From Synergistes jonesii (lineage in GTDB: Bacteria > Synergistota > Synergistia > Synergistales > Synergistaceae): 64,000 nt of DNA. Position numbers and translations under genes: made by a program. The stretch spans positions 62,015-126,014 of the forward strand of contig NZ_JMKI01000002.1 of the NCBI RefSeq assembly GCF_000712295.1. Reading direction: 5' to 3'. The number at the start of each line of letters is the position of its first letter. The first letter of the stretch is position 1. The notes beneath the pieces are model-generated. The model was not told the DNA's origin, searched no databases, and saw only the letters and a program-made list of their open reading frames with translations. Below are positions 1 through 64,000 of this stretch, one piece after another.

Positions 1-57
1 GTTTGAGATCATCTCTTCCCAGCCGAAGGAAACGCCGCTGATTTCTAAAATTTCCAT
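1..57 (-). CDS. Start of an unidentified gene, cut by the window edge
   Basis: A reading frame opens at an ATG (complement of 55-57) with a purine-rich ribosome site (GGGGAGAAAGG) just upstream, and runs off the window after 19 codons beginning MEILEISGVSFGWEEMI. It lies 22 nt after the stop of the corrinoid-activator gene on the same strand, so it is probably the next cistron of the quaternary-amine operon. Too little is visible to assign a family. Confidence 0.45.
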   Translation of the reverse strand, partial: MEILEISGVSFGWEEMISN

Positions 58-79
58 ATCCTTTCTCCCCGCAGGGACA

Positions 80-1675
80 TCAGTCGAATGAGAGGTTTTT
101 TACGAAGGTACGCTGAAAATCCCTGTGCGTCGCAAGCTCGATATGCCTTGCGTCCTTTGCCACGGCTAGGGCTTCTTTCCACAGCTCGGGACGGATTATG
201 AACTCTATCGCGCCGAGTCCAGAGCTGTTGCCCACAGACGTTATCTTTTCACGTGCGATGCGCGGCAGTATGCCTATACGCATCGCGTTCTCGACCGTTA
301 TATAATTTCCGAAGGAGCCGGCCACGTAAAAGCGGGCGACATCGCCGACGCTTTTGCCGGCTTCTTCGAGCATCAGCTCGACGCCCGTCGCTATCGCGCT
401 CTTTGCGAGCTGCACCTTGCGGATATCCTTCTGCGTGATATAGACCCCGCCTCTTTTGCCGCGCGACAGCAGGAAGCGTTTCTTATCCGCTTCGAGCCTC
501 GTGGAAAAATCCGTCCCCTCTGGCAGAGATTTAGCGAACTTCCCGCTTGCGTTGATCACCTTTTCGTCGAGCAGGACGCCTACCGCGTCGACTAAGCCGG
601 AGCCACAGACTCCGACCGCCGGCGTCCCGTCGACAGTGGAGACGGCCAGCCTGCCGTTTTCGCTTTTGACATGGTCGACGGCGCCGCCGGCCGCGCACAT
701 CCCCTGGGAAATCATTGCGCCTTCGAGCGCCGGCCCGGCGGCAGCCGAGCAGCAGAGAAGAAAATCGCGGCAGCCGAGCACCATTTCGTTGTTCGTCCCG
801 ATGTCTACCAGCAGAGAAAGCTCCTTCCTCTTCGCCATTCCCGTATAGACTATGCCGGCCGTTACGTCGCCGCCGACGAAGCCGGAGATGTTCGGCATGA
901 GGGCCACGGGCGTGCGAGGCAGGAGCGCGAGATTCATATGCGACGCCGTGAGTATCGGGAAGGTTTTGAACATCGGCTCAAACGGCGCCCTTCCGATGCT
1001 CTTCGGCGACACGCCGGCGAAAAGGTGCTCCATAGTGGCGTTAGCCGATATTACGACCTCGCTTATCTCCTCTTCGGAGACCGACGCACTCCTCTGTAAA
1101 TTAAAAATGAGCCTGTTTATCGCACCGACGACCTTGGCCTTAAGGATGGAAAGCCCCTCCTCGCTTTCCGACGCGAAGCTTATGCGCGAAATCACGTCGG
1201 CCCCGTAAGCCGACTGCGGATTGGCGGAGGAGGAGACGGCCGTCGTAGCCGCGGCGCTTTTGTTTACCAGATAGGCGACGAGGGTCGTGGTCCCAATGTC
1301 GACGGCGACGGCGTATTCGGCCCTTCCGGCGCAGCGAGCCTGAGGGTGCGCGAAGCCGGCGGGCGTTTTCGCGCCGCACGGATCGGCGTCTACCCTTTCG
1401 ACGGTCATTCCGCGCTCGGCTCTCGTCACGCACGCAAGCCTTATTCCCGCCCTTATTTCTTCGTCGCTGAGAAGCAGACGCTCGCCGTCCGTGCATTCGG
1501 GGACGACCCTTGTGACCTTCACCCTGCACTTGCCGCAGGTTCCCCTGCCTCCGCACGGCTGATCAAGGGGCGCTCCGCAGCGGGCCATGAGCTCGCCCAG
1601 CGTTTCACCCTCGCGCGGCTCCGCGTCGGTGCTGGTGATTATGCGAACGTATTTCTTCTCGTTCTCCTCCAACAT
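80..1675 (-). CDS. RamA-like corrinoid activation protein (2Fe-2S ferredoxin + ASKHA ATPase)
   Basis: 531 residues from the ATG at 1675, chosen over an upstream in-frame start because GGGAGGGGGAGT sits directly before it and the longer start would overlap the previous gene. The N-terminal ferredoxin domain has plant-type 2Fe-2S ligands Cys41, Cys47, Cys50 and Cys82 (PCGGRGTCGKC, then ACVTR). The rest is a DUF4445/ASKHA-fold region with glycine-rich nucleotide motifs (VDIGTTTLVAY near 140, LVDIGTNNEM, GSGLVDAVG). Proteins of this architecture use ATP to drive reduction of inactive Co(II)-corrinoid to Co(I) in methyltransferase systems. Its position downstream of an MttB homologue and corrinoid protein supports that role here. 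No membrane segments are visible, so it should be cytoplasmic. Confidence 0.88.
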   Translation of the reverse strand: MLEENEKKYVRIITSTDAEPREGETLGELMARCGAPLDQPCGGRGTCGKCRVKVTRVVPECTDGERLLLSDEEIRAGIRLACVTRAERGMTVERVDADPCGAKTPAGFAHPQARCAGRAEYAVAVDIGTTTLVAYLVNKSAAATTAVSSSANPQSAYGADVISRISFASESEEGLSILKAKVVGAINRLIFNLQRSASVSEEEISEVVISANATMEHLFAGVSPKSIGRAPFEPMFKTFPILTASHMNLALLPRTPVALMPNISGFVGGDVTAGIVYTGMAKRKELSLLVDIGTNNEMVLGCRDFLLCCSAAAGPALEGAMISQGMCAAGGAVDHVKSENGRLAVSTVDGTPAVGVCGSGLVDAVGVLLDEKVINASGKFAKSLPEGTDFSTRLEADKKRFLLSRGKRGGVYITQKDIRKVQLAKSAIATGVELMLEEAGKSVGDVARFYVAGSFGNYITVENAMRIGILPRIAREKITSVGNSSGLGAIEFIIRPELWKEALAVAKDARHIELATHRDFQRTFVKNLSFD

Positions 1676-1712
1676 GCTACTCCCCCTCCCGGCCGTCAAC
1701 ACAAGGGACGTC

Positions 1713-3716
1713 TCAGCCGTTATCGGAAACGTCAAAGAAGATGTGTGTTGAAAGATGAATTTTCCGTATCCCTCCGGCTATCGTCGCCTCGGTGTCCTCA
1801 CGTTTATACGTTACCGTGGGATTTTTGGCGCCGGCGTCCATAGCGCGCGATTTGATCCACGGTACTATTGTATTTATAGTATCATTTACGGCGTTATCTA
1901 TAAACTCATAATCTTTTATTCCAAAAGGAAGATGGGCGCGGTAGCCGCCCTCGGCTGCAAGGGGCGTGATGAGCACCGCGTAGCGCAGGAAGAAGGTGCC
2001 GACGGCGGAGCCTACCGCTCCGGCGACCCCGGCGTTCTCCGGCAGCATCAAATCCGCCGAAAGTGCGTCGGCAGTTCCCGCAATGAACGCCCAGGCAGGC
2101 GCGCCGACTCCTATCAGCTCCCTGTCGAGCTGCAGGCGCAGCGGGCTTGAGGAGAGCGCATCATGCGAATCAAGCGCGTAATCTATCAGCGCGAGGGCTC
2201 CCTCGTTCCGACTAAAATCGAACCCCTCCGCCGACAATCTTTTGACAAAAATATTTTCCGCCGCTATAAGGCTGACCCTGCGGCAGACGGCGTCGCAGAG
2301 CGGCGCCACGCTCTTCTCTTCGCCGCCGGCAAGTATCAGCGCCCCGAGTTCGGAGGCGCGCCCATCCCATTTGCCGAGCCTGCCCATAGCGGTAAGCGCG
2401 TCCGTCGGAGTAAAGCCGGCGTAGTCTATCAGCCCGCGCTCCTCCATTTCTTCAAGCTGGATGACGCCCATGTTCGACATGCGCTCGTTCTTCATCAAGC
2501 GGTTGATCGTCGAAGGGCCTTCGCTCAGCGCTTCGACGATTCTCTCTTCGAACTTTCCACTCGGACATCCCCTTTCACCTTTGAATACGACGATCGGCTC
2601 GCGGCAGTTTCCATCCGCGATCATATCCTCAAGACAGCCGACGACGCGCGGCTCGTCGGCCGCCGCAGAGCAGAGGGACATGACGCGGCGGGGCCCGATA
2701 AGCAGCTTCCTCTCCTTAGAAAAGCGCACGCGGCTGTCGCCGCCGAGGCCGAACGTGTATATGTCGATGGATTTTATCAGAGTCTTGTGTCCGCCGACAG
2801 TCGTGCCATCAGTTCCGAGCATAGGACGCCCACGGCCGTCAAGGTAAATTATGTCGGTCGTCGTCCCGCCTATATCGAAAACGCAGGAGCCTCTCGAAAA
2901 ATTCGCGGCGCCCGCAAGGTAGCACGCGCCGATCGAGCTGGCGGCCGGGCCTGAAAGAATGGTCTCGATCGGATGCACGCGAGCCCACTCCATGCTGACG
3001 AGCGAACCGTCGCTGCGCACGATCATTATAGGCACATGAATGCCGAAGAACGCACAAACACTTTCCACCGAATCGAGCAGCTCCATCACTATCGGGATGA
3101 GCCCGGCGTTCAGCGCCGCCGTCGTAGCGCGCTTCAGCGCGTCTAGCTCGCTGGCCAGCTCATGGCCGCAGGTAACGTGGATATCCGGCCTTTTTTCGTG
3201 CAGGATGTCGCGCGCGCGGAGCTCGTGAGAGGGATTGCGCACCGAGAAGAAGGAAGATACGGCCGCCGTCTCAACGTAAGGCGGCATCTTGTCGCAGCTG
3301 TCTCGGAAGGCCTCCTCGCCGAAAGCCGCCGCTTCGTTGCCTTTCGGATCGTGCCCTCCATCGATCATATAAACCAAATCCGTGCCGAATTTCTTTCCTC
3401 TATAATACTTATCGGCTATATCTCTGTCGTAGCCTATAAGGAAAAGCGCACCGGGGCGCAGCTTGTTTTCAACGATGGCGTTCGTCGCAAGCGTGGTCGC
3501 GAGGTTGAAAGCCTTGATCTGCTCCGGCTTCACCTCTTTCAGAATGATCTCCAAGCCGTTTCTTATAGTACCGGCAAGGTCCGAGTGCATCGTGCGCGTC
3601 TTTGCCGACGCAACTACCGCACCGTCCTTTTCTCCCCAGAATGCAAGGTCGGTAAAGGTGCCGCCCGCGTCTATTCCGAGTATCCCTCTTTGCAGCGAAC
3701 TGTCAAATTCCTCCAT
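1713..3716 (-). CDS. Hydantoinase/oxoprolinase (HyuA-like) ASKHA-fold protein
   Basis: 667 residues. The N-terminus GILGIDAGGTFTDLAFW is the hallmark phosphate-binding motif of the Hydant_A_N family, and a second motif, GSCVFDIGGTTTDIIYL, lies near residue 275. The family includes ATP-dependent N-methylhydantoinases and oxoprolinases, but many members have no known substrate. The gene lies between the BCCT transporter and the RamA-like activator, with 131 nt and 37 nt gaps, and GAAAGGGGAT precedes the ATG. The partner HyuB subunit expected for a true hydantoinase is not in the window. It may hydrolyse a substrate-derived cyclic amide or be a second ATP-dependent accessory protein for the corrinoid system; the sequence does not decide between these. 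Confidence 0.75.
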   Translation of the reverse strand: MEEFDSSLQRGILGIDAGGTFTDLAFWGEKDGAVVASAKTRTMHSDLAGTIRNGLEIILKEVKPEQIKAFNLATTLATNAIVENKLRPGALFLIGYDRDIADKYYRGKKFGTDLVYMIDGGHDPKGNEAAAFGEEAFRDSCDKMPPYVETAAVSSFFSVRNPSHELRARDILHEKRPDIHVTCGHELASELDALKRATTAALNAGLIPIVMELLDSVESVCAFFGIHVPIMIVRSDGSLVSMEWARVHPIETILSGPAASSIGACYLAGAANFSRGSCVFDIGGTTTDIIYLDGRGRPMLGTDGTTVGGHKTLIKSIDIYTFGLGGDSRVRFSKERKLLIGPRRVMSLCSAAADEPRVVGCLEDMIADGNCREPIVVFKGERGCPSGKFEERIVEALSEGPSTINRLMKNERMSNMGVIQLEEMEERGLIDYAGFTPTDALTAMGRLGKWDGRASELGALILAGGEEKSVAPLCDAVCRRVSLIAAENIFVKRLSAEGFDFSRNEGALALIDYALDSHDALSSSPLRLQLDRELIGVGAPAWAFIAGTADALSADLMLPENAGVAGAVGSAVGTFFLRYAVLITPLAAEGGYRAHLPFGIKDYEFIDNAVNDTINTIVPWIKSRAMDAGAKNPTVTYKREDTEATIAGGIRKIHLSTHIFFDVSDNG

Positions 3717-3847
3717 CGAGACATCCCCTTTCAGCTAAAGCATCGCCGTTGTCGTTTCAGGCAGAAATCAAGACCGGCCCGGCCCACGGTTGGCCAAGGC
3801 CGATCTTTTGACGATTTTTATCTATCGGCCAAACGGCTGCAACCCAC

Positions 3848-5464
3848 TTATTCTGCCGCTCCACCGTTCTTAGTCGGCTTCGCCTCCGGCAATAGTCCGC
3901 TGTCGATCTGCCAGCATTTCTTCGCGCAGTCGAACGCGCCCCACAGCTGCGGCACATAGAAGATGAACAGTGGCCCCGCCGCTATGACGATAAACGTCTG
4001 CAGCGTGTTCATGACGCGCGCGCCGCCGATCTTGACGAGCATGACCGACACCGCGCCCAAGAGCACGCCCCAAAGGATTCTGACCCAGCGGTAGGGGACT
4101 TCCATTCCGGTCACGCCGATCGACATGCTGTAAACGACCCCGGCGCCAGTAGTAACCAGGAAGAGCACGACAAGTACAAGCGAGAGAGGCACCATCAGCG
4201 CCGGAAGGGGCAGCCCCCGCATTATCGTCAGAAGCGCCGACGGCAGGCCGCTGTTGTTGAGCGGCCCAGAAATAGAGCCGGGATTGGCAAGCTCCATGAA
4301 TATACCGCCGCCGCCGAGGATAGAGAACCAGAAGTTGGTGATAACCGGACCGAAGATGCCGACGACCAGCAGCATCTGGCGCAGCGTGCGCCCTTTGGAT
4401 ATTCTGACGAGCAGGATGGACATAGTCGGGCCGTAGCTGAGGAACCAAGGCCAATAAAACGCCGTCCACGAGCCGAGCCACTCGGGATCGCCCCGGTAGA
4501 GGCTTACATTGAAGAAATCCGTCAGATATCTGCCCATGCCGGTCATGAAGGAGTCGAGGATGAAGACTCCCTGCCCAAAGAGAAGCACGTAGGCGATAAC
4601 GAATATCGCGATATAGAGCGTCCACTTCGCAAGGAAGTCTACGCCCTTGTAAAGCCCAGTAGAGGCGGCGACGGTGAAGACCGCCGTCGTGACGACAAGT
4701 ACTAACAAACGCGAGGTAAAAGCGTCGGGCACGCCCAGCAGCACATCCAACGCATAGCTCATCTGCAGGCCGAGGAAACCTATCGGCCCTATCGTCCCCG
4801 CGGCGACCGCTATCAGCGACAGCGCGTCCATGAAGGTGCCGGGGGCGCCTAGGACGCCCTTTTCGCCGAGCAGCGGGTAAAGGAGCGTGCGCGCTTTAAG
4901 CGGCATTCCCCTGTGCTCGCAGGCGTAGACGAGAATCATCACGCCGATGGCCTGGAGCCCCCAGGCGAGGAACCCCCAGTGCAGGAAGCTCTGCGCCATT
5001 GCCGGCCCTATGGCCTCCGGCGTGCCGGGGGCTATCGCGCCGAAGGATTTCGGCACAGTAAGGAAATGATACATGGGCTCCGCCGCCGAGAAGAAAACGC
5101 CGCCGCCTGCAAGCAGTGTCGTCAGGATGATGGCGAACCAGTTGAAGGTCTTCATGTCGGTCACCGCGTCCTTGCCTCCGATTTTGACGCTTCCGTATTT
5201 CGAACAGGCGATGACGATGCAGATGAGCCAGATCGCAAGCGTGGAAAACTGTATCACCGAGCCGAAATACATGACTATGAAGCCGCGGACGGCGTATATC
5301 AGCTTGCTGGCCCATTCTTCGTTTACAATGCACAAAACTACGAAGAGGAAAAAGAACCCCGCGCTGATTATAAAGGTTGGCCACTCCATGTTTTTGGTTC
5401 CGGTTTGTTTAATATCTTCGTGCTCCATCTCATCTTCAAGCTCTCTTAAACTTTTCGCAGACAT
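3848..5464 (-). CDS. BCCT-family betaine/carnitine/choline transporter
   Basis: 538 residues with about twelve hydrophobic segments and short charged termini. The segment FYWPWFLSYGPTMSILLVRISKGRTLRQ is the conserved region around the substrate-binding transmembrane helix of betaine/carnitine/choline transporters. Family members take up quaternary ammonium compounds by ion symport or substrate:product antiport. Being downstream of an MttB-type methyltransferase, the likely cargo is glycine betaine, carnitine, proline betaine or a similar compound, possibly exchanged for the demethylated product. The AGGGGTGAAAG ribosome site fits the ATG at 5464. A terminator hairpin lies between it and the upstream corrinoid-protein gene, so transport genes may be expressed at a lower level or from a second promoter. 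Confidence 0.9.
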   Translation of the reverse strand: MSAKSLRELEDEMEHEDIKQTGTKNMEWPTFIISAGFFFLFVVLCIVNEEWASKLIYAVRGFIVMYFGSVIQFSTLAIWLICIVIACSKYGSVKIGGKDAVTDMKTFNWFAIILTTLLAGGGVFFSAAEPMYHFLTVPKSFGAIAPGTPEAIGPAMAQSFLHWGFLAWGLQAIGVMILVYACEHRGMPLKARTLLYPLLGEKGVLGAPGTFMDALSLIAVAAGTIGPIGFLGLQMSYALDVLLGVPDAFTSRLLVLVVTTAVFTVAASTGLYKGVDFLAKWTLYIAIFVIAYVLLFGQGVFILDSFMTGMGRYLTDFFNVSLYRGDPEWLGSWTAFYWPWFLSYGPTMSILLVRISKGRTLRQMLLVVGIFGPVITNFWFSILGGGGIFMELANPGSISGPLNNSGLPSALLTIMRGLPLPALMVPLSLVLVVLFLVTTGAGVVYSMSIGVTGMEVPYRWVRILWGVLLGAVSVMLVKIGGARVMNTLQTFIVIAAGPLFIFYVPQLWGAFDCAKKCWQIDSGLLPEAKPTKNGGAAE

Positions 5465-5514
5465 TACACTTTCACCCCTATTCTTGAATTACTCTCCGAG
5501 CTCTCTCCCCGGCT

Positions 5515-5551
5515 TTAAAAACGGACCGGAATGCCCTTGCCTTCCGGTCCG
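5515..5551 (-). terminator. Intrinsic terminator between corrinoid-protein and BCCT genes
   Basis: Reading the minus strand, CGGACCGGAA and TTCCGGTCCG form a perfect 10-bp stem around a 10-nt loop, followed directly by TTTTT. It begins about 10 nt after the corrinoid-protein stop. Because the next gene is co-directional and functionally linked, it may act as a partial terminator that tunes expression. Confidence 0.75.
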
Positions 5552-5561
5552 CAGTGTCATG

Positions 5562-6215
5562 CTATTTTCTACCCAGCAGCAGATCCGCTTCTACGACGGT
5601 TCCTGACGCGTCTTCAGCATAGCCGTCGGCGCCTATCTTGTTCGCCCAGTCGCGCGACACCGGCGCTCCTCCGACGATGATCTTTATCTGATCTCTGAGC
5701 CCCGCCTCTTTCGCCATTTCGATGAACTCCTGCTGAGCGGGCATCGTCGTCGAAAGCAGCGACGAGAGCCCGACGATATCCGGATGTATTTCCTTCACGA
5801 GCTCTATCATCTTCTTGTTCGGAACGTCCTTACCGGCGTCTATGATGTTGTAGCCGGAGGCGTTCATTATCATGCCGACAAGGCTTTTCCCTATGTCGTG
5901 GACATCTCCTTCGACTGTCGCCAGCAGCACTGTGCCGCGCTTCTTTATCTTTGTCTCGTCGGCCTGGAACTCGCTCTGCAGGCGTTTCATTATCTCTGTC
6001 GTGATCTCCGCCGCGAGTAGCAGCTCCGGAAGGTATACTTCTTCTTCCGCGAATAGAACTCCCAGTTCCTGAAGTCCGGCCGCGAGCCCTTCGTTCAGTA
6101 TGTCCATCGGCGGGACTTCGTCGCCGAGCGCCTCGTCCACCGCCGCGTTGGTCGCCGCCCTGTCCTGGTCCATAAGGGCCGCCATTATTTTGCTCAGATG
6201 ATCCTGCTTATTCAT
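5562..6215 (-). CDS. MttC/MtbC-like corrinoid (B12-binding) protein
   Basis: 217 residues: a helical cap domain (about 1-90) followed by a cobalamin-binding Rossmann domain. The motif EGDVHDIGKS (102-111) carries the DxHxxG signature, with His106 as lower axial cobalt ligand; GLSSLLSTTM and VGGAPVSRDWA are further conserved B12-binding segments. The protein accepts a methyl group from the methyltransferase encoded 12 nt upstream and passes it on for transfer to tetrahydrofolate. The AGGGGGCAAAATCA leader gives a good start at 6215. The corrinoid-to-folate methyltransferase is not seen in the window; the partial frame at 1-57 is a candidate that cannot be tested here. Confidence 0.93.
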   Translation of the reverse strand: MNKQDHLSKIMAALMDQDRAATNAAVDEALGDEVPPMDILNEGLAAGLQELGVLFAEEEVYLPELLLAAEITTEIMKRLQSEFQADETKIKKRGTVLLATVEGDVHDIGKSLVGMIMNASGYNIIDAGKDVPNKKMIELVKEIHPDIVGLSSLLSTTMPAQQEFIEMAKEAGLRDQIKIIVGGAPVSRDWANKIGADGYAEDASGTVVEADLLLGRK

Positions 6216-6227
6216 TGATTTTGCCCC

Positions 6228-7643
6228 CTATCTCGCTATGATCTCGTCCATCTTGCGGACTATTTCTTCCGGAATCTCAGGGCCTTTGTACGCCTGCATA
6301 AGTTTAGGGAAGAGTTTCTTCGCGCGTTTCCTCATCGTTTTCGCCAGCGGGTCTTTGTCCAGCGCAAGATACCCTCTGTCCATGATCTGAGGCAGGAAGC
6401 TCTCTATCCTGTAGTTCTCCCTCGTGTGTTCGCAGCGCACGAAGTCGCCTCCGGGGCCCACCTCTTTGAATACCGCAAGGTTGCAGGTCTCTTTCGTCAC
6501 CTTTATGCCGCGGAGGACCCGCTCGATCCACCCTGTGATCTCCCAGTCGATGACGAGGGTCTCAAGGCTGATCGCATTTTCGTCGGCGAAGAGCCCCATG
6601 CCCGTGCACATGTTCGTGCCGGCGAGCGCCGGCAGAAGCCCCGTGCCCATTTTTTCCATCCCGAGTTGGACGTCTATCGACTTCGTATCGCCGAGGACCG
6701 AGCCGCCGCCGCTCGGAAGTCCGTAGTATTTCGCAAGCTGCGTCGTCCCTACGCGCAGCATGGCGAACTCCGGCCCGCCGTGCGAGCAGGTCGCGACGCG
6801 CATGTCGAGAAGCCTCGCCCAGCTGGCGTAGATGATCGGAACTTCCGGATTGACCGCTTTCGCAAGCACTATGGCGTTCAGAATCTCCGCGTTCGCACAG
6901 ATAAGGGTCCCGGCCATTGTCGCGGGCCCCGTGCCTCCGGCCATCGGGCCGGACTCGATGAAGAGAGGCAAACCGACCAGCGCGCTTTCGATAATGAGGT
7001 CCGACACGTCCTGACGGAAGTGCAGCGGGCTCGTCAGCGTTACCAGCATCGTCATGAACGGCTTTGCGATAAGTTTGTCAAGGCCGCCGGCCACCGCCGC
7101 CGCCATCTCTATCGCCCTCTTGCAGTTCTCCGCGTTCTGCGCTTCCGTGATGAAGTGCTTGCTCGTGTTCATAAGCAGCGCCTTCGTCTCAATGAGGTCG
7201 ACTATCGTAGACGGCACGTCCGTCGGCGTACCGGGAACAAGGATGTAATGAGGACGGTCGAGCGCGTCGGAGAGCCGGATGATGTCGATAAGGTCCTGCG
7301 TGAGGACCGCTCTGTACTGGTCCGTGTTGATATCGAGAACGTTCGTGGCGATTCCTACTGTGCCGAAATAGACATCGTCGCCGCCTATTACGATCGGCTC
7401 GGGATCTCTGCGGTTATAGAGCCTTACGCTCGACGAGCACTTGTTCAGCGTAGCTGTAATGAGATAATCAGGAACGTACACCCTGTGATTTTCCCTATCG
7501 ACGTGTGCTCCGGCCTTCTCGTAATAATCCATCGCCCTCTCGTCGTGAATCTCAACGCCCACCTCCATAAGCAGAGCGCGTGACGCCTGATCTATGCGCA
7601 GAAGATCGGCGTCGCTTAAAATCTTGAATCTCTCCATTGCCAT
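6228..7643 (-). CDS. MttB-superfamily corrinoid methyltransferase, non-pyrrolysine
   Basis: 471 residues spanning the full length of trimethylamine methyltransferase-family proteins with no in-frame amber codon, so it belongs to the non-pyrrolysine branch. Characterized members of that branch demethylate glycine betaine (MtgB), proline betaine (MtpB) or carnitine (MtcB). The GTVGIATNVLD and PSGGGSVLGDTKSIDVQLG segments are typical of the family barrel. Which quaternary amine is used cannot be read from the sequence. It heads the operon; the leader AAGGAGGAGT precedes the ATG at 7643, and a second ATG two codons later (7637) is an equally good start. A promoter with a palindromic operator lies about 140 nt upstream. 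Confidence 0.92.
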   Translation of the reverse strand: MAMERFKILSDADLLRIDQASRALLMEVGVEIHDERAMDYYEKAGAHVDRENHRVYVPDYLITATLNKCSSSVRLYNRRDPEPIVIGGDDVYFGTVGIATNVLDINTDQYRAVLTQDLIDIIRLSDALDRPHYILVPGTPTDVPSTIVDLIETKALLMNTSKHFITEAQNAENCKRAIEMAAAVAGGLDKLIAKPFMTMLVTLTSPLHFRQDVSDLIIESALVGLPLFIESGPMAGGTGPATMAGTLICANAEILNAIVLAKAVNPEVPIIYASWARLLDMRVATCSHGGPEFAMLRVGTTQLAKYYGLPSGGGSVLGDTKSIDVQLGMEKMGTGLLPALAGTNMCTGMGLFADENAISLETLVIDWEITGWIERVLRGIKVTKETCNLAVFKEVGPGGDFVRCEHTRENYRIESFLPQIMDRGYLALDKDPLAKTMRKRAKKLFPKLMQAYKGPEIPEEIVRKMDEIIAR

Positions 7644-7787
7644 ACTCCTCCTTTGTTCTTTGTCTCTTTTCTTTCTATTGTTTAGGCCGTTTTGTTATTC
7701 CCCTACCGGCCGCCGTCTCCACCTCTTCAATCTTTATATTTGAAATTATTACTGCAAATTTTTATCAAAGAAATTATTTCTATAAAA

Positions 7788-7815
7788 ATTATATCTCGGT
7801 TTTTTAATATGTCAA
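7788..7815 (-). promoter_or_regulatory. Promoter of the quaternary-amine methyltransferase operon
   Basis: On the minus strand TTGACA (complement of 7810-7815) and TATAAT (complement of 7788-7793) are both perfect consensus boxes separated by 16 nt. The predicted transcript starts near 7781, giving a leader of roughly 140 nt before the mttB-like ATG. Confidence 0.75.
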
Positions 7816-7823
7816 TATTAAAA
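7802..7823. promoter_or_regulatory. Perfect palindrome over the -35 box (candidate operator)
   Basis: TTTTAATAT and ATATTAAAA are exact 9-bp inverted arms around a GTCA centre. The centre and inner bases form the TTGACA -35 element, so a bound dimer would block RNA polymerase. The divergent RpiR-family gene is the obvious candidate ligand-responsive regulator. Confidence 0.55.
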
Positions 7824-8036
7824 TTTATGATAAAAAATAGTTTAATAAGTATAATCAATTATTCACATTATCATTTGACTGGAAGCTCAAAGCATTTACT
7901 TAGTGCGTTACAGAGCAAAAAACACAAAAGGGGAGCGGTTCATTTTTAATACTTTAGTAATTCACAAAAAAATATTCTTTCCGAATTTACGTTAGAAATT
8001 ACGTTATCGAAAAGAAATAATTTTTTGTCGCGCTTT

Positions 8037-8066
8037 TGTTTCGAAAACGATGGATTATAATATAAT
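8037..8066 (+). promoter_or_regulatory. Candidate promoter of the rpiR-like gene
   Basis: TTGTTT (8037-8042) and TATAAT (8061-8066) are spaced 18 nt apart, about 55 nt before the chosen start codon. An overlapping TATAAT at 8056-8061 is an alternative -10 box. The -35 match is only moderate. Confidence 0.4.
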
Positions 8067-8126
8067 TGTTTATGCGATGCCGTGAAACCGGGATTTTTAT
8101 ATTTGCGGCACTATCGGGGGAAAAAA

Positions 8127-8993
8127 ATGATAGACGATAAAATTACGGAAGCGATGCCCAACCTCACGAAAAAGCAGGCGATGCTCGGCAGGTATATCTG
8201 CGAAAACAAATACGCCGTCGCGCTGATGAACGCGCCGATGATCGCAAAAGAGGCTGGCGTCAGCGAGGCTACGCTGACGCGCTTTGTCTATTCTCTCGGA
8301 TACTCGAGCTTTTCAGAATTCCTCCTCGACTTGCGCCGCGAGACGCAGGAGACGAACGCCAACAACCCCTTCCGCCAGGAGCGGTACGGGCGCAAGGACA
8401 GGCCCGTCTATAAAAGAGTCTTCGACTTGGAAAGAAATTTAATGGACGAGACGCTGAACGCCATAAACCCGGAGGTTTTCGACAGATGCGTCGGTAAAAT
8501 CGTCGAGGCCGACAGGATTCTGCTTATCGGCTGCCCACCGCACAAGTTTTTGACGGAATATTTCGCGAATTTCCTGACGATTTTTCACGATAACGTGACA
8601 GTAGTGCAATCCCTTGATATGCCGTTCTTCGGCACGCTCGAATCGACGACGGAAAAAACCGTCGCCGTCGTCTTCAGCTATCCGAGATATCCGGTCGAAA
8701 CGCAGAAGATGGTGGAAACCGTCGCAAACCGCGGCCTTACCGTGATAGGTATAACGGACAGCAAATTCTCCCCCATCATCAGATACTGCACTCACTACCT
8801 GATAACGCCACAGCGCTATCTGATCGTCGTTGACCCCAACGCGGCGGCGATAACGCTGCTTCACGCGATGCTCGTGGCAATCTATCAGAAGAACGAGACA
8901 GAAATAAAGAAACGCCTCAAGAGATACGAGAAGACTATCCTAGCCACAGATATGTTCGTCTTCAAAGATTATAACTTTACAAGCAGACTTTAG
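8127..8993 (+). CDS. RpiR-family transcriptional regulator (HTH + SIS domain)
   Basis: 288 residues from the ATG at 8127, picked because GGGGG lies seven bases upstream, whereas an earlier in-frame ATG at 8082 has no ribosome site. Residues 1-75 form the RpiR helix-turn-helix (MIAKEAGVSEATLTRFVYSLGY). Residues of about 105-250 form a SIS domain of the kind that normally binds phosphosugars. It is divergent from the methyltransferase operon, whose promoter carries a palindrome, so it probably controls that operon. Control of an amine operon by a SIS-domain protein would be unusual because known effectors are sugar phosphates; the effector here is unknown. Confidence 0.88.
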   Translation: MIDDKITEAMPNLTKKQAMLGRYICENKYAVALMNAPMIAKEAGVSEATLTRFVYSLGYSSFSEFLLDLRRETQETNANNPFRQERYGRKDRPVYKRVFDLERNLMDETLNAINPEVFDRCVGKIVEADRILLIGCPPHKFLTEYFANFLTIFHDNVTVVQSLDMPFFGTLESTTEKTVAVVFSYPRYPVETQKMVETVANRGLTVIGITDSKFSPIIRYCTHYLITPQRYLIVVDPNAAAITLLHAMLVAIYQKNETEIKKRLKRYEKTILATDMFVFKDYNFTSRL

Positions 8994-9117
8994 CGCCGCG
9001 AAGACGAGTTGGAACAGGCGCGCACTATGTTATGCAATGCGCACCTATTGCTTCTTTTCTCTCAAGCGCAGCTTGCGCTACCGCTTCCTATCACGAGGAC
9101 GTTCGCCATAGCGCACC

Positions 9118-10110
9118 CTACCCTTCGTTCAGCATTTTTTCATAGAGAGTCTCGGTGCGGCCCTGTATACGCTCCATCGAAACGCCGAGCCGTTGCGCAT
9201 ACCACACGGCGCCGCCCGCCCCGACTCCTTCTTTTATGAAGCCCTTCTCATAATCGGCGAGCCCCTTGAAGCGCGAACGCGAGAAGTCGAGCGGCGCGGC
9301 GTACCAGCGCACGCCGATCTTCGCGGCGTATTCTTCAAGGCAGCTCGTCGGGTCGATGTGGACGTACTTGGTCGTCGCGACGAGCAGATCCCTTTTGACG
9401 CCCATGTCTCTCAGTATGGCGGCGACGGCCATCATCTGGGTCCCACCGGCGAGAGTGACCTCTACGCTCTCCGGCAGCGCGGCGGCGTATGCGGCTACCG
9501 CTATCTGCATCGGATCGCCGAGCTCAGCGGCCGCGGCGAGCCCATACCCTTTAAGCCCCCCCTCTTTAATGCCCAAGCGCTCCGCTGTGTCACGCCACAC
9601 GCTTTCTTTAAGAGCAAGGGGGTTCTCCGGTCCGGCGGAGGATACTGTCCCGTGGTATCCGAGCGCGCGCAGCACGAGCATCGCCGTCGTTGTGCCCCCC
9701 GGCACGGATTCCGCGAGCACCGCGCATTTATCTTTTTTATCGAATTTCGACGCGAGCTCCGCAGCTTCCTCGGCGATTTTCTCAAAGTCCGGCACGGCCG
9801 GTTCGAAACGCATGTCGCGGCCGACCGCTTCGCTTATCGTCACGTGCGGCGAAGCCGGGGCTATCGAAGTGCCGACGCGCACGGTCCCGGCCGCAAACCC
9901 GGCCTCAAGCAGAGAGGCGCGCGTGACGATAGCCGGCGAAGGGTGTCCGAAGGGGTCGAAGGGAAGCGACGCGGCGACCTTCGGCCTGTCGTAGAAGAGC
10001 ATGTCGGCGTCCGCCGGAGCGGTATAGGGCAGGACGTCGACGTTCGCGCCCGCCGCCGAAAGCCCGGGTATTCTCGCAAGTTCTGTCTCAGCGATAAATA
10101 ATTGAAACAT
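9118..10110 (-). CDS. CobT-like nicotinate-nucleotide phosphoribosyltransferase family protein (UPF0284/TIGR00303 type)
   Basis: 330 residues resembling the archaeal-type branch of nicotinate-nucleotide-dimethylbenzimidazole phosphoribosyltransferase. Diagnostic stretches are the glycine/threonine-rich ESVPGGTTTAMLVLRALGY near residue 145 and LAGGTQMMAVAAI near 230. True CobT makes the alpha-ribazole phosphate of the lower cobalamin loop; this branch is usually annotated only as CobT-like. A corrinoid role fits the adjacent corrinoid-dependent operon, though the gene stands alone and on the opposite strand from rpiR. GGGGG lies some 13 nt before the start. No membrane segments are seen. Confidence 0.75.
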   Translation of the reverse strand: MFQLFIAETELARIPGLSAAGANVDVLPYTAPADADMLFYDRPKVAASLPFDPFGHPSPAIVTRASLLEAGFAAGTVRVGTSIAPASPHVTISEAVGRDMRFEPAVPDFEKIAEEAAELASKFDKKDKCAVLAESVPGGTTTAMLVLRALGYHGTVSSAGPENPLALKESVWRDTAERLGIKEGGLKGYGLAAAAELGDPMQIAVAAYAAALPESVEVTLAGGTQMMAVAAILRDMGVKRDLLVATTKYVHIDPTSCLEEYAAKIGVRWYAAPLDFSRSRFKGLADYEKGFIKEGVGAGGAVWYAQRLGVSMERIQGRTETLYEKMLNEG

Positions 10111-10254
10111 TCTTTAATTTTACCCCCTGTACTTAGTTTCTCTTAAGCGTTAAAATGCAGATATTAATCCGGCACAAAGTGCGGGTTATTTTATTGCGCC
10201 CTGATTCCGGCGAACGGTTTAGACCGGCGCCGCGACGTGATGATTATACAATAA

Positions 10255-10280
10255 GATACGGCGTTTCGTTCCGCCGTATC
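10255..10280 (+). other. Strong hairpin just upstream of the V-ATPase operon start
   Basis: GATACGGCG and CGCCGTATC form a perfect 9-bp stem around an 8-nt loop and end about eight bases before the GGGGAGGG ribosome site of ntpD. There is no U-tract, so it is not a terminator; it may affect translation or RNA stability. Confidence 0.45.
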
Positions 10281-10300
10281 GTCGACGGGGAGGGAAATCT

Positions 10301-10921
10301 ATGGCGGCAAAGCTTGCTCCTACACGAGGGAATCTCGTGCGCCTTACGCGCGACATGGCCATGGCGCAGTCCGGGCACGATCTGCTCGACCAGAAGCGCC
10401 AGGTGCTTATGATGGAGCTCGTACGCTATATAGATTCGGCGAAAAAGATACAGGAGGACGTGGCGCGCATATTCAAAGAAGCCTACGACGCGCTGCAGAA
10501 GGCAAACGTTTCGCTGGGCATAGACACAGTAGAGGATATTTCCGAGTCTGTGCCGATAACGTCGGATATAACGGTGCGCCTCCGTTCTGTGATGGGCGTC
10601 GAGATACCCGACGTCGACGAGCTTTCCGCGGAGACGGTGCCGAGCTATTCGTTTCACGGCTCTTCCGGCGCTATGGACGCGGCTTACGCGAAGTTCCGCC
10701 GCGTGATGGTCCTCGTCGCGCAGCTCGCGGAGGTCGAGACAAGCGTCTACCGTCTTGCGGTCCAGATAAGAAAGACTCACAGGCGCGTAAACGCGCTGGA
10801 AAAGGTCGTCATCCCTCAGGACAAAGCGGATATAGCTTTCATCAGCGACGTTCTCGAGGAGGGCGAGCGCGAGGACTTCACGAGGATGAAGCTTGCGCAG
10901 AAGAAGATAAAAAACAGGTGA
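10301..10921 (+). CDS. ntpD: V-type ATP synthase subunit D (central stalk)
   Basis: 206 residues. The N-terminus LAPTRGNLVRLTRDMAMAQSGHDLLDQKRQVL is the conserved subunit D start, and the protein is almost entirely long amphipathic helix, as expected for the rotor shaft inside the A3B3 head. It is the first gene of a nine-gene operon that encodes the whole enzyme. In many bacterial V-ATPase operons D comes last, after A and B, so the order is rearranged here. The ribosome site GGGGAGGG is strong, and a stable hairpin lies immediately before it. Confidence 0.95.
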   Translation: MAAKLAPTRGNLVRLTRDMAMAQSGHDLLDQKRQVLMMELVRYIDSAKKIQEDVARIFKEAYDALQKANVSLGIDTVEDISESVPITSDITVRLRSVMGVEIPDVDELSAETVPSYSFHGSSGAMDAAYAKFRRVMVLVAQLAEVETSVYRLAVQIRKTHRRVNALEKVVIPQDKADIAFISDVLEEGEREDFTRMKLAQKKIKNR

Positions 10922-10973
10922 CGAAGGTCACGGAAACGCTTTACTCGTTTTCATAAGGACAGGAGGATTTGTT

Positions 10974-11315
10974 ATGAGTACTCTGCACGAAGTTCTTGCG
11001 GTTCTGCTCGGCGCGGAATCGGAAGCGAAAAGGATAGTCGACGATTCAAAGCTCGAGGCCGAGGCTATGCTCCAGACCGCGCAGGAGAAATTTGCTTCTG
11101 AGCGCGCAAACCAGATGGCCTCGGCGCGCGAACAGGCGAAGAGCATCATGGAAACGGCGCTCAGCTCTGCAAAGACCGAGGCGGTGCAGATAGCCAACCT
11201 CGGCAAGGAGGAGCGCGCGCGTATGCAGAAGCGCTTTGAAGAGAACGTAGAACCCGTGATTGACTCGATGGTCTCCGAAACGGCGGAAAGTTTCATCTCA
11301 AGGAAGAGAGGCTGA
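10974..11315 (+). CDS. V-type ATP synthase peripheral-stalk subunit (G/H type)
   Basis: 113 residues, nearly all charged coiled-coil helix rich in Ala, Glu, Lys and Arg (for example KRIVDDSKLEAEAMLQTAQEKF), with no catalytic motif. It occupies the place of the G/H stator subunit (NtpF in Enterococcus), which pairs with subunit E to form the peripheral stalk. AGGAGG precedes the ATG. It lies 52 nt after subunit D and 5 nt before subunit C. Assignment rests on length, composition and operon position, since this subunit diverges strongly between phyla. Confidence 0.85.
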   Translation: MSTLHEVLAVLLGAESEAKRIVDDSKLEAEAMLQTAQEKFASERANQMASAREQAKSIMETALSSAKTEAVQIANLGKEERARMQKRFEENVEPVIDSMVSETAESFISRKRG

Positions 11316-11320
11316 GTTCA

Positions 11321-12418
11321 GTGTCTTTCCACGGCCCGGCGACCGCGCTGGGCGTTAAGGCTCACGTACTTTACAGCCAGCTTCTGAAGGCCGACGAATA
11401 TTGGGCGCTGCTCGACCTTAATTCTACCGCGGAGATCGCCGCCTTTCTCAAGCACACGGAGGGCTACAAAGACCGTCTTGAAACGCTGATTCCCGAGAAG
11501 GCTCACAGGGTCGCGCTGGAAAACGCGCTGCGATCGTCCGTGCTCAGGGAAGCGGAAACTTTCCTCTTCTATCTGCAGGGCGCCCCGCGGAAGTTCTTCA
11601 TAGACTGGCTGAGCTGGTACGAAGCCGAGCATTTGAAAAGCGTTTTTCGCTGGCTGCGTTCGAAGCGCGCCGACCGTGATTCGCTGCGCGAGCATTTGTT
11701 CCACGTCCCTGGATCTCAGCTACCCTACGAGACGCTTCTGAACTGCCGCAATTACAATGAGCTGCTCGAAGCGCTTAACGGCACTAAATATTACAGCGTC
11801 CTCAGAGAGCCCGTGCGCCGCATCATGAACGGAGAGAGTGCCCTCTTCCAGCTCGAGCTCGCGATCGACAACCTCGTCGAGACGGCCCTTTACAATGATA
11901 TAAAAAGCCTGCCGACAAAGGAGCGGACGGTGCTAGCGCCGCTCTTCGGCAGCCGCGTGGACCTGCTGAATCTGTATAATCTCCACAGATGCGCGTGGTA
12001 TTATAAGATGACGGTAGAAGAGACGATCACCCGCATGCTGCCGGTCAGATACAAGGTCAAGACGCACCATATGCGGGAGATGGCGAGGGACCTCATGCCG
12101 CAGGAAGAGCGGCTCAGGATGCTCGAAACGCTCTTCCCCGTCTATGGGAAAATCTTCCGCGACGCTCTTGAAAGGGACGACAAAGAGCTTGCGCTGGAAA
12201 TGTCTATAAAAAGGTTTAACTATCTGAAGGCTCTCGCGATACTGAGGAGCGGAGTCCCCGGCTTTCACACGGCTATCGCTTATTTTATACTGAAGGATCA
12301 CGAGATCTCGGATATCATCAGAATGATAGAGGACGTGCGGTACGACTACGACCGCCGTTCGGCGGCCCAGTACCTCATCAGACCTATATTAACCGGGGGT
12401 GAAACAGCATGGCAGTAA
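11321..12418 (+). CDS. ntpC: V-type ATP synthase subunit C (V0 d-like)
   Basis: 365 residues starting at a GTG. The sequence matches the AC39/V0-d family: all-helical, with the conserved early segment AHVLYSQLLKADEYWALLDLNS and C-terminal NYLKALAILRSG. This subunit is the funnel-shaped socket connecting the D/F shaft to the K ring. It follows the G/H subunit by five bases, and its last ten bases overlap the start of subunit I, suggesting translational coupling. Confidence 0.92.
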   Translation: MSFHGPATALGVKAHVLYSQLLKADEYWALLDLNSTAEIAAFLKHTEGYKDRLETLIPEKAHRVALENALRSSVLREAETFLFYLQGAPRKFFIDWLSWYEAEHLKSVFRWLRSKRADRDSLREHLFHVPGSQLPYETLLNCRNYNELLEALNGTKYYSVLREPVRRIMNGESALFQLELAIDNLVETALYNDIKSLPTKERTVLAPLFGSRVDLLNLYNLHRCAWYYKMTVEETITRMLPVRYKVKTHHMREMARDLMPQEERLRMLETLFPVYGKIFRDALERDDKELALEMSIKRFNYLKALAILRSGVPGFHTAIAYFILKDHEISDIIRMIEDVRYDYDRRSAAQYLIRPILTGGETAWQ

Positions 12419-14373
12419 TGAAAATGGTCGCGCTCACCATGATCGGGCCTCAGTCCGAGATGGAGCCGGTAGCGCGCCAGATGGTCCTCACAGGGGGATT
12501 CCAGCCGCTGCCGCTTGACATTCTTGTCAACGACCGCTCGCTGCGCGCGAAATTGACGACGGAGACGGCTAACCCATACGATGAGCTGCTGACGAAAATA
12601 TCGACGATATGGAAAGTTGCAGGCGAAGCGATTCCATATCCGCAGCCCGTCACCATCACAAAGGATTTCACTTTGACATACGCGCGCATGATGGTCGACC
12701 AGACGTCGAAGAGGCTGCAAGTGTGGGACGAGCGCAGACGCGTGCTGACCGAGGAAAAGGAGCTCCTCAACGCCACGAAGATATTCGTGGAAGCGCTCGC
12801 AGGGACCGGATTTGGGCCGAAAGAGCTAGCTGACCAGCGCTTTGTGAAGATCTTCTTCGGCTGCCTTTCAAATGAAAATTATCACCGCCTTATAGAAAGC
12901 GGCTCAGAATCGCCGATAGTCATAAACGAGCTGACGATATCGAGCGGCAACACATGGTTGCTCGTACTCACGGTGCCGAGCTATGAAAAACCAGCAAAAA
13001 AACTGCTCGAAACGGTATATTTCAAAGAATTTTCATTAAACGAAATAGCAGGGCAGCTCAGCGGAGAAGACCCTCTCGCAGACGTCGAAAAGCGCATAGC
13101 CAACCACCAGCGCGCGATAAGCGGCCTTGCGAAGGCGGCCAAGGAGATGCTGCGCGAACACCGCGCCGACTATGAGCTTCTCTTCTCCCGCCTATACACG
13201 ATGCAGCGCGTCTACGACGTATGCAAGGGGCACGGCGAGGTAAGCGGCATGTTCGTCCTGTCAGGCTGGATTCCCGCCGACACCTACGCCCAGATACGCA
13301 TGACTCTCGCCGAAGAAGCGCCGATGACGACGCTCATGGCGGAGGATACGAAGGATATTTCCTATACCGGTATAAGGATTCCGACGAAGCTGAAGAACAA
13401 CGCCTTCTTCCGCTCCTTCCAGGACATAGTCGCAATGTACAGCCTGCCTTCCTACGGTGAGATAGACCCGTCTCCAATCGTTGCGATCTCTTTCATACTT
13501 TTCTTCGGGTTCATGTTCGGCGACGTAGGGCACGGGCTTTTGATATTCCTCGGTTCGACGCTGCTCGTCAGGCGCGGCCTGATGCGCACTTCTCTCGGAC
13601 AGGTCATGAGGCTCGCGGCGATTTCGTCGATGTCTTTCGGCGTGATGTACGGAAGTATCTTCGGCATCGAGGGGATCATCCCAGATTTGTGGCTCAATCC
13701 CATGCGCGACGTCAACACTCTGCTTGCGGTCTCCATAGGGCTCGGCGTTTTCATGATAAGCCTCGGCCTGATATTGAACATGATAAAGCAGTACCGAGCT
13801 AAGGACTTCGGGCGTCTGCTCTTCGACGGGCAGGGACTAGCCGGCCTCGCCCTCTACTGGACGCTATGCGCGCTCGGCATGGTTTACATCACAGGCTCGG
13901 AGATATCCAACAGGACGGCCAACTTCATGTGGCTCGCGGCCGGCGTCCTGCTCTTAATAATGATACTGAGAGACGTGCTGGCCCGCTATCTACTGCGCCA
14001 AAAGGGAAGCGGGGAATCGGCCGTACTCAATTTGTTCGAGATCATGCACAACCTGATGTCCTTCCTCTCCAACACGGCCTCCTTCGTGCGCCTGGCCGCC
14101 TTCGCGCTGAACCACGTCGGGCTTTCGCTCGCGGTCATAATGCTTGCAGAAATGGTCCACAACATGCCCGGTGGCATAGTTATGAAGGGCATCATCCTGC
14201 TGGTAGGCAACCTCGTCATCGTCTGCCTCGAAGGGTTGATAGTCTTTATTCAGACGCTTCGTCTCGAATACTATGAATTCTTCGGGAAATTCTACAAGGG
14301 AGGAGGCAGCGCGTTCAAGCCCGTCGGCTGGAAGAAAGAGGGAGGAAAATTCACTTCGGCCGAAGATATGTGA
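12409..14373 (+). CDS. ntpI: V-type ATP synthase subunit I (a-subunit, ion channel)
   Basis: 654 residues: a soluble N-terminal half (about 1-340) with coiled-coil stretches that forms the stator arm, then a membrane half with some eight hydrophobic helices. The motif GFMFGDVGHGLL opens the membrane domain, and FVRLAAFALNHVGLSL near residue 565 contains the essential arginine that faces the ring carboxylate. An in-frame ATG three codons later (12418) is an alternative start. Overlaps subunit C by ten bases; GGGGGTGAAA supplies the ribosome site. Confidence 0.95.
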   Translation: MAVMKMVALTMIGPQSEMEPVARQMVLTGGFQPLPLDILVNDRSLRAKLTTETANPYDELLTKISTIWKVAGEAIPYPQPVTITKDFTLTYARMMVDQTSKRLQVWDERRRVLTEEKELLNATKIFVEALAGTGFGPKELADQRFVKIFFGCLSNENYHRLIESGSESPIVINELTISSGNTWLLVLTVPSYEKPAKKLLETVYFKEFSLNEIAGQLSGEDPLADVEKRIANHQRAISGLAKAAKEMLREHRADYELLFSRLYTMQRVYDVCKGHGEVSGMFVLSGWIPADTYAQIRMTLAEEAPMTTLMAEDTKDISYTGIRIPTKLKNNAFFRSFQDIVAMYSLPSYGEIDPSPIVAISFILFFGFMFGDVGHGLLIFLGSTLLVRRGLMRTSLGQVMRLAAISSMSFGVMYGSIFGIEGIIPDLWLNPMRDVNTLLAVSIGLGVFMISLGLILNMIKQYRAKDFGRLLFDGQGLAGLALYWTLCALGMVYITGSEISNRTANFMWLAAGVLLLIMILRDVLARYLLRQKGSGESAVLNLFEIMHNLMSFLSNTASFVRLAAFALNHVGLSLAVIMLAEMVHNMPGGIVMKGIILLVGNLVIVCLEGLIVFIQTLRLEYYEFFGKFYKGGGSAFKPVGWKKEGGKFTSAEDM

Positions 14374-14452
14374 TATTGGAATATAACGGTTACAGAAACA
14401 AATTAAAAAATTTTGTTTTGGTAAAAAGTTACATGAAAGGATGAGATTCAAT

Positions 14453-14878
14453 ATGTTTGGTTTAATGTTAAGCTGCGGTACTGTGGCAACGCTTATGATC
14501 GTCGGTTACGCTATGAAGCGCAAGGGCTTACGCGGAGGCAAGAAGGCTTACGCCGCCGCACTCGGCGTTTCGTCACTGCTCGTTCTGACAGGAGCAGTCA
14601 TAGCTCTGACGTCCGGCGCCTCCTTCGCCGCCGGTGAAGCTGCGGCGGCGAAGGAAATTACGATGGGCGCGGGGCTAGGCTTCATAGCCGCGGCGGTCGC
14701 CACCAGCATCGCTTGCCTCGGCGCTGGCTTCGCGGTCGCGAACGTCGGAGCCGCAGCTCTGGGACTCGTCGGCGAGAAACCCGAAATGCTCGGGACGACG
14801 CTCATTTACCTCGGCCTTGCCGAGGGCATTGCCATTTACGGCGTCATCATTTCCCTGCTTATAATCCAGCGCTTGTAG
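14453..14878 (+). CDS. ntpK: V-type ATP synthase subunit K (proteolipid ring)
   Basis: 141 residues from the ATG at 14453, where AAAGGATGAG is correctly placed; a start four codons earlier would overlap that site. Four hydrophobic helices form two hairpins, but only the last helix carries the ion-binding carboxylate (Glu124 in GLAEGIAIYG). I see no matching acidic residue in the first hairpin, as in duplicated V-type K subunits. Whether it carries Na+ or H+ is not decided by what I can see. A 79-nt AT-rich gap with a weak AAACAAA/TTTGTTT hairpin (14397-14420) separates it from ntpI, the largest gap inside the operon, possibly to allow higher ring-subunit production. Confidence 0.93.
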   Translation: MFGLMLSCGTVATLMIVGYAMKRKGLRGGKKAYAAALGVSSLLVLTGAVIALTSGASFAAGEAAAAKEITMGAGLGFIAAAVATSIACLGAGFAVANVGAAALGLVGEKPEMLGTTLIYLGLAEGIAIYGVIISLLIIQRL

Positions 14879-14894
14879 GAAGAGGCGTGCTCGG

Positions 14895-15203
14895 GTGAAG
14901 GCCTATCTTGTGAGCGACAACCATGATTCTCTCGTAGGGATGCGCCTGGCGGGAATCGAGGGGACGCTCGTTCATACGCCGGACGCGGCGTATGAGGCGA
15001 TAAGCGCCGCGATAAAGATGCGCGATCTGGCGATTCTCGCGATAACTGAGGGGGCGGCGAAGCTCTCTCCGGAGATCGTCCAGCAGCTGCGTGAGCGCGG
15101 AGAGCTGCCGCTGGTAGTTGAGATCCCCGACAGATTCGGCACGAAAAGGGGCCCCGAATTTTTGACAAAGTACGTACAGGAAGCGATAGGAGTCAAAATG
15201 TAG
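14895..15203 (+). CDS. ntpG: V-type ATP synthase subunit F (central stalk)
   Basis: 102 residues from a GTG start. KAYLVSDNHDSLVGMRLAGIEG and the C-terminal LVVEIPDRFG segment are typical of the small Rossmann-like subunit F, which binds subunit D in the central rotor. It lies 16 nt after the proteolipid gene. Enterococcal nomenclature calls this subunit NtpG. Confidence 0.92.
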   Translation: MKAYLVSDNHDSLVGMRLAGIEGTLVHTPDAAYEAISAAIKMRDLAILAITEGAAKLSPEIVQQLRERGELPLVVEIPDRFGTKRGPEFLTKYVQEAIGVKM

Positions 15204-15267
15204 CGGCGCCGTTTACGCGCCCTCGGCACCTCCGCATGGACGAATTTTGTACAAGAGGTGATATACC

Positions 15268-15882
15268 GTGAAAGAAGTATCTAACGAAAAAATAGCAAAT
15301 CTCAGAGATATAATACTTGACCACGCCGACAGCGAAAAAAAAGCCGCGATAACGCAGGGGCGACGCGACGCCGACGACTGGCTGACGAGCGAGAGCGAAA
15401 AGCTGCAACGCGAAACGAATTTGATTCTGCAGGACGCGAGAAAGCGCGCCGAAGACATACGCCGCAGGCAGATAATTTCAGCCGAGCGCGAAAAGGCCAC
15501 CGAAACGCTGCGCCTTCAGAACAGGATATTGTCCGACGCGATGGGACGCCTTCAGGATAAGCTGGTACATCTTCGCGACCGCGCCGATTATACCGACATC
15601 CTCACAGGCATGTGCGTCGACGCCATTGAATCGCTCGGCGCGAAGGAGCCGCTCAAGATTCGCTTCTCCGCGTCCGACCTCGCGCTGGCCGGCGACGTCA
15701 TGAAAAAAGTGGCCGAGACGTACCCTGACGCCTCGATCTCCTTCAACGCCGACCCAGCGCCGATACTCGGCGGCTGCTGGGTGACGACGGCGGACGGCCG
15801 CAGGCAGGTCAACATGGATTGGCAGAACATCACTCAGGAAATGGCGGACTCGCTTGCAGAAAGACTGCTCCCGCTGCTGTAG
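15268..15882 (+). CDS. ntpE: V-type ATP synthase subunit E (peripheral stalk)
   Basis: 204 residues from a GTG start preceded by AGAGGTG. The N-terminal half (about 1-100) is charged coiled coil and the C-terminal half is a globular domain ending in the typical GGCWVTTADGRRQVNMDW motif with the head-binding tail. It pairs with the small helical subunit encoded at 10974-11315 to form the stator. It lies 64 nt after subunit F and 20 nt before subunit A. Confidence 0.93.
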   Translation: MKEVSNEKIANLRDIILDHADSEKKAAITQGRRDADDWLTSESEKLQRETNLILQDARKRAEDIRRRQIISAEREKATETLRLQNRILSDAMGRLQDKLVHLRDRADYTDILTGMCVDAIESLGAKEPLKIRFSASDLALAGDVMKKVAETYPDASISFNADPAPILGGCWVTTADGRRQVNMDWQNITQEMADSLAERLLPLL

Positions 15883-15902
15883 GAGCATAGGAGGAATTGC
15901 CG

Positions 15903-17708
15903 TTGGAACTTAAAAATAATTCACAGGCTCCTCATCGCGGCACTGTCGAATTCGTAAACGGCCCGGTCATAAGGGCGTCGGGGATGCGCGAATTCGCGAT
16001 GCGCGAGGTCGTCAAAGTCGGCCCCAAGCGCCTGATGGGAGAAATAATAAAGATGGACGGCGACGAGGCGACGATCCAGGTTTACGAAGACACAGACGGG
16101 CTGCGCGTCTATGAAGAGGTCGTAGGCACAGGAGAGCCTCTTTCTGTCGAACTCGGCCCCGGGCTGATAGGCAGCTTCTTCGACGGCATAGGGCGCCCGC
16201 TCGATTCGCTCCTTGAAAGAGAGGGCATGTATATATCGCCCGGCACTTCCGTCAACATGATCAACCGCGAACGCCTCTGGGAGATCACGCCCGTAGCGAA
16301 GACGGGCGACCTCGTCACGGGCGGCGTAGTGCTGGCTGAGGCGCAGGAGACTCCGCTGCTCGTTCACAAGATCATGACGCCTCCGGGCTTCGAGGGCGAG
16401 ATCACATGGATAATACCGGCCGGCAGGCATCACGCCGGAGGCGACGTCGCTAAGGTGAAGGACGCTTTCGGCCGCGAAGTTTCTATCCCTATAATACAGC
16501 GCTGGCCGGTACGCACCCCGCGCCCCTACCGTGAGAGGCTTCTGCCCAACGAGCCTTTCGTGACGGGGCAGCGCGTCATCGACGGGCTCTTCCCCCTCGC
16601 AAAGGGGGGCACGGCCTGCATACCTGGGGGCTTCGGCACGGGAAAGACCGTCACGCAGCACCAGCTCGCGAAATGGGGAGATGCGCAGGTCGTCATCTAC
16701 ATCGGCTGCGGCGAACGCGGCAACGAAATGACGGACGTTCTCGAGCAGTTCCCGGTGCTCGAAGACCCGCGTTCCGGACGTCCGCTGATGGAGCGCACGA
16801 TCCTTATCGCCAACACGTCGAACATGCCGGTCGCCGCGCGTGAAGCGTCAATTTATACGGGCATCACGCTAGCGGAATACTTCCGCGACATGGGCTACGA
16901 CGTAGCGATCATGGCCGATTCCACGTCGCGCTGGGCGGAGGCGCTGCGCGAGCTCTCCGGGCGCCTCGAAGAAATTCCGGCGGAAGAGGGCTTCCCCGCC
17001 TATCTGCCGAGCCGCCTCGCCGAATTCTACGAACGCGCCGGCCGCGTCGTCACGATAAGCGGCGAGAACGGAAGCGTCAGCGTAATAGGCGCCGTCTCTC
17101 CGCCCGGCGGAGACTTCACGGAGCCGGTGACGCGCCACACCAAGAGATTCATACGCTGCTTCTGGGGGCTCGATAAAAACCTCGCGAACGCACGCCACTA
17201 CCCCGCGATTTCGTGGACCGACTCTTACAGCGAATATGCAGGGGAGCTGGACGAATGGTTCTGCACCAACGTCGACCCGCGCTGGGGAGAAGTGCGCGGA
17301 GAGGTCAGAAACATATTGGCGGAGGACAACAAGATACAGCAGGTCATAAAGCTAGTCGGCGAAGACGTCCTGCCGGACGACCAGCGCCTTATAGCGTTCA
17401 CGGCGTTCCTTATAAAGAATGGATATCTGCAGCAGAACTCTTTCGGCTCCGACTCATATTCGCCGCCGCTGAAGGGCTTCGAGATTTTGTCGGTGATACT
17501 TGAATTCCATCACAAGGCGATGGAGCTTGTGCGCAAGGACATCCCCATCTCGCTGATAAAAGACGACGAATCAGTGGACGCGATAACGCACCTGCGCGAA
17601 CTCGCCGCGGACGACAGGGCCGGCTTCGACAATCTGCGCGGCCGCATCGACACGCACCTGAAGCGCGTCGCCGCCGAACGCACAAGGAAAATAAGGGGCG
17701 GTGAGTAG
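15903..17708 (+). CDS. ntpA: V-type ATP synthase catalytic subunit A
   Basis: 601 residues from the TTG at 15903, which lies eight bases after AGGAGG; a TTG two codons earlier is only two bases from that site. Walker A is [11 protein letters not shown] (Lys near 248), and the non-homologous bulge characteristic of V/A-type A subunits ([16 protein letters not shown], 160-175) is present. [23 protein letters not shown] is the conserved segment near the nucleotide site. This is the ATP-hydrolysing or synthesizing subunit. Its stop is one base from the ATG of subunit B. Confidence 0.96.
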
Positions 17709-17709
17709 C

Positions 17710-19089
17710 ATGGCGCAAGCCGAATATATTGGAGTAAAAGATATAGAGGGGCCGTTCATCCTCGTCGAGAACGTTACAGGAGTAGGATACGGCGAACTGG
17801 TCGACATACGCGACAGCGCCGGCGCGCGCCGTCACGGTCAGGTGAAATCGCTCAGCGAGAAGGCTACGCTCGTGCAGGTCTTCACCGGTACGGAGGATCT
17901 CGTCCCGAGCGGCACTAAAGTCAAATTCCTCGGAAAGCCGCTGGAGGTGCATCTTTCGAAATACATGCTCGGGCGCACCTTCAACGGGCTCGGCGAGCCG
18001 CGCGACGACTGCGGCGCGCTATACGGAGGAAAGCGCGTCAACATAAACGGCCTGCCGCTGAACCCGATGGCGCGCCAGTACCCGCGCGACTTCATACACA
18101 CTGGCATATCAGCGATAGACACGCTGACGACGCTGATTCGCGGACAAAAACTGCCTATATTCTCCGGCAACGGCCTGCCGCACAACCAGCTCGCAGTGCA
18201 GATAGCCACGCAGGCTCGTGTCGTAGGCTCCGACGAATTCGCGGTCGTCTTCGCCGGCATCGGCGTCAAGCACGACGACGCGGCTTACTTCATGCAGGAG
18301 CTTTCGACGCACGGACATTCGAACAACATCGTAACCTTCCTGAACCTTGCGGACGATCCCGTCATCGAGCGCATCGCCACGCCGCGGATGGCGCTCTCCA
18401 CCGCGGAATACCTCGCCTACGAGCTCGGCATGCACGTCCTCGTAATAATGACGGACATGACGAGCTACTGCGAAGCTCTGCGCGAGCTCGGCGTCGCGGC
18501 CGGCGAAGTTCCGAGCCGCAAAGGCTACCCCGCTTACCTCTACAGCGACCTCGCGTCGCTCTACGAGCGCGCCGGAGTTGTGCGCGGAAAGGAAGGGAGC
18601 GTCACGCAGATACCCATCCTCACGATGCCGAACGACGACATCACGCACCCGATACCAGACCTTACCGGCTTCATCACGGAGGGGCAGATAGTACTTTCCA
18701 GGGAACTCGACGCGAAGAACATCTATCCGCCCATCGACATACTGACGAGCCTCTCGCGCCTTATGAAGGACGGCATAGGCAAGGGCTACACGCGCGAAGA
18801 CCACCCGAGCGTTTCCAGCCAGCTCTTCGCCTCCTACAGCCGAGTGCAAGAGGTCCGTTCCCTCGCCGGAGTCGTCGGCGAAGACGAACTGTCAAAGACG
18901 GACAAGGCTTTCCTCTCCTTCGGTAAGGTCTTCGAGGGCAAATTCCTGAAGCAGGGGAATGAGGAAGAGCGCGATATAGCTTATTCGCTCGACACCGCGT
19001 GGGAAATATTGGGAGAACTGCCAGCCGGAGAGCTTACGCGAGTCAGCATGGCGGACATTGAGGCGCACATCAAAAAGAAAGAAAAATGA
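17710..19089 (+). CDS. ntpB: V-type ATP synthase regulatory subunit B
   Basis: 459 residues from the ATG at 17710, one base after the subunit A stop; an in-frame GTG at 17701 would overlap it, while GGTGAG inside the overlap provides the ribosome site. [11 protein letters not shown] occupies the P-loop position but lacks the GKT sequence, as expected for the non-catalytic B subunit. [21 protein letters not shown] is strongly conserved. It closes the operon and is followed by hairpins ending in a terminator at about 19240. Confidence 0.96.
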
Positions 19090-19200
19090 CAGGCGCGCCA
19101 AAAATCTGAAAGCAAAAATTTCCCGCCGCAAGGCGGGTACACCTAAGAAAATAATCCGGCAAAGTTATGGTTACGTGCATCTGTCAACCTTGATCAGCTA

Positions 19201-19245
19201 AAAACAGGCGGTATTCTAAAAAACGGAATTCCGCCTGTTTTTGCT
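19201..19245 (+). terminator. Terminator of the V-ATPase operon
   Basis: AAAACAGGCGG and CCGCCTGTTTT are exact 11-base arms, extended inward by ATTC/GAAT after one mismatch, and followed by a U-rich tract. It lies about 110 nt after the ntpB stop. Confidence 0.85.
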
Positions 19246-19327
19246 TGTTTGCAAACATATAGTCATTCAACTTGTATGCGATAACGCAGTACGGAAATGA
19301 ACGCCTCGTTTATTTTTTATATTTTTG

Positions 19328-19501
19328 TCACGCGGATTTGCTCAAGAGCAACGCCCTTCGCCCTTTTTCTTTTTCGTAAGCGGCGTCAGCCGCGAACAAA
19401 TCCGTGTGATCTACTTCCGTCAATTTATACAAGGAGCGTCCGTCAAGAATGTATTTTAATTTTACAGCGCGTTCTCGGAAGACCTTAGAATATACTGTCA
19501 T
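19328..19501 (-). pseudogene. Short minus-strand reading frame, possible gene remnant
   Basis: A frame of 57 residues starts at the complement of 19499-19501 (MTVYSKVFRERAVKLKYIL) and ends LLLSKSA. It has protein-like, non-repetitive composition, and the frame stays open for at least 40 more codons upstream without a good start. That pattern suggests the 3' end of a larger gene cut during acquisition of the adjacent low-GC cassette. I recognise no family; a resemblance of YSKVFRERAVKL to transposase N-termini is too weak to rely on. Confidence 0.3.
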
Positions 19502-19642
19502 GAGTATCGGATACGCCTTATCGTCACTCTTGTATAGTTGATGTAGTATAACGCACTCAATCGGATGTTGAAGAAAAGCGGTAACAAAAGCGCGGGGGAA
19601 ACAAATGAAAATTTGCCATTTGCGGGATGTTCATTCTTCATA

Positions 19643-19683
19643 TTGACAATAATCTATGTAATTTATTATAATGTCGCATAGAC
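19643..19683 (+). promoter_or_regulatory. Promoter and probable ArsR operator
   Basis: TTGACA (19643-19648) and TATAAT (19667-19672) are consensus boxes spaced 18 nt. ATCTATG (19652-19658) and CATAGAC (19677-19683) form an inverted pair straddling the -10 box, the usual placement of an ArsR-family operator for autorepression. Confidence 0.65.
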
Positions 19684-19710
19684 AGTAACCTATCTATCGG
19701 AGGCGATTGT

Positions 19711-19986
19711 ATGAATACGATTGATGTAGCGTTGCTTTGCAAGGCGTTAAGCGACACCAACCGTCTGCAAATTGTTCAAATGCTGTCTGACGGAGAAAAA
19801 TGCGCCTGCAAGCTGCTAGAACAGTTTGAAATCACGCAACCGACACTTTCCTATCACATGAAAACCCTTTGTGAATGCGGACTTGTCGATGTGCGGAAAG
19901 ATGGCAAGTGGAGCCACTATTCGCTTAACGGAGAAACGCTCGCCGCATTTCAACAGTTTATCGGCGGGTTATCTTGCCGCAAATAG
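19711..19986 (+). CDS. ArsR-family metalloregulator
   Basis: 91 residues, a single winged helix. DTNRLQIVQMLSDGEKCACKLLEQFEITQPTLSYHMKTL is the typical ArsR DNA-binding core. Cys31 and Cys33 in EKCACKLL correspond to the metal-sensing ELCVCDL site of ArsR/SmtB proteins, so thiol-binding As(III)-like ligands are the likely signal. CGGAGGCG precedes the ATG. It is the first gene of a four-gene cassette with a permease, a DUF2703 protein and a thioredoxin-like protein. Confidence 0.9.
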   Translation: MNTIDVALLCKALSDTNRLQIVQMLSDGEKCACKLLEQFEITQPTLSYHMKTLCECGLVDVRKDGKWSHYSLNGETLAAFQQFIGGLSCRK

Positions 19987-20003
19987 AAAGACGGCTGCCG
20001 CCG

Positions 20004-20999
20004 ATGTGGAGTTTCATTCAAAATCAGCTTCTTGGTATGAAATGGCTTAATGAACTTATTGGCAAACTGCTGCGGGTTTGCGGGTTTGACATATTAACCC
20101 GTACCGGCGGCAGCGTTCAATTCTTTTTGTATGATGTTCTGAAAATTACGGCGCTACTGTGCTTTTTGATTCTTTTAATTTCGTATATTCAGAGCTATTT
20201 CCCACCGGAACGCAACAAGAAAATATTAGGCCGCTTTCGCGGAATTGGTGCAAACTGTATCGCCGCTTTGCTCGGAACAGTAACGCCCTTTTGCTCTTGC
20301 TCGTCCATTCCGCTATTCATAGGCTTTACCAGCGCAGGCTTGCCTCTTGGAGTAACCTTTTCATTTTTGATTTCCTCGCCTATGGTTGACCTTGGAAGTC
20401 TTATTTTGCTTATGAGCATATTCGGGGCAAAGGTCGCCATTGTATATGTGCTGCTCGGCCTTGTGACTGCCGTCATTGGCGGTACGCTTATTGAGAAGCT
20501 GCACATGGAGCAATACGTCGAGGACTTCATCAAAAGCGCGAGCGCGGTAGATATCGATTCTCCAACGCTGACGCGTAAAGAGCGGTTAATCTACGCAAAA
20601 GACCAAATGCTTTTCACGTTCAATAAAGTGCTGCCCTATATCCTCATTGGCGTGGGCATCGGCGCGATCATTCATAACTGGATACCTGAAAGTTGGATAC
20701 AAATGGTGCTTGGCAGCAACAACCCCTTTGGCGTCGTGCTTGCTACATTCGTCGGTGTTCCCATGTACGCAGACATTTTTGGGACTATACCAGTGGCGGA
20801 GGCGCTGCTTGAAAAGGGGGCGCAGCTTGGTACGATACTTTCCTTCATGATGGCAGTTACCACGCTGTCTCTGCCCTCAATCATTATGCTCCGAAAGGCC
20901 GTAAAGCCGAAGCTGTTAGGCCTGTTTATCGGCATTTGCACGATTGGCATTGTCTTTGTGGGCTACCTGTTTAACGCTTTTCAATTTGTGCTGATATAA
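20004..20999 (+). CDS. Permease of the DUF318/ArsP type
   Basis: 331 residues with about eight to nine hydrophobic helices. The segment GTVTPFCSCSSIPLFIGF near residue 90 holds the paired-cysteine motif of the DUF318 permeases; ArsP members of that family export trivalent organoarsenicals. A long cytoplasmic loop (about 165-195) separates two membrane halves. The start is uncertain: the ATG at 20004 has a weak ribosome site, and a TTG at 19974 that would overlap arsR is possible. It lies directly after the ArsR gene. Confidence 0.82.
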   Translation: MWSFIQNQLLGMKWLNELIGKLLRVCGFDILTRTGGSVQFFLYDVLKITALLCFLILLISYIQSYFPPERNKKILGRFRGIGANCIAALLGTVTPFCSCSSIPLFIGFTSAGLPLGVTFSFLISSPMVDLGSLILLMSIFGAKVAIVYVLLGLVTAVIGGTLIEKLHMEQYVEDFIKSASAVDIDSPTLTRKERLIYAKDQMLFTFNKVLPYILIGVGIGAIIHNWIPESWIQMVLGSNNPFGVVLATFVGVPMYADIFGTIPVAEALLEKGAQLGTILSFMMAVTTLSLPSIIMLRKAVKPKLLGLFIGICTIGIVFVGYLFNAFQFVLI

Positions 21000-21011
21000 G
21001 GAGGCGTACTT

Positions 21012-21500
21012 ATGAACAAAGAAGTGGTCATTGATTATCTCTATCTTGATTTGCAGACCTGCGACCGATGTATCGGAACCGATAAGGTTTTGGAGGGGGT
21101 GATTGCCGAAATCACGCCGACGCTGGAACTGGCTGGATTATCCGTCACATATCGAAAGACGGAAATTAAAACGGCGCACATGGCAGAACAATTCCGCTTT
21201 TTGTCATCACCGACTATTCGGGTAAACGGCGTGGATATTTGCAGAACAGTAAACGAGTCAAGTTGCGCTTGCTGTGGAGAAATCAGCGGAACAGATGTGG
21301 ATTGCCGCGTATTTGAATACGAGGGGCAGAGCTATGAGGTTCCACCAAAAGCGATGCTTGCCGAAGCGATCATGCGCTGTGTGTTTTCGCCAGAGGAGAA
21401 AATAAGCGATTGCTATTCTCTGCCGAAAAATCTCAAAACCTTTTTTGATGGTAAAAGAAACAAAAAATCAGATTGCTGCTGTAAAAGCAGCTGCTGTTAA
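21012..21500 (+). CDS. DUF2703-family protein with cysteine-rich tail
   Basis: 162 residues matching the DUF2703 family, whose members are commonly found beside arsenic-type permeases. Cysteine pairs occur at QTCDRC (Cys17, Cys20) and SSCACCGE near 90, and the C-terminus ends SDCCCKSSCC, five cysteines in eight residues. AAGGAGG precedes the ATG. The function is not established. A thiol/metal-binding or thioredoxin-fold role is inferred from the cysteines and neighbours. Confidence 0.78.
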   Translation: MNKEVVIDYLYLDLQTCDRCIGTDKVLEGVIAEITPTLELAGLSVTYRKTEIKTAHMAEQFRFLSSPTIRVNGVDICRTVNESSCACCGEISGTDVDCRVFEYEGQSYEVPPKAMLAEAIMRCVFSPEEKISDCYSLPKNLKTFFDGKRNKKSDCCCKSSCC

Positions 21501-21519
21501 TTTGAAAGGAGCATTAACT

Positions 21520-21906
21520 ATGGGACTGTTCAGCAAGAAAGAAGAAAAGAAAGAAAGCTGCTGCTGCGCGGATTGCACACCGGAAAAGATGGAACAAGCC
21601 GAAGCGTTCAAATCAGCTCCGGGCGTCAAGGTTCTAGGCTCCGGCTGCGTCAAATGCAACGCGCTTGAAGCCGCCGCCAAAGAAGCCCTCGCAGAGCTTA
21701 ACATGGATACGAATATAGAGCATGTTACAGATTTTGAACAAATCGCCGCTTATGGCGTAATGAGTACGCCGGCGCTCGTAATTAACGACAAAGTGGTATC
21801 TGTCGGAAAGGTTTTGAAAAAAGACGAAGTAATAACCATACTGAACAAACTAGGGGGGAAGCAATTCGTGTACGCCGAAAGAAGCCGGCGCTGGACGAAA
21901 GGATGA
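21520..21906 (+). CDS. Small thioredoxin-fold protein with N-terminal cysteine cluster
   Basis: 128 residues from the ATG at 21520, which has GAAAGGAG correctly placed; an open frame extends 25 codons further upstream but overlaps the previous gene without a ribosome site. VLGSGCVKCNALE contains the CxxC of thioredoxin-like redox proteins (Cys43, Cys46), and MSTPALVIND is the cis-proline region. Residues 14-19 (CCCADC) add a four-cysteine cluster. About 15 basic residues follow the normal end of the fold (ILNKLGG), an unusual tail. It is probably the electron donor or metal-handling partner of the cassette. Confidence 0.8.
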   Translation: MGLFSKKEEKKESCCCADCTPEKMEQAEAFKSAPGVKVLGSGCVKCNALEAAAKEALAELNMDTNIEHVTDFEQIAAYGVMSTPALVINDKVVSVGKVLKKDEVITILNKLGGKQFVYAERSRRWTKG

Positions 21907-21971
21907 AATAGGCAACGGCATGACACTAAGGCCGTGTCGTTCCTGTAAATTTGATATTAATGTCTTATGAG

Positions 21972-22002
21972 CCCCCGCCTCTGCGGCGGGTTTTTATTTT
22001 TT
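21972..22002 (+). terminator. Terminator of the ArsR/permease cassette
   Basis: CCCGCC and GGCGGG form the stem around TCTGC, followed by TTTTTATTTTTT. It closes the low-GC cassette. Confidence 0.8.
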
Positions 22003-22019
22003 ATATTTTTGTGATCTTT

Positions 22020-22059
22020 TATGATAAAAACTTTAAATATATCATATTTATGATATAAT
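22020..22059 (+). promoter_or_regulatory. Palindromic operator and -10 box upstream of hom
   Basis: TATCATA-TT-TATGATA (22040-22055) is a perfect palindrome whose right arm overlaps a TATAAT -10 box (22054-22059). A third TATGATA half-site lies at 22020-22026. No good -35 box is visible, which would fit an activator- or repressor-controlled promoter. Confidence 0.5.
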
Positions 22060-22100
22060 CTATACGATTTTATTTACACAGTTGCAACGGAGGAATGCAG

Positions 22101-23117
22101 ATGAAACACAAAATCGCTCTTGCCGGATGTGGGAATGTCGGCACCGCGCTCCTTGAGATACTTCACGAAAAGAAAAAGGAACTTAAGGATAAATACGCTT
22201 TCGAATATGAAGTGGTATTGATACGCGACCTGATGAAGGGCACGATCATGAACGATCTGGGCCTCGACATGGGAACAGTGCTGGGCGAACTGCACGAGCG
22301 CAATTCGTTCGGTGCGTTCGAACAGGCGTCGGGGCCTCTCGGCGAACTGCTGAAACGCTCCGGCGCCACAGTGCTCGCCGAATGCACGCCGACGAATCTC
22401 AAGACCGGCGAGCCCGGCCTCTCGCATATACGCGACGCTTTAGCCGCCGGCATAAACGTCACGACGACGAACAAGGGGCCGCTTGCGGTGGCCTTCGACG
22501 AGTTGACGGCCGCCGCCGAAAGAAACGGCGTAAAATTCTTATACGAGGGCGTCGTCATGAGCGGTACTCCTATCATCGACATGGTCAAAAACGGCATGGC
22601 GGGCTGTAGCGTGCTCGGCGTAGAGGGCATCCTCAACGGGACGACGAACTTCATCCTTACGAAGATGACGGATGGCGCTACATACCATGAGGCGCTCGCC
22701 GAGGCGACCGAGCTAGGCTACGCCGAAGCGGATCCCTCCGGAGACGTCGAAGGCTGGGACGCCGCTGTGAAGGTCGTTATACTTGCGAAGATACTCTTCG
22801 GGCAGAGCATACAGGTCAAAGACGTGGCGCGCCTCGGCATAACTCAGATAACGCCGCAGCAGATAGCGTCCGCCTCTAAAAACGGCAACGTTATGAAGCT
22901 GATCGCCGGCATAGACTTCGACACGTTCGGAATCCATCCATACGTCATGCCGCGCGAGATAGAGGCGTCGCACCCCTTAGCCCAGGTCGGCGGAGCGGTG
23001 AACGCGATAACGGTAAAGACCGACAACCTCGGAGAGGTCACGCTGACCGGACCTGGCGCCGGGCGCCGCGAGACCGGGCAGGCCCTGCTCTCGGATATGA
23101 TAAGGATGAGCAGATAG
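22101..23117 (+). CDS. hom: Homoserine dehydrogenase
   Basis: 338 residues from the ATG at 22101, seven bases after CGGAGGA; a start two codons earlier would be too close. The N-terminal Rossmann motif is IALAGCGNVGTALLEIL. ATELGYAEADPSGDVEGWDAAVK around 210-230 is the catalytic and substrate-binding signature of homoserine dehydrogenase, and EGILNGTTNFILTKM is also conserved. It reduces aspartate semialdehyde to homoserine, the branch point to threonine, methionine and isoleucine. It lacks a C-terminal ACT domain, so classical allosteric feedback by threonine is not expected. It stands alone between two terminators. Confidence 0.95.
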   Translation: MKHKIALAGCGNVGTALLEILHEKKKELKDKYAFEYEVVLIRDLMKGTIMNDLGLDMGTVLGELHERNSFGAFEQASGPLGELLKRSGATVLAECTPTNLKTGEPGLSHIRDALAAGINVTTTNKGPLAVAFDELTAAAERNGVKFLYEGVVMSGTPIIDMVKNGMAGCSVLGVEGILNGTTNFILTKMTDGATYHEALAEATELGYAEADPSGDVEGWDAAVKVVILAKILFGQSIQVKDVARLGITQITPQQIASASKNGNVMKLIAGIDFDTFGIHPYVMPREIEASHPLAQVGGAVNAITVKTDNLGEVTLTGPGAGRRETGQALLSDMIRMSR

Positions 23118-23203
23118 GACGAGAACAGGCCGCCTTCGCGGCAATTTCGCGGCGCGGCAGTTTAAGTTTAATCCCGCCGTTTGAAGCACATCTCTTTACA
23201 CTA

Positions 23204-23240
23204 AAAAGCGCCGCCTCTTCAGGACGGCGCTTTTATTTTA
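23204..23240. terminator. Bidirectional terminator between hom and the AGCS symporter
   Basis: AAAAGCGCCG and CGGCGCTTTT are exact 10-base arms around an 11-nt loop, with U-rich tracts in both directions. It serves the convergent genes on each side. Confidence 0.85.
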
Positions 23241-23254
23241 GCTTTTCTGCGCGG

Positions 23255-24622
23255 TTACTTCGTCTCAGCTTTGAGCCTTCCGTTTTCGTCGAAGTGATTG
23301 AGCGCCTCGCTCACGACCTTGCTTAGGCCGATGAGGGCGATGAGGTTCGGGAAGACCATGATGCCGTTGAAGAAGTCGGCAAGCTCCCAGACCAGGTTCA
23401 GCTTGAGCACCGAACCGAGCACGACGAATATCATCACGGCCACGCGGTACGGCGTGAGCCCTTTATTGCCTACGAGGAACTTGACGTTCTGCTCGCCGAA
23501 GAAGTACCATCCGATGATCGTCGAGAAGGCGAAGAAGAGCATGCATATCGCTACGAAAGGAAGGCCGAAGGAACCGAGCCCCGTCGTGAAGGCCTTCTGC
23601 GTGAGCGCGATGCCGCTCGTTTTGCCGTCGATGGCGCCTGTGACGAAGATGACGAAAGCCGTCATGTTAAGCACGAGGAATGTATCGACAAACACTCCCA
23701 TGATGGCGACGAAGCCCTGCTCCGCGGGCTGTTTGACCTTCGCCACCGCGTGAGCGTGCGGAGTCGAGCCCATACCGGCTTCGTTGGAGAAGAGGCCGCG
23801 CGCTACGCCGTAACGGATAGCCTCTTTCATCGTCGCTCCGATGATCCCACCGGTGGCCGCCGCCGGGTTGAAAGCTCCCTCGAAGATCATCGCGAAGGCG
23901 GGGGCGATCTGCGAGGCATTGACGACGAGGATGTAAAGCCCGCCAAGGAGGTACCCGATCGCCATAATGGGAACTATTTTCTCCGTTAGCGAGGCGATGC
24001 GCCCCACACCCCCGAAGAATACGAAGCCGCCGACGGCCGCGATCACGACGCCCACAAGAAGACGGTTCGTTCCGAAGGCGTTGTTGAAGGCGTCGGCGAT
24101 GGAGTTAGACTGGACCATGTTGCCGATGAACCCGAGCGCGATGATGATCGCCACGGAAAAGAAGACCGCAAGGCCGCGGCTCTTAAGCCCGTTGGAGATG
24201 TAGTAGGCCGGGCCGCCCACCACGTCGCCTGAGGGCATCTTTTCCTTGTAGACCTGCGCCAGGACCGCCTCGGCGAAAATAGTCGCCATGCCGAAGAAGG
24301 CGGCTATCCACATCCAGAAGATGGCTCCGGGGCCGCCCATCGCGATAGCGGTGGCAGCGCCAGCTAGGTTTCCCGTTCCTACCTGGGCTGCTACCGCCGT
24401 GGCGAGCGCCTGGAAGGAGCTCATGCCTTCTTTGCCAGCGCGTTCGCCGAAAAGCGTGAGCTTGCCGAAGGTATACTTGAAAGCCAGACCAAATTTGCGC
24501 AGCTGAACAAAATTCAGTCTCAGGGTGAAATAAAGTCCGGTTCCGCACAAGAGCGGGATGAGACAATAGAGACCCCAAATAAAGCTGTTGGCCTTCACAA
24601 TGACTGCTGTTAATTGATCCAT
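23255..24622 (-). CDS. Alanine/glycine:cation symporter (AGCS family)
   Basis: 455 residues from the ATG at 24622, where GGAGGG is eight bases upstream; an earlier in-frame start has no ribosome site. About eleven transmembrane helices are visible. GTGNLAGAATAIAMGGPGAIFWMW near residue 80 and FSNEAGMGSTPHAHA near 285 are AGCS signatures. These proteins import alanine or glycine with Na+. Together with the Na+-coupled neighbours it fits an amino-acid-consuming lifestyle. Confidence 0.93.
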   Translation of the reverse strand: MDQLTAVIVKANSFIWGLYCLIPLLCGTGLYFTLRLNFVQLRKFGLAFKYTFGKLTLFGERAGKEGMSSFQALATAVAAQVGTGNLAGAATAIAMGGPGAIFWMWIAAFFGMATIFAEAVLAQVYKEKMPSGDVVGGPAYYISNGLKSRGLAVFFSVAIIIALGFIGNMVQSNSIADAFNNAFGTNRLLVGVVIAAVGGFVFFGGVGRIASLTEKIVPIMAIGYLLGGLYILVVNASQIAPAFAMIFEGAFNPAAATGGIIGATMKEAIRYGVARGLFSNEAGMGSTPHAHAVAKVKQPAEQGFVAIMGVFVDTFLVLNMTAFVIFVTGAIDGKTSGIALTQKAFTTGLGSFGLPFVAICMLFFAFSTIIGWYFFGEQNVKFLVGNKGLTPYRVAVMIFVVLGSVLKLNLVWELADFFNGIMVFPNLIALIGLSKVVSEALNHFDENGRLKAETK

Positions 24623-24946
24623 AAAAATCGCCCTCCAATTACTATTATAATGTAAAGTTAATAACTGCACCGCCGTTACTTATTGTGCTTCCAGCGCCAA
24701 ACACCCTTTCATTTGCAAATGTTCCACACCGTCACCTGGATTATAAAGGCGAAGGATGAAGTTGTAAATTAGCATCTGTAGAATTAAATAAAAATAAAAA
24801 AGATATTTGTTGCCTATAACAAAATCATAAGCGCAAACGGCGATAAAAAACATTATTCTTATGCGCTATAACAAAAAGACAGCAACCGCACAGCCGGCGG
24901 CGCCGTCTTTTTGGGAGAAAATCATAAAAATCTTCTCTCGCTCCGC
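24623..24946. other. Intergenic region upstream of the AGCS gene
   Basis: About 320 nt, AT-rich. It holds a TATAAT on the minus strand (around 24645-24650) that could be the AGCS -10 box, without a clear -35, and the probable terminator of the glyoxalase-like gene. I see no further gene. Confidence 0.4.
24873..24912 (-). terminator. Probable terminator of the glyoxalase-like gene
   Basis: On the minus strand AAAAAGAC and GTCTTTTT flank a GC-rich, partly self-pairing core and end in a U-run, about 35 nt after the stop at 24947. The core pairing is imperfect. Confidence 0.55.
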
Positions 24947-25309
24947 CTATGTCTCAGGCAATATCTCTATCCAGTAGCCGTCCGGGTCCTCTATGAAATA
25001 TAGCCCCATTTCGGTATTTTCGAAGCAGATGCAGCCCATTTTTTCGTGCAGCGCGTGCGCCGCCTCGTAATCCTTCACGTGCATCGCGAGGTGGAATTCG
25101 TCTTCGCCGAGATCGTAGCGCTCCTTGCGGTCAAAGAGGTACGTGAGCTCGAGCTCGAAGGGCGTGACGCCGTCGGTCAGATACACGAGTGTGAAGCCGT
25201 CCCCCTCCACGCGGCGCGCTTCTCTCAGCCCAAGCGCCTTGTCGTAGAATTCGACGCTGCGCTTCAGGTCGAGGACGTTGAAATTAAAGTGGCAGAATAT
25301 GGCGGACAT
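24947..25309 (-). CDS. Glyoxalase I-like VOC-family protein
   Basis: 120 residues with two beta-alpha-beta-beta-beta modules. The opening FCHFNFNVLDLKRSVEFYDKALGL and closing GLYFIEDPDGYWIEILPE are classical glyoxalase I signatures, with candidate metal ligands His7 and Glu at the IEIL end. It would isomerize the hemithioacetal of methylglyoxal and a thiol, although VOC proteins of this size also include other lyases. It is followed by the purine permease on the same strand, 10 nt apart, with AGGTGA as ribosome site. Confidence 0.83.
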   Translation of the reverse strand: MSAIFCHFNFNVLDLKRSVEFYDKALGLREARRVEGDGFTLVYLTDGVTPFELELTYLFDRKERYDLGEDEFHLAMHVKDYEAAHALHEKMGCICFENTEMGLYFIEDPDGYWIEILPET

Positions 25310-25319
25310 TTTCTGTCAC

Positions 25320-26624
25320 CTAAAGGAACGCCCAGTTCAGCACGAAGAGGACGACGAGGACGTACATCAGACAGTTTAATTCCTTACCGCGCCCCGTCAG
25401 AAGCTTCAGCAGAACGTAGCTGACGATCCCGAATTCGATGCCCGTCGCGATGCTGTATGAGAAGGGCATCATAAAGAAAGCGATAATCGCCGGGAAGAAT
25501 TCCGTCCAATCGCCGTAGTTCAGGTCTTTGAAGCCCATCATCATGTAGCCGCCGACCATGATGAGCGCGGGAGCGGTGGCGCAGGCCGGGACTATGGAGA
25601 TGAGCGGGCTGAAGAAAGCGGCGAGCAGGAAAAGCACCGCGACCGTCAGCGCGGTGAGTCCCGTGCGCCCACCCTGCTCGACTCCGCTCGCACTCTCGAC
25701 GAAGGTCGTCACCGTCGAGGTGCCGAGCACGGCGCCGGCAACGGTGCCGACGGCGTCGGACATGAGGGCTTGGCTCGCGCGCGGCAGGCGCCCCTTTTCG
25801 TCTAGCATGTTGACGCGGTTCGAAACCCCGATAAGCGTGCCGACCGTGTCAAAGAAGTCGACAAAAAAGAAGGTGAAGACTACGACCCAGAATTCCGGCT
25901 TGGCGATCAGCGAGAAGTCCATCTTGAAGAATATCGGCGAAAGCGACGGCGGCATGGAGACGACGCCCTCCGGCATCTTCGTGATCCCAAGAGGGATTCC
26001 CGCTATCGTTATAACTATTATTCCGATAAGGATTCCGCCGGTGATTTTGCGCGCTTCGAGTACAACCATGAGGATGAGGCCGGCCAGCGAAAGCAGCGCG
26101 GGAAGGTTGGCGCGCAGAGGCGTGAGGCCGAGGAGTACGGCGTCGTTGTTGACGATGATCGTCGCGCTCTGCAGGCCGATAAAGGTGATGAAAAGCCCTA
26201 TGCCGGCCGAGATGCCTATCTTAAGCGACTTAGGCATCGAATTGACGACTCCCTCGCGCACCTTCGTGAGGGTGAGCACGATGAATATCACTCCTTCGAT
26301 GAAGACCGCGGCGAGCGCTACCTGCCACGGAAGCTTCATCCCGATGACGACCGCGAAGGCGAAGAAGGCGTTGAGCCCCATACCTGGCGCGAGCGCGAAC
26401 GGGTAGTTGGCGAGGAAGGCCATCAAAAGCGTCGCGAACGCCGAGCCGAGGCACGTCGCCACGAGCAGCGGGCCGAAAGGCATGCCGGTCGCGGAGAGTA
26501 TCCCCGGGTTAACGAAGATGATATAGGCCATCGTCATGAAGGTCGTGAGCCCCGCCAGAAGTTCTGTGCGAACGCTCGTGCCGTTCTCGGCAAGTTTGAA
26601 CTGTCTCTCAAACCAAGAATCCAT
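25320..26624 (-). CDS. NCS2-family purine permease (adenine/guanine/hypoxanthine type)
   Basis: 434 residues with about fourteen hydrophobic segments. ELLAGLTTFMTMAYIIFVNPGIL at the N-terminus, ALAPGMGLNAFFAF near 77 and DFFDTVGTLIGVSNRVN near 260 are the signatures of the AzgA/PbuG-type NCS2 permeases, which import purine bases with protons. AAGGAGGAATTC precedes the ATG. I looked for a purine riboswitch in the 290-nt upstream region on the minus strand and found no matching core. Confidence 0.93.
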   Translation of the reverse strand: MDSWFERQFKLAENGTSVRTELLAGLTTFMTMAYIIFVNPGILSATGMPFGPLLVATCLGSAFATLLMAFLANYPFALAPGMGLNAFFAFAVVIGMKLPWQVALAAVFIEGVIFIVLTLTKVREGVVNSMPKSLKIGISAGIGLFITFIGLQSATIIVNNDAVLLGLTPLRANLPALLSLAGLILMVVLEARKITGGILIGIIVITIAGIPLGITKMPEGVVSMPPSLSPIFFKMDFSLIAKPEFWVVVFTFFFVDFFDTVGTLIGVSNRVNMLDEKGRLPRASQALMSDAVGTVAGAVLGTSTVTTFVESASGVEQGGRTGLTALTVAVLFLLAAFFSPLISIVPACATAPALIMVGGYMMMGFKDLNYGDWTEFFPAIIAFFMMPFSYSIATGIEFGIVSYVLLKLLTGRGKELNCLMYVLVVLFVLNWAFL

Positions 26625-26918
26625 GAAAGAATTCCTCCTTAAAAAATTTAATTAATAATTTATTCCGCTTTTCCGAATCGACGGCGTATCGCGGAAAACA
26701 ACACGACAAGATATTATATAACATTTCCCTGAATATTTGCCGGCTGAGAGGACGAAGTTTTGTTTTTATCCCACGCGAAGGTGCGTAGGAGGAAAATTTT
26801 TCCCCTGCTCCGAATCCCCTGACGTGCGCCCGGAATATATTGAACAAATAAAAATTTCGTGGTATTTTGTACTGAGCTCTGAGTCCTGCTGTACGACTGA
26901 GCGCTTACGGGGGCAGAT

Positions 26919-28307
26919 ATGGAATTTTTGATCTTACACAATAAAAACAACGAGAAGAGACAAGAGTACATGACGACAGCGCCCGTCGGGCCGCTTATAG
27001 TCTCTCTCGCGCTGCCCGCCGTGGCGAGCATCATGACTACCGCGTTCTACAACGCGGCGGACGCTTATTTCGTTTCTCAGATCGGCACGAGCGCGAGCGG
27101 CGCCGTCGGCATAGTATTCGCGATGATGGCGATACTGCAGGCGATAGGCTTCACGCTCGGCATGGGCGCCGGCAGCGTCATTTCGCGCGCGCTCGGCGCG
27201 GGCGACGTGCAGAAAGCGAGCCGATACGCGTCGACCTCTTTTTTCTCCGCGATGACGCTCGGCGCGGCCGTCTGCCTTTTCGGGCATATTTCGATAGACA
27301 GCCTGATGAGGCTGCTCGGCTCCACTCCGACGATTCTGCCCTACGCGAAAAGCTACGCCGTTTGGATTCTCTACGGCGCGCCGGTGATATGCGGCGCCTT
27401 CACGATGAACATAATCCTGCGCTCCGAGGGGCACGCCGCATTCGGGATGCGCGGGCTCGTCTGCGGCGGCTTCCTCAACGTCGCGCTCGACCCGATATTC
27501 ATATTCAAATTCGGCCTAGGCATATCGGGCGCCGCGATGGCAACGCTGATATCGCAGTGCGTCAGCTTCTCGATACTGCTCTCTTTCTTCCTGCGCCGCA
27601 AAAGCGACGTCGAGATAAATATCAGAAAAGTTTCGCTGCATCCCAAGACCTTCTTCGATATAGTCTCGCTGGGCTTCGCCTCCTTCACGCGGCAGGGGCT
27701 CGCGAGCGCTTCGGCAGCCGCGCTCAACATAGCGGCTTCGGCTTACGGGGACGCAGCCGTCGCCGCCATGTCCATCGTCGGCAGGGTGTTCTTCCTCATA
27801 CAGGCCGTCGTGATAGGCACGGGGCACGGCTTCACGCCAGTCGCCGGCTACGCCTACGGCGCGGGAGACTTCCGGCGCGTGCGCAGCGCATTCTGGTTCA
27901 CGGTAAAGGGCGAGGCGTTGCTGATGGCGCTGCTCGCGGCGGCAAGCTACGCGCTGGCTCCTGACATAATCGCGCTCTTCAGGCGCGGCGACGCCGACGT
28001 CATAGCGATAGGGACGAGGGCGATGCGCTTCCAGTCACTCTCGCTGCTGCTGGCCCCCATCCTCGTCACCTCCGGCATGATACACCAGAGCCTCGGCTTC
28101 GCGTGGCGCGCAACGCTGCTCTCGTGCACGAGGAACGGCATCTGCTTCATACCGCTGATAATCGTACTTCCACGTTTTATCGGGCTGACCGGCGTCGAGG
28201 TCACCCAGACCGCGGCCGACTTTCTCAGCTTCATAATCACCGTGCCCTTTTTATACTTCTTCATGAAAATGCTGAGAGCAAAAGAGAAGGGCGCGAAGAT
28301 AAAATGA
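26919..28307 (+). CDS. MATE-family efflux transporter (first of a pair)
   Basis: 462 residues with twelve hydrophobic helices. PLIVSLALPAVASIMTTAFYNAADAYFV is the usual MATE N-terminal helix, and GFTPVAGYAYGAGDFRRV near 310 is the repeated motif of the second half. GGGGGCAG lies just before the ATG at 26919; an ATG at 26970 is an alternative start. Its stop overlaps the ATG of a second MATE gene (ATGA), so the two are translationally coupled. Substrates are unknown. Confidence 0.9.
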   Translation: MEFLILHNKNNEKRQEYMTTAPVGPLIVSLALPAVASIMTTAFYNAADAYFVSQIGTSASGAVGIVFAMMAILQAIGFTLGMGAGSVISRALGAGDVQKASRYASTSFFSAMTLGAAVCLFGHISIDSLMRLLGSTPTILPYAKSYAVWILYGAPVICGAFTMNIILRSEGHAAFGMRGLVCGGFLNVALDPIFIFKFGLGISGAAMATLISQCVSFSILLSFFLRRKSDVEINIRKVSLHPKTFFDIVSLGFASFTRQGLASASAAALNIAASAYGDAAVAAMSIVGRVFFLIQAVVIGTGHGFTPVAGYAYGAGDFRRVRSAFWFTVKGEALLMALLAAASYALAPDIIALFRRGDADVIAIGTRAMRFQSLSLLLAPILVTSGMIHQSLGFAWRATLLSCTRNGICFIPLIIVLPRFIGLTGVEVTQTAADFLSFIITVPFLYFFMKMLRAKEKGAKIK

Positions 28308-29674
28308 GAGCGGCGAAATTTCTGCGCGGGATTTTCACGTCGGGCGCGCAGTCTTTGACTGAGGGCAGCATACCGCTGCTGCTTACGCGCTACGCGATTC
28401 CCTTCATGGGCGCGAACTTTTTGCAGGCGCTCTACGGCGCGGCGGATATGATAATCGTCGGCCAGTTCACCGACGCCGCCGGGCTTTCGGCGGTATCGAT
28501 AGGCAGCCAGTTCATCTTCATGATAAACAGCGTCGTCATAGGGCTCGCCACCGGCGGCTCGATAATGATAGGGCACTCCTTCGGCGGCGGAAGGGAAAAG
28601 GATATAAGCGAAACGATAGGCACGATGCTCTCGCTATTTATAATGATGAGCGTCGCTATAACGCTCTTTCTGCCATTCTTCACCGATTCTATCGTGACCC
28701 TGCTGGGAACGCCGCAAGAGGCCTTCTCTTCGGCAAAGGGGTACATCATGATCAACACGATAGGAATATCTACGATGTTCGCCTACAACGCGCTTTCCGC
28801 CATCTTCCGCGGCTTCGGCGATTCTACGTCGCCGCTCATCTTCGTCGCCGTCGCCTGCATCGCGAATGTACTCGGAGACATGGCGCTCGTCGGTGCGCTC
28901 GGCATGGGGGCCGAGGGGGCGGCTCTCGCCACTGTCCTCGCGCAGGGGCTTTCGGCGTTTCTCTCCGTCGTTTACGCGAAGCGCGCCGACTACAGATTCG
29001 ACTTCAAACTGTCAAGTCTCAGAATTAAAGCGGAGAGGCTGAAGCGCCTTCTGCGCGTCGGGCTGCCGATGGCGATACAGTTTTCGCTGACCAGCATTTC
29101 TTTCATGTTCATAATGGCGACGGTCAGCAAAATGGGAGGCGTCACCGCGTCGGCGGCGGTCGGCATAACGAGCAAGATAAACGGCTTCACGATGCTGCCG
29201 CCCGTCTCCTTCTCCGGCGCGATCTCAGGGATGGTCGCTCAGAACATCGGCGCCGGAAAGCCGAAGCGCGCGCGCAGGACGCTCTACGTAGGCGCCGCGA
29301 TATCGCTCGCCTTCGGAGCGGCGACCTTCGTCGGACTATTTTTCTTCCCGCAGAGCGTGATAAGGATATTCACCCCGGACGTAGGGCTTATCGCCGCGAC
29401 GGCCCTCTATCTGCGCTCCTTCAGCCTCGACTGCATACTCGTCTGCTTCGTCTTCTGCCTGAACGGCTTCTTCAACGGCTGCGGAAAGACCGCGTTCACG
29501 ATGGCGAACAATGTCTTCTCGGCCTTTGCGGTGCGCGTGCCGGCGACGTGGCTGCTGAGCGGCATAAGGGGAGCGAGCCTCTTCTCCGTAGGCTTCGCCG
29601 CGCCTCTCGCGTCGCTACAGTCGATAATCTTCAGCATACTTTATCTTAAAAGCGGCAGATGGAAGAAAAAATAA
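28304..29674 (+). CDS. MATE-family efflux transporter (second of a pair)
   Basis: 456 residues from the ATG at 28304, overlapping the stop of the preceding MATE gene. Twelve helices are visible. TRYAIPFMGANFLQALYGAADMIIVGQF at the start and SGAISGMVAQNIGAGKPKRARRTL near 310 are MATE signatures. The pair is diverged, so it is not a recent duplication. Tandem coupled MATE genes raise the possibility that the two are needed together, although MATE proteins are known as monomers. Confidence 0.9.
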   Translation: MRAAKFLRGIFTSGAQSLTEGSIPLLLTRYAIPFMGANFLQALYGAADMIIVGQFTDAAGLSAVSIGSQFIFMINSVVIGLATGGSIMIGHSFGGGREKDISETIGTMLSLFIMMSVAITLFLPFFTDSIVTLLGTPQEAFSSAKGYIMINTIGISTMFAYNALSAIFRGFGDSTSPLIFVAVACIANVLGDMALVGALGMGAEGAALATVLAQGLSAFLSVVYAKRADYRFDFKLSSLRIKAERLKRLLRVGLPMAIQFSLTSISFMFIMATVSKMGGVTASAAVGITSKINGFTMLPPVSFSGAISGMVAQNIGAGKPKRARRTLYVGAAISLAFGAATFVGLFFFPQSVIRIFTPDVGLIAATALYLRSFSLDCILVCFVFCLNGFFNGCGKTAFTMANNVFSAFAVRVPATWLLSGIRGASLFSVGFAAPLASLQSIIFSILYLKSGRWKKK

Positions 29675-29720
29675 GCGGAACGACAGCGCGCCGCTCCGCC
29701 CGTTAAAGCCCTTCATTTGC

Positions 29721-29746
29721 CGGCGGCGTTACGCCGCGATTTTTTC
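29721..29746 (+). terminator. Terminator after the MATE pair
   Basis: CGGCG-TTA-CGCCG hairpin, with flanking GC pairs, followed by ATTTTTTC. It lies between convergent genes, 50 nt after the MATE stop. Confidence 0.6.
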
Positions 29747-29761
29747 TTCCGCCTTACCTCG

Positions 29762-30928
29762 CTACAGATCCAGCTTCATATCGCCGCTCTTGATGAGCCC
29801 AATCTTCCTCATGGCCTCGGCGATCAAGAGAGTCGTGACGGCGGGCAGAAGGAAATGCATCAGCGCTATCTGGAAGAGGGCCGATGGGGACGCGCCCATC
29901 GCCTCTATCGCGCCGAACTGCCCGACAAGGCCGCTTGTGCCCATCCCTGCGCCAGAGGGCACGTTCGTCATCTTGAAGACGAGCGTCGAAATAGGACCGA
30001 GTATGAGGCTCGCAAGAGTCGGCGGCACCCATATCATCGGATGCAGCACGATGTTCGGCATCTGAAGCATCGATGTGCCGAGCCCCTGGGAGAGCAGGCC
30101 GGAAAGCCCGTTCTCGCGGAAGGACATCACCGCGAAGCCTATCATCTGAGTAGAGCAGCCGACAGCGGCCGCTCCGGCCGCGAGCCCCGACAAGTTGAGC
30201 GCTACGGCTATAGCGGCGCTTGAGATGGGCAGAGTCAGAATCATCCCCATTATCGCCGACACGGCCGCGCCCATCGGCCCCGGCTGTAGCTCGGTGGCGC
30301 GCATGATAAGCAGGCCGAGCGCCGTCATCATGCTCGCGACCGGAGGCCCGACGAGCTTTCCCGCCGCCATGCCGGCGATTATCGTAGAAGCCGGCGTCGC
30401 GATTATATCTACAGGCGTTTCCTTTGAGACCATCTTACCGCATTCGGAGCCGACGATAGCCGCGACGAACGCGCCGACGGGGCCGCCCCACGAATTGCCG
30501 GCGAAGCCGACCGCGGCGCATGAGAAGACTACCATCATCGGGGCCTTAAGCGCCTGTGCTATGGCTACCGCGATAGCGGGGCCGACCATTTTGCCGGCGA
30601 GCGTGCCGAATTCGACAAGGGCGCCGAACCCGCACTTGGAGCCGATCGTCTTTAAAATCAGCCCTGTGATCAAAGAGGCGAAAAGTCCCACGCCCATCGC
30701 GCCGAGAGCCTCTACAAAATAACGGTAGAAGGAAAACCTTACATTTTTGCGCTCAAGAAACGCCGCAAAAGATCCCTTTTGCTCAGCCAAGGCAAACACC
30801 CCGTTTTTCGTATTCAAAAATTCATTGCGTGCAATTTTAGTTACTTTGCGTAAAAGTGTCAAACTTGCGAAAATTTTATCAAGCTCCGAAGAGATAGAAA
30901 ACCCTCCGACGATCCGTTTATTTTCCAT
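29762..30928 (-). CDS. PTS transporter subunit IIC-like membrane protein
   Basis: 388 residues if translation begins at the ATG at 30928 (MENKRIVGGF). The start is uncertain because no strong ribosome site is visible and the frame is open to 31057, where it would run into the divergent aldolase gene. About ten hydrophobic helices carry glycine-rich motifs such as GNSWGGPVGAFVAAIVGSECGK, typical of the PTS_EIIC_2 family. These occur without IIA/IIB partners and have not been shown to phosphorylate a sugar. No PTS phosphocarrier genes are near, so the substrate is unknown. Confidence 0.72.
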   Translation of the reverse strand: MENKRIVGGFSISSELDKIFASLTLLRKVTKIARNEFLNTKNGVFALAEQKGSFAAFLERKNVRFSFYRYFVEALGAMGVGLFASLITGLILKTIGSKCGFGALVEFGTLAGKMVGPAIAVAIAQALKAPMMVVFSCAAVGFAGNSWGGPVGAFVAAIVGSECGKMVSKETPVDIIATPASTIIAGMAAGKLVGPPVASMMTALGLLIMRATELQPGPMGAAVSAIMGMILTLPISSAAIAVALNLSGLAAGAAAVGCSTQMIGFAVMSFRENGLSGLLSQGLGTSMLQMPNIVLHPMIWVPPTLASLILGPISTLVFKMTNVPSGAGMGTSGLVGQFGAIEAMGASPSALFQIALMHFLLPAVTTLLIAEAMRKIGLIKSGDMKLDL

Positions 30929-31007
30929 GTTGACATCACGGGCGCCCCTATTCATACTTAACGAAGAAGCGGCGTAGCCGCAATCACAGAGATTGGGAGA
31001 TGCTTTC

Positions 31008-31916
31008 ATGGCTGACAAAATTCGCGGGGTATTCGCGCCAGTCCCTACGCCTTTCAACGACGACGGTTCGATAGACGAGGGCGGCTGGAGAAAAAATCTG
31101 AGGCTGTGGCGCGCTTCTCCGCTCGACGGGATAGTGATAGCCGGTTCGAACGGAGAACTGCCCTTCCTCTCGCTTGAGGAAAGGGTGAGGCTGACGAAGA
31201 TAGCCGGAGAAGAGGCCGCCGGCAGCCTTTATATAATGTCGGGCGCCCACTTCCCCGTGACTGACGACGCCGCTCGCGCGGCGGAGGCTCTTTCGGCCGC
31301 CGGAGCGGACGGCGTTTTGCTGCTGCCGCCGCACTACTATAAAGGGAAGGAAGAGATGCTGCTCCGCTACTTCCAGGACGTAGCGGACGCCTCCCCCGCG
31401 CCCGTATTTTTATACAACATGCCGGCCAACACCGGAGTCGACATCGGAATAGATGTGATACGCGAGGCCGCAAAGCACCCGAACATCCGCGGCATCAAAG
31501 ACACCTCAGGCGACATGACGAAGCTTGGCTACACCGTCCTCTGCACCCCGGAAAGTTTCTCGACCTTCGGCGGCACCGGCAACTGGTTCCTCGCGGCGCT
31601 CTCGATGGGCGCGTGCGGCGGGACTATGGCCATTTCGATTCTCTTCCCGCGTTCGTGCAAAATGCTCTACGAAGCCTTCCTGGCCGGAAGGATGGAAGAG
31701 GCCGCAGCGCTCCAAAAAAGGCTGCTGCCCGTCAGCGACGCGATAACGAGGCGCTTCGGCGTCCCCGGGCTGAAGCACGCGCTCGAAGCCTACGGAATGG
31801 CGGGCGGACGCTGCCGCAAGCCGCTGCTGCCGCTCCCGAAGAAAGACGCGGAGACGCTCATGTCCGTGATAAAGGCCTCCGGCCTCGACGAATACGAAAC
31901 ATGGCGCAAAGCGTAA
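31008..31916 (+). CDS. Dihydrodipicolinate synthase-family aldolase
   Basis: 302 residues from the ATG at 31008 after GGGAGATG. A TIM-barrel lyase: VFLYNMPANTGV holds the conserved tyrosine and RGIKDTSGDM the Schiff-base lysine. In place of the GTTGE motif of authentic DapA the sequence is GSNGE, so the substrate may be another 2-oxoacid, for example as in 4-hydroxy-2-oxoglutarate or N-acetylneuraminate aldolases. It is divergent from the PTS IIC-like gene and ends in its own terminator, with no lysine-pathway neighbours. Confidence 0.85.
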   Translation: MADKIRGVFAPVPTPFNDDGSIDEGGWRKNLRLWRASPLDGIVIAGSNGELPFLSLEERVRLTKIAGEEAAGSLYIMSGAHFPVTDDAARAAEALSAAGADGVLLLPPHYYKGKEEMLLRYFQDVADASPAPVFLYNMPANTGVDIGIDVIREAAKHPNIRGIKDTSGDMTKLGYTVLCTPESFSTFGGTGNWFLAALSMGACGGTMAISILFPRSCKMLYEAFLAGRMEEAAALQKRLLPVSDAITRRFGVPGLKHALEAYGMAGGRCRKPLLPLPKKDAETLMSVIKASGLDEYETWRKA

Positions 31917-31935
31917 AAATCTTCGATCCTTTCGA

Positions 31936-31970
31936 GCGGCGCGGAAATCCGCGCCGCCTCTTGATTTTTT
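31936..31970 (+). terminator. Terminator of the DHDPS-family gene
   Basis: GCGGCGCGGA-AA-TCCGCGCCGC gives a perfect 10-bp stem with a minimal loop, followed by CTCTTGATTTTTT. It also lies just after the convergent paaK-like stop. Confidence 0.8.
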
Positions 31971-33198
31971 AATATCTCTTGTCGATGACGCGCTGCGTCT
32001 TTTTCTCGCTCCTTGGAAGCTCGCCGTTTTTCATGACCTGCGGCACTATCCTGATACCGAGGCCGGATTTGCAACCGCGGACGAGCTTCTCGGCGAGCTC
32101 CTCGGGGTCGGCTCCCTCCCTCATCTCGGCCTGCACTACCATGCGGTCGCGCAGATCTTCGTTCTCGAGGATTATCCTGTATTCGCTGCCGAAGCCATCT
32201 ATCTGTTTCAAAATTTCTTCGACCTGCGCCGGGTAGATGTTCGTGCCCTTGACTTTTATCATGTCGTCGCTTCTGCCGACGATTCTGTCGAGGCGCGGGA
32301 AGGGTGATCCGCAGGAGCATTCGCCGGGTATGATGCGCGATATGTCGCGCGTGCGGTAGCGGATGAGCGGCGCAGCTTCCTTACGGAAGGTCGTGATGAC
32401 GATCTCTCCCTGCTCCCCGGCGGGCAGCACTTTGCCGCTCTTCGGGTCGATTATCTCGCAGTAGACGTAATCGCTGAAGTAGTGCATCCCCGCGTGTTCG
32501 TGGCAGTCGATCGCAATGCCCGGGCCGTATATTTCGGTGAGTCCGTAGATGTCGAAGAATTCGATCCCGAGCGTCTCGTAGATTCTCTCGCGAATCTTGT
32601 CGCCCCAGCGCTCCGAGCCGAAGATGCCGCGCTTGAGGTGTATGTCGCCCTTCATTTTGCGCTTGTCGACTTCCTCCGCGATGACGAGCGCGTAGGAAGA
32701 TGTGCCGATGAGCACGCTCGCCTGAAGGTCGCGCATGAGCTGAAGCTGGCGGTCGGTGTTGCCCGCGCCGGTCGGGATGACCATCGCGCCGAGGCGCTCG
32801 GCTCCGGCCTGGAAGCCGAGCCCCGCCGTCCAAAGGCCGAAGCCCGGCGTTATCTGTAAGCGGTCGGAGGGCGTCACTCCGGCGAATTGGAAGCAGCGCT
32901 CCATCATTACAGCCCAGTCTTCGAGGTCCTGTCTGCTGTACGGCATGATGACCGGCGTGCCGGTCGTGCCCGACGAGGAGTGGACGCGCACTATTTCGTC
33001 GTCCGGCACGCACTGCATCCCCATCGGGTAAGCGTCGCGCAGGTCCTGCTTCGTCGTGAAGGGCAGCGATTCGAACTGTTCGCGCGTCATCATCGTATCG
33101 ACGGGAAGCTCCGCGAATTTTTTCCTGTACATCGGGCTGAGTTTTGCGACGCGGCGCACCTGAGCGAAGCACTGGCTCATTATCGTAAGTTCGTTCAT
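31969..33198 (-). CDS. Phenylacetate-CoA ligase-like adenylate-forming enzyme
   Basis: 409 residues. VHSSSGTTGTPVIMPYS is the ATP-binding P-loop of the acyl-CoA synthetase superfamily, YGLTEIYGPGIA the second motif, and IVGRSDDMIKVKGTNIYPAQVEEIL the hinge and PaaK-type C-terminal domain. It activates an aryl acid to its CoA thioester using ATP to AMP. It is the third gene of the iorA-iorB operon, 94 nt downstream. Together with a reversible indolepyruvate:ferredoxin oxidoreductase it could convert arylacetates to arylpyruvates, or recover acid products; neither direction is shown by the sequence alone. Confidence 0.9.
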   Translation of the reverse strand: MNELTIMSQCFAQVRRVAKLSPMYRKKFAELPVDTMMTREQFESLPFTTKQDLRDAYPMGMQCVPDDEIVRVHSSSGTTGTPVIMPYSRQDLEDWAVMMERCFQFAGVTPSDRLQITPGFGLWTAGLGFQAGAERLGAMVIPTGAGNTDRQLQLMRDLQASVLIGTSSYALVIAEEVDKRKMKGDIHLKRGIFGSERWGDKIRERIYETLGIEFFDIYGLTEIYGPGIAIDCHEHAGMHYFSDYVYCEIIDPKSGKVLPAGEQGEIVITTFRKEAAPLIRYRTRDISRIIPGECSCGSPFPRLDRIVGRSDDMIKVKGTNIYPAQVEEILKQIDGFGSEYRIILENEDLRDRMVVQAEMREGADPEELAEKLVRGCKSGLGIRIVPQVMKNGELPRSEKKTQRVIDKRY

Positions 33199-33292
33199 GA
33201 TTTATTTTCTCCTTTTCCTCTCTCTTGCCGTCTTTGATTTTTATCCGTATGAATTACTCCTCTGGGCGAACTACTCTTATTTATTCTCTGCT

Positions 33293-33886
33293 TCACCATC
33301 GCACGCCTGGCGCTTTGAGACCGAGCTCGAACGCCTTCTCGTTCATCGCGAGCAGTTTCGGCTTCACGCATTCCGCCATCGCCGCGCGTATCTCGCGCGG
33401 CGTGAAGGGAAGGGCTCCGGCTCCCGCCGCGGCTCCCAGTATCACGATGTTGAGCGTCCTTATGTCCCCGGCCGAAAGCGCGAGCGGCGCGCCCTTTATG
33501 AAGAGCGCGGCGGGGCATTTTTCCTTGAGGAGGGCGATATACTCCTCGGCGAGGTAGACGCCCCTTCCGAGCGCGACGTTCGTCGGGACGACTTTATCGG
33601 TGTCGACGACGCATTTCGCTCCCGGCTTCAGCTTCGGCAGCATACGCACCGCTTCCGCCGGCTCGAAGGCCAGCAGCGCGTCAGCGTGGTGCATCGGGAT
33701 TATCGGGGAAAGTTCTTTCGCGTCTATGCGCAGATGGCTCGACACCGAGCCGCCGCGCTGCGCCATTCCGATCGTCTCGGAGGTGCGCACGAATAGCCCC
33801 TTCTCCCCCGCCGCCGCGGCGAGTATCTTCGAAGCCAGCAGCGTGCCCTGCCCTCCTACTCCGGCTATCACGATGCTACTTGCCAT
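33293..33886 (-). CDS. iorB: Indolepyruvate:ferredoxin oxidoreductase beta subunit
   Basis: 197 residues of the gamma-domain (POR_N-type) family. SIVIAGVGGQGTLLASKIL at the start and TSETIGMAQRGGSVSSHLRI near 37 are typical of IorB. It pairs with the larger TPP and iron-sulfur subunit IorA, whose gene overlaps it by 11 bases. The enzyme interconverts aryl-2-oxoacids (indolepyruvate, phenylpyruvate, hydroxyphenylpyruvate) and aryl-acetyl-CoA with ferredoxin. Confidence 0.94.
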   Translation of the reverse strand: MASSIVIAGVGGQGTLLASKILAAAAGEKGLFVRTSETIGMAQRGGSVSSHLRIDAKELSPIIPMHHADALLAFEPAEAVRMLPKLKPGAKCVVDTDKVVPTNVALGRGVYLAEEYIALLKEKCPAALFIKGAPLALSAGDIRTLNIVILGAAAGAGALPFTPREIRAAMAECVKPKLLAMNEKAFELGLKAPGVRW

Positions 33887-35672
33887 TTCTCTCGCCCCTT
33901 TCTATCGCCGAAACAGGGCAGACGCAGGCGCAGAGCCCGCAGCCGGTGCAGAGCGGCGCGTTCACAACGGCGCGCCCCGCTTCGTCCGGCGTTATCGCCG
34001 GGCAGCCTATTTCTTTTATGCATCTGCCGCATTTGATACATTTATCGTTCACAAAGCAGATCGCCTCGGGCTTTTTAAGCTGCGCGACGCAGGGAGCCTC
34101 AGCTATGACGGCGGAGACTCCGGCGAAGCCTACCGCTTCGCGTATCGCGCCGACGGCGCTTTCAAAGTCGAAGGGGTTGACGCGCGACACGCGCTTCACG
34201 CCGCAGGCGCGCAATATCGTTTCGATGTCGAGCGCCGGTGCGTCGTCTCCCAGCGCGCGCTTGCCGGTCCCCGGGTGCGGCTGCTGCCCCGTCATGGCAG
34301 TCGTACGGTTGTCAAGGACTATCACCGTTATGTCCGTCCCTTGATATACCGCGTTTATCACGCCGGGGATGCCCGTGTGGAAGAATGTCGAGTCGCCGAT
34401 GAACGCCAGGCACTTCGCCCCGGCGTCGGCGAGCGCGAGCCCCTGGGCGATCGTTATCCCCGCGCCCATGCAGAGGCAGGTGTCGACCATGTTGAGCGGA
34501 GCGGCGTTGCCGAGCGTGTAGCAGCCGATGTCGCCGCAGTAGATCGCCTTTTTGAGATCCTTCGTCGCCACCTTCGCCGCGTAGAATGAAGCGCGGTGCG
34601 GGCAGCCGGCGCAGAGCACCGGCGGGCGCACGGGAAGCTGTGGAAGTTCCTCTCTCTCTTCCTTTTCCTGCGGCAGGCCGAGATATTTTATAAGAGCCTT
34701 TTTAACTATTTCAAATGAGTATTCGCCGTTCTTCGGCATGTCGCCGCTGCGCTTGCCGAGCACCGGCACGCGCCCAGCAGCTTCTATCAGAAGCTGCTCT
34801 TCGACGACGGGGTCGAGCTCCTCGACGACGAGAACGGAATCGACCGACGAAATAAATTTTTTCGTCAGCCGCTCGGGCATAGGGTAGGGAGTGCCGACCT
34901 TGTAGAGCAGAACGTCCGCTCCGAGCTCCGCTATCGCTTCCTTCGCGTACAGGTAGGATACTCCGGAGACGGCCACGCCTTTGCGTCCGCGCCCTTCTAT
35001 GCGGTTGTAAGGCATTTTGTCGAAGTCGCGCGCCATCTCGCCCTGCTTCTCCTCGAGCTCGCCGTGTCGCCTGTAGGAGAGCGCCGGGAAGATGCACCAC
35101 TCGGGGCGCTTCTCAAAGCCGTCGCTCTTTTTTATTTCGGCGTCTATATCGAAATCGACGTCGGCGCTGGCGTGGCAGACGCGCGTCGTCGGGCGCAGGA
35201 ACGCCGGCAGAGAATATTTCTCGGAGAATTCGTAGGCGCTCAGCACCATCATATAGGCCTCCTCAGGCGACGAAGGGTCGAAGACGGGCAGATTCGCATG
35301 CTTGGCAAAGCCGCGCGTATCCTGCTCCGTCTGCGACGACCAGGGCCCCGGATCGTCGGCGACGGCTATGACCATGCCGCCCTTGACGCCGATATAGGAG
35401 AGGCTCATCAGCGGGTCGGAGGCCACGTTGAGCCCGACCTGCTTCATCGTGCAGAGGGATCGCGCTCCGGCGTAAGCCGCGCCGGCCGCCACCTCGAGCG
35501 CCGCTTTTTCGTTCGTCGACCACTGCACGCTGACGCCCGGCTTGTGGATGCCGACGAGCGTTTCGATTATCTCCGTCGAAGGCGTGCCAGGATAGCCGGC
35601 CGCGACGGAGACTCCGGCCGCAAGCGCTCCGAGCGCTATAGCTTCGTTGCCCATGCAGACTTTCACGCTCAT
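33876..35672 (-). CDS. iorA: Indolepyruvate:ferredoxin oxidoreductase alpha subunit
   Basis: 598 residues from the ATG at 35672 after GGGGGTTGGA; an upstream in-frame start would run into the terminator hairpin. The N-terminal part (VCMGNEAIALGALAAGVSVAAGYPGTPSTE) is the pyrimidine-binding domain. GDIGCYTLG and GDSTFFHTGIPGVINAVYQGTDITVIVLDN around 385-450 form the TPP-binding domain. The C-terminus has two 4Fe-4S motifs (CIKCGRCIKEIGCP and CTGCGLCACVCP). A promoter, leader and intrinsic terminator precede it, indicating attenuation control. Confidence 0.95.
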   Translation of the reverse strand: MSVKVCMGNEAIALGALAAGVSVAAGYPGTPSTEIIETLVGIHKPGVSVQWSTNEKAALEVAAGAAYAGARSLCTMKQVGLNVASDPLMSLSYIGVKGGMVIAVADDPGPWSSQTEQDTRGFAKHANLPVFDPSSPEEAYMMVLSAYEFSEKYSLPAFLRPTTRVCHASADVDFDIDAEIKKSDGFEKRPEWCIFPALSYRRHGELEEKQGEMARDFDKMPYNRIEGRGRKGVAVSGVSYLYAKEAIAELGADVLLYKVGTPYPMPERLTKKFISSVDSVLVVEELDPVVEEQLLIEAAGRVPVLGKRSGDMPKNGEYSFEIVKKALIKYLGLPQEKEEREELPQLPVRPPVLCAGCPHRASFYAAKVATKDLKKAIYCGDIGCYTLGNAAPLNMVDTCLCMGAGITIAQGLALADAGAKCLAFIGDSTFFHTGIPGVINAVYQGTDITVIVLDNRTTAMTGQQPHPGTGKRALGDDAPALDIETILRACGVKRVSRVNPFDFESAVGAIREAVGFAGVSAVIAEAPCVAQLKKPEAICFVNDKCIKCGRCIKEIGCPAITPDEAGRAVVNAPLCTGCGLCACVCPVSAIERGERNGK

Positions 35673-35697
35673 ATTCCAACCCCCATTTGATAGTAAC

Positions 35698-35728
35698 AAA
35701 AAAAGGCTTTGCCGCATCGACAAAGCCT
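35698..35728 (-). terminator. Attenuator-type terminator in the iorA leader
   Basis: On the minus strand AGGCTTTG and CAAAGCCT form a perfect 8-bp stem with a 9-nt loop and run into TTTTTTT. It lies between the iorA promoter and start codon, about 25 nt before the ATG, so it must be bypassed for expression. Confidence 0.85.
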
Positions 35729-35752
35729 CGAATCCACATTACCGTTCGTCAA

Positions 35753-35791
35753 CTCGTCTTCGCTCAGCTTCTCTATATCTTATCTGTCCTC
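35753..35791 (-). promoter_or_regulatory. Phased NAG triplet array in the iorA leader (TRAP-like)
   Basis: Read 5' to 3' on the minus strand the leader contains GAG, CAG, AAG, TAG, AAG, GAG, AAG and GAG, whose first bases are spaced 5, 5, 6, 5, 5, 5 and 5 nt apart (plus-strand CTN starts at 35789, 35784, 35779, 35773, 35768, 35763, 35758, 35753). TRAP binds NAG triplets (preferring GAG/UAG) separated by two or three bases. The triplet set here is degenerate, so function is only suggested. Confidence 0.4.
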
Positions 35792-35833
35792 TTCAACATC
35801 CGCAAAAGGCTGCCCCTCCGCGCAACGAATGTA

Positions 35834-35862
35834 TTTATACCCCACGCGCGGACAAATGTCAA
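35834..35862 (-). promoter_or_regulatory. Promoter of the iorA-iorB-paaK operon
   Basis: On the minus strand TTGACA (complement of 35857-35862) and TATAAA (complement of 35834-35839) are spaced 17 nt. Transcription would begin near 35827 and make a leader of about 155 nt. Confidence 0.75.
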
Positions 35863-36071
35863 GTTTTCGCAAGAACCCTCACGATTGGGTCACGATCGGG
35901 CGGCCGGAACATTTTTCAAGAGCGCTCATACTGTGACATTATCACGGAGCGACTGCGCCGCATCGCACGGCCGATAAACCTGCGGCGCGAAATATAGTAT
36001 AATTTATATAGATTATAAGCCGATGTTTCGGCGCTCTTTTTGCGTTTTTGCCGCACGAAGGAGGAGTGAAA

Positions 36072-36983
36072 ATGTATAAAAGCTTTGACGAAATAATAAA
36101 CGACGGCGGGAGCCTCGCGGGTAGCAGCGTAGTCGCGGCCGCCGCGGACAGGGAAACACTGGCCGCATTGAAGATGGCCTTCGAGCGCGGCCTCGGGCAC
36201 GCGCTGCTGACCGGCCGCGAAAAAATCATAGCGCCGATCGCCGAGGAGTTCGGCGTCGCAGACAAATGCGAGATATTAGACGCCGAAAGCGAGGTTGAAG
36301 CGGTAAAAAGGGCCGTCGCCGCCGCGCGCGACGGCTGCGCGGACGTATTGATGAACGGCGCGGCGGACGCGCCCGTCCTGATGCGCGCGGCGCTCGACCG
36401 CGAATGCGGCCTGCGCTGCGGCAGAACCGTCAGCTATCTCGCTGTGATGGAGATTCCCAATGAAGGACATCTGTCGTTCTGCTCGGACGGCGCCTTCATC
36501 GTCGCGCCGACGCTCGACCAGAAGAAGCACATACTTAGGAACGCGCTGAAGGCGATTCATGCGCTCGGCTACGAGCACGTCAACGTCGCCTGCATCGCGG
36601 CAGGCGAACGCATCGATCGGAAGATTCCCTCGGCGGCGGACGCCGCGGCGCTCGTAGCGGCCTGGCGCGCCGGGGAGTTCGACGACCTGCCCTGCACCTG
36701 CACGATAGAGGGACCCATGTCGGTCGACGTGGCGGCGTCGAGCAAAACCGCCGAGCGCAGGGGCATAAAGAGCGTCATCGCCGGGAAGGCTGACCTCCTC
36801 CTCGCTCCCAATATCGAATGCGGCAGCGCGCTCTGCAGGACGCTCGTCTGCTACTGCGGCGCAAAGTTCGCCGGCGTAGCGCTCGGCGCGAGGGTACCGA
36901 TAGCGCTTTCGATGCCGTCGGACGACGCGGAGACGAGGTTCCGCGGCGCGGCGATCGCCTGCGCGGCCGCGGCCGGACGTTAG
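36072..36983 (+). CDS. Phosphate acetyl/butyryltransferase-family enzyme
   Basis: 303 residues from the ATG at 36072 after GGAGGAG. Matches the PTA_PTB family: SSVVAAAADRETLAALKMAFERGLGHALLTG at the start, AEVLMNGAADAPVLM-like core near 95, and AGKADLLLAPNIECGSALCRTLV near 240. These enzymes interchange acyl-CoA and acyl phosphate, the step before ATP generation by an acyl kinase. No acyl kinase is adjacent. Neighbouring iorAB-paaK suggests amino-acid-derived acyl-CoAs as substrates, but acyl specificity is not determined here. Confidence 0.85.
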   Translation: MYKSFDEIINDGGSLAGSSVVAAAADRETLAALKMAFERGLGHALLTGREKIIAPIAEEFGVADKCEILDAESEVEAVKRAVAAARDGCADVLMNGAADAPVLMRAALDRECGLRCGRTVSYLAVMEIPNEGHLSFCSDGAFIVAPTLDQKKHILRNALKAIHALGYEHVNVACIAAGERIDRKIPSAADAAALVAAWRAGEFDDLPCTCTIEGPMSVDVAASSKTAERRGIKSVIAGKADLLLAPNIECGSALCRTLVCYCGAKFAGVALGARVPIALSMPSDDAETRFRGAAIACAAAAGR

Positions 36984-37039
36984 TTGAATAAAATTGGGCG
37001 GCCTTGCGCCGCCGAATAATCTGAAACGGAGATGTTTGA

Positions 37040-37546
37040 ATGAAAAGAAAACTTATCGCGCTTGTCTCAATGCTGGCGGCGGCAATGCTCTTAGCAGCGC
37101 CGGCGTCGGCGCTGCGCCGCGGGGACGCGGCGGCTGATTTCATGCTGAAAGGACTCGACGGCAAGGCCTTTTCCCTCTCAGAGCAGAGAGGAAAGGTCGT
37201 CGTGCTGAATTTCTGGGCGACCTGGTGCCCCCCCTGTCGCGGCGAGATGCCGGAGTTCAACGAACTGGCGGAAGAGCTTTCCGACAGGGGCGACGCGGCG
37301 CTCTTCGCGATAAACCTGACCGACGGAAGGCGCGATACAAAGGAGAAGGTAAAAGAGTTCATCGTCAAAAACGGCTACAACTCGCTGACGGTGCTGCTCG
37401 ACGACGGAGCCCGCGTCGCGGATCATTTCGGCGTACGCTACATCCCTACGACCTTCGTGCTCGACCGCGGCGGAAAGATATCCGGCGTGATTCAGGGCGC
37501 GGCGACGAAGGAAAATGTCTTGAAGCTGGTGAAAGAGACAAAATAA
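37040..37546 (+). CDS. TlpA/ResA-like exported thioredoxin
   Basis: 168 residues. A signal peptide (MKRKLIALVSMLAAAMLLAAPASA) precedes a thioredoxin fold with FWATWCPPCRGEMPEF as active site and RYIPTTFVLDRGG as the cis-proline loop. It acts outside the cytoplasmic membrane as a thiol-disulfide reductase. The CcdA-like membrane protein encoded 3 nt downstream would supply its electrons. No cytochrome c maturation genes are nearby, so the client proteins are unknown. Confidence 0.92.
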   Translation: MKRKLIALVSMLAAAMLLAAPASALRRGDAAADFMLKGLDGKAFSLSEQRGKVVVLNFWATWCPPCRGEMPEFNELAEELSDRGDAALFAINLTDGRRDTKEKVKEFIVKNGYNSLTVLLDDGARVADHFGVRYIPTTFVLDRGGKISGVIQGAATKENVLKLVKETK

Positions 37547-37549
37547 GCT

Positions 37550-38221
37550 ATGGCGCGCGAACTGCCGCTGCTTTTTTTAGAAGGCTTCCTCGCCTTCATT
37601 TCCCCCTGCATGCTGCCGATGCTGCCGGTCTACCTGATGTACCTCGCGGCCGAGAGCGAAGGGGGGAAGCGCGCGAGCGTCGCGAACACGATAGGCTTCG
37701 TCGCCGGCTTTTCGATGGTCTTCATGGCGATGGGCGCGACGGCGACGGCGATAGGCTCGACGCTCGCCGAGCATCCGGCGCTGCTGCGGCGCGTCAGCGG
37801 CGCGGTGATCGCGCTATTCGGGCTGCACTTCCTCGGGCTCTTGAAGATCGGCTTCCTCGACGTTGAGAAAAAGCTGGGCGAAGGGACGAAGCGCGGCGGC
37901 TTCACGGGCGCGCTGCTCTTCGGAGGAGCCTTCTCCCTCGGCTGGACGCCGTGCCTCGGCCCCTTCCTCGCCTCCGCGCTGTTGCTGGCCGGCAACGGCA
38001 AAACGCTCTGGCAGGGGGTCTTCTGCCTATTCGTTTTTTCGATGGGGCTCGGTATACCCTATATAATCGCGGCGCTTCTCTTTACGCGGATAAAAGGGGT
38101 GTTCCAATGGCTGCGCAGGAACGGCGCGGCGATCAAAAAGATTTCCGGCGCCGTCCTCGTAGCGGCCGGAATTGCCATAGCGACAGATTATTTCGCTTAC
38201 TGGGCGGCGCTCTTCGGCTAA
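37550..38221 (+). CDS. CcdA/DsbD-type thiol-electron transporter
   Basis: 223 residues with six hydrophobic helices. Each half has one conserved cysteine in a proline context (FISPCMLPMLPVYL near 20 and GWTPCLGPFLAS near 133), the pair that carries reducing equivalents from cytoplasmic thioredoxin across the membrane. It forms a two-gene unit with the TlpA-like protein. The ribosome site is weak, consistent with coupling to the upstream gene. Confidence 0.9.
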   Translation: MARELPLLFLEGFLAFISPCMLPMLPVYLMYLAAESEGGKRASVANTIGFVAGFSMVFMAMGATATAIGSTLAEHPALLRRVSGAVIALFGLHFLGLLKIGFLDVEKKLGEGTKRGGFTGALLFGGAFSLGWTPCLGPFLASALLLAGNGKTLWQGVFCLFVFSMGLGIPYIIAALLFTRIKGVFQWLRRNGAAIKKISGAVLVAAGIAIATDYFAYWAALFG

Positions 38222-38231
38222 AAGGGCGCCG

Positions 38232-39146
38232 CTATTTTTTCGCCTTTGCCGCGCTCAGCTTCTCGCGGATGACTCCTTCAAGCTCGGTTATCAGCATACC
38301 GGCGATTATCAACGCGCCGCCGACGGCTCCCTGTAGATGGAAGGGGTCCTGTCCGCTCGCGACCGCGATGATGTAGCCGAAGAGCCCTTCGAGAGAAAAT
38401 ATGACGGCCGTGTGCGTCGCGCTGGTCTTTTTCTGAGCCCTGAACTGAAGTATGAAGCACAGTATCGTGTTGCCGAGCGATACCGTGAGAAGCGCCGCCC
38501 ACACCTTAGCGCTGAAGGAAGCCGGATTCGGCGGCGGCTCGAATGCGGCGGCCAATGCCGTCAGTATCGACGCAAGTATTATTATGTGAAGCGCGACGAG
38601 GCGCACGGCTTCGACGCGGCGCGAACAGTAGTGGGCCCCTAACACCTGGACCGCGTAGAATATCGCCATTACGAAGGAAAGCAAATCGCCAAAGTTGAAT
38701 TCCATGCCGGGCGTGAAGCCCATGACGAGAAGCCCGAGCGTCGTGATGCCGGCCGCCGCGAAGAGCCACGCCGAGGGACGTACGCGGTATATCAGCCAGA
38801 CGAGCGCCGGCGTCATGATGACGTTCAGCCCGCCTATGAAGGCCTGCTTGCTCGCGGTGCTGTAAGTAAGGCCGAAGGTCATCGATACGAAGACGCAGAC
38901 GAGTATCGCGGCCAGCATGAAGGAGAGCTTCCAATCATATTTCGTCGCCGTGATTATTTTTTTCGGGAACAATATCATCAGAAATAACGCCGACAAGAGC
39001 ATGCGCAAAGCTATCGCCCACAGAGGCGTGACAGCGCGCGCGAGCAGCGCCGAGATCGGTATCCCCGCACCCCATATGAACGAGACTAAGACGAGCGTCA
39101 TATCGGCCTTGAAGGCTTCGCGGCGGTTCACAACTTCTTCGCTCAC
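38232..39146 (-). CDS. EamA/DMT-family transporter
   Basis: 304 residues from a GTG start after GGAGGGGG (an upstream ATG is out of frame and stops at once). Ten hydrophobic helices form two EamA repeats; LVSFIWGAGIPISALLARAVTPLWAIALRML is the typical first repeat opening. Such transporters export amino acids or metabolites; the substrate is unknown. A second EamA gene lies about 60 nt upstream on the same strand. Confidence 0.88.
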   Translation of the reverse strand: MSEEVVNRREAFKADMTLVLVSFIWGAGIPISALLARAVTPLWAIALRMLLSALFLMILFPKKIITATKYDWKLSFMLAAILVCVFVSMTFGLTYSTASKQAFIGGLNVIMTPALVWLIYRVRPSAWLFAAAGITTLGLLVMGFTPGMEFNFGDLLSFVMAIFYAVQVLGAHYCSRRVEAVRLVALHIIILASILTALAAAFEPPPNPASFSAKVWAALLTVSLGNTILCFILQFRAQKKTSATHTAVIFSLEGLFGYIIAVASGQDPFHLQGAVGGALIIAGMLITELEGVIREKLSAAKAKK

Positions 39147-39206
39147 ATGGCCCCCTCCTTTTTAAGCGCGCCCGTGGAGCGCGGCGCTCTCGGATGACGC
39201 ATAATC

Positions 39207-40130
39207 CTACAGGCCGACGACGATCGAGCCGGCTATGATCATCACGATGCCGCACCACTGCGGCTTCGCAAGGCTCTCCTTGAGCACAAAGCGTCCGTAG
39301 AGCGCGGCGAGGAAGGGGCTCGTCGCAGTGATGGCGGTGACGACGGCGACGGGCATGGCGGAGATGCATTTCGCGTAGACGACGGAGCCGAAGCAAAGCC
39401 CTACCACCGCGGCTGAGAGGAAATATGCGGCAGCCGCAGGAGGGACGCTCGAAAGCGGCCTGGTCGCGGAGCGTCGGAATTTTACGGTAAGGATGCGCAC
39501 GACGAGCGTTACGATCATAAACGCGAAGGCGCGGTAAAAGGTTATCTCCGCCGCTCCGAGCTGCGAGATATTCATCGCTATTTTCGTCACCGGCGACGCG
39601 AGCGCCCAACAGAGGCCGCCGCCGAGGGCGAAGGAGAAGCCCCTCATCAGCCGTCCAGCGCCGTAGCGGGGTTTTTCGCCGTGCTCGGCCTTTTCACCGC
39701 CGAAGCGCAGCAGGAGCAGCCCCCCTACTACTACCGCGACGCCCCATATCAGCTTCGGCGTCACAGGTTCGCCGAGCATCAGCCACGACGTGAAGATGAC
39801 GAGTATCGGATACGAGTTAGCGACTGGGATGGCTAGACTGACGCCCATCTCGCGTATCGCCAGGAAGAAAAAGAGGTCGCCGAGCGTGTAGCTCGTTATC
39901 ACGCTGAAGAAAAAGTAAACCCAAGCCAGCGGAGAGGTCACTACGGGAATCTTTCCGCCGCAGCTTATCAGCGCTACGGCCGCCGACGCGGCTAAGAAGG
40001 AGACGGCGCGGAAGGGGTTGACCTCGTGTATCGAACACCCCGCGCGCGCGAGGCCGCTGTTTACCATAATAGGAGAAGCCGCCCACATCGCGGCGGCCAG
40101 AAAGCTCATAAGGAATCCCCATAAAGGCAT
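39207..40130 (-). CDS. EamA/DMT-family transporter
   Basis: 307 residues from the ATG at 40130, nine bases after GGGAGG; a GTG three codons earlier directly abuts that site. Ten helices in two EamA repeats (ESLAKPQWCGIVMIIAGSIVVGL closes the second). It is only distantly similar to its neighbour at 38232-39146. The two co-oriented genes may act on related solutes, but nothing fixes the substrate. Confidence 0.87.
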   Translation of the reverse strand: MPLWGFLMSFLAAAMWAASPIMVNSGLARAGCSIHEVNPFRAVSFLAASAAVALISCGGKIPVVTSPLAWVYFFFSVITSYTLGDLFFFLAIREMGVSLAIPVANSYPILVIFTSWLMLGEPVTPKLIWGVAVVVGGLLLLRFGGEKAEHGEKPRYGAGRLMRGFSFALGGGLCWALASPVTKIAMNISQLGAAEITFYRAFAFMIVTLVVRILTVKFRRSATRPLSSVPPAAAAYFLSAAVVGLCFGSVVYAKCISAMPVAVVTAITATSPFLAALYGRFVLKESLAKPQWCGIVMIIAGSIVVGL

Positions 40131-40257
40131 AGTACGCACCCTCCCCGCGCATATTTTACACGATTTTCATTATAGTTGTAACAAGCGGCTCAATTTGCCT
40201 CTTTTTGTGTTATAGTGGAACGAGCGTTACAGGAAAATAGGGGGACGTGAACGACAG

Positions 40258-41385
40258 ATGGAGCTTTTTATCCGCACGCTCGAGGCCGCGACATGGCAGA
40301 ATGCCGTGATGACGCTCGTGGGAGCCGCGCTGATCTATCTCGCGGTGAAAAAGGAATTCGAACCGAACCTGCTGCTGCCGATGGGCTTCGGTACGATACT
40401 TGTGAACCTTCCGCTCTCCTCCGCGCTCGACCAGCTCGCCGGCGGAAAGCTCGTCGAAGGCGCGCTTTCGATGTTCTTCAGGCTCGGCATCGCGACCGAG
40501 ATATTTCCTCTGCTGATACTCGTCGCGGTCGGCGCGATGTGCGACTTCACGCCGCTGCTCGCAAACCCGAAGATGTTCGTCTTCGGCATCACTGCGCAGG
40601 CCGGCATATTTCTGACGATGGGGCTTGCGCTCTTCTTCGGCTACAACGTCTTCGAGGCGGCGTCGATAGGGATAATAGGCGCGGCCGACGGGCCGACGTC
40701 GATATACGTCTCGTCGCGCTTCGCGCCGCACCTGCTCGGACCGATCTCCGTAGCGGCCTACACCTACATGGCGCTCGTGCCTCTGATTCAGCCGCCGGTG
40801 ATAATGGCTCTGACGACACAGAAGGAGCGCCGGATAAAGATGCCCTACGCCGAACGGCCGGTGTCGCGCCGTATGCTGATTCTCTTTCCTATAGCGATAA
40901 CTATCATAGGCGGCGTGATAGCCCCCGCTTCGGTCTCGCTGCTCGGCTTCGTGATGTTCGGCAACCTGCTGCGCGTCAGCGGCGTTACGGACCGCCTCTC
41001 CAACGCCGCGCAGAACGAGCTTGCGAACATCGTGACGATACTGCTCGGCTTTTCGATATCGGCCACGATGACCGGCGAAAAGTTCGTGAACGTCGACACC
41101 CTCGTTATCATAGCGATGGGGCTCATAGCCTTCGTCCTCGACACGGCCGGCGGCGTGCTGACCGCTAAGCTTCTGAATCTCTTCCTTCCGAAGGAGCGGC
41201 GCGTGAACCCGATGGTCGGCGCGGCGGGGATTTCCGCCTTCCCGATGTCGGCGCGGACGATACAGCGCATGGGACAGAAGGCGGACCCCGCTAACCATCT
41301 GTTGATGCACGCGGTCGGCGCGAACGTCGCCGGACAGATAGGCTCGGTGCTCGCCGGAGGGGCCCTGCTCGCCTTCCTCGGATAG
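40258..41385 (+). CDS. Na+-translocating decarboxylase beta subunit (OadB/GcdB/MmdB type), orphan
   Basis: 375 residues with about eleven hydrophobic segments. EAASIGIIGAADGPTSIYVSSRF near 140 is the conserved segment with the aspartate essential for Na+ pumping, and GLLGFSISATMTGEKFVN-like sequence near 260 is the second ion-site region. The subunit couples decarboxylation of biotin-bound carboxylate to Na+ export. The alpha, gamma and biotin-carrier genes are not in the window, so it either works with subunits encoded elsewhere or has a different role. GGGGGACGTG is the ribosome site. Confidence 0.88.
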   Translation: MELFIRTLEAATWQNAVMTLVGAALIYLAVKKEFEPNLLLPMGFGTILVNLPLSSALDQLAGGKLVEGALSMFFRLGIATEIFPLLILVAVGAMCDFTPLLANPKMFVFGITAQAGIFLTMGLALFFGYNVFEAASIGIIGAADGPTSIYVSSRFAPHLLGPISVAAYTYMALVPLIQPPVIMALTTQKERRIKMPYAERPVSRRMLILFPIAITIIGGVIAPASVSLLGFVMFGNLLRVSGVTDRLSNAAQNELANIVTILLGFSISATMTGEKFVNVDTLVIIAMGLIAFVLDTAGGVLTAKLLNLFLPKERRVNPMVGAAGISAFPMSARTIQRMGQKADPANHLLMHAVGANVAGQIGSVLAGGALLAFLG

Positions 41386-41434
41386 AATGCTGTCATGAGC
41401 CTGCGAGGTGATTTTTTGTGAAGGCGGCCAAGAG

Positions 41435-43319
<1,885 letters not shown>

Positions 43320-43336
<17 letters not shown>

Positions 43337-44462
43337 AAGGATACTGCTTTCATACCCACATATGAGCGGAGACGAGCTCGAATACGTCAAGGACGCTTTC
43401 GCGTCGAACTGGATAGCGCCGCTCGGGCCGCACGTCGACGCCTTTGAAAAGGAGAGCGCCGAATTCGCGGGAGTAAAGTCCGCCCTCGCGCTATCGAGCG
43501 GCAGCGCGGCCATACATCTCGCGCTGAGGCTGCTGGGAGTCGGCGCCGGAGACGTAGTCTTCTGCTCGACTCTGACCTTCGTCGCGTCCGTAGCGCCGGC
43601 GGTATATCAGAACGCCACGCCGGTCTTCATCGATTCCGACGAAGAGACGTGGAATATGTCGCCGCGCGCGCTTCGCAGCGCCTTCGAGTGCGCTGAGCGG
43701 AAAGGCAAGCTGCCCAAGTGCGTCATTGTCGCCGAGCTCTACGGACAGCCGCCCAGGCTGGACGAAATATCGGCGCTGTGCGAGGAATACAGCGTGCCCA
43801 TCCTCGAAGACGCGGCGGAAGCCTTAGGCGCCGAGTATGACGGAAAGAAATGCGGCTCCTTCGGCAGCGTCGGGGTCTACTCCTACAACGGCAACAAGAT
43901 AATCACCACCTCCGGCGGCGGCATGCTGCTCTCCGACAACGAGGAATATGTCGAGAAGGCACGCTTCTTAGCGACGCAGGCGAGGGAGAGGGCTCCGTGG
44001 TACGAGCACAGGGAGATCGGCTATAACTACAGGATAAGCAACCTTCTCGCGGCCGTCGGACGCGCGCAGATGCTCCACCTTGACGAACGCGTCTCAAGAC
44101 GGCGCGAAATCTTCGCAAAATACAGAAGGGAGCTCACGGACGTCCCGGGAATCTCCTTTATGCCCGAGTACAAAAAATGCCGCGCGACGCGCTGGCTGAC
44201 CGCGGCGCTGATACCGCCCGGCAGCGGCAGAGATTTCACGGACGTGCTCGGCTACATGGACTCGCAGAACGTGGAATGCCGCCCCCTTTGGAAGCCTATG
44301 CACCTGCAGCCCTGCTTCGCCGGAGCGGAGTACTTCGCCGACGGCGAAAGGAGCGTCTCCGAAGAACTCTTCGCCCGCGGCATATGCCTGCCCTCGGCCT
44401 CCGCGATGACGGACGAAGAGCAGGAGTGGGTGATAAAATCTCTGAAGGAGAGCCTGTCATAG
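43320..44462 (+). CDS. DegT/DnrJ/EryC1-family aminotransferase (PglE-like)
   Basis: 380 residues if started at the ATG at 43320; ATG 43311 and an open frame to 43284 are alternatives, all overlapping the upstream gene. YSYNGNKIITTSGGGML carries the PLP lysine and is close to bacillosamine aminotransferases; SALALSSGSAAIHLAL and LEDAAEALGAEY are family motifs. It would aminate the 4-keto sugar formed by the dehydratase. Gene order dehydratase, aminotransferase, sugar-phosphate transferase and acetyltransferase matches di-N-acetylbacillosamine synthesis. Confidence 0.92.
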
Positions 44463-44465
44463 CGG

Positions 44466-45104
44466 ATGCGCAGCGATAAGCCGGTGCAGTATCTGATGAA
44501 AAGGGCTTTCGACGTATGCGGCTCGCTGCTGGGGCTGATACTCCTTTCTCCGCTGATGCTGCTGACGGCGTATAAAATTTCCCGGGAGATGGGCAAGCCG
44601 CTCTTCTTCAACGCTACGCGGGCCGGTATGGACGGTAGGCCTTTCAGGCTCTATAAGTTCAGAACGATGACGGACGAACGAGACGAAAGCGGAAAGCTTC
44701 TGCCGGACGCCGAACGCCTCACTCCGCTCGGCGAAAAGATCCGCAGCTCCAGCGTCGACGAACTACCGCAGCTTCTGAACGTGCTGAAGGGCGAGATGAG
44801 CCTCGTGGGGCCGCGCCCCCTGCCGCTGGAATACGTGCCGCGCTACAGCGCCGCGCAGAAAAAAAGGCTCAGCGTCCCTCAGGGGATGACCGGCTGGGCG
44901 CAGATCCACGGCAGAAACGCGATATCGTGGGAGGAAAAATTCAGCTGCGACCTATGGTACGCCGAAAACTGGTCCTTAGCGCTCGACATGAAGATAATAT
45001 TAGTTACGCTGAAAAAAGTACTGACGCGCGAAGGCATCAACGCCGAGGGAGAGGCGACGATGCCGGAGTTCAAAGGAGGCGCGCCCGATGGGAAAAAAGA
45101 ATAA
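44466..45104 (+). CDS. Undecaprenyl-phosphate sugar-1-phosphate transferase (PglC-like)
   Basis: 212 residues. One membrane-inserted N-terminal helix (KRAFDVCGSLLGLILLSPLMLL) is followed by FRLYKFRTMTDERDESG and the catalytic SSVDELPQLLNVLKGEMSLVGPRPLPLEY, the full signature of monotopic phosphoglycosyl transferases. It moves the sugar phosphate from UDP-sugar to undecaprenyl phosphate and so starts glycan assembly. It lies three bases after the aminotransferase gene and overlaps the acetyltransferase gene by 17 bases. Confidence 0.93.
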   Translation: MRSDKPVQYLMKRAFDVCGSLLGLILLSPLMLLTAYKISREMGKPLFFNATRAGMDGRPFRLYKFRTMTDERDESGKLLPDAERLTPLGEKIRSSSVDELPQLLNVLKGEMSLVGPRPLPLEYVPRYSAAQKKRLSVPQGMTGWAQIHGRNAISWEEKFSCDLWYAENWSLALDMKIILVTLKKVLTREGINAEGEATMPEFKGGAPDGKKE

Positions 45105-45711
45105 AGAAATATATCTTATAGGGGCCGGCGGGCACGCGAAGGTGATAATCGCGCTGCTTGACGAGCTCGGCATGAGCTGCCCGGCGATATACGACGACGC
45201 TGAAAGGCTGCAGGGCACGAAGTTCTGTGGGATCCCGATCGCAGGCCCTGTATCCGCGCTGCCCGACCGCGGGGACGTCTCCGCCGTGATCGCGATAGGC
45301 GTCAACGAAACGCGCCGTCGCATAAGCAGCGCGTTCAAAAACGTTTCATGGGCCGCCCTCGTGCACCCTCACAGCTGGGTGCACGCTTCGGTGTCGATCG
45401 GACGCGGCTCCGTCGTATTCGCCGGCTCGGTCATTCAGCCGGGCAGCGTCATCGGAGCGCATACGATAGTAAACACCTCAGTATCGATAGACCACGACTG
45501 CCGCGTCGGCGATTTCTGCCACATCGCGCCCGGCTGCCATATAGCAGGAGGCGTGCGCATCGGCGACAACGTATTCTGCGGCATCGGCTCCTGTGTTACT
45601 CAATATCTCTCCGTCTGCGGCGACATCGTCATAGGAGCGGGCGCGGCCGTGACGAGGGATCTGACGGAGCCCGGCATCTACGTCGGACTGCCCGCTAAGC
45701 GCCGTGCCTAA
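45088..45711 (+). CDS. Sugar N-acetyltransferase (PglD/NeuD type)
   Basis: 207 residues. IYLIGAGGHAKVIIALLDELG is the N-terminal Rossmann region and residues from about 90 on form hexapeptide repeats of a left-handed beta helix (IGRGSVVFAGSVIQPGSVIGAHTIVNT). SIDHDCRVGDFCHIAPG contains the catalytic histidine region. It would acetylate the amino group of the UDP-amino sugar with acetyl-CoA. GGAGGCGC is the ribosome site and both ends overlap neighbouring genes. Confidence 0.92.
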   Translation: MGKKNKEIYLIGAGGHAKVIIALLDELGMSCPAIYDDAERLQGTKFCGIPIAGPVSALPDRGDVSAVIAIGVNETRRRISSAFKNVSWAALVHPHSWVHASVSIGRGSVVFAGSVIQPGSVIGAHTIVNTSVSIDHDCRVGDFCHIAPGCHIAGGVRIGDNVFCGIGSCVTQYLSVCGDIVIGAGAAVTRDLTEPGIYVGLPAKRRA

Positions 45712-46807
45712 ACTGCTGATCGCCGCGACCGCGGCGCTGACGCTCAGAAGCTTCCTGCTGCCGCACGCGCGGCGCATGAGAGAAGAGGGCTGGACCGTCG
45801 ACGGGGCGGCGCGCGGAATCCTGGAAGACGAAGCGTGCAAAGGGGCCTTTGATTCCCGCTTCGAAGTAGAATGGGTCAGGGACCCGCGCGACGCGCTGAG
45901 TTTGGCGCGCTCCTACCGCAGGATACGGCAGATCGTCCGCGCCGGCCGCTACGATATAGTTCACGTGCACACGCCGGTGGCCGCGGCGGTGACGCGCTTC
46001 GCGCTGAAAAACTTCGGCGCCGCCGAACGCCCGAAGGCCATATACACGGCGCACGGCTTTCACTTTTTCAGCGGCGCGCCGCTGAAAAACTGGCTGCTCT
46101 TCTACCCCGTCGAAAAATACCTGTCGCGCTTCACAGAGCTGCTCATCACGATAAATGCGGAGGACTATGTGCGCGCTCGCGGCTTTGCCGCAAAGCGCGT
46201 CGAATATCTGCCGGGCGTCGGCGTCGACGTCGCGCGCTTCCGGGACTGTCGCGAGGCGGCCGACCGCAGCGCGCTCGGCGTGCCGGAAGGCGCTTACATG
46301 CTGCTCTCCGCCGGCGAGCTCAACGCCAACAAAAACCACGCCGAAGTGCTGCGCGCCCTTGCACGGATCGGCGACAGAGAGATACACTACGTGATCGCCG
46401 GCGACGGTCCGCTGCGCGCCGAGCTGCGGAGCCGCGCCGCCGAGCTCGGCGTCGGCGCTCAGCTGCACTTAGCCGGCTACAGGCACGACATGCCGGAACT
46501 TTACAGATCCGCCGACTGCTTCGTCCTCCCGTCGAAGCGCGAAGGGCTGCCCGTCGCGCTGATGGAAGCCGCGGCGTCCGGCCTGCCGCTTATCTGTTCG
46601 CGCATCCGCGGCAGCGTCGACGTCGCCGCGAAATATCCCGACTGCCGCCTGTATGAGAGCGGCGACACAGATGCTTTAGCCGCGTTGCTGCGCGTCCGCC
46701 CGAAACGCGGCGAAAACGGAACGCACAGCCTGCCGGAGGAGATATTCGGCCTCCGCGCGGCGACGGAAACCTCCGCGCGGCTCTATAAAGAGCTGCTTGG
46801 AAGCTGA
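45704..46807 (+). CDS. Glycosyltransferase family 4 (PglA-like)
   Basis: 367 residues from a GTG that overlaps the acetyltransferase stop. Two Rossmann domains: the N-terminal half has VHVHTPVAAAVTRFALKNF and IYTAHGFHFFSG. The C-terminal half has LSAGELNANKNHAEVLRAL and the retaining-enzyme segment FVLPSKREGLPVALMEAAASGLPLI. It adds a sugar to the lipid-linked acceptor primed by the PglC-like transferase. Donor and linkage cannot be predicted. Confidence 0.9.
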   Translation: MPKLLIAATAALTLRSFLLPHARRMREEGWTVDGAARGILEDEACKGAFDSRFEVEWVRDPRDALSLARSYRRIRQIVRAGRYDIVHVHTPVAAAVTRFALKNFGAAERPKAIYTAHGFHFFSGAPLKNWLLFYPVEKYLSRFTELLITINAEDYVRARGFAAKRVEYLPGVGVDVARFRDCREAADRSALGVPEGAYMLLSAGELNANKNHAEVLRALARIGDREIHYVIAGDGPLRAELRSRAAELGVGAQLHLAGYRHDMPELYRSADCFVLPSKREGLPVALMEAAASGLPLICSRIRGSVDVAAKYPDCRLYESGDTDALAALLRVRPKRGENGTHSLPEEIFGLRAATETSARLYKELLGS

Positions 46808-46834
46808 ACGGCGCAGGAAAAGGACATCGGAATC

Positions 46835-47722
46835 GTGAAGGAGATATTTTTTATAAAAACGGGCAAGGCCTATCTGCCGGAGATAGAGGGATATGGCCGC
46901 GCATTTACGAAAAAAGGCTTCTCCTGCGGCGTCATAAGCCCCGAGGAAGTCGCGCGTCGCGACAGCGCGAACAGCGCATTCTGGTTCTTCATGGGCTTTT
47001 ATCCGCACAAAATCGTCTCAAAGGGCTTTGTCGTGCACGATTACCGTTCTTTGTCCACAGGAAGCATGCGCGGACCGAAAGATTTTTTGAAGCGCGCCTT
47101 CCAGCCGAAGCCGTCGCTGAGGGTCTTTCTCAACGAAAACGTAAAAAAACGCATGAACTTCAAGGACAGCGTTCCATCTTGCCTGATCGATATGGGGGTC
47201 GATTTCCCGCAGTGGGGTGCAGAAAAGGGGAGGGACGTCATATACGACTACGTTTATGTCGGCGACGTTTCAAAAGATAGAGGCATAGACCGTCTGCTCG
47301 CATGGTTTGCAAAGACCGGCGGCGGCAAAAGGCTGCTTCTTGTCGGGCGCTGCGACGAAGAGCTGCGCGGCGCTTACGGCAGCCCCAACATCATATTTGC
47401 CGGAAAGGTGGAGAGGGAGCGCGTCTATGAATACCTTATGCAAAGCGGGACCGGCATCTCCTATGTTCCGCGCGGGATGCCCTATGACCTGCAAACCAGC
47501 ACGAAGATGCTCGAATACGCTTGGTGCGGCCTAAATATATTAGCGAACGACTCCCCCTCGAACATACTCACGGCGAAAAAGCTCAGCTTTGAATGCAGCA
47601 GGACGAGAGACCCAATTCTCGGGCTTAAGATAGTCAATACGGGGACAGGGAGCATCCGCGGCAAGCTTTCATGGGATAAGATTATCGACGATTCCGGCCT
47701 CTTCAAGCACCTTAGACCGTGA
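46835..47722 (+). CDS. Putative glycosyltransferase (GT-B fold)
   Basis: 295 residues from a GTG start. The protein has the look of a GT-B glycosyltransferase C-terminal half: YDYVYVGDVSKDRGIDRLLAWFAKT, LLLVGRC, and SGTGISYVPRGMPYDLQTSTKMLEYAWCGLNILAND, where the last stretch corresponds to the nucleotide-sugar binding region. The N-terminal domain is short. The family is not certain, but the position between a GT4 enzyme and LicD supports a role in the same glycan. Confidence 0.72.
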   Translation: MKEIFFIKTGKAYLPEIEGYGRAFTKKGFSCGVISPEEVARRDSANSAFWFFMGFYPHKIVSKGFVVHDYRSLSTGSMRGPKDFLKRAFQPKPSLRVFLNENVKKRMNFKDSVPSCLIDMGVDFPQWGAEKGRDVIYDYVYVGDVSKDRGIDRLLAWFAKTGGGKRLLLVGRCDEELRGAYGSPNIIFAGKVERERVYEYLMQSGTGISYVPRGMPYDLQTSTKMLEYAWCGLNILANDSPSNILTAKKLSFECSRTRDPILGLKIVNTGTGSIRGKLSWDKIIDDSGLFKHLRP

Positions 47723-47840
47723 GCGCGGCGCCGCGCGAAATGGTTTGCGAATGCCGTAATTCTTTCGTGGCGCTTCCGGCAGACGACCTGTCCGAAAACG
47801 ATGAAAAAAGCGACGACGCTCAAAAAGAAGGTAGAGCAAG

Positions 47841-48542
47841 ATGAAAAAAATAATAAGGACGTTGTTTGAATCAGAATTTTATGAGCGTTTTGTACGAGGA
47901 ACGGTTTTTCATAAAACATGTGCTATGCTTAAATCCATACCCAGCAAACACTATAGAAATTTATTAGTGAAAAGAAGGGGCGTTTCTACATTGAAACAAA
48001 TACAGGTCCATCTGGAAGAAGCAAAAGTCGATTTCTTTTTTGATTTCGGCACATTGCTTGGAATAATAAGGGAAGGACATCTGTTAAACCACGACCTGGA
48101 CATGGACATCGGAGTGATTCTCAAGCCTTCTGAGAGTGAAACTGATATAAGAAAACACATGCTGGAGGTCGGCCGCTTGAAGTATGTTTATTTTCTCGAC
48201 GACGTCGGCCTCGTGGAGGAATCTTATATGGTCAACGGGATCAAGGTTGATGTCAATTATTATCGAACGTCGGGGGACAGAAGCATATGCTATCTGTTAT
48301 ACCGCGAGCAGGCGAAGAAGTACCGCGGAGACGAGATGAACGCGGTCGAGCTCGCGTCGAAGCGCATCAGCATCACAAAGGCGCGGTTCATTGACACAGA
48401 CGTCAACGTTCCTGACAATTGCGCGGAATATCTGGAAACGCGCTATGGCAGGAACTGGAAAATACCCGATAAGAACTGGTGCTATTGGGCGGGGCCTTCC
48501 GCGAGGAAGATCCCCAACATGGCTCATATTCAGAAGTTTTGA
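47841..48542 (+). CDS. LicD/fukutin-family phospho(no)transferase-like protein
   Basis: 233 residues. VDFFFDFGTLLGIIREGHLLNHDLDMDIGVIL (about 64-95) is the LicD nucleotidyltransferase-fold core: the G-T-L-L-G-x-x-R-E-G motif and the D-x-D-x-D metal-binding segment. LicD proteins transfer phosphocholine from CDP-choline to sugars. Here no choline genes are present but a phosphonate-activation module follows, so the donor may be a CMP-activated phosphonate. The first third is noticeably AT-rich compared with its neighbours, suggesting separate acquisition. It follows a 118-nt gap. Confidence 0.85.
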   Translation: MKKIIRTLFESEFYERFVRGTVFHKTCAMLKSIPSKHYRNLLVKRRGVSTLKQIQVHLEEAKVDFFFDFGTLLGIIREGHLLNHDLDMDIGVILKPSESETDIRKHMLEVGRLKYVYFLDDVGLVEESYMVNGIKVDVNYYRTSGDRSICYLLYREQAKKYRGDEMNAVELASKRISITKARFIDTDVNVPDNCAEYLETRYGRNWKIPDKNWCYWAGPSARKIPNMAHIQKF

Positions 48543-48554
48543 GTTTATCTGAAC

Positions 48555-49982
48555 ATGCGCGGAACATCGTACATCAGAACGTTTCCGGCCCCCGTGGCGG
48601 CTTCGCTGGCCTTAATGGCCATGAGCGTCGTAGAAAAGGGGCTCATCCTGATAACAAGCCCGCTCTACACGCGACTGCTGACACAGAGCGAATTCGGTGC
48701 CGTCTCCGTCTTTATCTCCTGGCAGACGCTTCTCGGCGTCGTCGCGATGTTCTGCCTTCACGGCGGCGTCTTCAACAACGGGATGCTCGACTACGAAGAG
48801 GACCGCGACCGCTATTCATGGTCGCTGCTCGTGCTCTCGAATGTAATCACGCTTATCTGTTTCTTCGCGCTGCTCGCGCTGCGGCCGTTCCTGCGCACGT
48901 GGTTCAACCTCGGCTTGCCGCTCGTTTGTCTGATGTTCGCGATGTTCTTCACGCAGCCGGCCTTCAACTTCTGGATGGCGCGGCAGCGCTTCGAGTACAA
49001 ATACAAGCTGCTGGCCGCCGTAGTCATAGGCTCGGCTTTCCTCTCTCCGCTGGCCGCCGTCGCCTGCATTCTCGCTTTTCCGGGGCACCGCGTTTACGCG
49101 CGCCTCTTCGGCGGCGAAAGCGTGCTCATATGCGTTTACTGCGCATACTATTTTTATCTGGGGAAGAAAGCGGGCTGGAAAGTAAAATTTTCATACTGGA
49201 AACAGGCCTTTCTCTTCAACCTGCCGCTTATTCCGCACTACCTTTCCGGATACGCGCTGAACAGTGCGGACAGGATAATGATAGCGAACTTTGCAGGCGA
49301 CAGCGCCGCGGCGCGCTACAGCGTCGCCTATACCGTCGCGCTCGCGGCTACGGTGGTCTGGAACGCGATCAACGCCTCGCTGATCCCGTACACCTATGAG
49401 AAATGCCGCAAGGGAGATTACGCCGCGATCTACAATATCACGAACCCGATCGTTCTCATTTACGCATGTCTCTGCGGAGGGCTGATCCTGATAGTTCCCG
49501 AACTGATCATGATCATGGCGCCGTCCAGCTACTATGAAGGGATATTTATCGTGCCTCCTATTGTCGGCGGTGTCTTTTTCATGTCGCTCTATTCTGTTTT
49601 CGCGAACGTCGTCTACTACTACAGAAGGCCGCGCTATGTCATGTACGCCAGCGTGAGCGCCGCCACGCTTAACGTGATCCTCAACTATATTTTCATTCCC
49701 CGCTTCGGCTACATGGCCGCGGCTTATACCACGCTTTTCTGCTACATCGTGCAGGCCGCGCTCGACTATCTCGCGCTGAAAAAGGTGACGAAAGCGAGCG
49801 TCTGCAATATGCGTTTGCTGCTGGCGTTCTGCGCGGCGATGGTCGCGGTTTCGCTTTTTTCAGGTACGCTTTATTATCATAATCTGTTAAGATACAGTCT
49901 GATAGCGTTGTCCGTCCTCGCGGCGCTTCTTATGCGGCGCAGGATCGTCGGGGCTATACTGGCTGTAAGGGAAAGCAATTAG
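48555..49982 (+). CDS. Wzx-type polysaccharide flippase
   Basis: 475 residues with about fourteen hydrophobic helices. MSVVEKGLILITSPLYTRLLTQSEFGAVSVFISWQTLL is the usual opening of the polysaccharide-synthesis (MVF/PST) flippases. It should move the undecaprenyl-linked repeat across the membrane. The gene follows LicD by 12 nt with a weak ribosome site. No Wzy polymerase or oligosaccharyltransferase is seen in the window, so the final acceptor (protein, LPS or capsule) is undetermined. Confidence 0.9.
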   Translation: MRGTSYIRTFPAPVAASLALMAMSVVEKGLILITSPLYTRLLTQSEFGAVSVFISWQTLLGVVAMFCLHGGVFNNGMLDYEEDRDRYSWSLLVLSNVITLICFFALLALRPFLRTWFNLGLPLVCLMFAMFFTQPAFNFWMARQRFEYKYKLLAAVVIGSAFLSPLAAVACILAFPGHRVYARLFGGESVLICVYCAYYFYLGKKAGWKVKFSYWKQAFLFNLPLIPHYLSGYALNSADRIMIANFAGDSAAARYSVAYTVALAATVVWNAINASLIPYTYEKCRKGDYAAIYNITNPIVLIYACLCGGLILIVPELIMIMAPSSYYEGIFIVPPIVGGVFFMSLYSVFANVVYYYRRPRYVMYASVSAATLNVILNYIFIPRFGYMAAAYTTLFCYIVQAALDYLALKKVTKASVCNMRLLLAFCAAMVAVSLFSGTLYYHNLLRYSLIALSVLAALLMRRRIVGAILAVRESN

Positions 49983-50026
49983 GGTCTGGCCGCCGAGGCG
50001 GTTTCTTATTCAGTGGAGGTGCTGTT

Positions 50027-52036
50027 GTGAAAGCCCTTATTCTCAATTCCGGCGCCGGCAGGCGCATGGGGCCGCTCTCAGGCGAACGTCCGAAGTGCAT
50101 GACGGAGATATCGCCGACTGAGAGCATAATCGCCCGCCAGCTGCGGCAGCTTTCGGAGTGCGGCGTGGAGGAGGCCGTGATAACGACGGGGCCGTTCGCC
50201 GCGGCGCTCGAGGGATACTGCCGCGCGCTCGGCCTGCCGCTGCGCCTGACCTTTGTGCATAATCCGCGCTGGGCGGAGACGAACTACATATATTCCATCT
50301 ACTGCGCGCGGGAGCGGCTGCGCGGCGAAGGCATACTGCTGATGCACGGCGACCTCGTCTTCGAGGAGAGCGTGCTCGAAGAAGCGCTCGCCGCCAAGAC
50401 GAGCGTGATGGCCGTCTCATCCGCGCTGCCGCCGCCGCAGAAGGACTTCAAAGCCGTCATAAGAGAGGGGCGCGTCGCCAGGGTCGGAGTGGACTTATTC
50501 GACGGAGCCGTGACGGCGCAGCCGCTCTACAAGCTGCTGGAAGATGACTGGAAGACGTGGCTCGGGGGCATCGCCGAATTCTGCGAAGCCGGACGGACGG
50601 ATTGTTACGCGGAAGAGGCGCTCAACGAGGCAGCCGACCGCTGCCGCATCATGCCGCTCGACTTCGGCGGCGCGCTCTGCGCGGAGATCGACACGCCTCA
50701 GGACCTCGCCGCGGTTTCGGCGCGCCTCAAAGAAATAGAGGAGCGCCTCGTCTACATGTGCTTCTCGACGGACGTGGTACACAGCGGCCACATCGCGATC
50801 ATGCGCCGCGCGCGCCGGCTCGGCCGCCTCGTCGTCGGCGTGCTCTCCGACGAAGCGGTGGCGAGCTACAAGCGCTTTCCGCTCGTGCCCTTCGAGGAGC
50901 GGCGGGCTCTATTCGAGAACATCGCCGGCGTGAGCCGCGTCGTCGAGCAGAAAAGCCTCAGCTACGCCGACATACTGCGAGAGCTCAGGCCGGCCGTCGT
51001 CGTACACGGCGACGATTGGCGCGAGGGCGCGCAGCGGCCCATACGCGCCGAGGTGCTCGCGATACTCGCAGAGCAGGGCGGAAAGCTCGTAGAATTTCCC
51101 TACACTAAAGACGCGAAGCTCAATCAGATCGAAGCGCGCTTCCGCGAAAAGCTCTCGCTGCCCGACGTGCGCCGCGCGCGGCTGCGGCGTCTTCTCTCCC
51201 TCAAACCGCTGGTCACCGCGATAGAGGCGCACAACGGCATCACCGGCCTCATCGCCGAAAAGACCGTCGTCTGTCAGGAGGGACGGGCGCGCCAGTTCGA
51301 CGCGATGTGGCTTTCGTCGCTCTGCGACTCCACCGCGAAGGGCAAGCCGGATATCGAGCTCGTCGATATGTCCTCGCGCCTGCGCACCGCCGACGAGATA
51401 ATGGAGGTCACGACGAAGCCGATGATCCTCGACGGAGACACCGGCGGCCTCGTCGAGCACTTTGTCTACAACGTGCGCACGCTTGAGCGCATGGGCGTCT
51501 CGGCGGTCATAATCGAGGACAAGACGGGGCTCAAGAAAAATTCGCTCTTCGGCGTCGAGGCAAAACAGACGCAGGATTCTCCTGAGAACTTTGCGGCCAA
51601 GATACGCGCCGGCAAAGAGGCGCAGAAGACGCGCGACTTCATGATAATAGCGCGCATCGAGAGCCTGATCTTAGAAAAGGGCGTAGGAGACGCTCTCTTG
51701 CGCGCGCGGGCCTATACGGGCGCCGGCGCCGACGGCATCATGATACACAGTAGGAAAAAGGATCCCACGGAGATATTCGCCTTCGTGGAAAAATTCCGCG
51801 CCTTTGATAAAAGCACGCCGATAGTCGTCGTTCCGACGTCTTTCAGCAGCGTGACGGAAGAGGAATTCGCGCGGCGCGGCATCAATATAGTCATCTACGC
51901 GAACCAGTTGACGCGCAGCGCCTTCCCCGCGATGCAGAAAGCCGCGCGCACGATACTTGAACGTCGCCGGGCGCTCGAGGCCGACGAGCTCTGTATGCCG
52001 ATAAAAGACATACTGACGCTGATACCGGAGGAATAG
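50027..52036 (+). CDS. aepX: Three-domain fusion: NTP-transferase, cytidylyltransferase-like and PEP mutase
   Basis: 669 residues from a GTG. Residues 1-235 are a LicC/PntC-like sugar-type nucleotidyltransferase (LILNSGAGRRMGPLSGERPKCM). Residues 240-380 are a second, unrelated CTP-transferase-like domain with the HSGH motif at 252-255 (FSTDVVHSGHIAIMRRARRL). Residues 388-669 are a phosphoenolpyruvate mutase with the diagnostic EDKTGLKKNS (497-506, EDK-x5-NS). PEP mutase makes the C-P bond, giving phosphonopyruvate. The fused transferases imply the final phosphonate is activated as a nucleotide conjugate. It is followed two bases later by the reductase and then the decarboxylase. Confidence 0.9.
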   Translation: MKALILNSGAGRRMGPLSGERPKCMTEISPTESIIARQLRQLSECGVEEAVITTGPFAAALEGYCRALGLPLRLTFVHNPRWAETNYIYSIYCARERLRGEGILLMHGDLVFEESVLEEALAAKTSVMAVSSALPPPQKDFKAVIREGRVARVGVDLFDGAVTAQPLYKLLEDDWKTWLGGIAEFCEAGRTDCYAEEALNEAADRCRIMPLDFGGALCAEIDTPQDLAAVSARLKEIEERLVYMCFSTDVVHSGHIAIMRRARRLGRLVVGVLSDEAVASYKRFPLVPFEERRALFENIAGVSRVVEQKSLSYADILRELRPAVVVHGDDWREGAQRPIRAEVLAILAEQGGKLVEFPYTKDAKLNQIEARFREKLSLPDVRRARLRRLLSLKPLVTAIEAHNGITGLIAEKTVVCQEGRARQFDAMWLSSLCDSTAKGKPDIELVDMSSRLRTADEIMEVTTKPMILDGDTGGLVEHFVYNVRTLERMGVSAVIIEDKTGLKKNSLFGVEAKQTQDSPENFAAKIRAGKEAQKTRDFMIIARIESLILEKGVGDALLRARAYTGAGADGIMIHSRKKDPTEIFAFVEKFRAFDKSTPIVVVPTSFSSVTEEEFARRGINIVIYANQLTRSAFPAMQKAARTILERRRALEADELCMPIKDILTLIPEE

Positions 52037-52038
52037 CG

Positions 52039-53148
52039 ATGACGCAGGAACTTATCACAGGCGCCGGCTCGCGCCGGCTCGCCGCAGCGGCGCTGGCGCG
52101 GCGCGGCGCTCGCAGGTGCTTCGCCGTAGCAAGCGACAGGGCGGCCAGCGGCTGGCTGGAACGATCGCTGCGCGGCGCGGGGCTGGACTTCGTTCGCTTT
52201 TCCGGATTTTCAGCAAACCCGCGATACGAAGATATAGTTGCGGCAACGCGCCTCTTCCGCAAAAGCGGCTGCGACTCCGTCATGGCAGTCGGCGGCGGCA
52301 GCGCCATCGACACGGCCAAATGCGTGAAACTTTTCTGCCGCATGGATGCGTCGCAAAATTACCTGGAACAGCCTTACGAAGACACGGGCGCGCCGCTGGC
52401 CGCCGTGCCCACTACGGCGGGCAGCGGCAGCGAGGCGACCAGCTTCGCGGTCATCTATGCGGGCGGCGAAAAGCGGTCCGTAGCGCACGACAGCCTACTG
52501 CCGGACATCGCTGCGCTAGACCCGCAGACGCTCGCCACGCTGCCGCTCTATCAGAAGAAATGCACGCTGCTCGACGCGCTCTGCCACGCCGTCGAAGCGT
52601 GGTGGTCCGTCAACTCGACGGAAGAAAGCGTCGAATATTCGCGCAGCGCCTTAAGCGGCATAACGAGCCACATGGACGACTACTTCGAGGGCGAGCCCGG
52701 TGCGGCCGAGGCGGTCATGTTCGCGGCGAACGCCGCGGGACGAGCGATAAACATCGCCAAGACGACGGCGGCTCATGCGATGTGCTACAAGCTGACGTCA
52801 AGCTTCGCCCTCCCCCACGGACACGCCGTCGCGTTATGTCTGCCGCGCGCGTGGCGCTATATTCTGGAACACCCCGAAAGGACGACGGACATTCGCGGAG
52901 CCGCGCACCTTGCCGAAGCGCTGCGCGGCATCGCCCTCTGCATCGGCGCGCGCAGCGCGGAGGAGGGACCGACGCGTTTCGAGGCGCTGCTTGACGAGCT
53001 ATGCATCGCCGCGCCTTCCGGCGCTGAGTGGGACGTGTCGCGGCTCGCGGCTTTCGTCGACCCGGCCAGGCTGAAAAATTTCCCAGTGAGCATCGGCGAG
53101 AAAGAGCTCGCTGAGCTTTACCGGCAGATGACCGTGAGAGGAAAATAA
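52039..53148 (+). CDS. Iron-containing alcohol dehydrogenase, probable phosphonoacetaldehyde reductase
   Basis: 369 residues. MAVGGGSAIDTAKCVKLF binds the dinucleotide, AVPTTAGSGSEATSFAV is a family signature, and LDALCHAVEAWWSV with SFALPHGHAVALCL supplies the metal-ligand histidines of iron-type alcohol dehydrogenases. Flanked by PEP mutase and phosphonopyruvate decarboxylase genes, it most likely reduces phosphonoacetaldehyde to 2-hydroxyethylphosphonate, as PhpC does. No aminotransferase for aminoethylphosphonate is present in the cluster, which favours this product. Good ribosome site GGAGGAATAGCG. Confidence 0.83.
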   Translation: MTQELITGAGSRRLAAAALARRGARRCFAVASDRAASGWLERSLRGAGLDFVRFSGFSANPRYEDIVAATRLFRKSGCDSVMAVGGGSAIDTAKCVKLFCRMDASQNYLEQPYEDTGAPLAAVPTTAGSGSEATSFAVIYAGGEKRSVAHDSLLPDIAALDPQTLATLPLYQKKCTLLDALCHAVEAWWSVNSTEESVEYSRSALSGITSHMDDYFEGEPGAAEAVMFAANAAGRAINIAKTTAAHAMCYKLTSSFALPHGHAVALCLPRAWRYILEHPERTTDIRGAAHLAEALRGIALCIGARSAEEGPTRFEALLDELCIAAPSGAEWDVSRLAAFVDPARLKNFPVSIGEKELAELYRQMTVRGK

Positions 53149-53150
53149 GA

Positions 53151-54263
53151 ATGAAGCTCGATTTTCTCGGCGCATACGACTTCTTCGCGGGCGTGCCCGA
53201 TTCGCAGCTGAAACAGCTCTGCGGTCTGTTGATGGACAGATACGGCATCTCTCCGCGCCACATCGTCGCCGCCAACGAGGGCAACGCGGTCGCGCTCGCC
53301 GCCGGACATTACCTGGCTACCGGCAGAGTGCCGGTCGTCTACCTGCAAAACAGCGGCGTCGGCAACATAGTCAATCCGGTCCTCTCGCTGCTCAGCGACA
53401 GAGTATACGGCATCCCCTGCATCTTCTTCATCGGATGGCGCGGCGAACCCGGTGTTCGCGACGAGCCGCAGCACATGTTCCAGGGCGAAGTGACGCTGAA
53501 TTTGCTCGCAGATATAGGCATCGAAGCCTTCGTGGTCGGCAGAGAAACGACGAAAGAAGAGATCGAAGGTCAGATGCGCCGTTTTGCGCCGCTGCTCGCT
53601 GATGGCAGGAGCGTAGCTTTCGTCGTCAGGAAGGACGCACTCGACTACGAAGCGCGCTGGAGCTGCGGCAACGCTTTCACGATGAAGCGCGAAGAGATCG
53701 TCCGCGCCGTCGTCGAGGCGGCCGAAGAGGGCGTCATCGTATCGACGACGGGCAAAACCTCGCGCGAACTCTTCGAGATAAGAGAGAAGCGCGGCGAGGG
53801 ACACGGGCGCGACTTCCTCACGGTCGGCTCGATGGGACACAGTTCATCGATCGCGCTCGGCATCGCGCTGGCGAAGCCGCGAATGCGGGTCTGGTGCCTC
53901 GACGGCGACGGCGCCGCCCTCATGCATATGGGCGCGATGGCCGTCATCGGCGCGAATAGCCCGGCCAATCTCGTACACGTCGTTATAAACAACGCTTCGC
54001 ACGAAAGCGTCGGCGGCATTCCTACCGTGGCGGGAAAAATCAATCTTCTTAAAGTGGCTGACGGCTGCGGCTACCCGTCGCGCTTTTCAGCAAGCAGCCG
54101 CGAAGAACTCGACGATGCTTTGAGCGAGGCACGCAATGCGCGCGAGCTTTGCTTCATCGAAGCCCGCGCAGCGATAGGAGCCAGGCCCGACCTCGGCCGC
54201 CCGACAACGACGCCGCAGGAGAACAGAAAAAAATTCATGGAGTACCTCTCAGGAAAAGACTGA
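53151..54263 (+). CDS. aepY: Phosphonopyruvate decarboxylase
   Basis: 370 residues, a TPP enzyme with both domains in one chain. FLGAYDFFAGVPDSQLKQL opens the pyrimidine domain, with the catalytic-type glutamate in VAANEGNAVALAAGHYLATG. WCLDGDGAALMHMGAMAVIG through VVINNASHESVGG forms the pyrophosphate and Mg2+ site (GDG...NN). The length and GVPDS motif are those of phosphonopyruvate decarboxylases rather than general sulfopyruvate enzymes, although these are close relatives. Decarboxylation drives the unfavourable PEP mutase equilibrium forward. It is the last gene of the surface-glycan locus. Confidence 0.92.
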   Translation: MKLDFLGAYDFFAGVPDSQLKQLCGLLMDRYGISPRHIVAANEGNAVALAAGHYLATGRVPVVYLQNSGVGNIVNPVLSLLSDRVYGIPCIFFIGWRGEPGVRDEPQHMFQGEVTLNLLADIGIEAFVVGRETTKEEIEGQMRRFAPLLADGRSVAFVVRKDALDYEARWSCGNAFTMKREEIVRAVVEAAEEGVIVSTTGKTSRELFEIREKRGEGHGRDFLTVGSMGHSSSIALGIALAKPRMRVWCLDGDGAALMHMGAMAVIGANSPANLVHVVINNASHESVGGIPTVAGKINLLKVADGCGYPSRFSASSREELDDALSEARNARELCFIEARAAIGARPDLGRPTTTPQENRKKFMEYLSGKD

Positions 54264-54459
54264 CGGGGCGGCACAGCTTCATCAGACGCTTAATACTTAA
54301 TAATAGAATCCGGCGCCAAGCGCCTAACGGTTCGCGGAAAAATCGCGGAACTTTTTCTCCGGCTGAAATATTGATATGCGAATATGAGATAAACTTTCTA
54401 AAATTCGCTCCAATGACGAATTATCATGCTTTCTGCACGCTCAAATGTCGGCGCGCCAA

Positions 54460-54488
54460 TGGACTATTGTATTTAAATGAATTATAAT
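54460..54488 (+). promoter_or_regulatory. Candidate promoter of glgC
   Basis: TATAAT (54483-54488) is a perfect -10 box, and TGGACT (54460-54465) is a four-of-six match to the -35 consensus with 17-nt spacing. It lies in the 290-nt AT-rich gap between the phosphonate genes and glgC. Confidence 0.5.
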
Positions 54489-54553
54489 AATGATGGATAG
54501 AGGTAGAAAGTTAATCGTTAAAGCAGTCCCCTTTGTAAAGGAGGTTTTCGTAA

Positions 54554-55852
54554 ATGATACACGGAAAATACGGGCGTGTGCTCGGCATGGTTCTTGCCGG
54601 AGGAAAGGGCGAACGCCTGATGCCTTTGACAAGGTACCGTGCAAAGCCGGCGGTGCCCTTCGCCGCAAAATACCGCATAATCGACTTCGCCCTCTCAAAC
54701 ATGGTCAACAGCGGGCTCTTTTCCATATACTGCCTTATTCAGTTCAAAAGCCAGTCCCTCCACGAACATATCGGCAAGGGCTGGCAGTTCGGCAGCGCTC
54801 TGCGCGGCCGCGATTTCTTCGTCAACGTGGTCCCCGCGCAGATGTGGGACGGCGAGCGCTGGTACGAAGGAACGGCGGACGCGGTATTCCAGAACATGCA
54901 CCTGGTGACGCTCTTCAACGCGGATCGCGTCTGCGTCTTCGCGGCAGACCACGTATATAAGATGGACGTTGAACAGATGCTCGCCTATCACATGGACAAC
55001 AAGGCCGACGTCACGGTCGCCGCTTACGTCGTCCCCTCCTCCGAAGCGAGCCAGTTCGGCTGCATAGCGACGGACGAGAGCGGACGCATAACCGATTTCG
55101 TCGAGAAGCCGGCGATCCCGCCGGAAATTCCCGGCCGTCCAGGCTTCAGCTTCGTCTCGATGGGCAATTACATCTTCGAGCGTGAAATACTTGGAGAATC
55201 GGTCCTCTCCGACAACGAACGCAAGGAGAGCACGCACGACTTCGGGCGCGACATATTGCCCAAGCTCTTCAGCGACTACAAGCTGATGGCCTACGACTTC
55301 TCCACGAACGTCCTGCCCGGCGGCGACAAGCCTTACTGGAAGGACGTCGGCAGCATAAAGGCGTACTGGGAGGCGCACATGGATCTGTTACTCCATCCTT
55401 CGGCGCTCTCGCTCTACAATCAGATGTGGCCTATAAGGACGGTATCTTATTCGGATCCGCCCTGCTTCACCTATCCCGCGAACGACCATTCTTGCTCCGT
55501 TGACGCCTGCATGTGCGCGGAAGCGAGCCGCGTGCTCGGCGCTTACGTGAGAAAGAGCGTGCTTTCGCGCAACTGCGTGATCAACTCCGGCTCCGTCGTG
55601 GAAGAGTCGATAATCGGGCAGAACGTGACGATAGGCTCCAACTGCCGCCTGCATCGCGTGATAGTCGACTCGCACAATATAATCCCGGATGGCACGTCTA
55701 TCGGCTACGACCATGCGGCCGACGCCGAGCTCTATCACGTCGACCCGACGTCCGGTGTGGTAGTCGTCGGGATGCCGAGCATCGATCTGAGACAAAAGAT
55801 GCAGATCCCCGGCTCATACGAGATATTCTCGACAGACGGCTCAGGGTTCTGA
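54554..55852 (+). CDS. glgC: Glucose-1-phosphate adenylyltransferase
   Basis: 432 residues. VLAGGKGERLMPLTRYRAKPAVPFAAKYRIIDFALSN is the nucleotidyltransferase signature of GlgC, and the C-terminal part (about 300-400) is a left-handed beta helix (SGSVVEESIIGQNVTIGSNCRL). It forms ADP-glucose for glycogen synthesis. No glycogen synthase or branching enzyme is adjacent, so the rest of the pathway must be elsewhere. AAAGGAGG is an excellent ribosome site and a terminator follows. Confidence 0.95.
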   Translation: MIHGKYGRVLGMVLAGGKGERLMPLTRYRAKPAVPFAAKYRIIDFALSNMVNSGLFSIYCLIQFKSQSLHEHIGKGWQFGSALRGRDFFVNVVPAQMWDGERWYEGTADAVFQNMHLVTLFNADRVCVFAADHVYKMDVEQMLAYHMDNKADVTVAAYVVPSSEASQFGCIATDESGRITDFVEKPAIPPEIPGRPGFSFVSMGNYIFEREILGESVLSDNERKESTHDFGRDILPKLFSDYKLMAYDFSTNVLPGGDKPYWKDVGSIKAYWEAHMDLLLHPSALSLYNQMWPIRTVSYSDPPCFTYPANDHSCSVDACMCAEASRVLGAYVRKSVLSRNCVINSGSVVEESIIGQNVTIGSNCRLHRVIVDSHNIIPDGTSIGYDHAADAELYHVDPTSGVVVVGMPSIDLRQKMQIPGSYEIFSTDGSGF

Positions 55853-55882
55853 GAAAATTTTTTCAAAACGCTCCAAGCGCCA

Positions 55883-55914
55883 CAGGCCCAGCGTAAAACG
55901 CCGGGCCTGTTTTG
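55883..55914 (+). terminator. Terminator of glgC
   Basis: CAGGCCC and GGGCCTG arms, extended inside by GCG/CGC around a short A-rich loop, followed by TTTTGATT. Confidence 0.8.
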
Positions 55915-55931
55915 ATTCCGCCTAATGCAGA

Positions 55932-55955
55932 GAAGGCGCGGAAAACCGCGCCTTC
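55932..55955 (-). terminator. Hairpin after the glycyl-radical enzyme gene
   Basis: GAAGGCGCGG-AAAA-CCGCGCCTTC is a perfect 10-bp stem located 50 nt after the stop of the minus-strand gene. The U-tract is weak in both directions, so the termination function is only probable. Confidence 0.55.
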
Positions 55956-56005
55956 GTTGTGTTGCAATGATTATAACCGTATAGCCGAAAGCTGCGCCGT
56001 ATGCG

Positions 56006-58366
56006 TCAGAACGTTTCCTGCGCGTTCCTGGCTATTATTTCCTCCTGCTGGTAGTTGTCCAGGTCTACGAAGTAGTCGCTGTATCCGGCGACGCGGACGA
56101 GGAGACCGCGGTAATCCTCCGGATGCGCCTGCGCGTCGCGCAGTGTCGCTTCGTCTACTACGTTGAACTGAATATGGTGCCCGCCGAGCTTGAAGTAGGA
56201 GCGGATGAGGTTCTTGACCCCCTCGATGCCCTCTTCGCCGGCGAGGACGGAGGGCAGGAAGCGCTGGTTGAGAAGCGTTCCGCCCGTCTTGACCTGGTCG
56301 AGCTTCGCAAGCGACTTGACGACCGCCGTCGGGCCGTGGCGGTCCGCGCCGTGGCTCGGCGACGTGCCGTCGGATTCCGGCATTCCGCTGAAGCGTCCGT
56401 TCGGCGTCGCTCCGAGCTTCTGCCCGAAGTAGTTGTGGCAAGTCGTGCTGAGGCCGTTCAGATGGTATGTCGGGCCGAGTATGCTGTTCCTGCCGTCGAT
56501 GGTCTCAAAGAGGCTGTCGAACACCTTTCTCGTGATATTGTCGGCGTAATCGTCGTCGTTGCCGAAGAAGGGCGTCTTGTTCCACATCGTGAGGCGCATC
56601 TCCTCGTAGCCTTCCCAGTTGGCTTTCAGCGCGTCGACGACCTGCTGCAGCGTGTATCTGCATTCCTCGTAGACGTGCTTCTTGAGCGCGGAGAGGCTGT
56701 CGGTGACCGTGCCGAAGCCGCAGCACTGGATGTAGTCGCTGTTGTAGCGCGGCCCGCCGTTGTAGTAGTCTTTGCCCTTCTCGATGCAGTCACGTACGAC
56801 GCAGGAGAGGTACGGCGCCGCCATATGCTGCACGTACTGCGAGCGCAGGTAGTTGTCGACGCCGATCTTCGTGTCGACAGCGTGGCGGATCTGTTTCTCG
56901 AAAGCCGCGTAGAGGTCGTCGAAGGTCTTGAACTCCGAAAGTTCGCCGCTCTTGATGCTGACCTGTTCGCCGGTCAGCATGTCGACGCCGTTGGTCAGCG
57001 CGTATTCAAGGAGCTTCGGAACGTTGAGGTAGCCGTGCAGCAGGTAGGCCTCTTTGCCGGAGCATCCGGTCTCGACGCAGCCGCTGACGCCCCCTTCGCG
57101 CGCGTCTTCGAGCGCCTTGCCGACGCGCATCTGTTCCTGTATGACGAGGTCGCAGTTGAACATCGACGGGTAGCCCATGCCGTTGCGGAAGACGCGGGCC
57201 GCGGCGCGGATTACATTGTCGGGCGTGCGCTCGCTGACTTGGATGTTGCACTGCGGCTGAAGCAGGCGAAGCTCGTCGAGTATCTCAAGGATGATGTAGG
57301 TGATCTCGCTGGAGCCGTCGGAGCCGTCCCTCTTGAGGCCGCCGAGGTTGATGTTGGTGAAGTCGTTGTAGGTGCCGCTTTCCTTCGCCGTCACTCCGAC
57401 CTTCGGGGGCGCCGGCGTGTTATTCACCTTGATCCAGAAGCAGGAGAGAAGCTCCTTCGCCTTGTCGCGCGTAAGCGTTCCGTCGGCGAGCCCCTTCTCA
57501 TAGAAGGGGGCGAGATGCTGGTCGAGATGCCCCGGGCTCATGGCGTCCCAGCCGTTGAGCTCTGTGATGGTCCCGAGGTGTACGAACCAGTACATCTGTA
57601 TGGCTTCCCAGAAGCTGCGAGGAGCGTGCGCCGGAACGCGGCGGCAGACTTCGGCTATCTGCAGGAGCTCGGCCTTGCGCGTCTCGTCCCTCTCTTCGGC
57701 GGCCATCTTCTCTGCGAGGGCGGCGTGGCGCTCGGCGAAGATGATGACGGCGTCGCAGGAGATATCCATGCCCTGAAGCTCTTCGTCCTTCGACGTCGCT
57801 TCCGGGTCGTTGATGAAGTCGAGCTTCGCGCGGGCTTCCGCGATCTCTTTCTTCATATCGAGCGCGCCGTGCTGATAGATGTAGCCGTCCAGCGAGGTGT
57901 GGCCAAGAGCGCGCTGCTCGCCGAATTCCGTGAAGGTGCCGGCCTTGTAGAGCAGGTTCCACGCTTCGGGCATGCGCTCAAAGAGGCGGTCCCTCATGCA
58001 GCGGCCGCGCCAGTAGGGTTCGACGAATTTTTCATAGGCGTCCATATCCTTCGGGTCCACCGTGTAGTTCTGCTGCTCGCGCGTCGTGAGTATCTCAAAG
58101 TCCTGGCGCGTGTGGCAGGTGAGCTCGGGGAAAGTCGAAACGGCCTTCGGCTTCGGGCCGCGCTCTCCTACGATAAGTTCGTCGGGGCCGATGTAGATCT
58201 CTTTTTTCTCGCAGAGGTTCTTGAAGTTCGCAGCGCGAAGCACGGGCATAGGCATCTTGCCCTCGTGTTCACGGTAGAACTCCGTTTCGAGCAGACCTCT
58301 TTCGATGCTGATCGTCGCGTGTGTGTTGAAGCTTGCGTCGCGGAGCCGTTTGACTCTTTCGTTCAT
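56006..58366 (-). CDS. Glycyl-radical enzyme, HypD (4-hydroxyproline dehydratase)-like
   Basis: 786 residues, the full length of HypD. GVSGCVETGCSGKEAYLLHGY contains the active-site Cys430 and catalytic Glu432; VRVAGYSDYF carries the radical-bearing glycine (Gly761). The overall sequence, from ISIERGLLETEFY to the C-terminal EEIIARNAQETF, resembles trans-4-hydroxyproline dehydratase more than pyruvate formate-lyase or choline TMA-lyase. From memory the Clostridioides enzyme has Phe after GC and Thr at the HGY position, so Ser and His here may alter the substrate. The pyrroline-5-carboxylate reductase gene often linked to hypD is absent. The activase and a GntR regulator are upstream in the same operon. 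Confidence 0.82.
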   Translation of the reverse strand: MNERVKRLRDASFNTHATISIERGLLETEFYREHEGKMPMPVLRAANFKNLCEKKEIYIGPDELIVGERGPKPKAVSTFPELTCHTRQDFEILTTREQQNYTVDPKDMDAYEKFVEPYWRGRCMRDRLFERMPEAWNLLYKAGTFTEFGEQRALGHTSLDGYIYQHGALDMKKEIAEARAKLDFINDPEATSKDEELQGMDISCDAVIIFAERHAALAEKMAAEERDETRKAELLQIAEVCRRVPAHAPRSFWEAIQMYWFVHLGTITELNGWDAMSPGHLDQHLAPFYEKGLADGTLTRDKAKELLSCFWIKVNNTPAPPKVGVTAKESGTYNDFTNINLGGLKRDGSDGSSEITYIILEILDELRLLQPQCNIQVSERTPDNVIRAAARVFRNGMGYPSMFNCDLVIQEQMRVGKALEDAREGGVSGCVETGCSGKEAYLLHGYLNVPKLLEYALTNGVDMLTGEQVSIKSGELSEFKTFDDLYAAFEKQIRHAVDTKIGVDNYLRSQYVQHMAAPYLSCVVRDCIEKGKDYYNGGPRYNSDYIQCCGFGTVTDSLSALKKHVYEECRYTLQQVVDALKANWEGYEEMRLTMWNKTPFFGNDDDYADNITRKVFDSLFETIDGRNSILGPTYHLNGLSTTCHNYFGQKLGATPNGRFSGMPESDGTSPSHGADRHGPTAVVKSLAKLDQVKTGGTLLNQRFLPSVLAGEEGIEGVKNLIRSYFKLGGHHIQFNVVDEATLRDAQAHPEDYRGLLVRVAGYSDYFVDLDNYQQEEIIARNAQETF

Positions 58367-58449
58367 AAAAATTACCTCCCTTGTTTGACATCAATAAGAC
58401 CGATTGCCGACTGCCCTCTTTATCCTGCGGGCCGCGCCCGCCGCGGCGG

Positions 58450-59355
58450 TCAACCGCCGATGTGCACCTTTAGTCCGAAGCTTTCGAGTATCCCCGCCGC
58501 GTGATGGGTCTGGGCGTCCGTCGGCGGCAGCAGGTCGTTCAGCCTGTAATCCATGTGCCAACGGTCGTGCTTGCCCTTCGCCACCGTGTGGTAAGGCAGG
58601 ATGTTGACGCCGACCACTCCTTTCAGCCGCGAGACGAAGCTGCCCGTCGCCTTAATGTTTTCGTCGCCGCTGTTCAGCCCCGGCATGAAGGGGACGCGGA
58701 CGTTTATTTTCGCGCCGGCCTCGGATATCGCAACCAGATTTTCAAGTATCACCGCGTTGTCGACGCCGGTAAATTCTTTATGCCTGCCCGGATCCATATG
58801 TTTTATATCGTAGAGAAAGATATCCGCGCGCTTCGCCGTTTCGAGGATCACGCTCTTCCCCGCGAAGCCGCTCGTGTCTATCGCGCGATGATAGCCGACC
58901 CTGCCACACGCGTCAAGCGCTTCGATCAGAAATTCCGGCTGCATCAGCGGCTCGCCTCCGGAGAAGGTTACGCCGCCTCCTTCGCGGAAGAATATTTCGT
59001 CCTTTGCAAGCTGCGGCATCAGCTCGTCGACCGTACAGGGACGACCGCAGAGCTCACGGGCTTCCGCGGGGCACGCGTCGCAGCACGCACCGCAGCCGAC
59101 GCAGAGCCCCTCGTCGGTAACGAGGGCGCCGTTTCGAACGGAAACGGCGTGCCGGGGACAGGCCTTGACGCAGGAACCGCACGCGATACATTTTTCGTCG
59201 CGGAAGAGCAGAGCGGGGGCGGCAGACCGGCTCTCGGGATTATGGCACCACCAGCACGACAGCGGGCAGCCTTTGAAGTGCACCGTAGTGCGCGTCCCTG
59301 GGCCGTCGTGAATGGAATATCTCTTGATATCGAAGATAATCCCCGGTTTACTCAA
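58450..59355 (-). CDS. Glycyl-radical enzyme activating enzyme (radical SAM)
   Basis: 301 residues from a TTG start preceded by GGGGGAAAAAAAG, overlapping the regulator stop. GPGTRTTVHFKGCPLSCWWCHNPES has the CxxxCxxC radical-SAM cluster ligands. Residues 45-115 insert two ferredoxin-type 4Fe-4S motifs (CIACGSCVKACPRH and CVGCGACCDACPAE), as in HypE- and PflD-type activases. GVTFSGGEPLMQPEF is the SAM-binding GGE motif. It installs the glycyl radical in the enzyme encoded 83 nt downstream. Confidence 0.94.
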   Translation of the reverse strand: MSKPGIIFDIKRYSIHDGPGTRTTVHFKGCPLSCWWCHNPESRSAAPALLFRDEKCIACGSCVKACPRHAVSVRNGALVTDEGLCVGCGACCDACPAEARELCGRPCTVDELMPQLAKDEIFFREGGGVTFSGGEPLMQPEFLIEALDACGRVGYHRAIDTSGFAGKSVILETAKRADIFLYDIKHMDPGRHKEFTGVDNAVILENLVAISEAGAKINVRVPFMPGLNSGDENIKATGSFVSRLKGVVGVNILPYHTVAKGKHDRWHMDYRLNDLLPPTDAQTHHAAGILESFGLKVHIGG

Positions 59356-60064
59356 CTTTTTTTCCCCCTTCTTCGGATACGTCGAGGTCTATATGCTTTG
59401 CGAAATAATATTTGCGTATGAAGCGCTCCTGCACCGAGAACGACCAGTGGACGTCGCGGATGAAGTCCGCCGCACCGTTGAAGTCGTGCTCCTTGAGCAA
59501 ATCGACCATCGTCTGATGCTCTACGACGGAATGGAGCTCCCACTCCTTGACGAACGCTTTGCTTCTCGGGAAATCGTAAAGGCGTTCCTTGCGTATCTTT
59601 ATCGCATGCAGCATCTCCTGGTTGTCGGAAAGATCGAGATAGGTGTTGTGAAATTTCAGGTTGTCTTCGTAGAAGAGAGAAAAGTTGTTCTGTTCGAGAG
59701 CCTTCGCCATCTGCTGGTTCAGCTTCTCCATAGCTTCGGCGTCGCCGTCGTGGAAGCGCACCGCGACGAGCAGCAGCGTCGCCGATTCGAGCGCTCCGAG
59801 CATTTCGTATATATTGCGTATCTTTTCCAACGTCAGCGCGTTCACGACTACTCCGCGCCTCGGGAAGATCGTGATGAAGCCCTCCGCTTCGAGCTGGAAC
59901 AGGGCGTCGCGCAGCGGCGTCCGACTCATGCCGAGCTCCCTGCTTATATCGTTCAGGTTGAGGAAAGAGCCAGGACGTATCTTTCCCTCGTTCATCTGTA
60001 CGCGAAGGTAATCATAGACCTGCTCCCTCAGAGATTTCAGCGTGAACTGCGATTCGCACGGCAT
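59348..60064 (-). CDS. GntR-family regulator (FadR/FCD type)
   Basis: 238 residues. Residues 1-75 form the winged helix (SLREQVYDYLRVQMNEGKIRPGSFLNLNDISRELGMSRTPLRDALFQLEAEGFI), and the helical FCD ligand domain follows, with conserved histidines (for example near HNTYL and EHQTM) that would bind a metal and a small carboxylate. It heads the operon of the activase and glycyl-radical enzyme and overlaps the activase start by 8 bases. It probably senses the substrate of the pathway and autoregulates. Confidence 0.92.
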   Translation of the reverse strand: MPCESQFTLKSLREQVYDYLRVQMNEGKIRPGSFLNLNDISRELGMSRTPLRDALFQLEAEGFITIFPRRGVVVNALTLEKIRNIYEMLGALESATLLLVAVRFHDGDAEAMEKLNQQMAKALEQNNFSLFYEDNLKFHNTYLDLSDNQEMLHAIKIRKERLYDFPRSKAFVKEWELHSVVEHQTMVDLLKEHDFNGAADFIRDVHWSFSVQERFIRKYYFAKHIDLDVSEEGGKKVE

Positions 60065-60089
60065 ATCAATATTCCCCTCTCTCGTTAAA

Positions 60090-60117
60090 TTGTAGCACAG
60101 ATATATCAGATTGCAAT
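60090..60117 (-). promoter_or_regulatory. Candidate promoter of the gntR-activase-glycyl radical operon
   Basis: On the minus strand TTGCAA (60112-60117) and TACAAT (complement of 60090-60095) are spaced 16 nt. TTGCAATAT at the -35 box recurs at 60174-60182, so it may be a regulator site. Confidence 0.5.
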
Positions 60118-60348
60118 ATCCTTGAAAAGATAGTTTTTATCATTTTTTGTAAACAGCATAATTGTCTTGTGTTTGCAATATATTTCGTTAAAATCACCTT
60201 GACTTTTCGTGATATTTTTCTATGATTCCCTTTCAAATAATTCTGGGACATACTATCTTCTCTTTCTAATTATAATACGACTAAAGAGACGCGAAAAATA
60301 ATTTGGCAAATATCTGGGTCCAAGCCTGGCCAAGGCCGGGGCAAGTAT

Positions 60349-60376
60349 TTGACTTTTCACGAATGCCGAGTATAAT
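60349..60376 (+). promoter_or_regulatory. Promoter of the DEAD-box helicase gene
   Basis: TTGACT (60349-60354) and TATAAT (60371-60376) are spaced 16 nt. The transcript would start near 60383, leaving a leader of about 270 nt before the ATG. Confidence 0.65.
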
Positions 60377-60651
60377 GTAAAAGTTGCGCGGAAAATTTGC
60401 CGCGCGGCGCAATAATTCTTTTTGCCGCGCGCCGGTGTAACTTGGGAGTTTTTTCAGCTTGCAGCCTGCTTCGATCTGCGCGATGGAAGAATTCTTGCGC
60501 AGATTTCTACGGGGCGGGCGCGATATTTATCTCGTCCGATTTGTGAAAAAACATATTGTCTGCTTCGCGGCAGTCCACGTCTCCGCGCTTTTATCGGCGT
60601 GCGCCGTAAGGCCTGTAGTTTTTTACCCCCGGATTTTCAGGAGGTACTGTA

Positions 60652-62466
60652 ATGACTGAGGAATATCAGGGAAGTTTTTCGGATTTCAATTTAAAGCCTA
60701 CGCTGCTCAGGGCCATCGAACGCAAGGGCTTCGAGCATCCGATGCCCGTGCAGACGGCCGTGCTCGAGGACGATGGGCTGCTCGACAACGACGTAATAGT
60801 GCAGGCGAAGACGGGGTCGGGCAAGACGCTCGCTTTCGCGCTGCCGCTTCTGAACATAGCCGACGCCCAGGAAAGGGAGCCGCAGATTCTCGTGCTCTCT
60901 CCGACGCGCGAGCTCGCCCAGCAGACGGCGCGCGAATTCGCGTGGCTCGGCGCCGACCTCGGAGTGAGGGTGGCGACGCTCGTCGGCGGACTCGACATGG
61001 AGCGGCAGATTCGCGCGCTTCGCGACGGCGCCGCGGTGATAGTCGGGACGCCTGGGCGCGTGCTCGACCATATACGCCGCGGCACGCTCCGGACGGAGGA
61101 TATACACAGCGTCGTATTAGACGAAGGGGACCACATGCTCGACATGGGATTCCGAGACGAGATGGAGGCGATACTCGAAGCAGTCGGCAGCGTCGACCGC
61201 ACGTGGCTCTTCTCAGCTACGATGCCGGACGAGGTGCTCTCTCTGGCGAAGAACTATCTCGACGCACCGAAGAAAATATCTCTCGTAGCGGATATCACGG
61301 CGCACAGCGAAATCTCGCAGCGCGCCTATATCATCCCGTCGCGAAAACGCTTCGAGGGGCTCACCAACGTGCTCATTTGGGAGAATCCGAGCAGGTCGCT
61401 GATTTTCTGCGGCACTAAGGCCGAGACTCAGGATATAGCGGACAGGCTGTGCGACAACGGCTTCCGCGCGACGGCGATACACGGCGACATGAGCCAGCGC
61501 GAGCGCAACAACGCGCTCTCGGCTCTGCGCGGCGGCAGGGTCGCGATACTCGTAGCGACCGACGTCGCCGCCCGCGGCCTCGACATCGACGCCGTGAGCC
61601 ACGTCATCCAGTACGGTATGCCGCAGAATCTGGAAGCGTTCGTCCACAGGAGCGGCCGCACCGGCCGCGCCGGGCACGAGGGGAGCAACCTCATACTGCT
61701 CACGTCGCGCGAGGCCCATCAGTTCAAGGGAATGATCGCGCACTCCGGCTCTAAGCTTAAGCTTGAGTGGATGCCCGCGCCGGACGCGGCGGAGATAGAG
61801 GGGCAGTCGCGGATACGCTTTGAGAACAACATCTTAGAGCACGCGCTCGAATCGAACGAATTCGACGAGTGGGCGCATGAGCTGCTCTCGCGCGAAGAAG
61901 CGCCGACGCTGGTGGCGGGTCTGCTCGCAAAGGCCTACGGCGACCAGCCCTCCGGCTATTCGATACGCGAGGACGTACAGGCGGAGATGGACCGCGAAAA
62001 GGGACGCAGAAATGAAGGAAGGGGGCGCGGTGAACGCGGAGACCGCTTCAGACGCGCCGATATGACCGGCGGCGTCGCGGTGCAGTTTTCGCAGGGACGC
62101 AGCGACGGCTGGGAGGTCGGGCCGCTGCTCGGCTCGCTCTGCCGCTGTCTCGGAATCGGGCGCGAGGACGTCGGCAACATAAAACTGCGCGACTCCAGCG
62201 CGACCGTCGAGCTTTCGCAGCGCGGCGCGGAAATGCTTGACGCGCGCAAAGAACGCCTCGCGCGCGACGGGCTCGTAGCGGCTTCCGTAAGGCCGGCCTC
62301 CGGCGAGAGGCGCGATTCGGCGCGCGGAGACAGAAAACCTCAGCGCAGCGAGCGCTCGTTCTTCAGAGAAAGGGAGCGCGACCGCGAATTTCGCCACGGA
62401 AAACAGCGCGACAGGGAGAGGGAAGCACAGCGCGGCGTAAGAAAGCGCTTCGCTAAGAAAGACTGA
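60652..62466 (+). CDS. DEAD-box RNA helicase with DbpA-type RNA-binding domain
   Basis: 604 residues. Walker A is AKTGSGKT (52-59), PTRELAQ follows, motif II reads DEGD (157-160) instead of the canonical DEAD, then SAT and HRSGRTGRAG. Residues of about 468-545 (GGVAVQFSQGRSDGWEVGPLLGSL) form a DbpA C-terminal RNA-binding domain. The tail beyond it is rich in Arg, Glu and Asp. Members unwind short RNA duplexes in ribosome assembly or mRNA decay, often under cold stress. The TCAGGAGGTACTGTA leader gives a strong ribosome site. Confidence 0.93.
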   Translation: MTEEYQGSFSDFNLKPTLLRAIERKGFEHPMPVQTAVLEDDGLLDNDVIVQAKTGSGKTLAFALPLLNIADAQEREPQILVLSPTRELAQQTAREFAWLGADLGVRVATLVGGLDMERQIRALRDGAAVIVGTPGRVLDHIRRGTLRTEDIHSVVLDEGDHMLDMGFRDEMEAILEAVGSVDRTWLFSATMPDEVLSLAKNYLDAPKKISLVADITAHSEISQRAYIIPSRKRFEGLTNVLIWENPSRSLIFCGTKAETQDIADRLCDNGFRATAIHGDMSQRERNNALSALRGGRVAILVATDVAARGLDIDAVSHVIQYGMPQNLEAFVHRSGRTGRAGHEGSNLILLTSREAHQFKGMIAHSGSKLKLEWMPAPDAAEIEGQSRIRFENNILEHALESNEFDEWAHELLSREEAPTLVAGLLAKAYGDQPSGYSIREDVQAEMDREKGRRNEGRGRGERGDRFRRADMTGGVAVQFSQGRSDGWEVGPLLGSLCRCLGIGREDVGNIKLRDSSATVELSQRGAEMLDARKERLARDGLVAASVRPASGERRDSARGDRKPQRSERSFFRERERDREFRHGKQRDREREAQRGVRKRFAKKD

Positions 62467-62481
62467 CGGTAGGATTTTACA

Positions 62482-62521
62482 AAGGGCTTACGCTCGCGGC
62501 GGAAGTCCCTTTTTTATTTTT
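62482..62521 (+). terminator. Terminator of the helicase gene
   Basis: GGGCTT and AAGTCCC pair with one bulged base around a GC-rich loop, followed by TTTTTTATTTTT. Confidence 0.7.
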
Positions 62522-62561
62522 CGGCCGGCGCGGTATAATTATGCACAAAGGAGCGTGTACG

Positions 62562-62858
62562 ATGACTTCCTTTTTCGAACGCGTCTACGAAATCGTAAAG
62601 GAAATTCCGCGCGGCAGCGTCGCCTCCTACGGGCAGATCGCCTTTATGACAGGTGCGCCGCACTGCGCGCGCCACGTCGGCTGGGCGATGCGCCGCGCGC
62701 CGGAGGAACTGCCCTGCCACCGCGTGATAATGGCGGACGGCTCTTTCGCACGCGGCGTCGACGGCGAGCGCTTTCGTTCGCTGCTCTCCGCAGAAGGCGT
62801 GACTTTCCTGCCCGACGGGCGCGTAGATATGAGAAAAAACAGATGGAGGGGCAGATGA
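62562..62858 (+). CDS. Small MGMT-family (alkyltransferase-like) DNA-binding protein
   Basis: 98 residues from the ATG at 62562, where AAGGAG is well placed; an ATG at 62541 has none. It consists only of the methyltransferase-type winged helix: VYEIVKEIPRGSVASYGQIA and the LPCHRVI motif (Cys52). Alkyltransferase-like proteins usually have Trp in place of that Cys, while full MGMT proteins have Cys plus an N-terminal domain that is missing here. It may therefore repair alkylated bases or only mark them for excision repair. Confidence 0.85.
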   Translation: MTSFFERVYEIVKEIPRGSVASYGQIAFMTGAPHCARHVGWAMRRAPEELPCHRVIMADGSFARGVDGERFRSLLSAEGVTFLPDGRVDMRKNRWRGR

Positions 62859-63023
62859 CGCGCGAAAGTATTCCTTTCTTTTAAAAATTTATGAGAGATA
62901 ATTCCATATTTTTTAAAACAGATATTCTATCCGCACCATATAATGATGCCCTTTTGTGCCAATCGTATTAATAAACGTTAGAACAGTAGGGTAAAAATCG
63001 GTAAATTCAAACATTACAAATGT
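62859..63023. other. Intergenic AT-rich stretch
   Basis: About 165 nt between the MGMT-like gene and the next promoter. I see no gene, terminator or repeat of note in it. Confidence 0.4.
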
Positions 63024-63052
63024 TTGACAGCTCAGAAAAATGATGTTATCAT
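63024..63052 (+). promoter_or_regulatory. Promoter of the leader peptide and oxoacid oxidoreductase operon
   Basis: TTGACA (63024-63029) is a perfect -35 box and TATCAT (63047-63052) a five-of-six -10 box at 17-nt spacing. The transcript would begin near 63059, about 24 nt before the leader-peptide ATG. Confidence 0.75.
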
Positions 63053-63082
63053 TCCCGCAATCTTGAAGAAGGAGGAAGCGTT

Positions 63083-63160
63083 ATGTTAAAGACTTTAAAC
63101 AGCAACAACATAATAATTATAATTATTAACGCGGCTCCTCCTCGCAGGATCGGCGTTTAG
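63083..63160 (+). CDS. Isoleucine-rich leader peptide (transcription attenuator)
   Basis: 25 codons with AAGGAGGAAGCG correctly placed before the ATG. Codons 10-15 are ATA ATA ATT ATA ATT ATT, six isoleucines in a row (NNIIIIIIN), and another Ile is the third residue from the end. The frame ends at TAG (63158-63160), 22 nt before a strong terminator. The arrangement equals that of ilv and other amino-acid biosynthetic leaders, where a ribosome stalled on uncharged-tRNA codons prevents termination. The regulated operon encodes a 2-oxoacid:ferredoxin oxidoreductase. Confidence 0.8.
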   Translation: MLKTLNSNNIIIIIINAAPPRRIGV

Positions 63161-63187
63161 CGCCGTTTGTACAAGCGAGTAAGGGGC
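63135..63187 (+). promoter_or_regulatory. Possible antiterminator pairing in the attenuator
   Basis: CTCGC (63141-63145) pairs with GCGAG (63175-63179), and CTCCT (63135-63139) with AGGGG (63182-63186) including one wobble. This would sequester the 5' arm of the terminator. A ribosome at the leader stop codon would cover the left segment, whereas one stalled on the Ile codons would leave it free. Confidence 0.5.
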
Positions 63188-63215
63188 CCTTTCAAATTGA
63201 AAGGGCCCCTTTTTA
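63182..63215 (+). terminator. Attenuator terminator before the oxoacid oxidoreductase operon
   Basis: AGGGGCCCTTTC and GAAAGGGCCCCT are perfect 12-base arms around AAATT, followed by a U-run. It lies between the leader peptide and the first structural gene. Confidence 0.9.
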
Positions 63216-63259
63216 TATCAAAATTTAAAAAAGGCTTTTAAACTTTAGGAGGAATTGCA

Positions 63260-63832
63260 ATGAACAAGACGGTAGAAGTAAGATGGCACGGACGCGGCGG
63301 ACAGGGCGCGAAGAGCGCCTCGGCGGTACTCGCCGAGGTTTTGTTCGAAGAGGGAAAGTACGTACAGGCATTCCCGGAATACGGTGCAGAGCGCCAGGGC
63401 GCGCCGATCCGCGCATACAATAGGGTTTCCGACGCTCCGATACGCCGCCGCTGCGGCGTGCAGAACCCGAATATCGTCGTCGTTGTCGATCCGACGATGG
63501 TCGAGAGCGCCAACCCAACGGAAGGCTCGGCCGAAGACGCACTCTATATAGTCAACAGCGGCGAAAACGCGAAGAAGCTCCGCAGCCGCCTCGGCGTCAC
63601 CTCGAAGGCGCGCGTACTCGTGGTGAACGCTACGAAGATAACTCTCGAAGAACTCGGCCAGAACAGGCCGAATGCCCCGATCTTGGGCGCCCTTTCGAAC
63701 GTTTTCACGGAGGTCCCCGTGGAGGCCTTCGTAAACCATTTTACAAACAAAATGAAAACGCTCCCCGCAAAGACGCTCGAAGCAAACCGCAGAGCGATAC
63801 TCCGCGGACGCGACGAGGCCGTCTTCGCATGA
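63260..63832 (+). CDS. 2-oxoacid:ferredoxin oxidoreductase gamma subunit (POR/VOR type)
   Basis: 190 residues. VEVRWHGRGGQGAKSASAVLAEVLFEEGKYVQAFPEYGAERQGAPIRAYNRVSD is the near-invariant N-terminus of the gamma subunit. It belongs to four-subunit oxidoreductases that interconvert pyruvate or branched-chain 2-oxoacids with acyl-CoA using ferredoxin. The delta subunit gene overlaps its stop by an ATGA. Whether the enzyme is a pyruvate or 2-oxoisovalerate type cannot be told from this subunit; the isoleucine leader upstream favours a branched-chain oxoacid. TAGGAGGAATTGCA is the ribosome site. Confidence 0.92.
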   Translation: MNKTVEVRWHGRGGQGAKSASAVLAEVLFEEGKYVQAFPEYGAERQGAPIRAYNRVSDAPIRRRCGVQNPNIVVVVDPTMVESANPTEGSAEDALYIVNSGENAKKLRSRLGVTSKARVLVVNATKITLEELGQNRPNAPILGALSNVFTEVPVEAFVNHFTNKMKTLPAKTLEANRRAILRGRDEAVFA

Positions 63833-64000
63833 GCAAACCACAAAGTTGGCAGGAGGTCCCGCCGGGCACCGTGGCCTTCGGGGCTTCCGCCCTCAAGGTT
63901 CAGACCGGGCTGTGGCGCTCCTCGCGCCCGGTAGTAGACGCCGCGAAATGCGTCTCCTGCCTCAAATGCTGGATTCAATGCCCCGACGACTCGATAGCAC
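63829..64000 (+). CDS. 2-oxoacid:ferredoxin oxidoreductase delta (4Fe-4S) subunit, partial
   Basis: 57 codons are visible before the window ends, starting at the ATG that overlaps the gamma-subunit stop. VVDAAKCVSCLKCWIQCPDDSIA is the first ferredoxin-type CxxCxxCxxxCP motif of the delta subunit. The second cluster and the alpha and beta genes should follow outside the window. Confidence 0.9.
   Translation, partial: MSKPQSWQEVPPGTVAFGASALKVQTGLWRSSRPVVDAAKCVSCLKCWIQCPDDSIA

Follow-up and report, generated by a model that had tools for sequence, protein, structure and literature searches.

The E. coli leaders of ilvGMEDA (ilvL), ivbL, leu, his and trp encode a peptide with many residues of the regulated amino acid, followed by competing antiterminator and terminator structures, and their stop codon is placed so that a terminating ribosome covers the antiterminator arm. 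These traits recur at the locus described here. In Corynebacterium, the ilvB motif or ilvB-II leader combines an upstream open reading frame (uORF) rich in Ile, Leu and Val codons with a terminator and an antiterminator (PMC11109978, PMC10272879). In addition, studies cited in PMC7476758 (Buchanan 1969, Monticello 1984, Eikmanns 1983) are the source for a 2-oxobutyrate synthase activity of anaerobes, in which propionyl-CoA, CO2 and reduced ferredoxin yield 2-oxobutyrate for isoleucine synthesis.

We analysed a stretch of 64,000 nt from Synergistes jonesii (the window, to which unprefixed positions refer), at whose 3′ end a four-subunit 2-oxoacid:ferredoxin oxidoreductase (por-like) operon begins. 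Upstream of its first gene we found a predicted leader frame with tandem Ile codons, a terminator and, downstream of the Ile codons, an antiterminator that excludes the terminator. We read this arrangement, with a probability of roughly 0.8, as a classical ribosome-mediated, Ile-specific transcription attenuator of the operon. The locus comprises the following features:

63024–63052, plus strand: sigma-70-type promoter, TTGACA-17-TATCAT, with an extended −10 (TG before the −10)
63067–63083, plus strand: segment 1, the Shine–Dalgarno (SD) region, which can pair with 63127–63143, closing the leader SD; in the MFE fold
63069–63076, plus strand: SD of the leader frame, AAGGAGGA; a purine-rich SD is present in aligned orthologs
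63083–63160, plus strand: open reading frame of the leader peptide MLKTLNSNNIIIIIINAAPPRRIGV, 25 codons and a stop; a similar peptide occurs in 23 of 24 family orthologs
63110–63127, plus strand: regulatory codons ATA ATA ATT ATA ATT ATT, six consecutive Ile
63133–63145, plus strand: segment 2, antiterminator 5′ arm, GGCUCCU-C-CUCGC; pairs kept with compensatory changes
63151–63165, plus strand: small hairpin whose loop holds the leader stop codon 63158–63160; 23 sequences with 100% paired cells, G-U being the only changes
63175–63188, plus strand: segment 3, antiterminator 3′ arm, GCGAG-UA-AGGGGCC, pairing with segment 2 and overlapping the terminator 5′ arm
63181–63214, plus strand: intrinsic terminator (segments 3:4) with U-run; hairpin in 23 of 23 leader-bearing orthologs
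63260–63832, plus strand: porG/porC-like gene, gamma subunit of 2-oxoacid:acceptor oxidoreductase (TIGR02175, 180 bits, cut-off 81)
63829–64000, plus strand: start of a porD-like gene, delta, ferredoxin-like subunit (TIGR02179, 87 bits, cut-off 60)
L003:2844–5293: porA-like and porB-like genes, the continuation of the operon beyond the window; alpha and beta score best against the PorA/PorB pyruvate synthase models

The promoter matches the consensus hexamers at 11 of 12 positions and has an extended −10, in line with the consensus promoter of the original prediction, and the predicted 25-codon frame with its ribosome site and six consecutive Ile codons was likewise recovered. The terminator is perfect and followed by T5, as had been claimed, but is longer than the 12 bp first given, its arms (63181–63195 and 63197–63211) being 15 nt each and 100% complementary; the first structural gene starts 3′ of it, at 63260. 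The competing antiterminator arms also stood, their extent being slightly wider than the proposed 63135–63145 and 63175–63186: the best pairing joins 63133–63139 and 63141–63145 with 63175–63179 and 63182–63188. Overlapping the −35 hexamer, we further observed a 9-bp perfect inverted repeat (TCAAACATT-ACA-AATGTTTGA, window 63007–63027), and a similar repeat is visible in the related locus L005; it is possibly an operator that acts besides the attenuator. CodY boxes have been described near ilv genes (PMC9318921), and CodY possibly has a role at the promoter of the por-like operon.

Predicted duplex energies were −18.4 kcal/mol for segments 1:2, −21.5 kcal/mol for 2:3 and −27.3 kcal/mol for 3:4. 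Shuffled sequences gave −14.9 ± 2.8 kcal/mol for the antiterminator, with 21 of 1000 as good as the real one, and folding of the whole leader had z = −5.45. With the RNA free from 63123–63132 onward, as it would be with a ribosome on the Ile codons, the predicted fold was the antiterminator, which agrees with the earlier claim that a stalled ribosome leaves it free; with the RNA free from 63172, corresponding to a ribosome that has reached the stop codon, the terminator alone remained. The SD-region pairing (63067–63083) and the stop-codon hairpin (63151–63165) had no counterpart in the original prediction. The 1:2 pairing is present in orthologs, with conservation no better than modest, and its support is weak: segment 2 looks like an anti-SD, so that many SDs would be able to pair with it.

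When Ile-tRNA is ample, the ribosome would reach the stop codon and cover segment 2, so that the terminator forms. When Ile-tRNA is scarce, it would stall on 63110–63127, segment 2 would pair with segment 3, and the terminator would be blocked, allowing the por-like genes to be transcribed. Without translation of the leader, segment 2 could pair with the leader SD region, an arrangement expected to favour termination. We infer these dynamics, as well as a carboxylating direction of the por-like enzyme for isoleucine synthesis.

The original prediction had asked for an alignment of the upstream regions of orthologous operons. We searched for the gamma subunit in 60 relatives and compared the regions upstream of 24 orthologs (71–100% identity), all from Synergistaceae, the family to which the named relatives in the species collection belong (e.g. 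Candidatus Caccocola faecipullorum). The Ile-rich frame, the terminator and the leader layout as a whole were kept in 23 of the 24; in the sole family ortholog lacking the leader (L027 of G035, upstream of the match at 345) the promoter is retained and the leader region apparently deleted. No leader was present upstream of six homologs outside Synergistaceae (L028–L033). All 23 leader-bearing orthologs have an exact TTGACA with a 17-nt spacer and a run of 5–6 Ile codons, inside which only ATA, ATT and ATC interchange, all of them synonymous. The 11 pairs (5 + 6) of the antiterminator were complete in 20 of these 23 and numbered 10 in the other three, with compensatory changes to CUCGU:ACGAG in four (L007, L008, L025, L026) and to CUCUC:GAGAG in one (L024). 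For the upper antiterminator stem and the stop-codon hairpin, 98.3% of cells were paired, compared with 20–54% in slid controls, and none of 500 shuffles reached their covariation score; MAFFT columns near the terminator were structure-inconsistent, so that the automated count refers to the upper antiterminator stem and the remaining antiterminator pairs come from anchored pairing. An Rfam search of the leader returned no family above its gathering score, the best weak matches including Thr_leader (18.7 versus 55 bits). The conserved Ile codons, the covariation of the antiterminator and the similar architecture before ilv and threonine-dehydratase-like genes (see below) strongly support the attenuator that had been proposed.

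The genes of the operon are ordered gamma-delta-alpha-beta (L003:2275–5293), and by inspection the operon appears to end at an inverted repeat and T-run after the beta gene; no acyl-CoA ligase was seen in it. Its four subunits match those of pyruvate synthase PorGDAB, from which it differs in its predicted Ile control and in scoring below the NCBIfam equivalog cut-offs for pyruvate synthase (PorA 490.7/550, PorB 345.5/405, PorC 179.4/270). The gamma and delta subunits pass the subfamily cut-offs PorC_KorC and PorD_KorD (pyruvate/2-ketoisovalerate), the enzyme scores higher against pyruvate synthase models than against ketoisovalerate models, and among solved structures the closest is 9bt4, a pyruvate:ferredoxin oxidoreductase. 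Since a single-chain pyruvate:ferredoxin oxidoreductase (1672 bits) is encoded separately in the genome, the por-like enzyme would be free for another role. Elsewhere in the window (56006–59355, minus strand), we recognised from the ORF sequence a glycyl-radical-enzyme-like gene of 786 aa and, upstream of it, a radical-SAM activase-like gene of 301 aa.

Related leaders were found across the phylum. A covariance model of the core (R1), run over 188 Synergistota genomes, matched 37, 27 of which belong to Synergistaceae. In two other families (f5 and f6), Ile3–Ile4 leaders (AIIIITSAAPPRRTGA, AIIIIANAAPPRGNGA) stand directly before a serine/threonine-dehydratase-like gene, whose product is likely a 2-oxobutyrate-forming enzyme judging by its resemblance to threonine dehydratase; in another (f10), Phe-run leaders (FFFFTNVGPARRIDG) precede a PaaK-like gene, which scores 498–509 bits against phenylacetate-CoA ligase PaaK and so stays below the cut-off of 646. 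At L067:9896–10010 and 8985–9731 (both minus strand), G040 carries a second Ile leader copy; behind it come the start of the dehydratase gene, in truncated form, and a putative gene resembling AzlC (branched-chain amino-acid export). A broader model (R2) matched 116 of the 188 genomes, and we inspected 40 of these, recognising downstream genes by how their sequences begin, with profiles for part of them and several leaders left without an assigned gene. Among these 40 leaders, those with aromatic runs (FFFF, RFFF, YYF, YYY, FYFYYF) lie a few tens of nucleotides upstream of PaaK-like genes, and those with Val, Leu and Ile codons precede ilv genes; wherever the gene could be named, the residue of the run follows the amino acid expected of it.

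In the S. jonesii genome itself, R2 identified four leaders, belonging to the por-like operon, ilvHCB, a PaaK-like gene and a MetQ-like gene. The ilvHCB leader (MRRNDFISNAAKIVVVVRIISSGLPEVAGA; L078:7679–7821, C10) has Val4 and Ile3 and a terminator in a similar layout, with a similar one in G016. The PaaK-like gene is preceded by MATADTLSSRDIYARSFSFTGAGPLQGICAENA (L084:1093–1194), and a Met-rich leader, MKSIHGNASIMCMMMRSCGGSSPQRSGA, with a terminator (L085, C36:31278–31385, minus strand) precedes a putative MetQ-type methionine-binding lipoprotein gene, so named from its sequence. Leaders with Phe or Tyr runs and terminators directly before PaaK-like genes, mostly in apparent single-gene units, occur across Synergistota (L069, L070, L092, L095, L103, L105–L109, L111, L115, L119, L120, L122, L124, L125, and L084 in S. 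jonesii).

Judged by sequence, the Synergistota leaders are one architecture, with predicted regulatory codons that match the downstream gene. Because these codons match the gene behind the leader wherever that gene could be named, the predicted Ile-specific anabolic control of the por-like operon is well supported. It suggests that a ferredoxin enzyme usually deemed catabolic may be used in reverse, to make isoleucine from CO2 and a short acid. The PaaK-like ligases would be an activation step, which suggests that Phe and Tyr may be made from arylacetates by carboxylation. More tentatively, with odds a little short of even, a modular cassette may control amino-acid synthesis by reductive carboxylation, with a 2-oxobutyrate synthase of four subunits dedicated to Ile and arylacetate-CoA ligases feeding arylpyruvate for Phe or Tyr, alongside ilv and Met-related genes.

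Which 2-oxo acid the por-like enzyme would make bears on the rest of the isoleucine pathway. We rejected the idea that the leader operon replaces a missing pathway, as the S. jonesii genome has ilvH, ilvC, ilvB and ilvD as well as a full IlvA (627 bits) without such a leader; with its own IlvA present, the por-like enzyme is not the only possible source of 2-oxobutyrate. We also rejected the idea that IlvA (THD1) and the leader-por operon exclude each other: many genera have both, and THD1 is missing from only some of the leader genera. Among the leader-bearing genomes, 21 of 23 have ilvC and only G013 and G031 lack ilvD, and none of 61 genomes had a citramalate synthase over the cut-off. In two genomes (G012, G028) that have the leader, the por-like operon and ilvC, there was no good match to threonine dehydratase, a finding consistent with supply by the por-like enzyme. 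In several f1 genomes ilvC is present and both the por-like operon and IlvA are missing; other routes therefore exist. In S. jonesii and the close genera G001, G005, G014, G016, G021, G022, G029 and G030, ilvC has no LeuA-like enzyme next to it, in contrast to other genera of Synergistaceae.

Sequence alone does not separate pyruvate, 2-oxobutyrate and branched substrates. The leader on ilvHCB contains Val and Ile codons and that on the por-like operon Ile codons only, and therefore the por product would be needed for Ile and not for Val. We consider carboxylation of propionyl-CoA to 2-oxobutyrate, feeding IlvB, IlvC and IlvD, to be the most likely reaction, at about even odds, because ilvC and ilvD are kept, the ilvHCB leader has both Val and Ile codons, and Ile-only leaders elsewhere precede the dehydratase-like gene. 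Synthesis of pyruvate is a less likely role, because Val would then share the control.

The attenuator might instead serve an enzyme that carboxylates 2-methylbutyryl-CoA to 3-methyl-2-oxopentanoate, by-passing acetohydroxyacid synthase. A route from 2-methylbutyrate to isoleucine is known from rumen anaerobes and methanogens, the Ile-only codons would fit this reaction equally, and the enzyme class includes ketoisovalerate oxidoreductases. We nevertheless regard it as unlikely, and less likely than carboxylation of propionyl-CoA, given the retention of ilvC and ilvD in nearly all leader genomes, the control of ilvHCB itself by Val and Ile, the higher scores against pyruvate synthase models than against ketoisovalerate models and the operon without a visible acyl-CoA ligase. 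The original prediction had favoured such a branched acyl-CoA, converted to 2-oxo-3-methylvalerate; its proposal that the enzyme serves isoleucine synthesis is strongly supported, whereas for the substrate the ilv genes, the Val + Ile leader and the pyruvate synthase scores make its choice possible and not the best supported. Less probable still is a catabolic operon for the oxidation of 2-oxo acids derived from Ile, Val or Thr, tuned by the leader in another way or with reversed logic. Synergistota ferment amino acids, most enzymes of the class are annotated as oxidative and the reaction is reversible, but the anatomy of the leader would give induction on Ile shortage, and a similar architecture guards the clearly biosynthetic ilvH, ilvC and ilvB of S. 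jonesii. It is very improbable that the peptide acts as a TnaC-like, ligand-sensing arrest peptide and not as a starvation sensor: its tail NAAPPRRIG is strongly conserved, yet residues within it vary (PP/PS, RR/RG, I/N/D) while the RNA pairing they encode is kept with compensatory changes, and in relatives the Ile run gives way to Phe, Tyr, Val/Leu or Met, in keeping with the gene that follows. Finally, a chance Ile run in an AT-rich, partly palindromic 5′ UTR, next to a terminator of another unit, can be dismissed, as 63110–63127 is the only run of at least six Ile in the six frames of the 64-kb window, none of 60 first-order Markov simulations of the window contained one, and conservation with synonymous changes in 23 genomes excludes it.

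Leader codons tell which amino acid a gene serves. Here, the Ile codons suggest an anabolic role, specific to Ile, for a class of enzymes that annotations usually label catabolic, and they make the por-like operon a candidate gene set for 2-oxobutyrate synthase. If the modular-cassette reading is true, this half-century-old activity would be tied to a regulated gene set. The aromatic leaders before phenylacetate-CoA ligases allow an analogous argument for Phe and Tyr. The cassette would thus directly map unusual amino-acid routes in a phylum that has been little studied and some of whose members live in the gut.

We found no leader of this kind for 2-oxoacid:ferredoxin oxidoreductases in the main texts of open PMC papers, in agreement with the original prediction, and no gene under Ile attenuation is linked there to 2-oxobutyrate synthase. 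Nor did we find such a leader in the main text of Stav et al. 2019, which analysed Thermovirga lienii. The anaerobe 2-oxobutyrate synthase is known as a biochemical activity, and the reaction proposed here, which is predicted from genes, is alike. The Corynebacterium ilvB leader shares the uORF, terminator and antiterminator and differs in phylum, gene and sequence, as well as in being multivalent where the S. jonesii leader has Ile only. Compared with the E. coli leaders, the S. jonesii element differs in its ferredoxin-dependent 2-oxoacid oxidoreductase target, its restriction to Ile and the inclusion of the leader SD in segment 1, and the Synergistota set in combining, across one phylum, a conserved GCGGCTCC core with regulatory codons that can be exchanged. 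The mechanism is thus a known one, whereas its target, the phylum-wide leader family and the metabolic implication are, as far as we could find, new.
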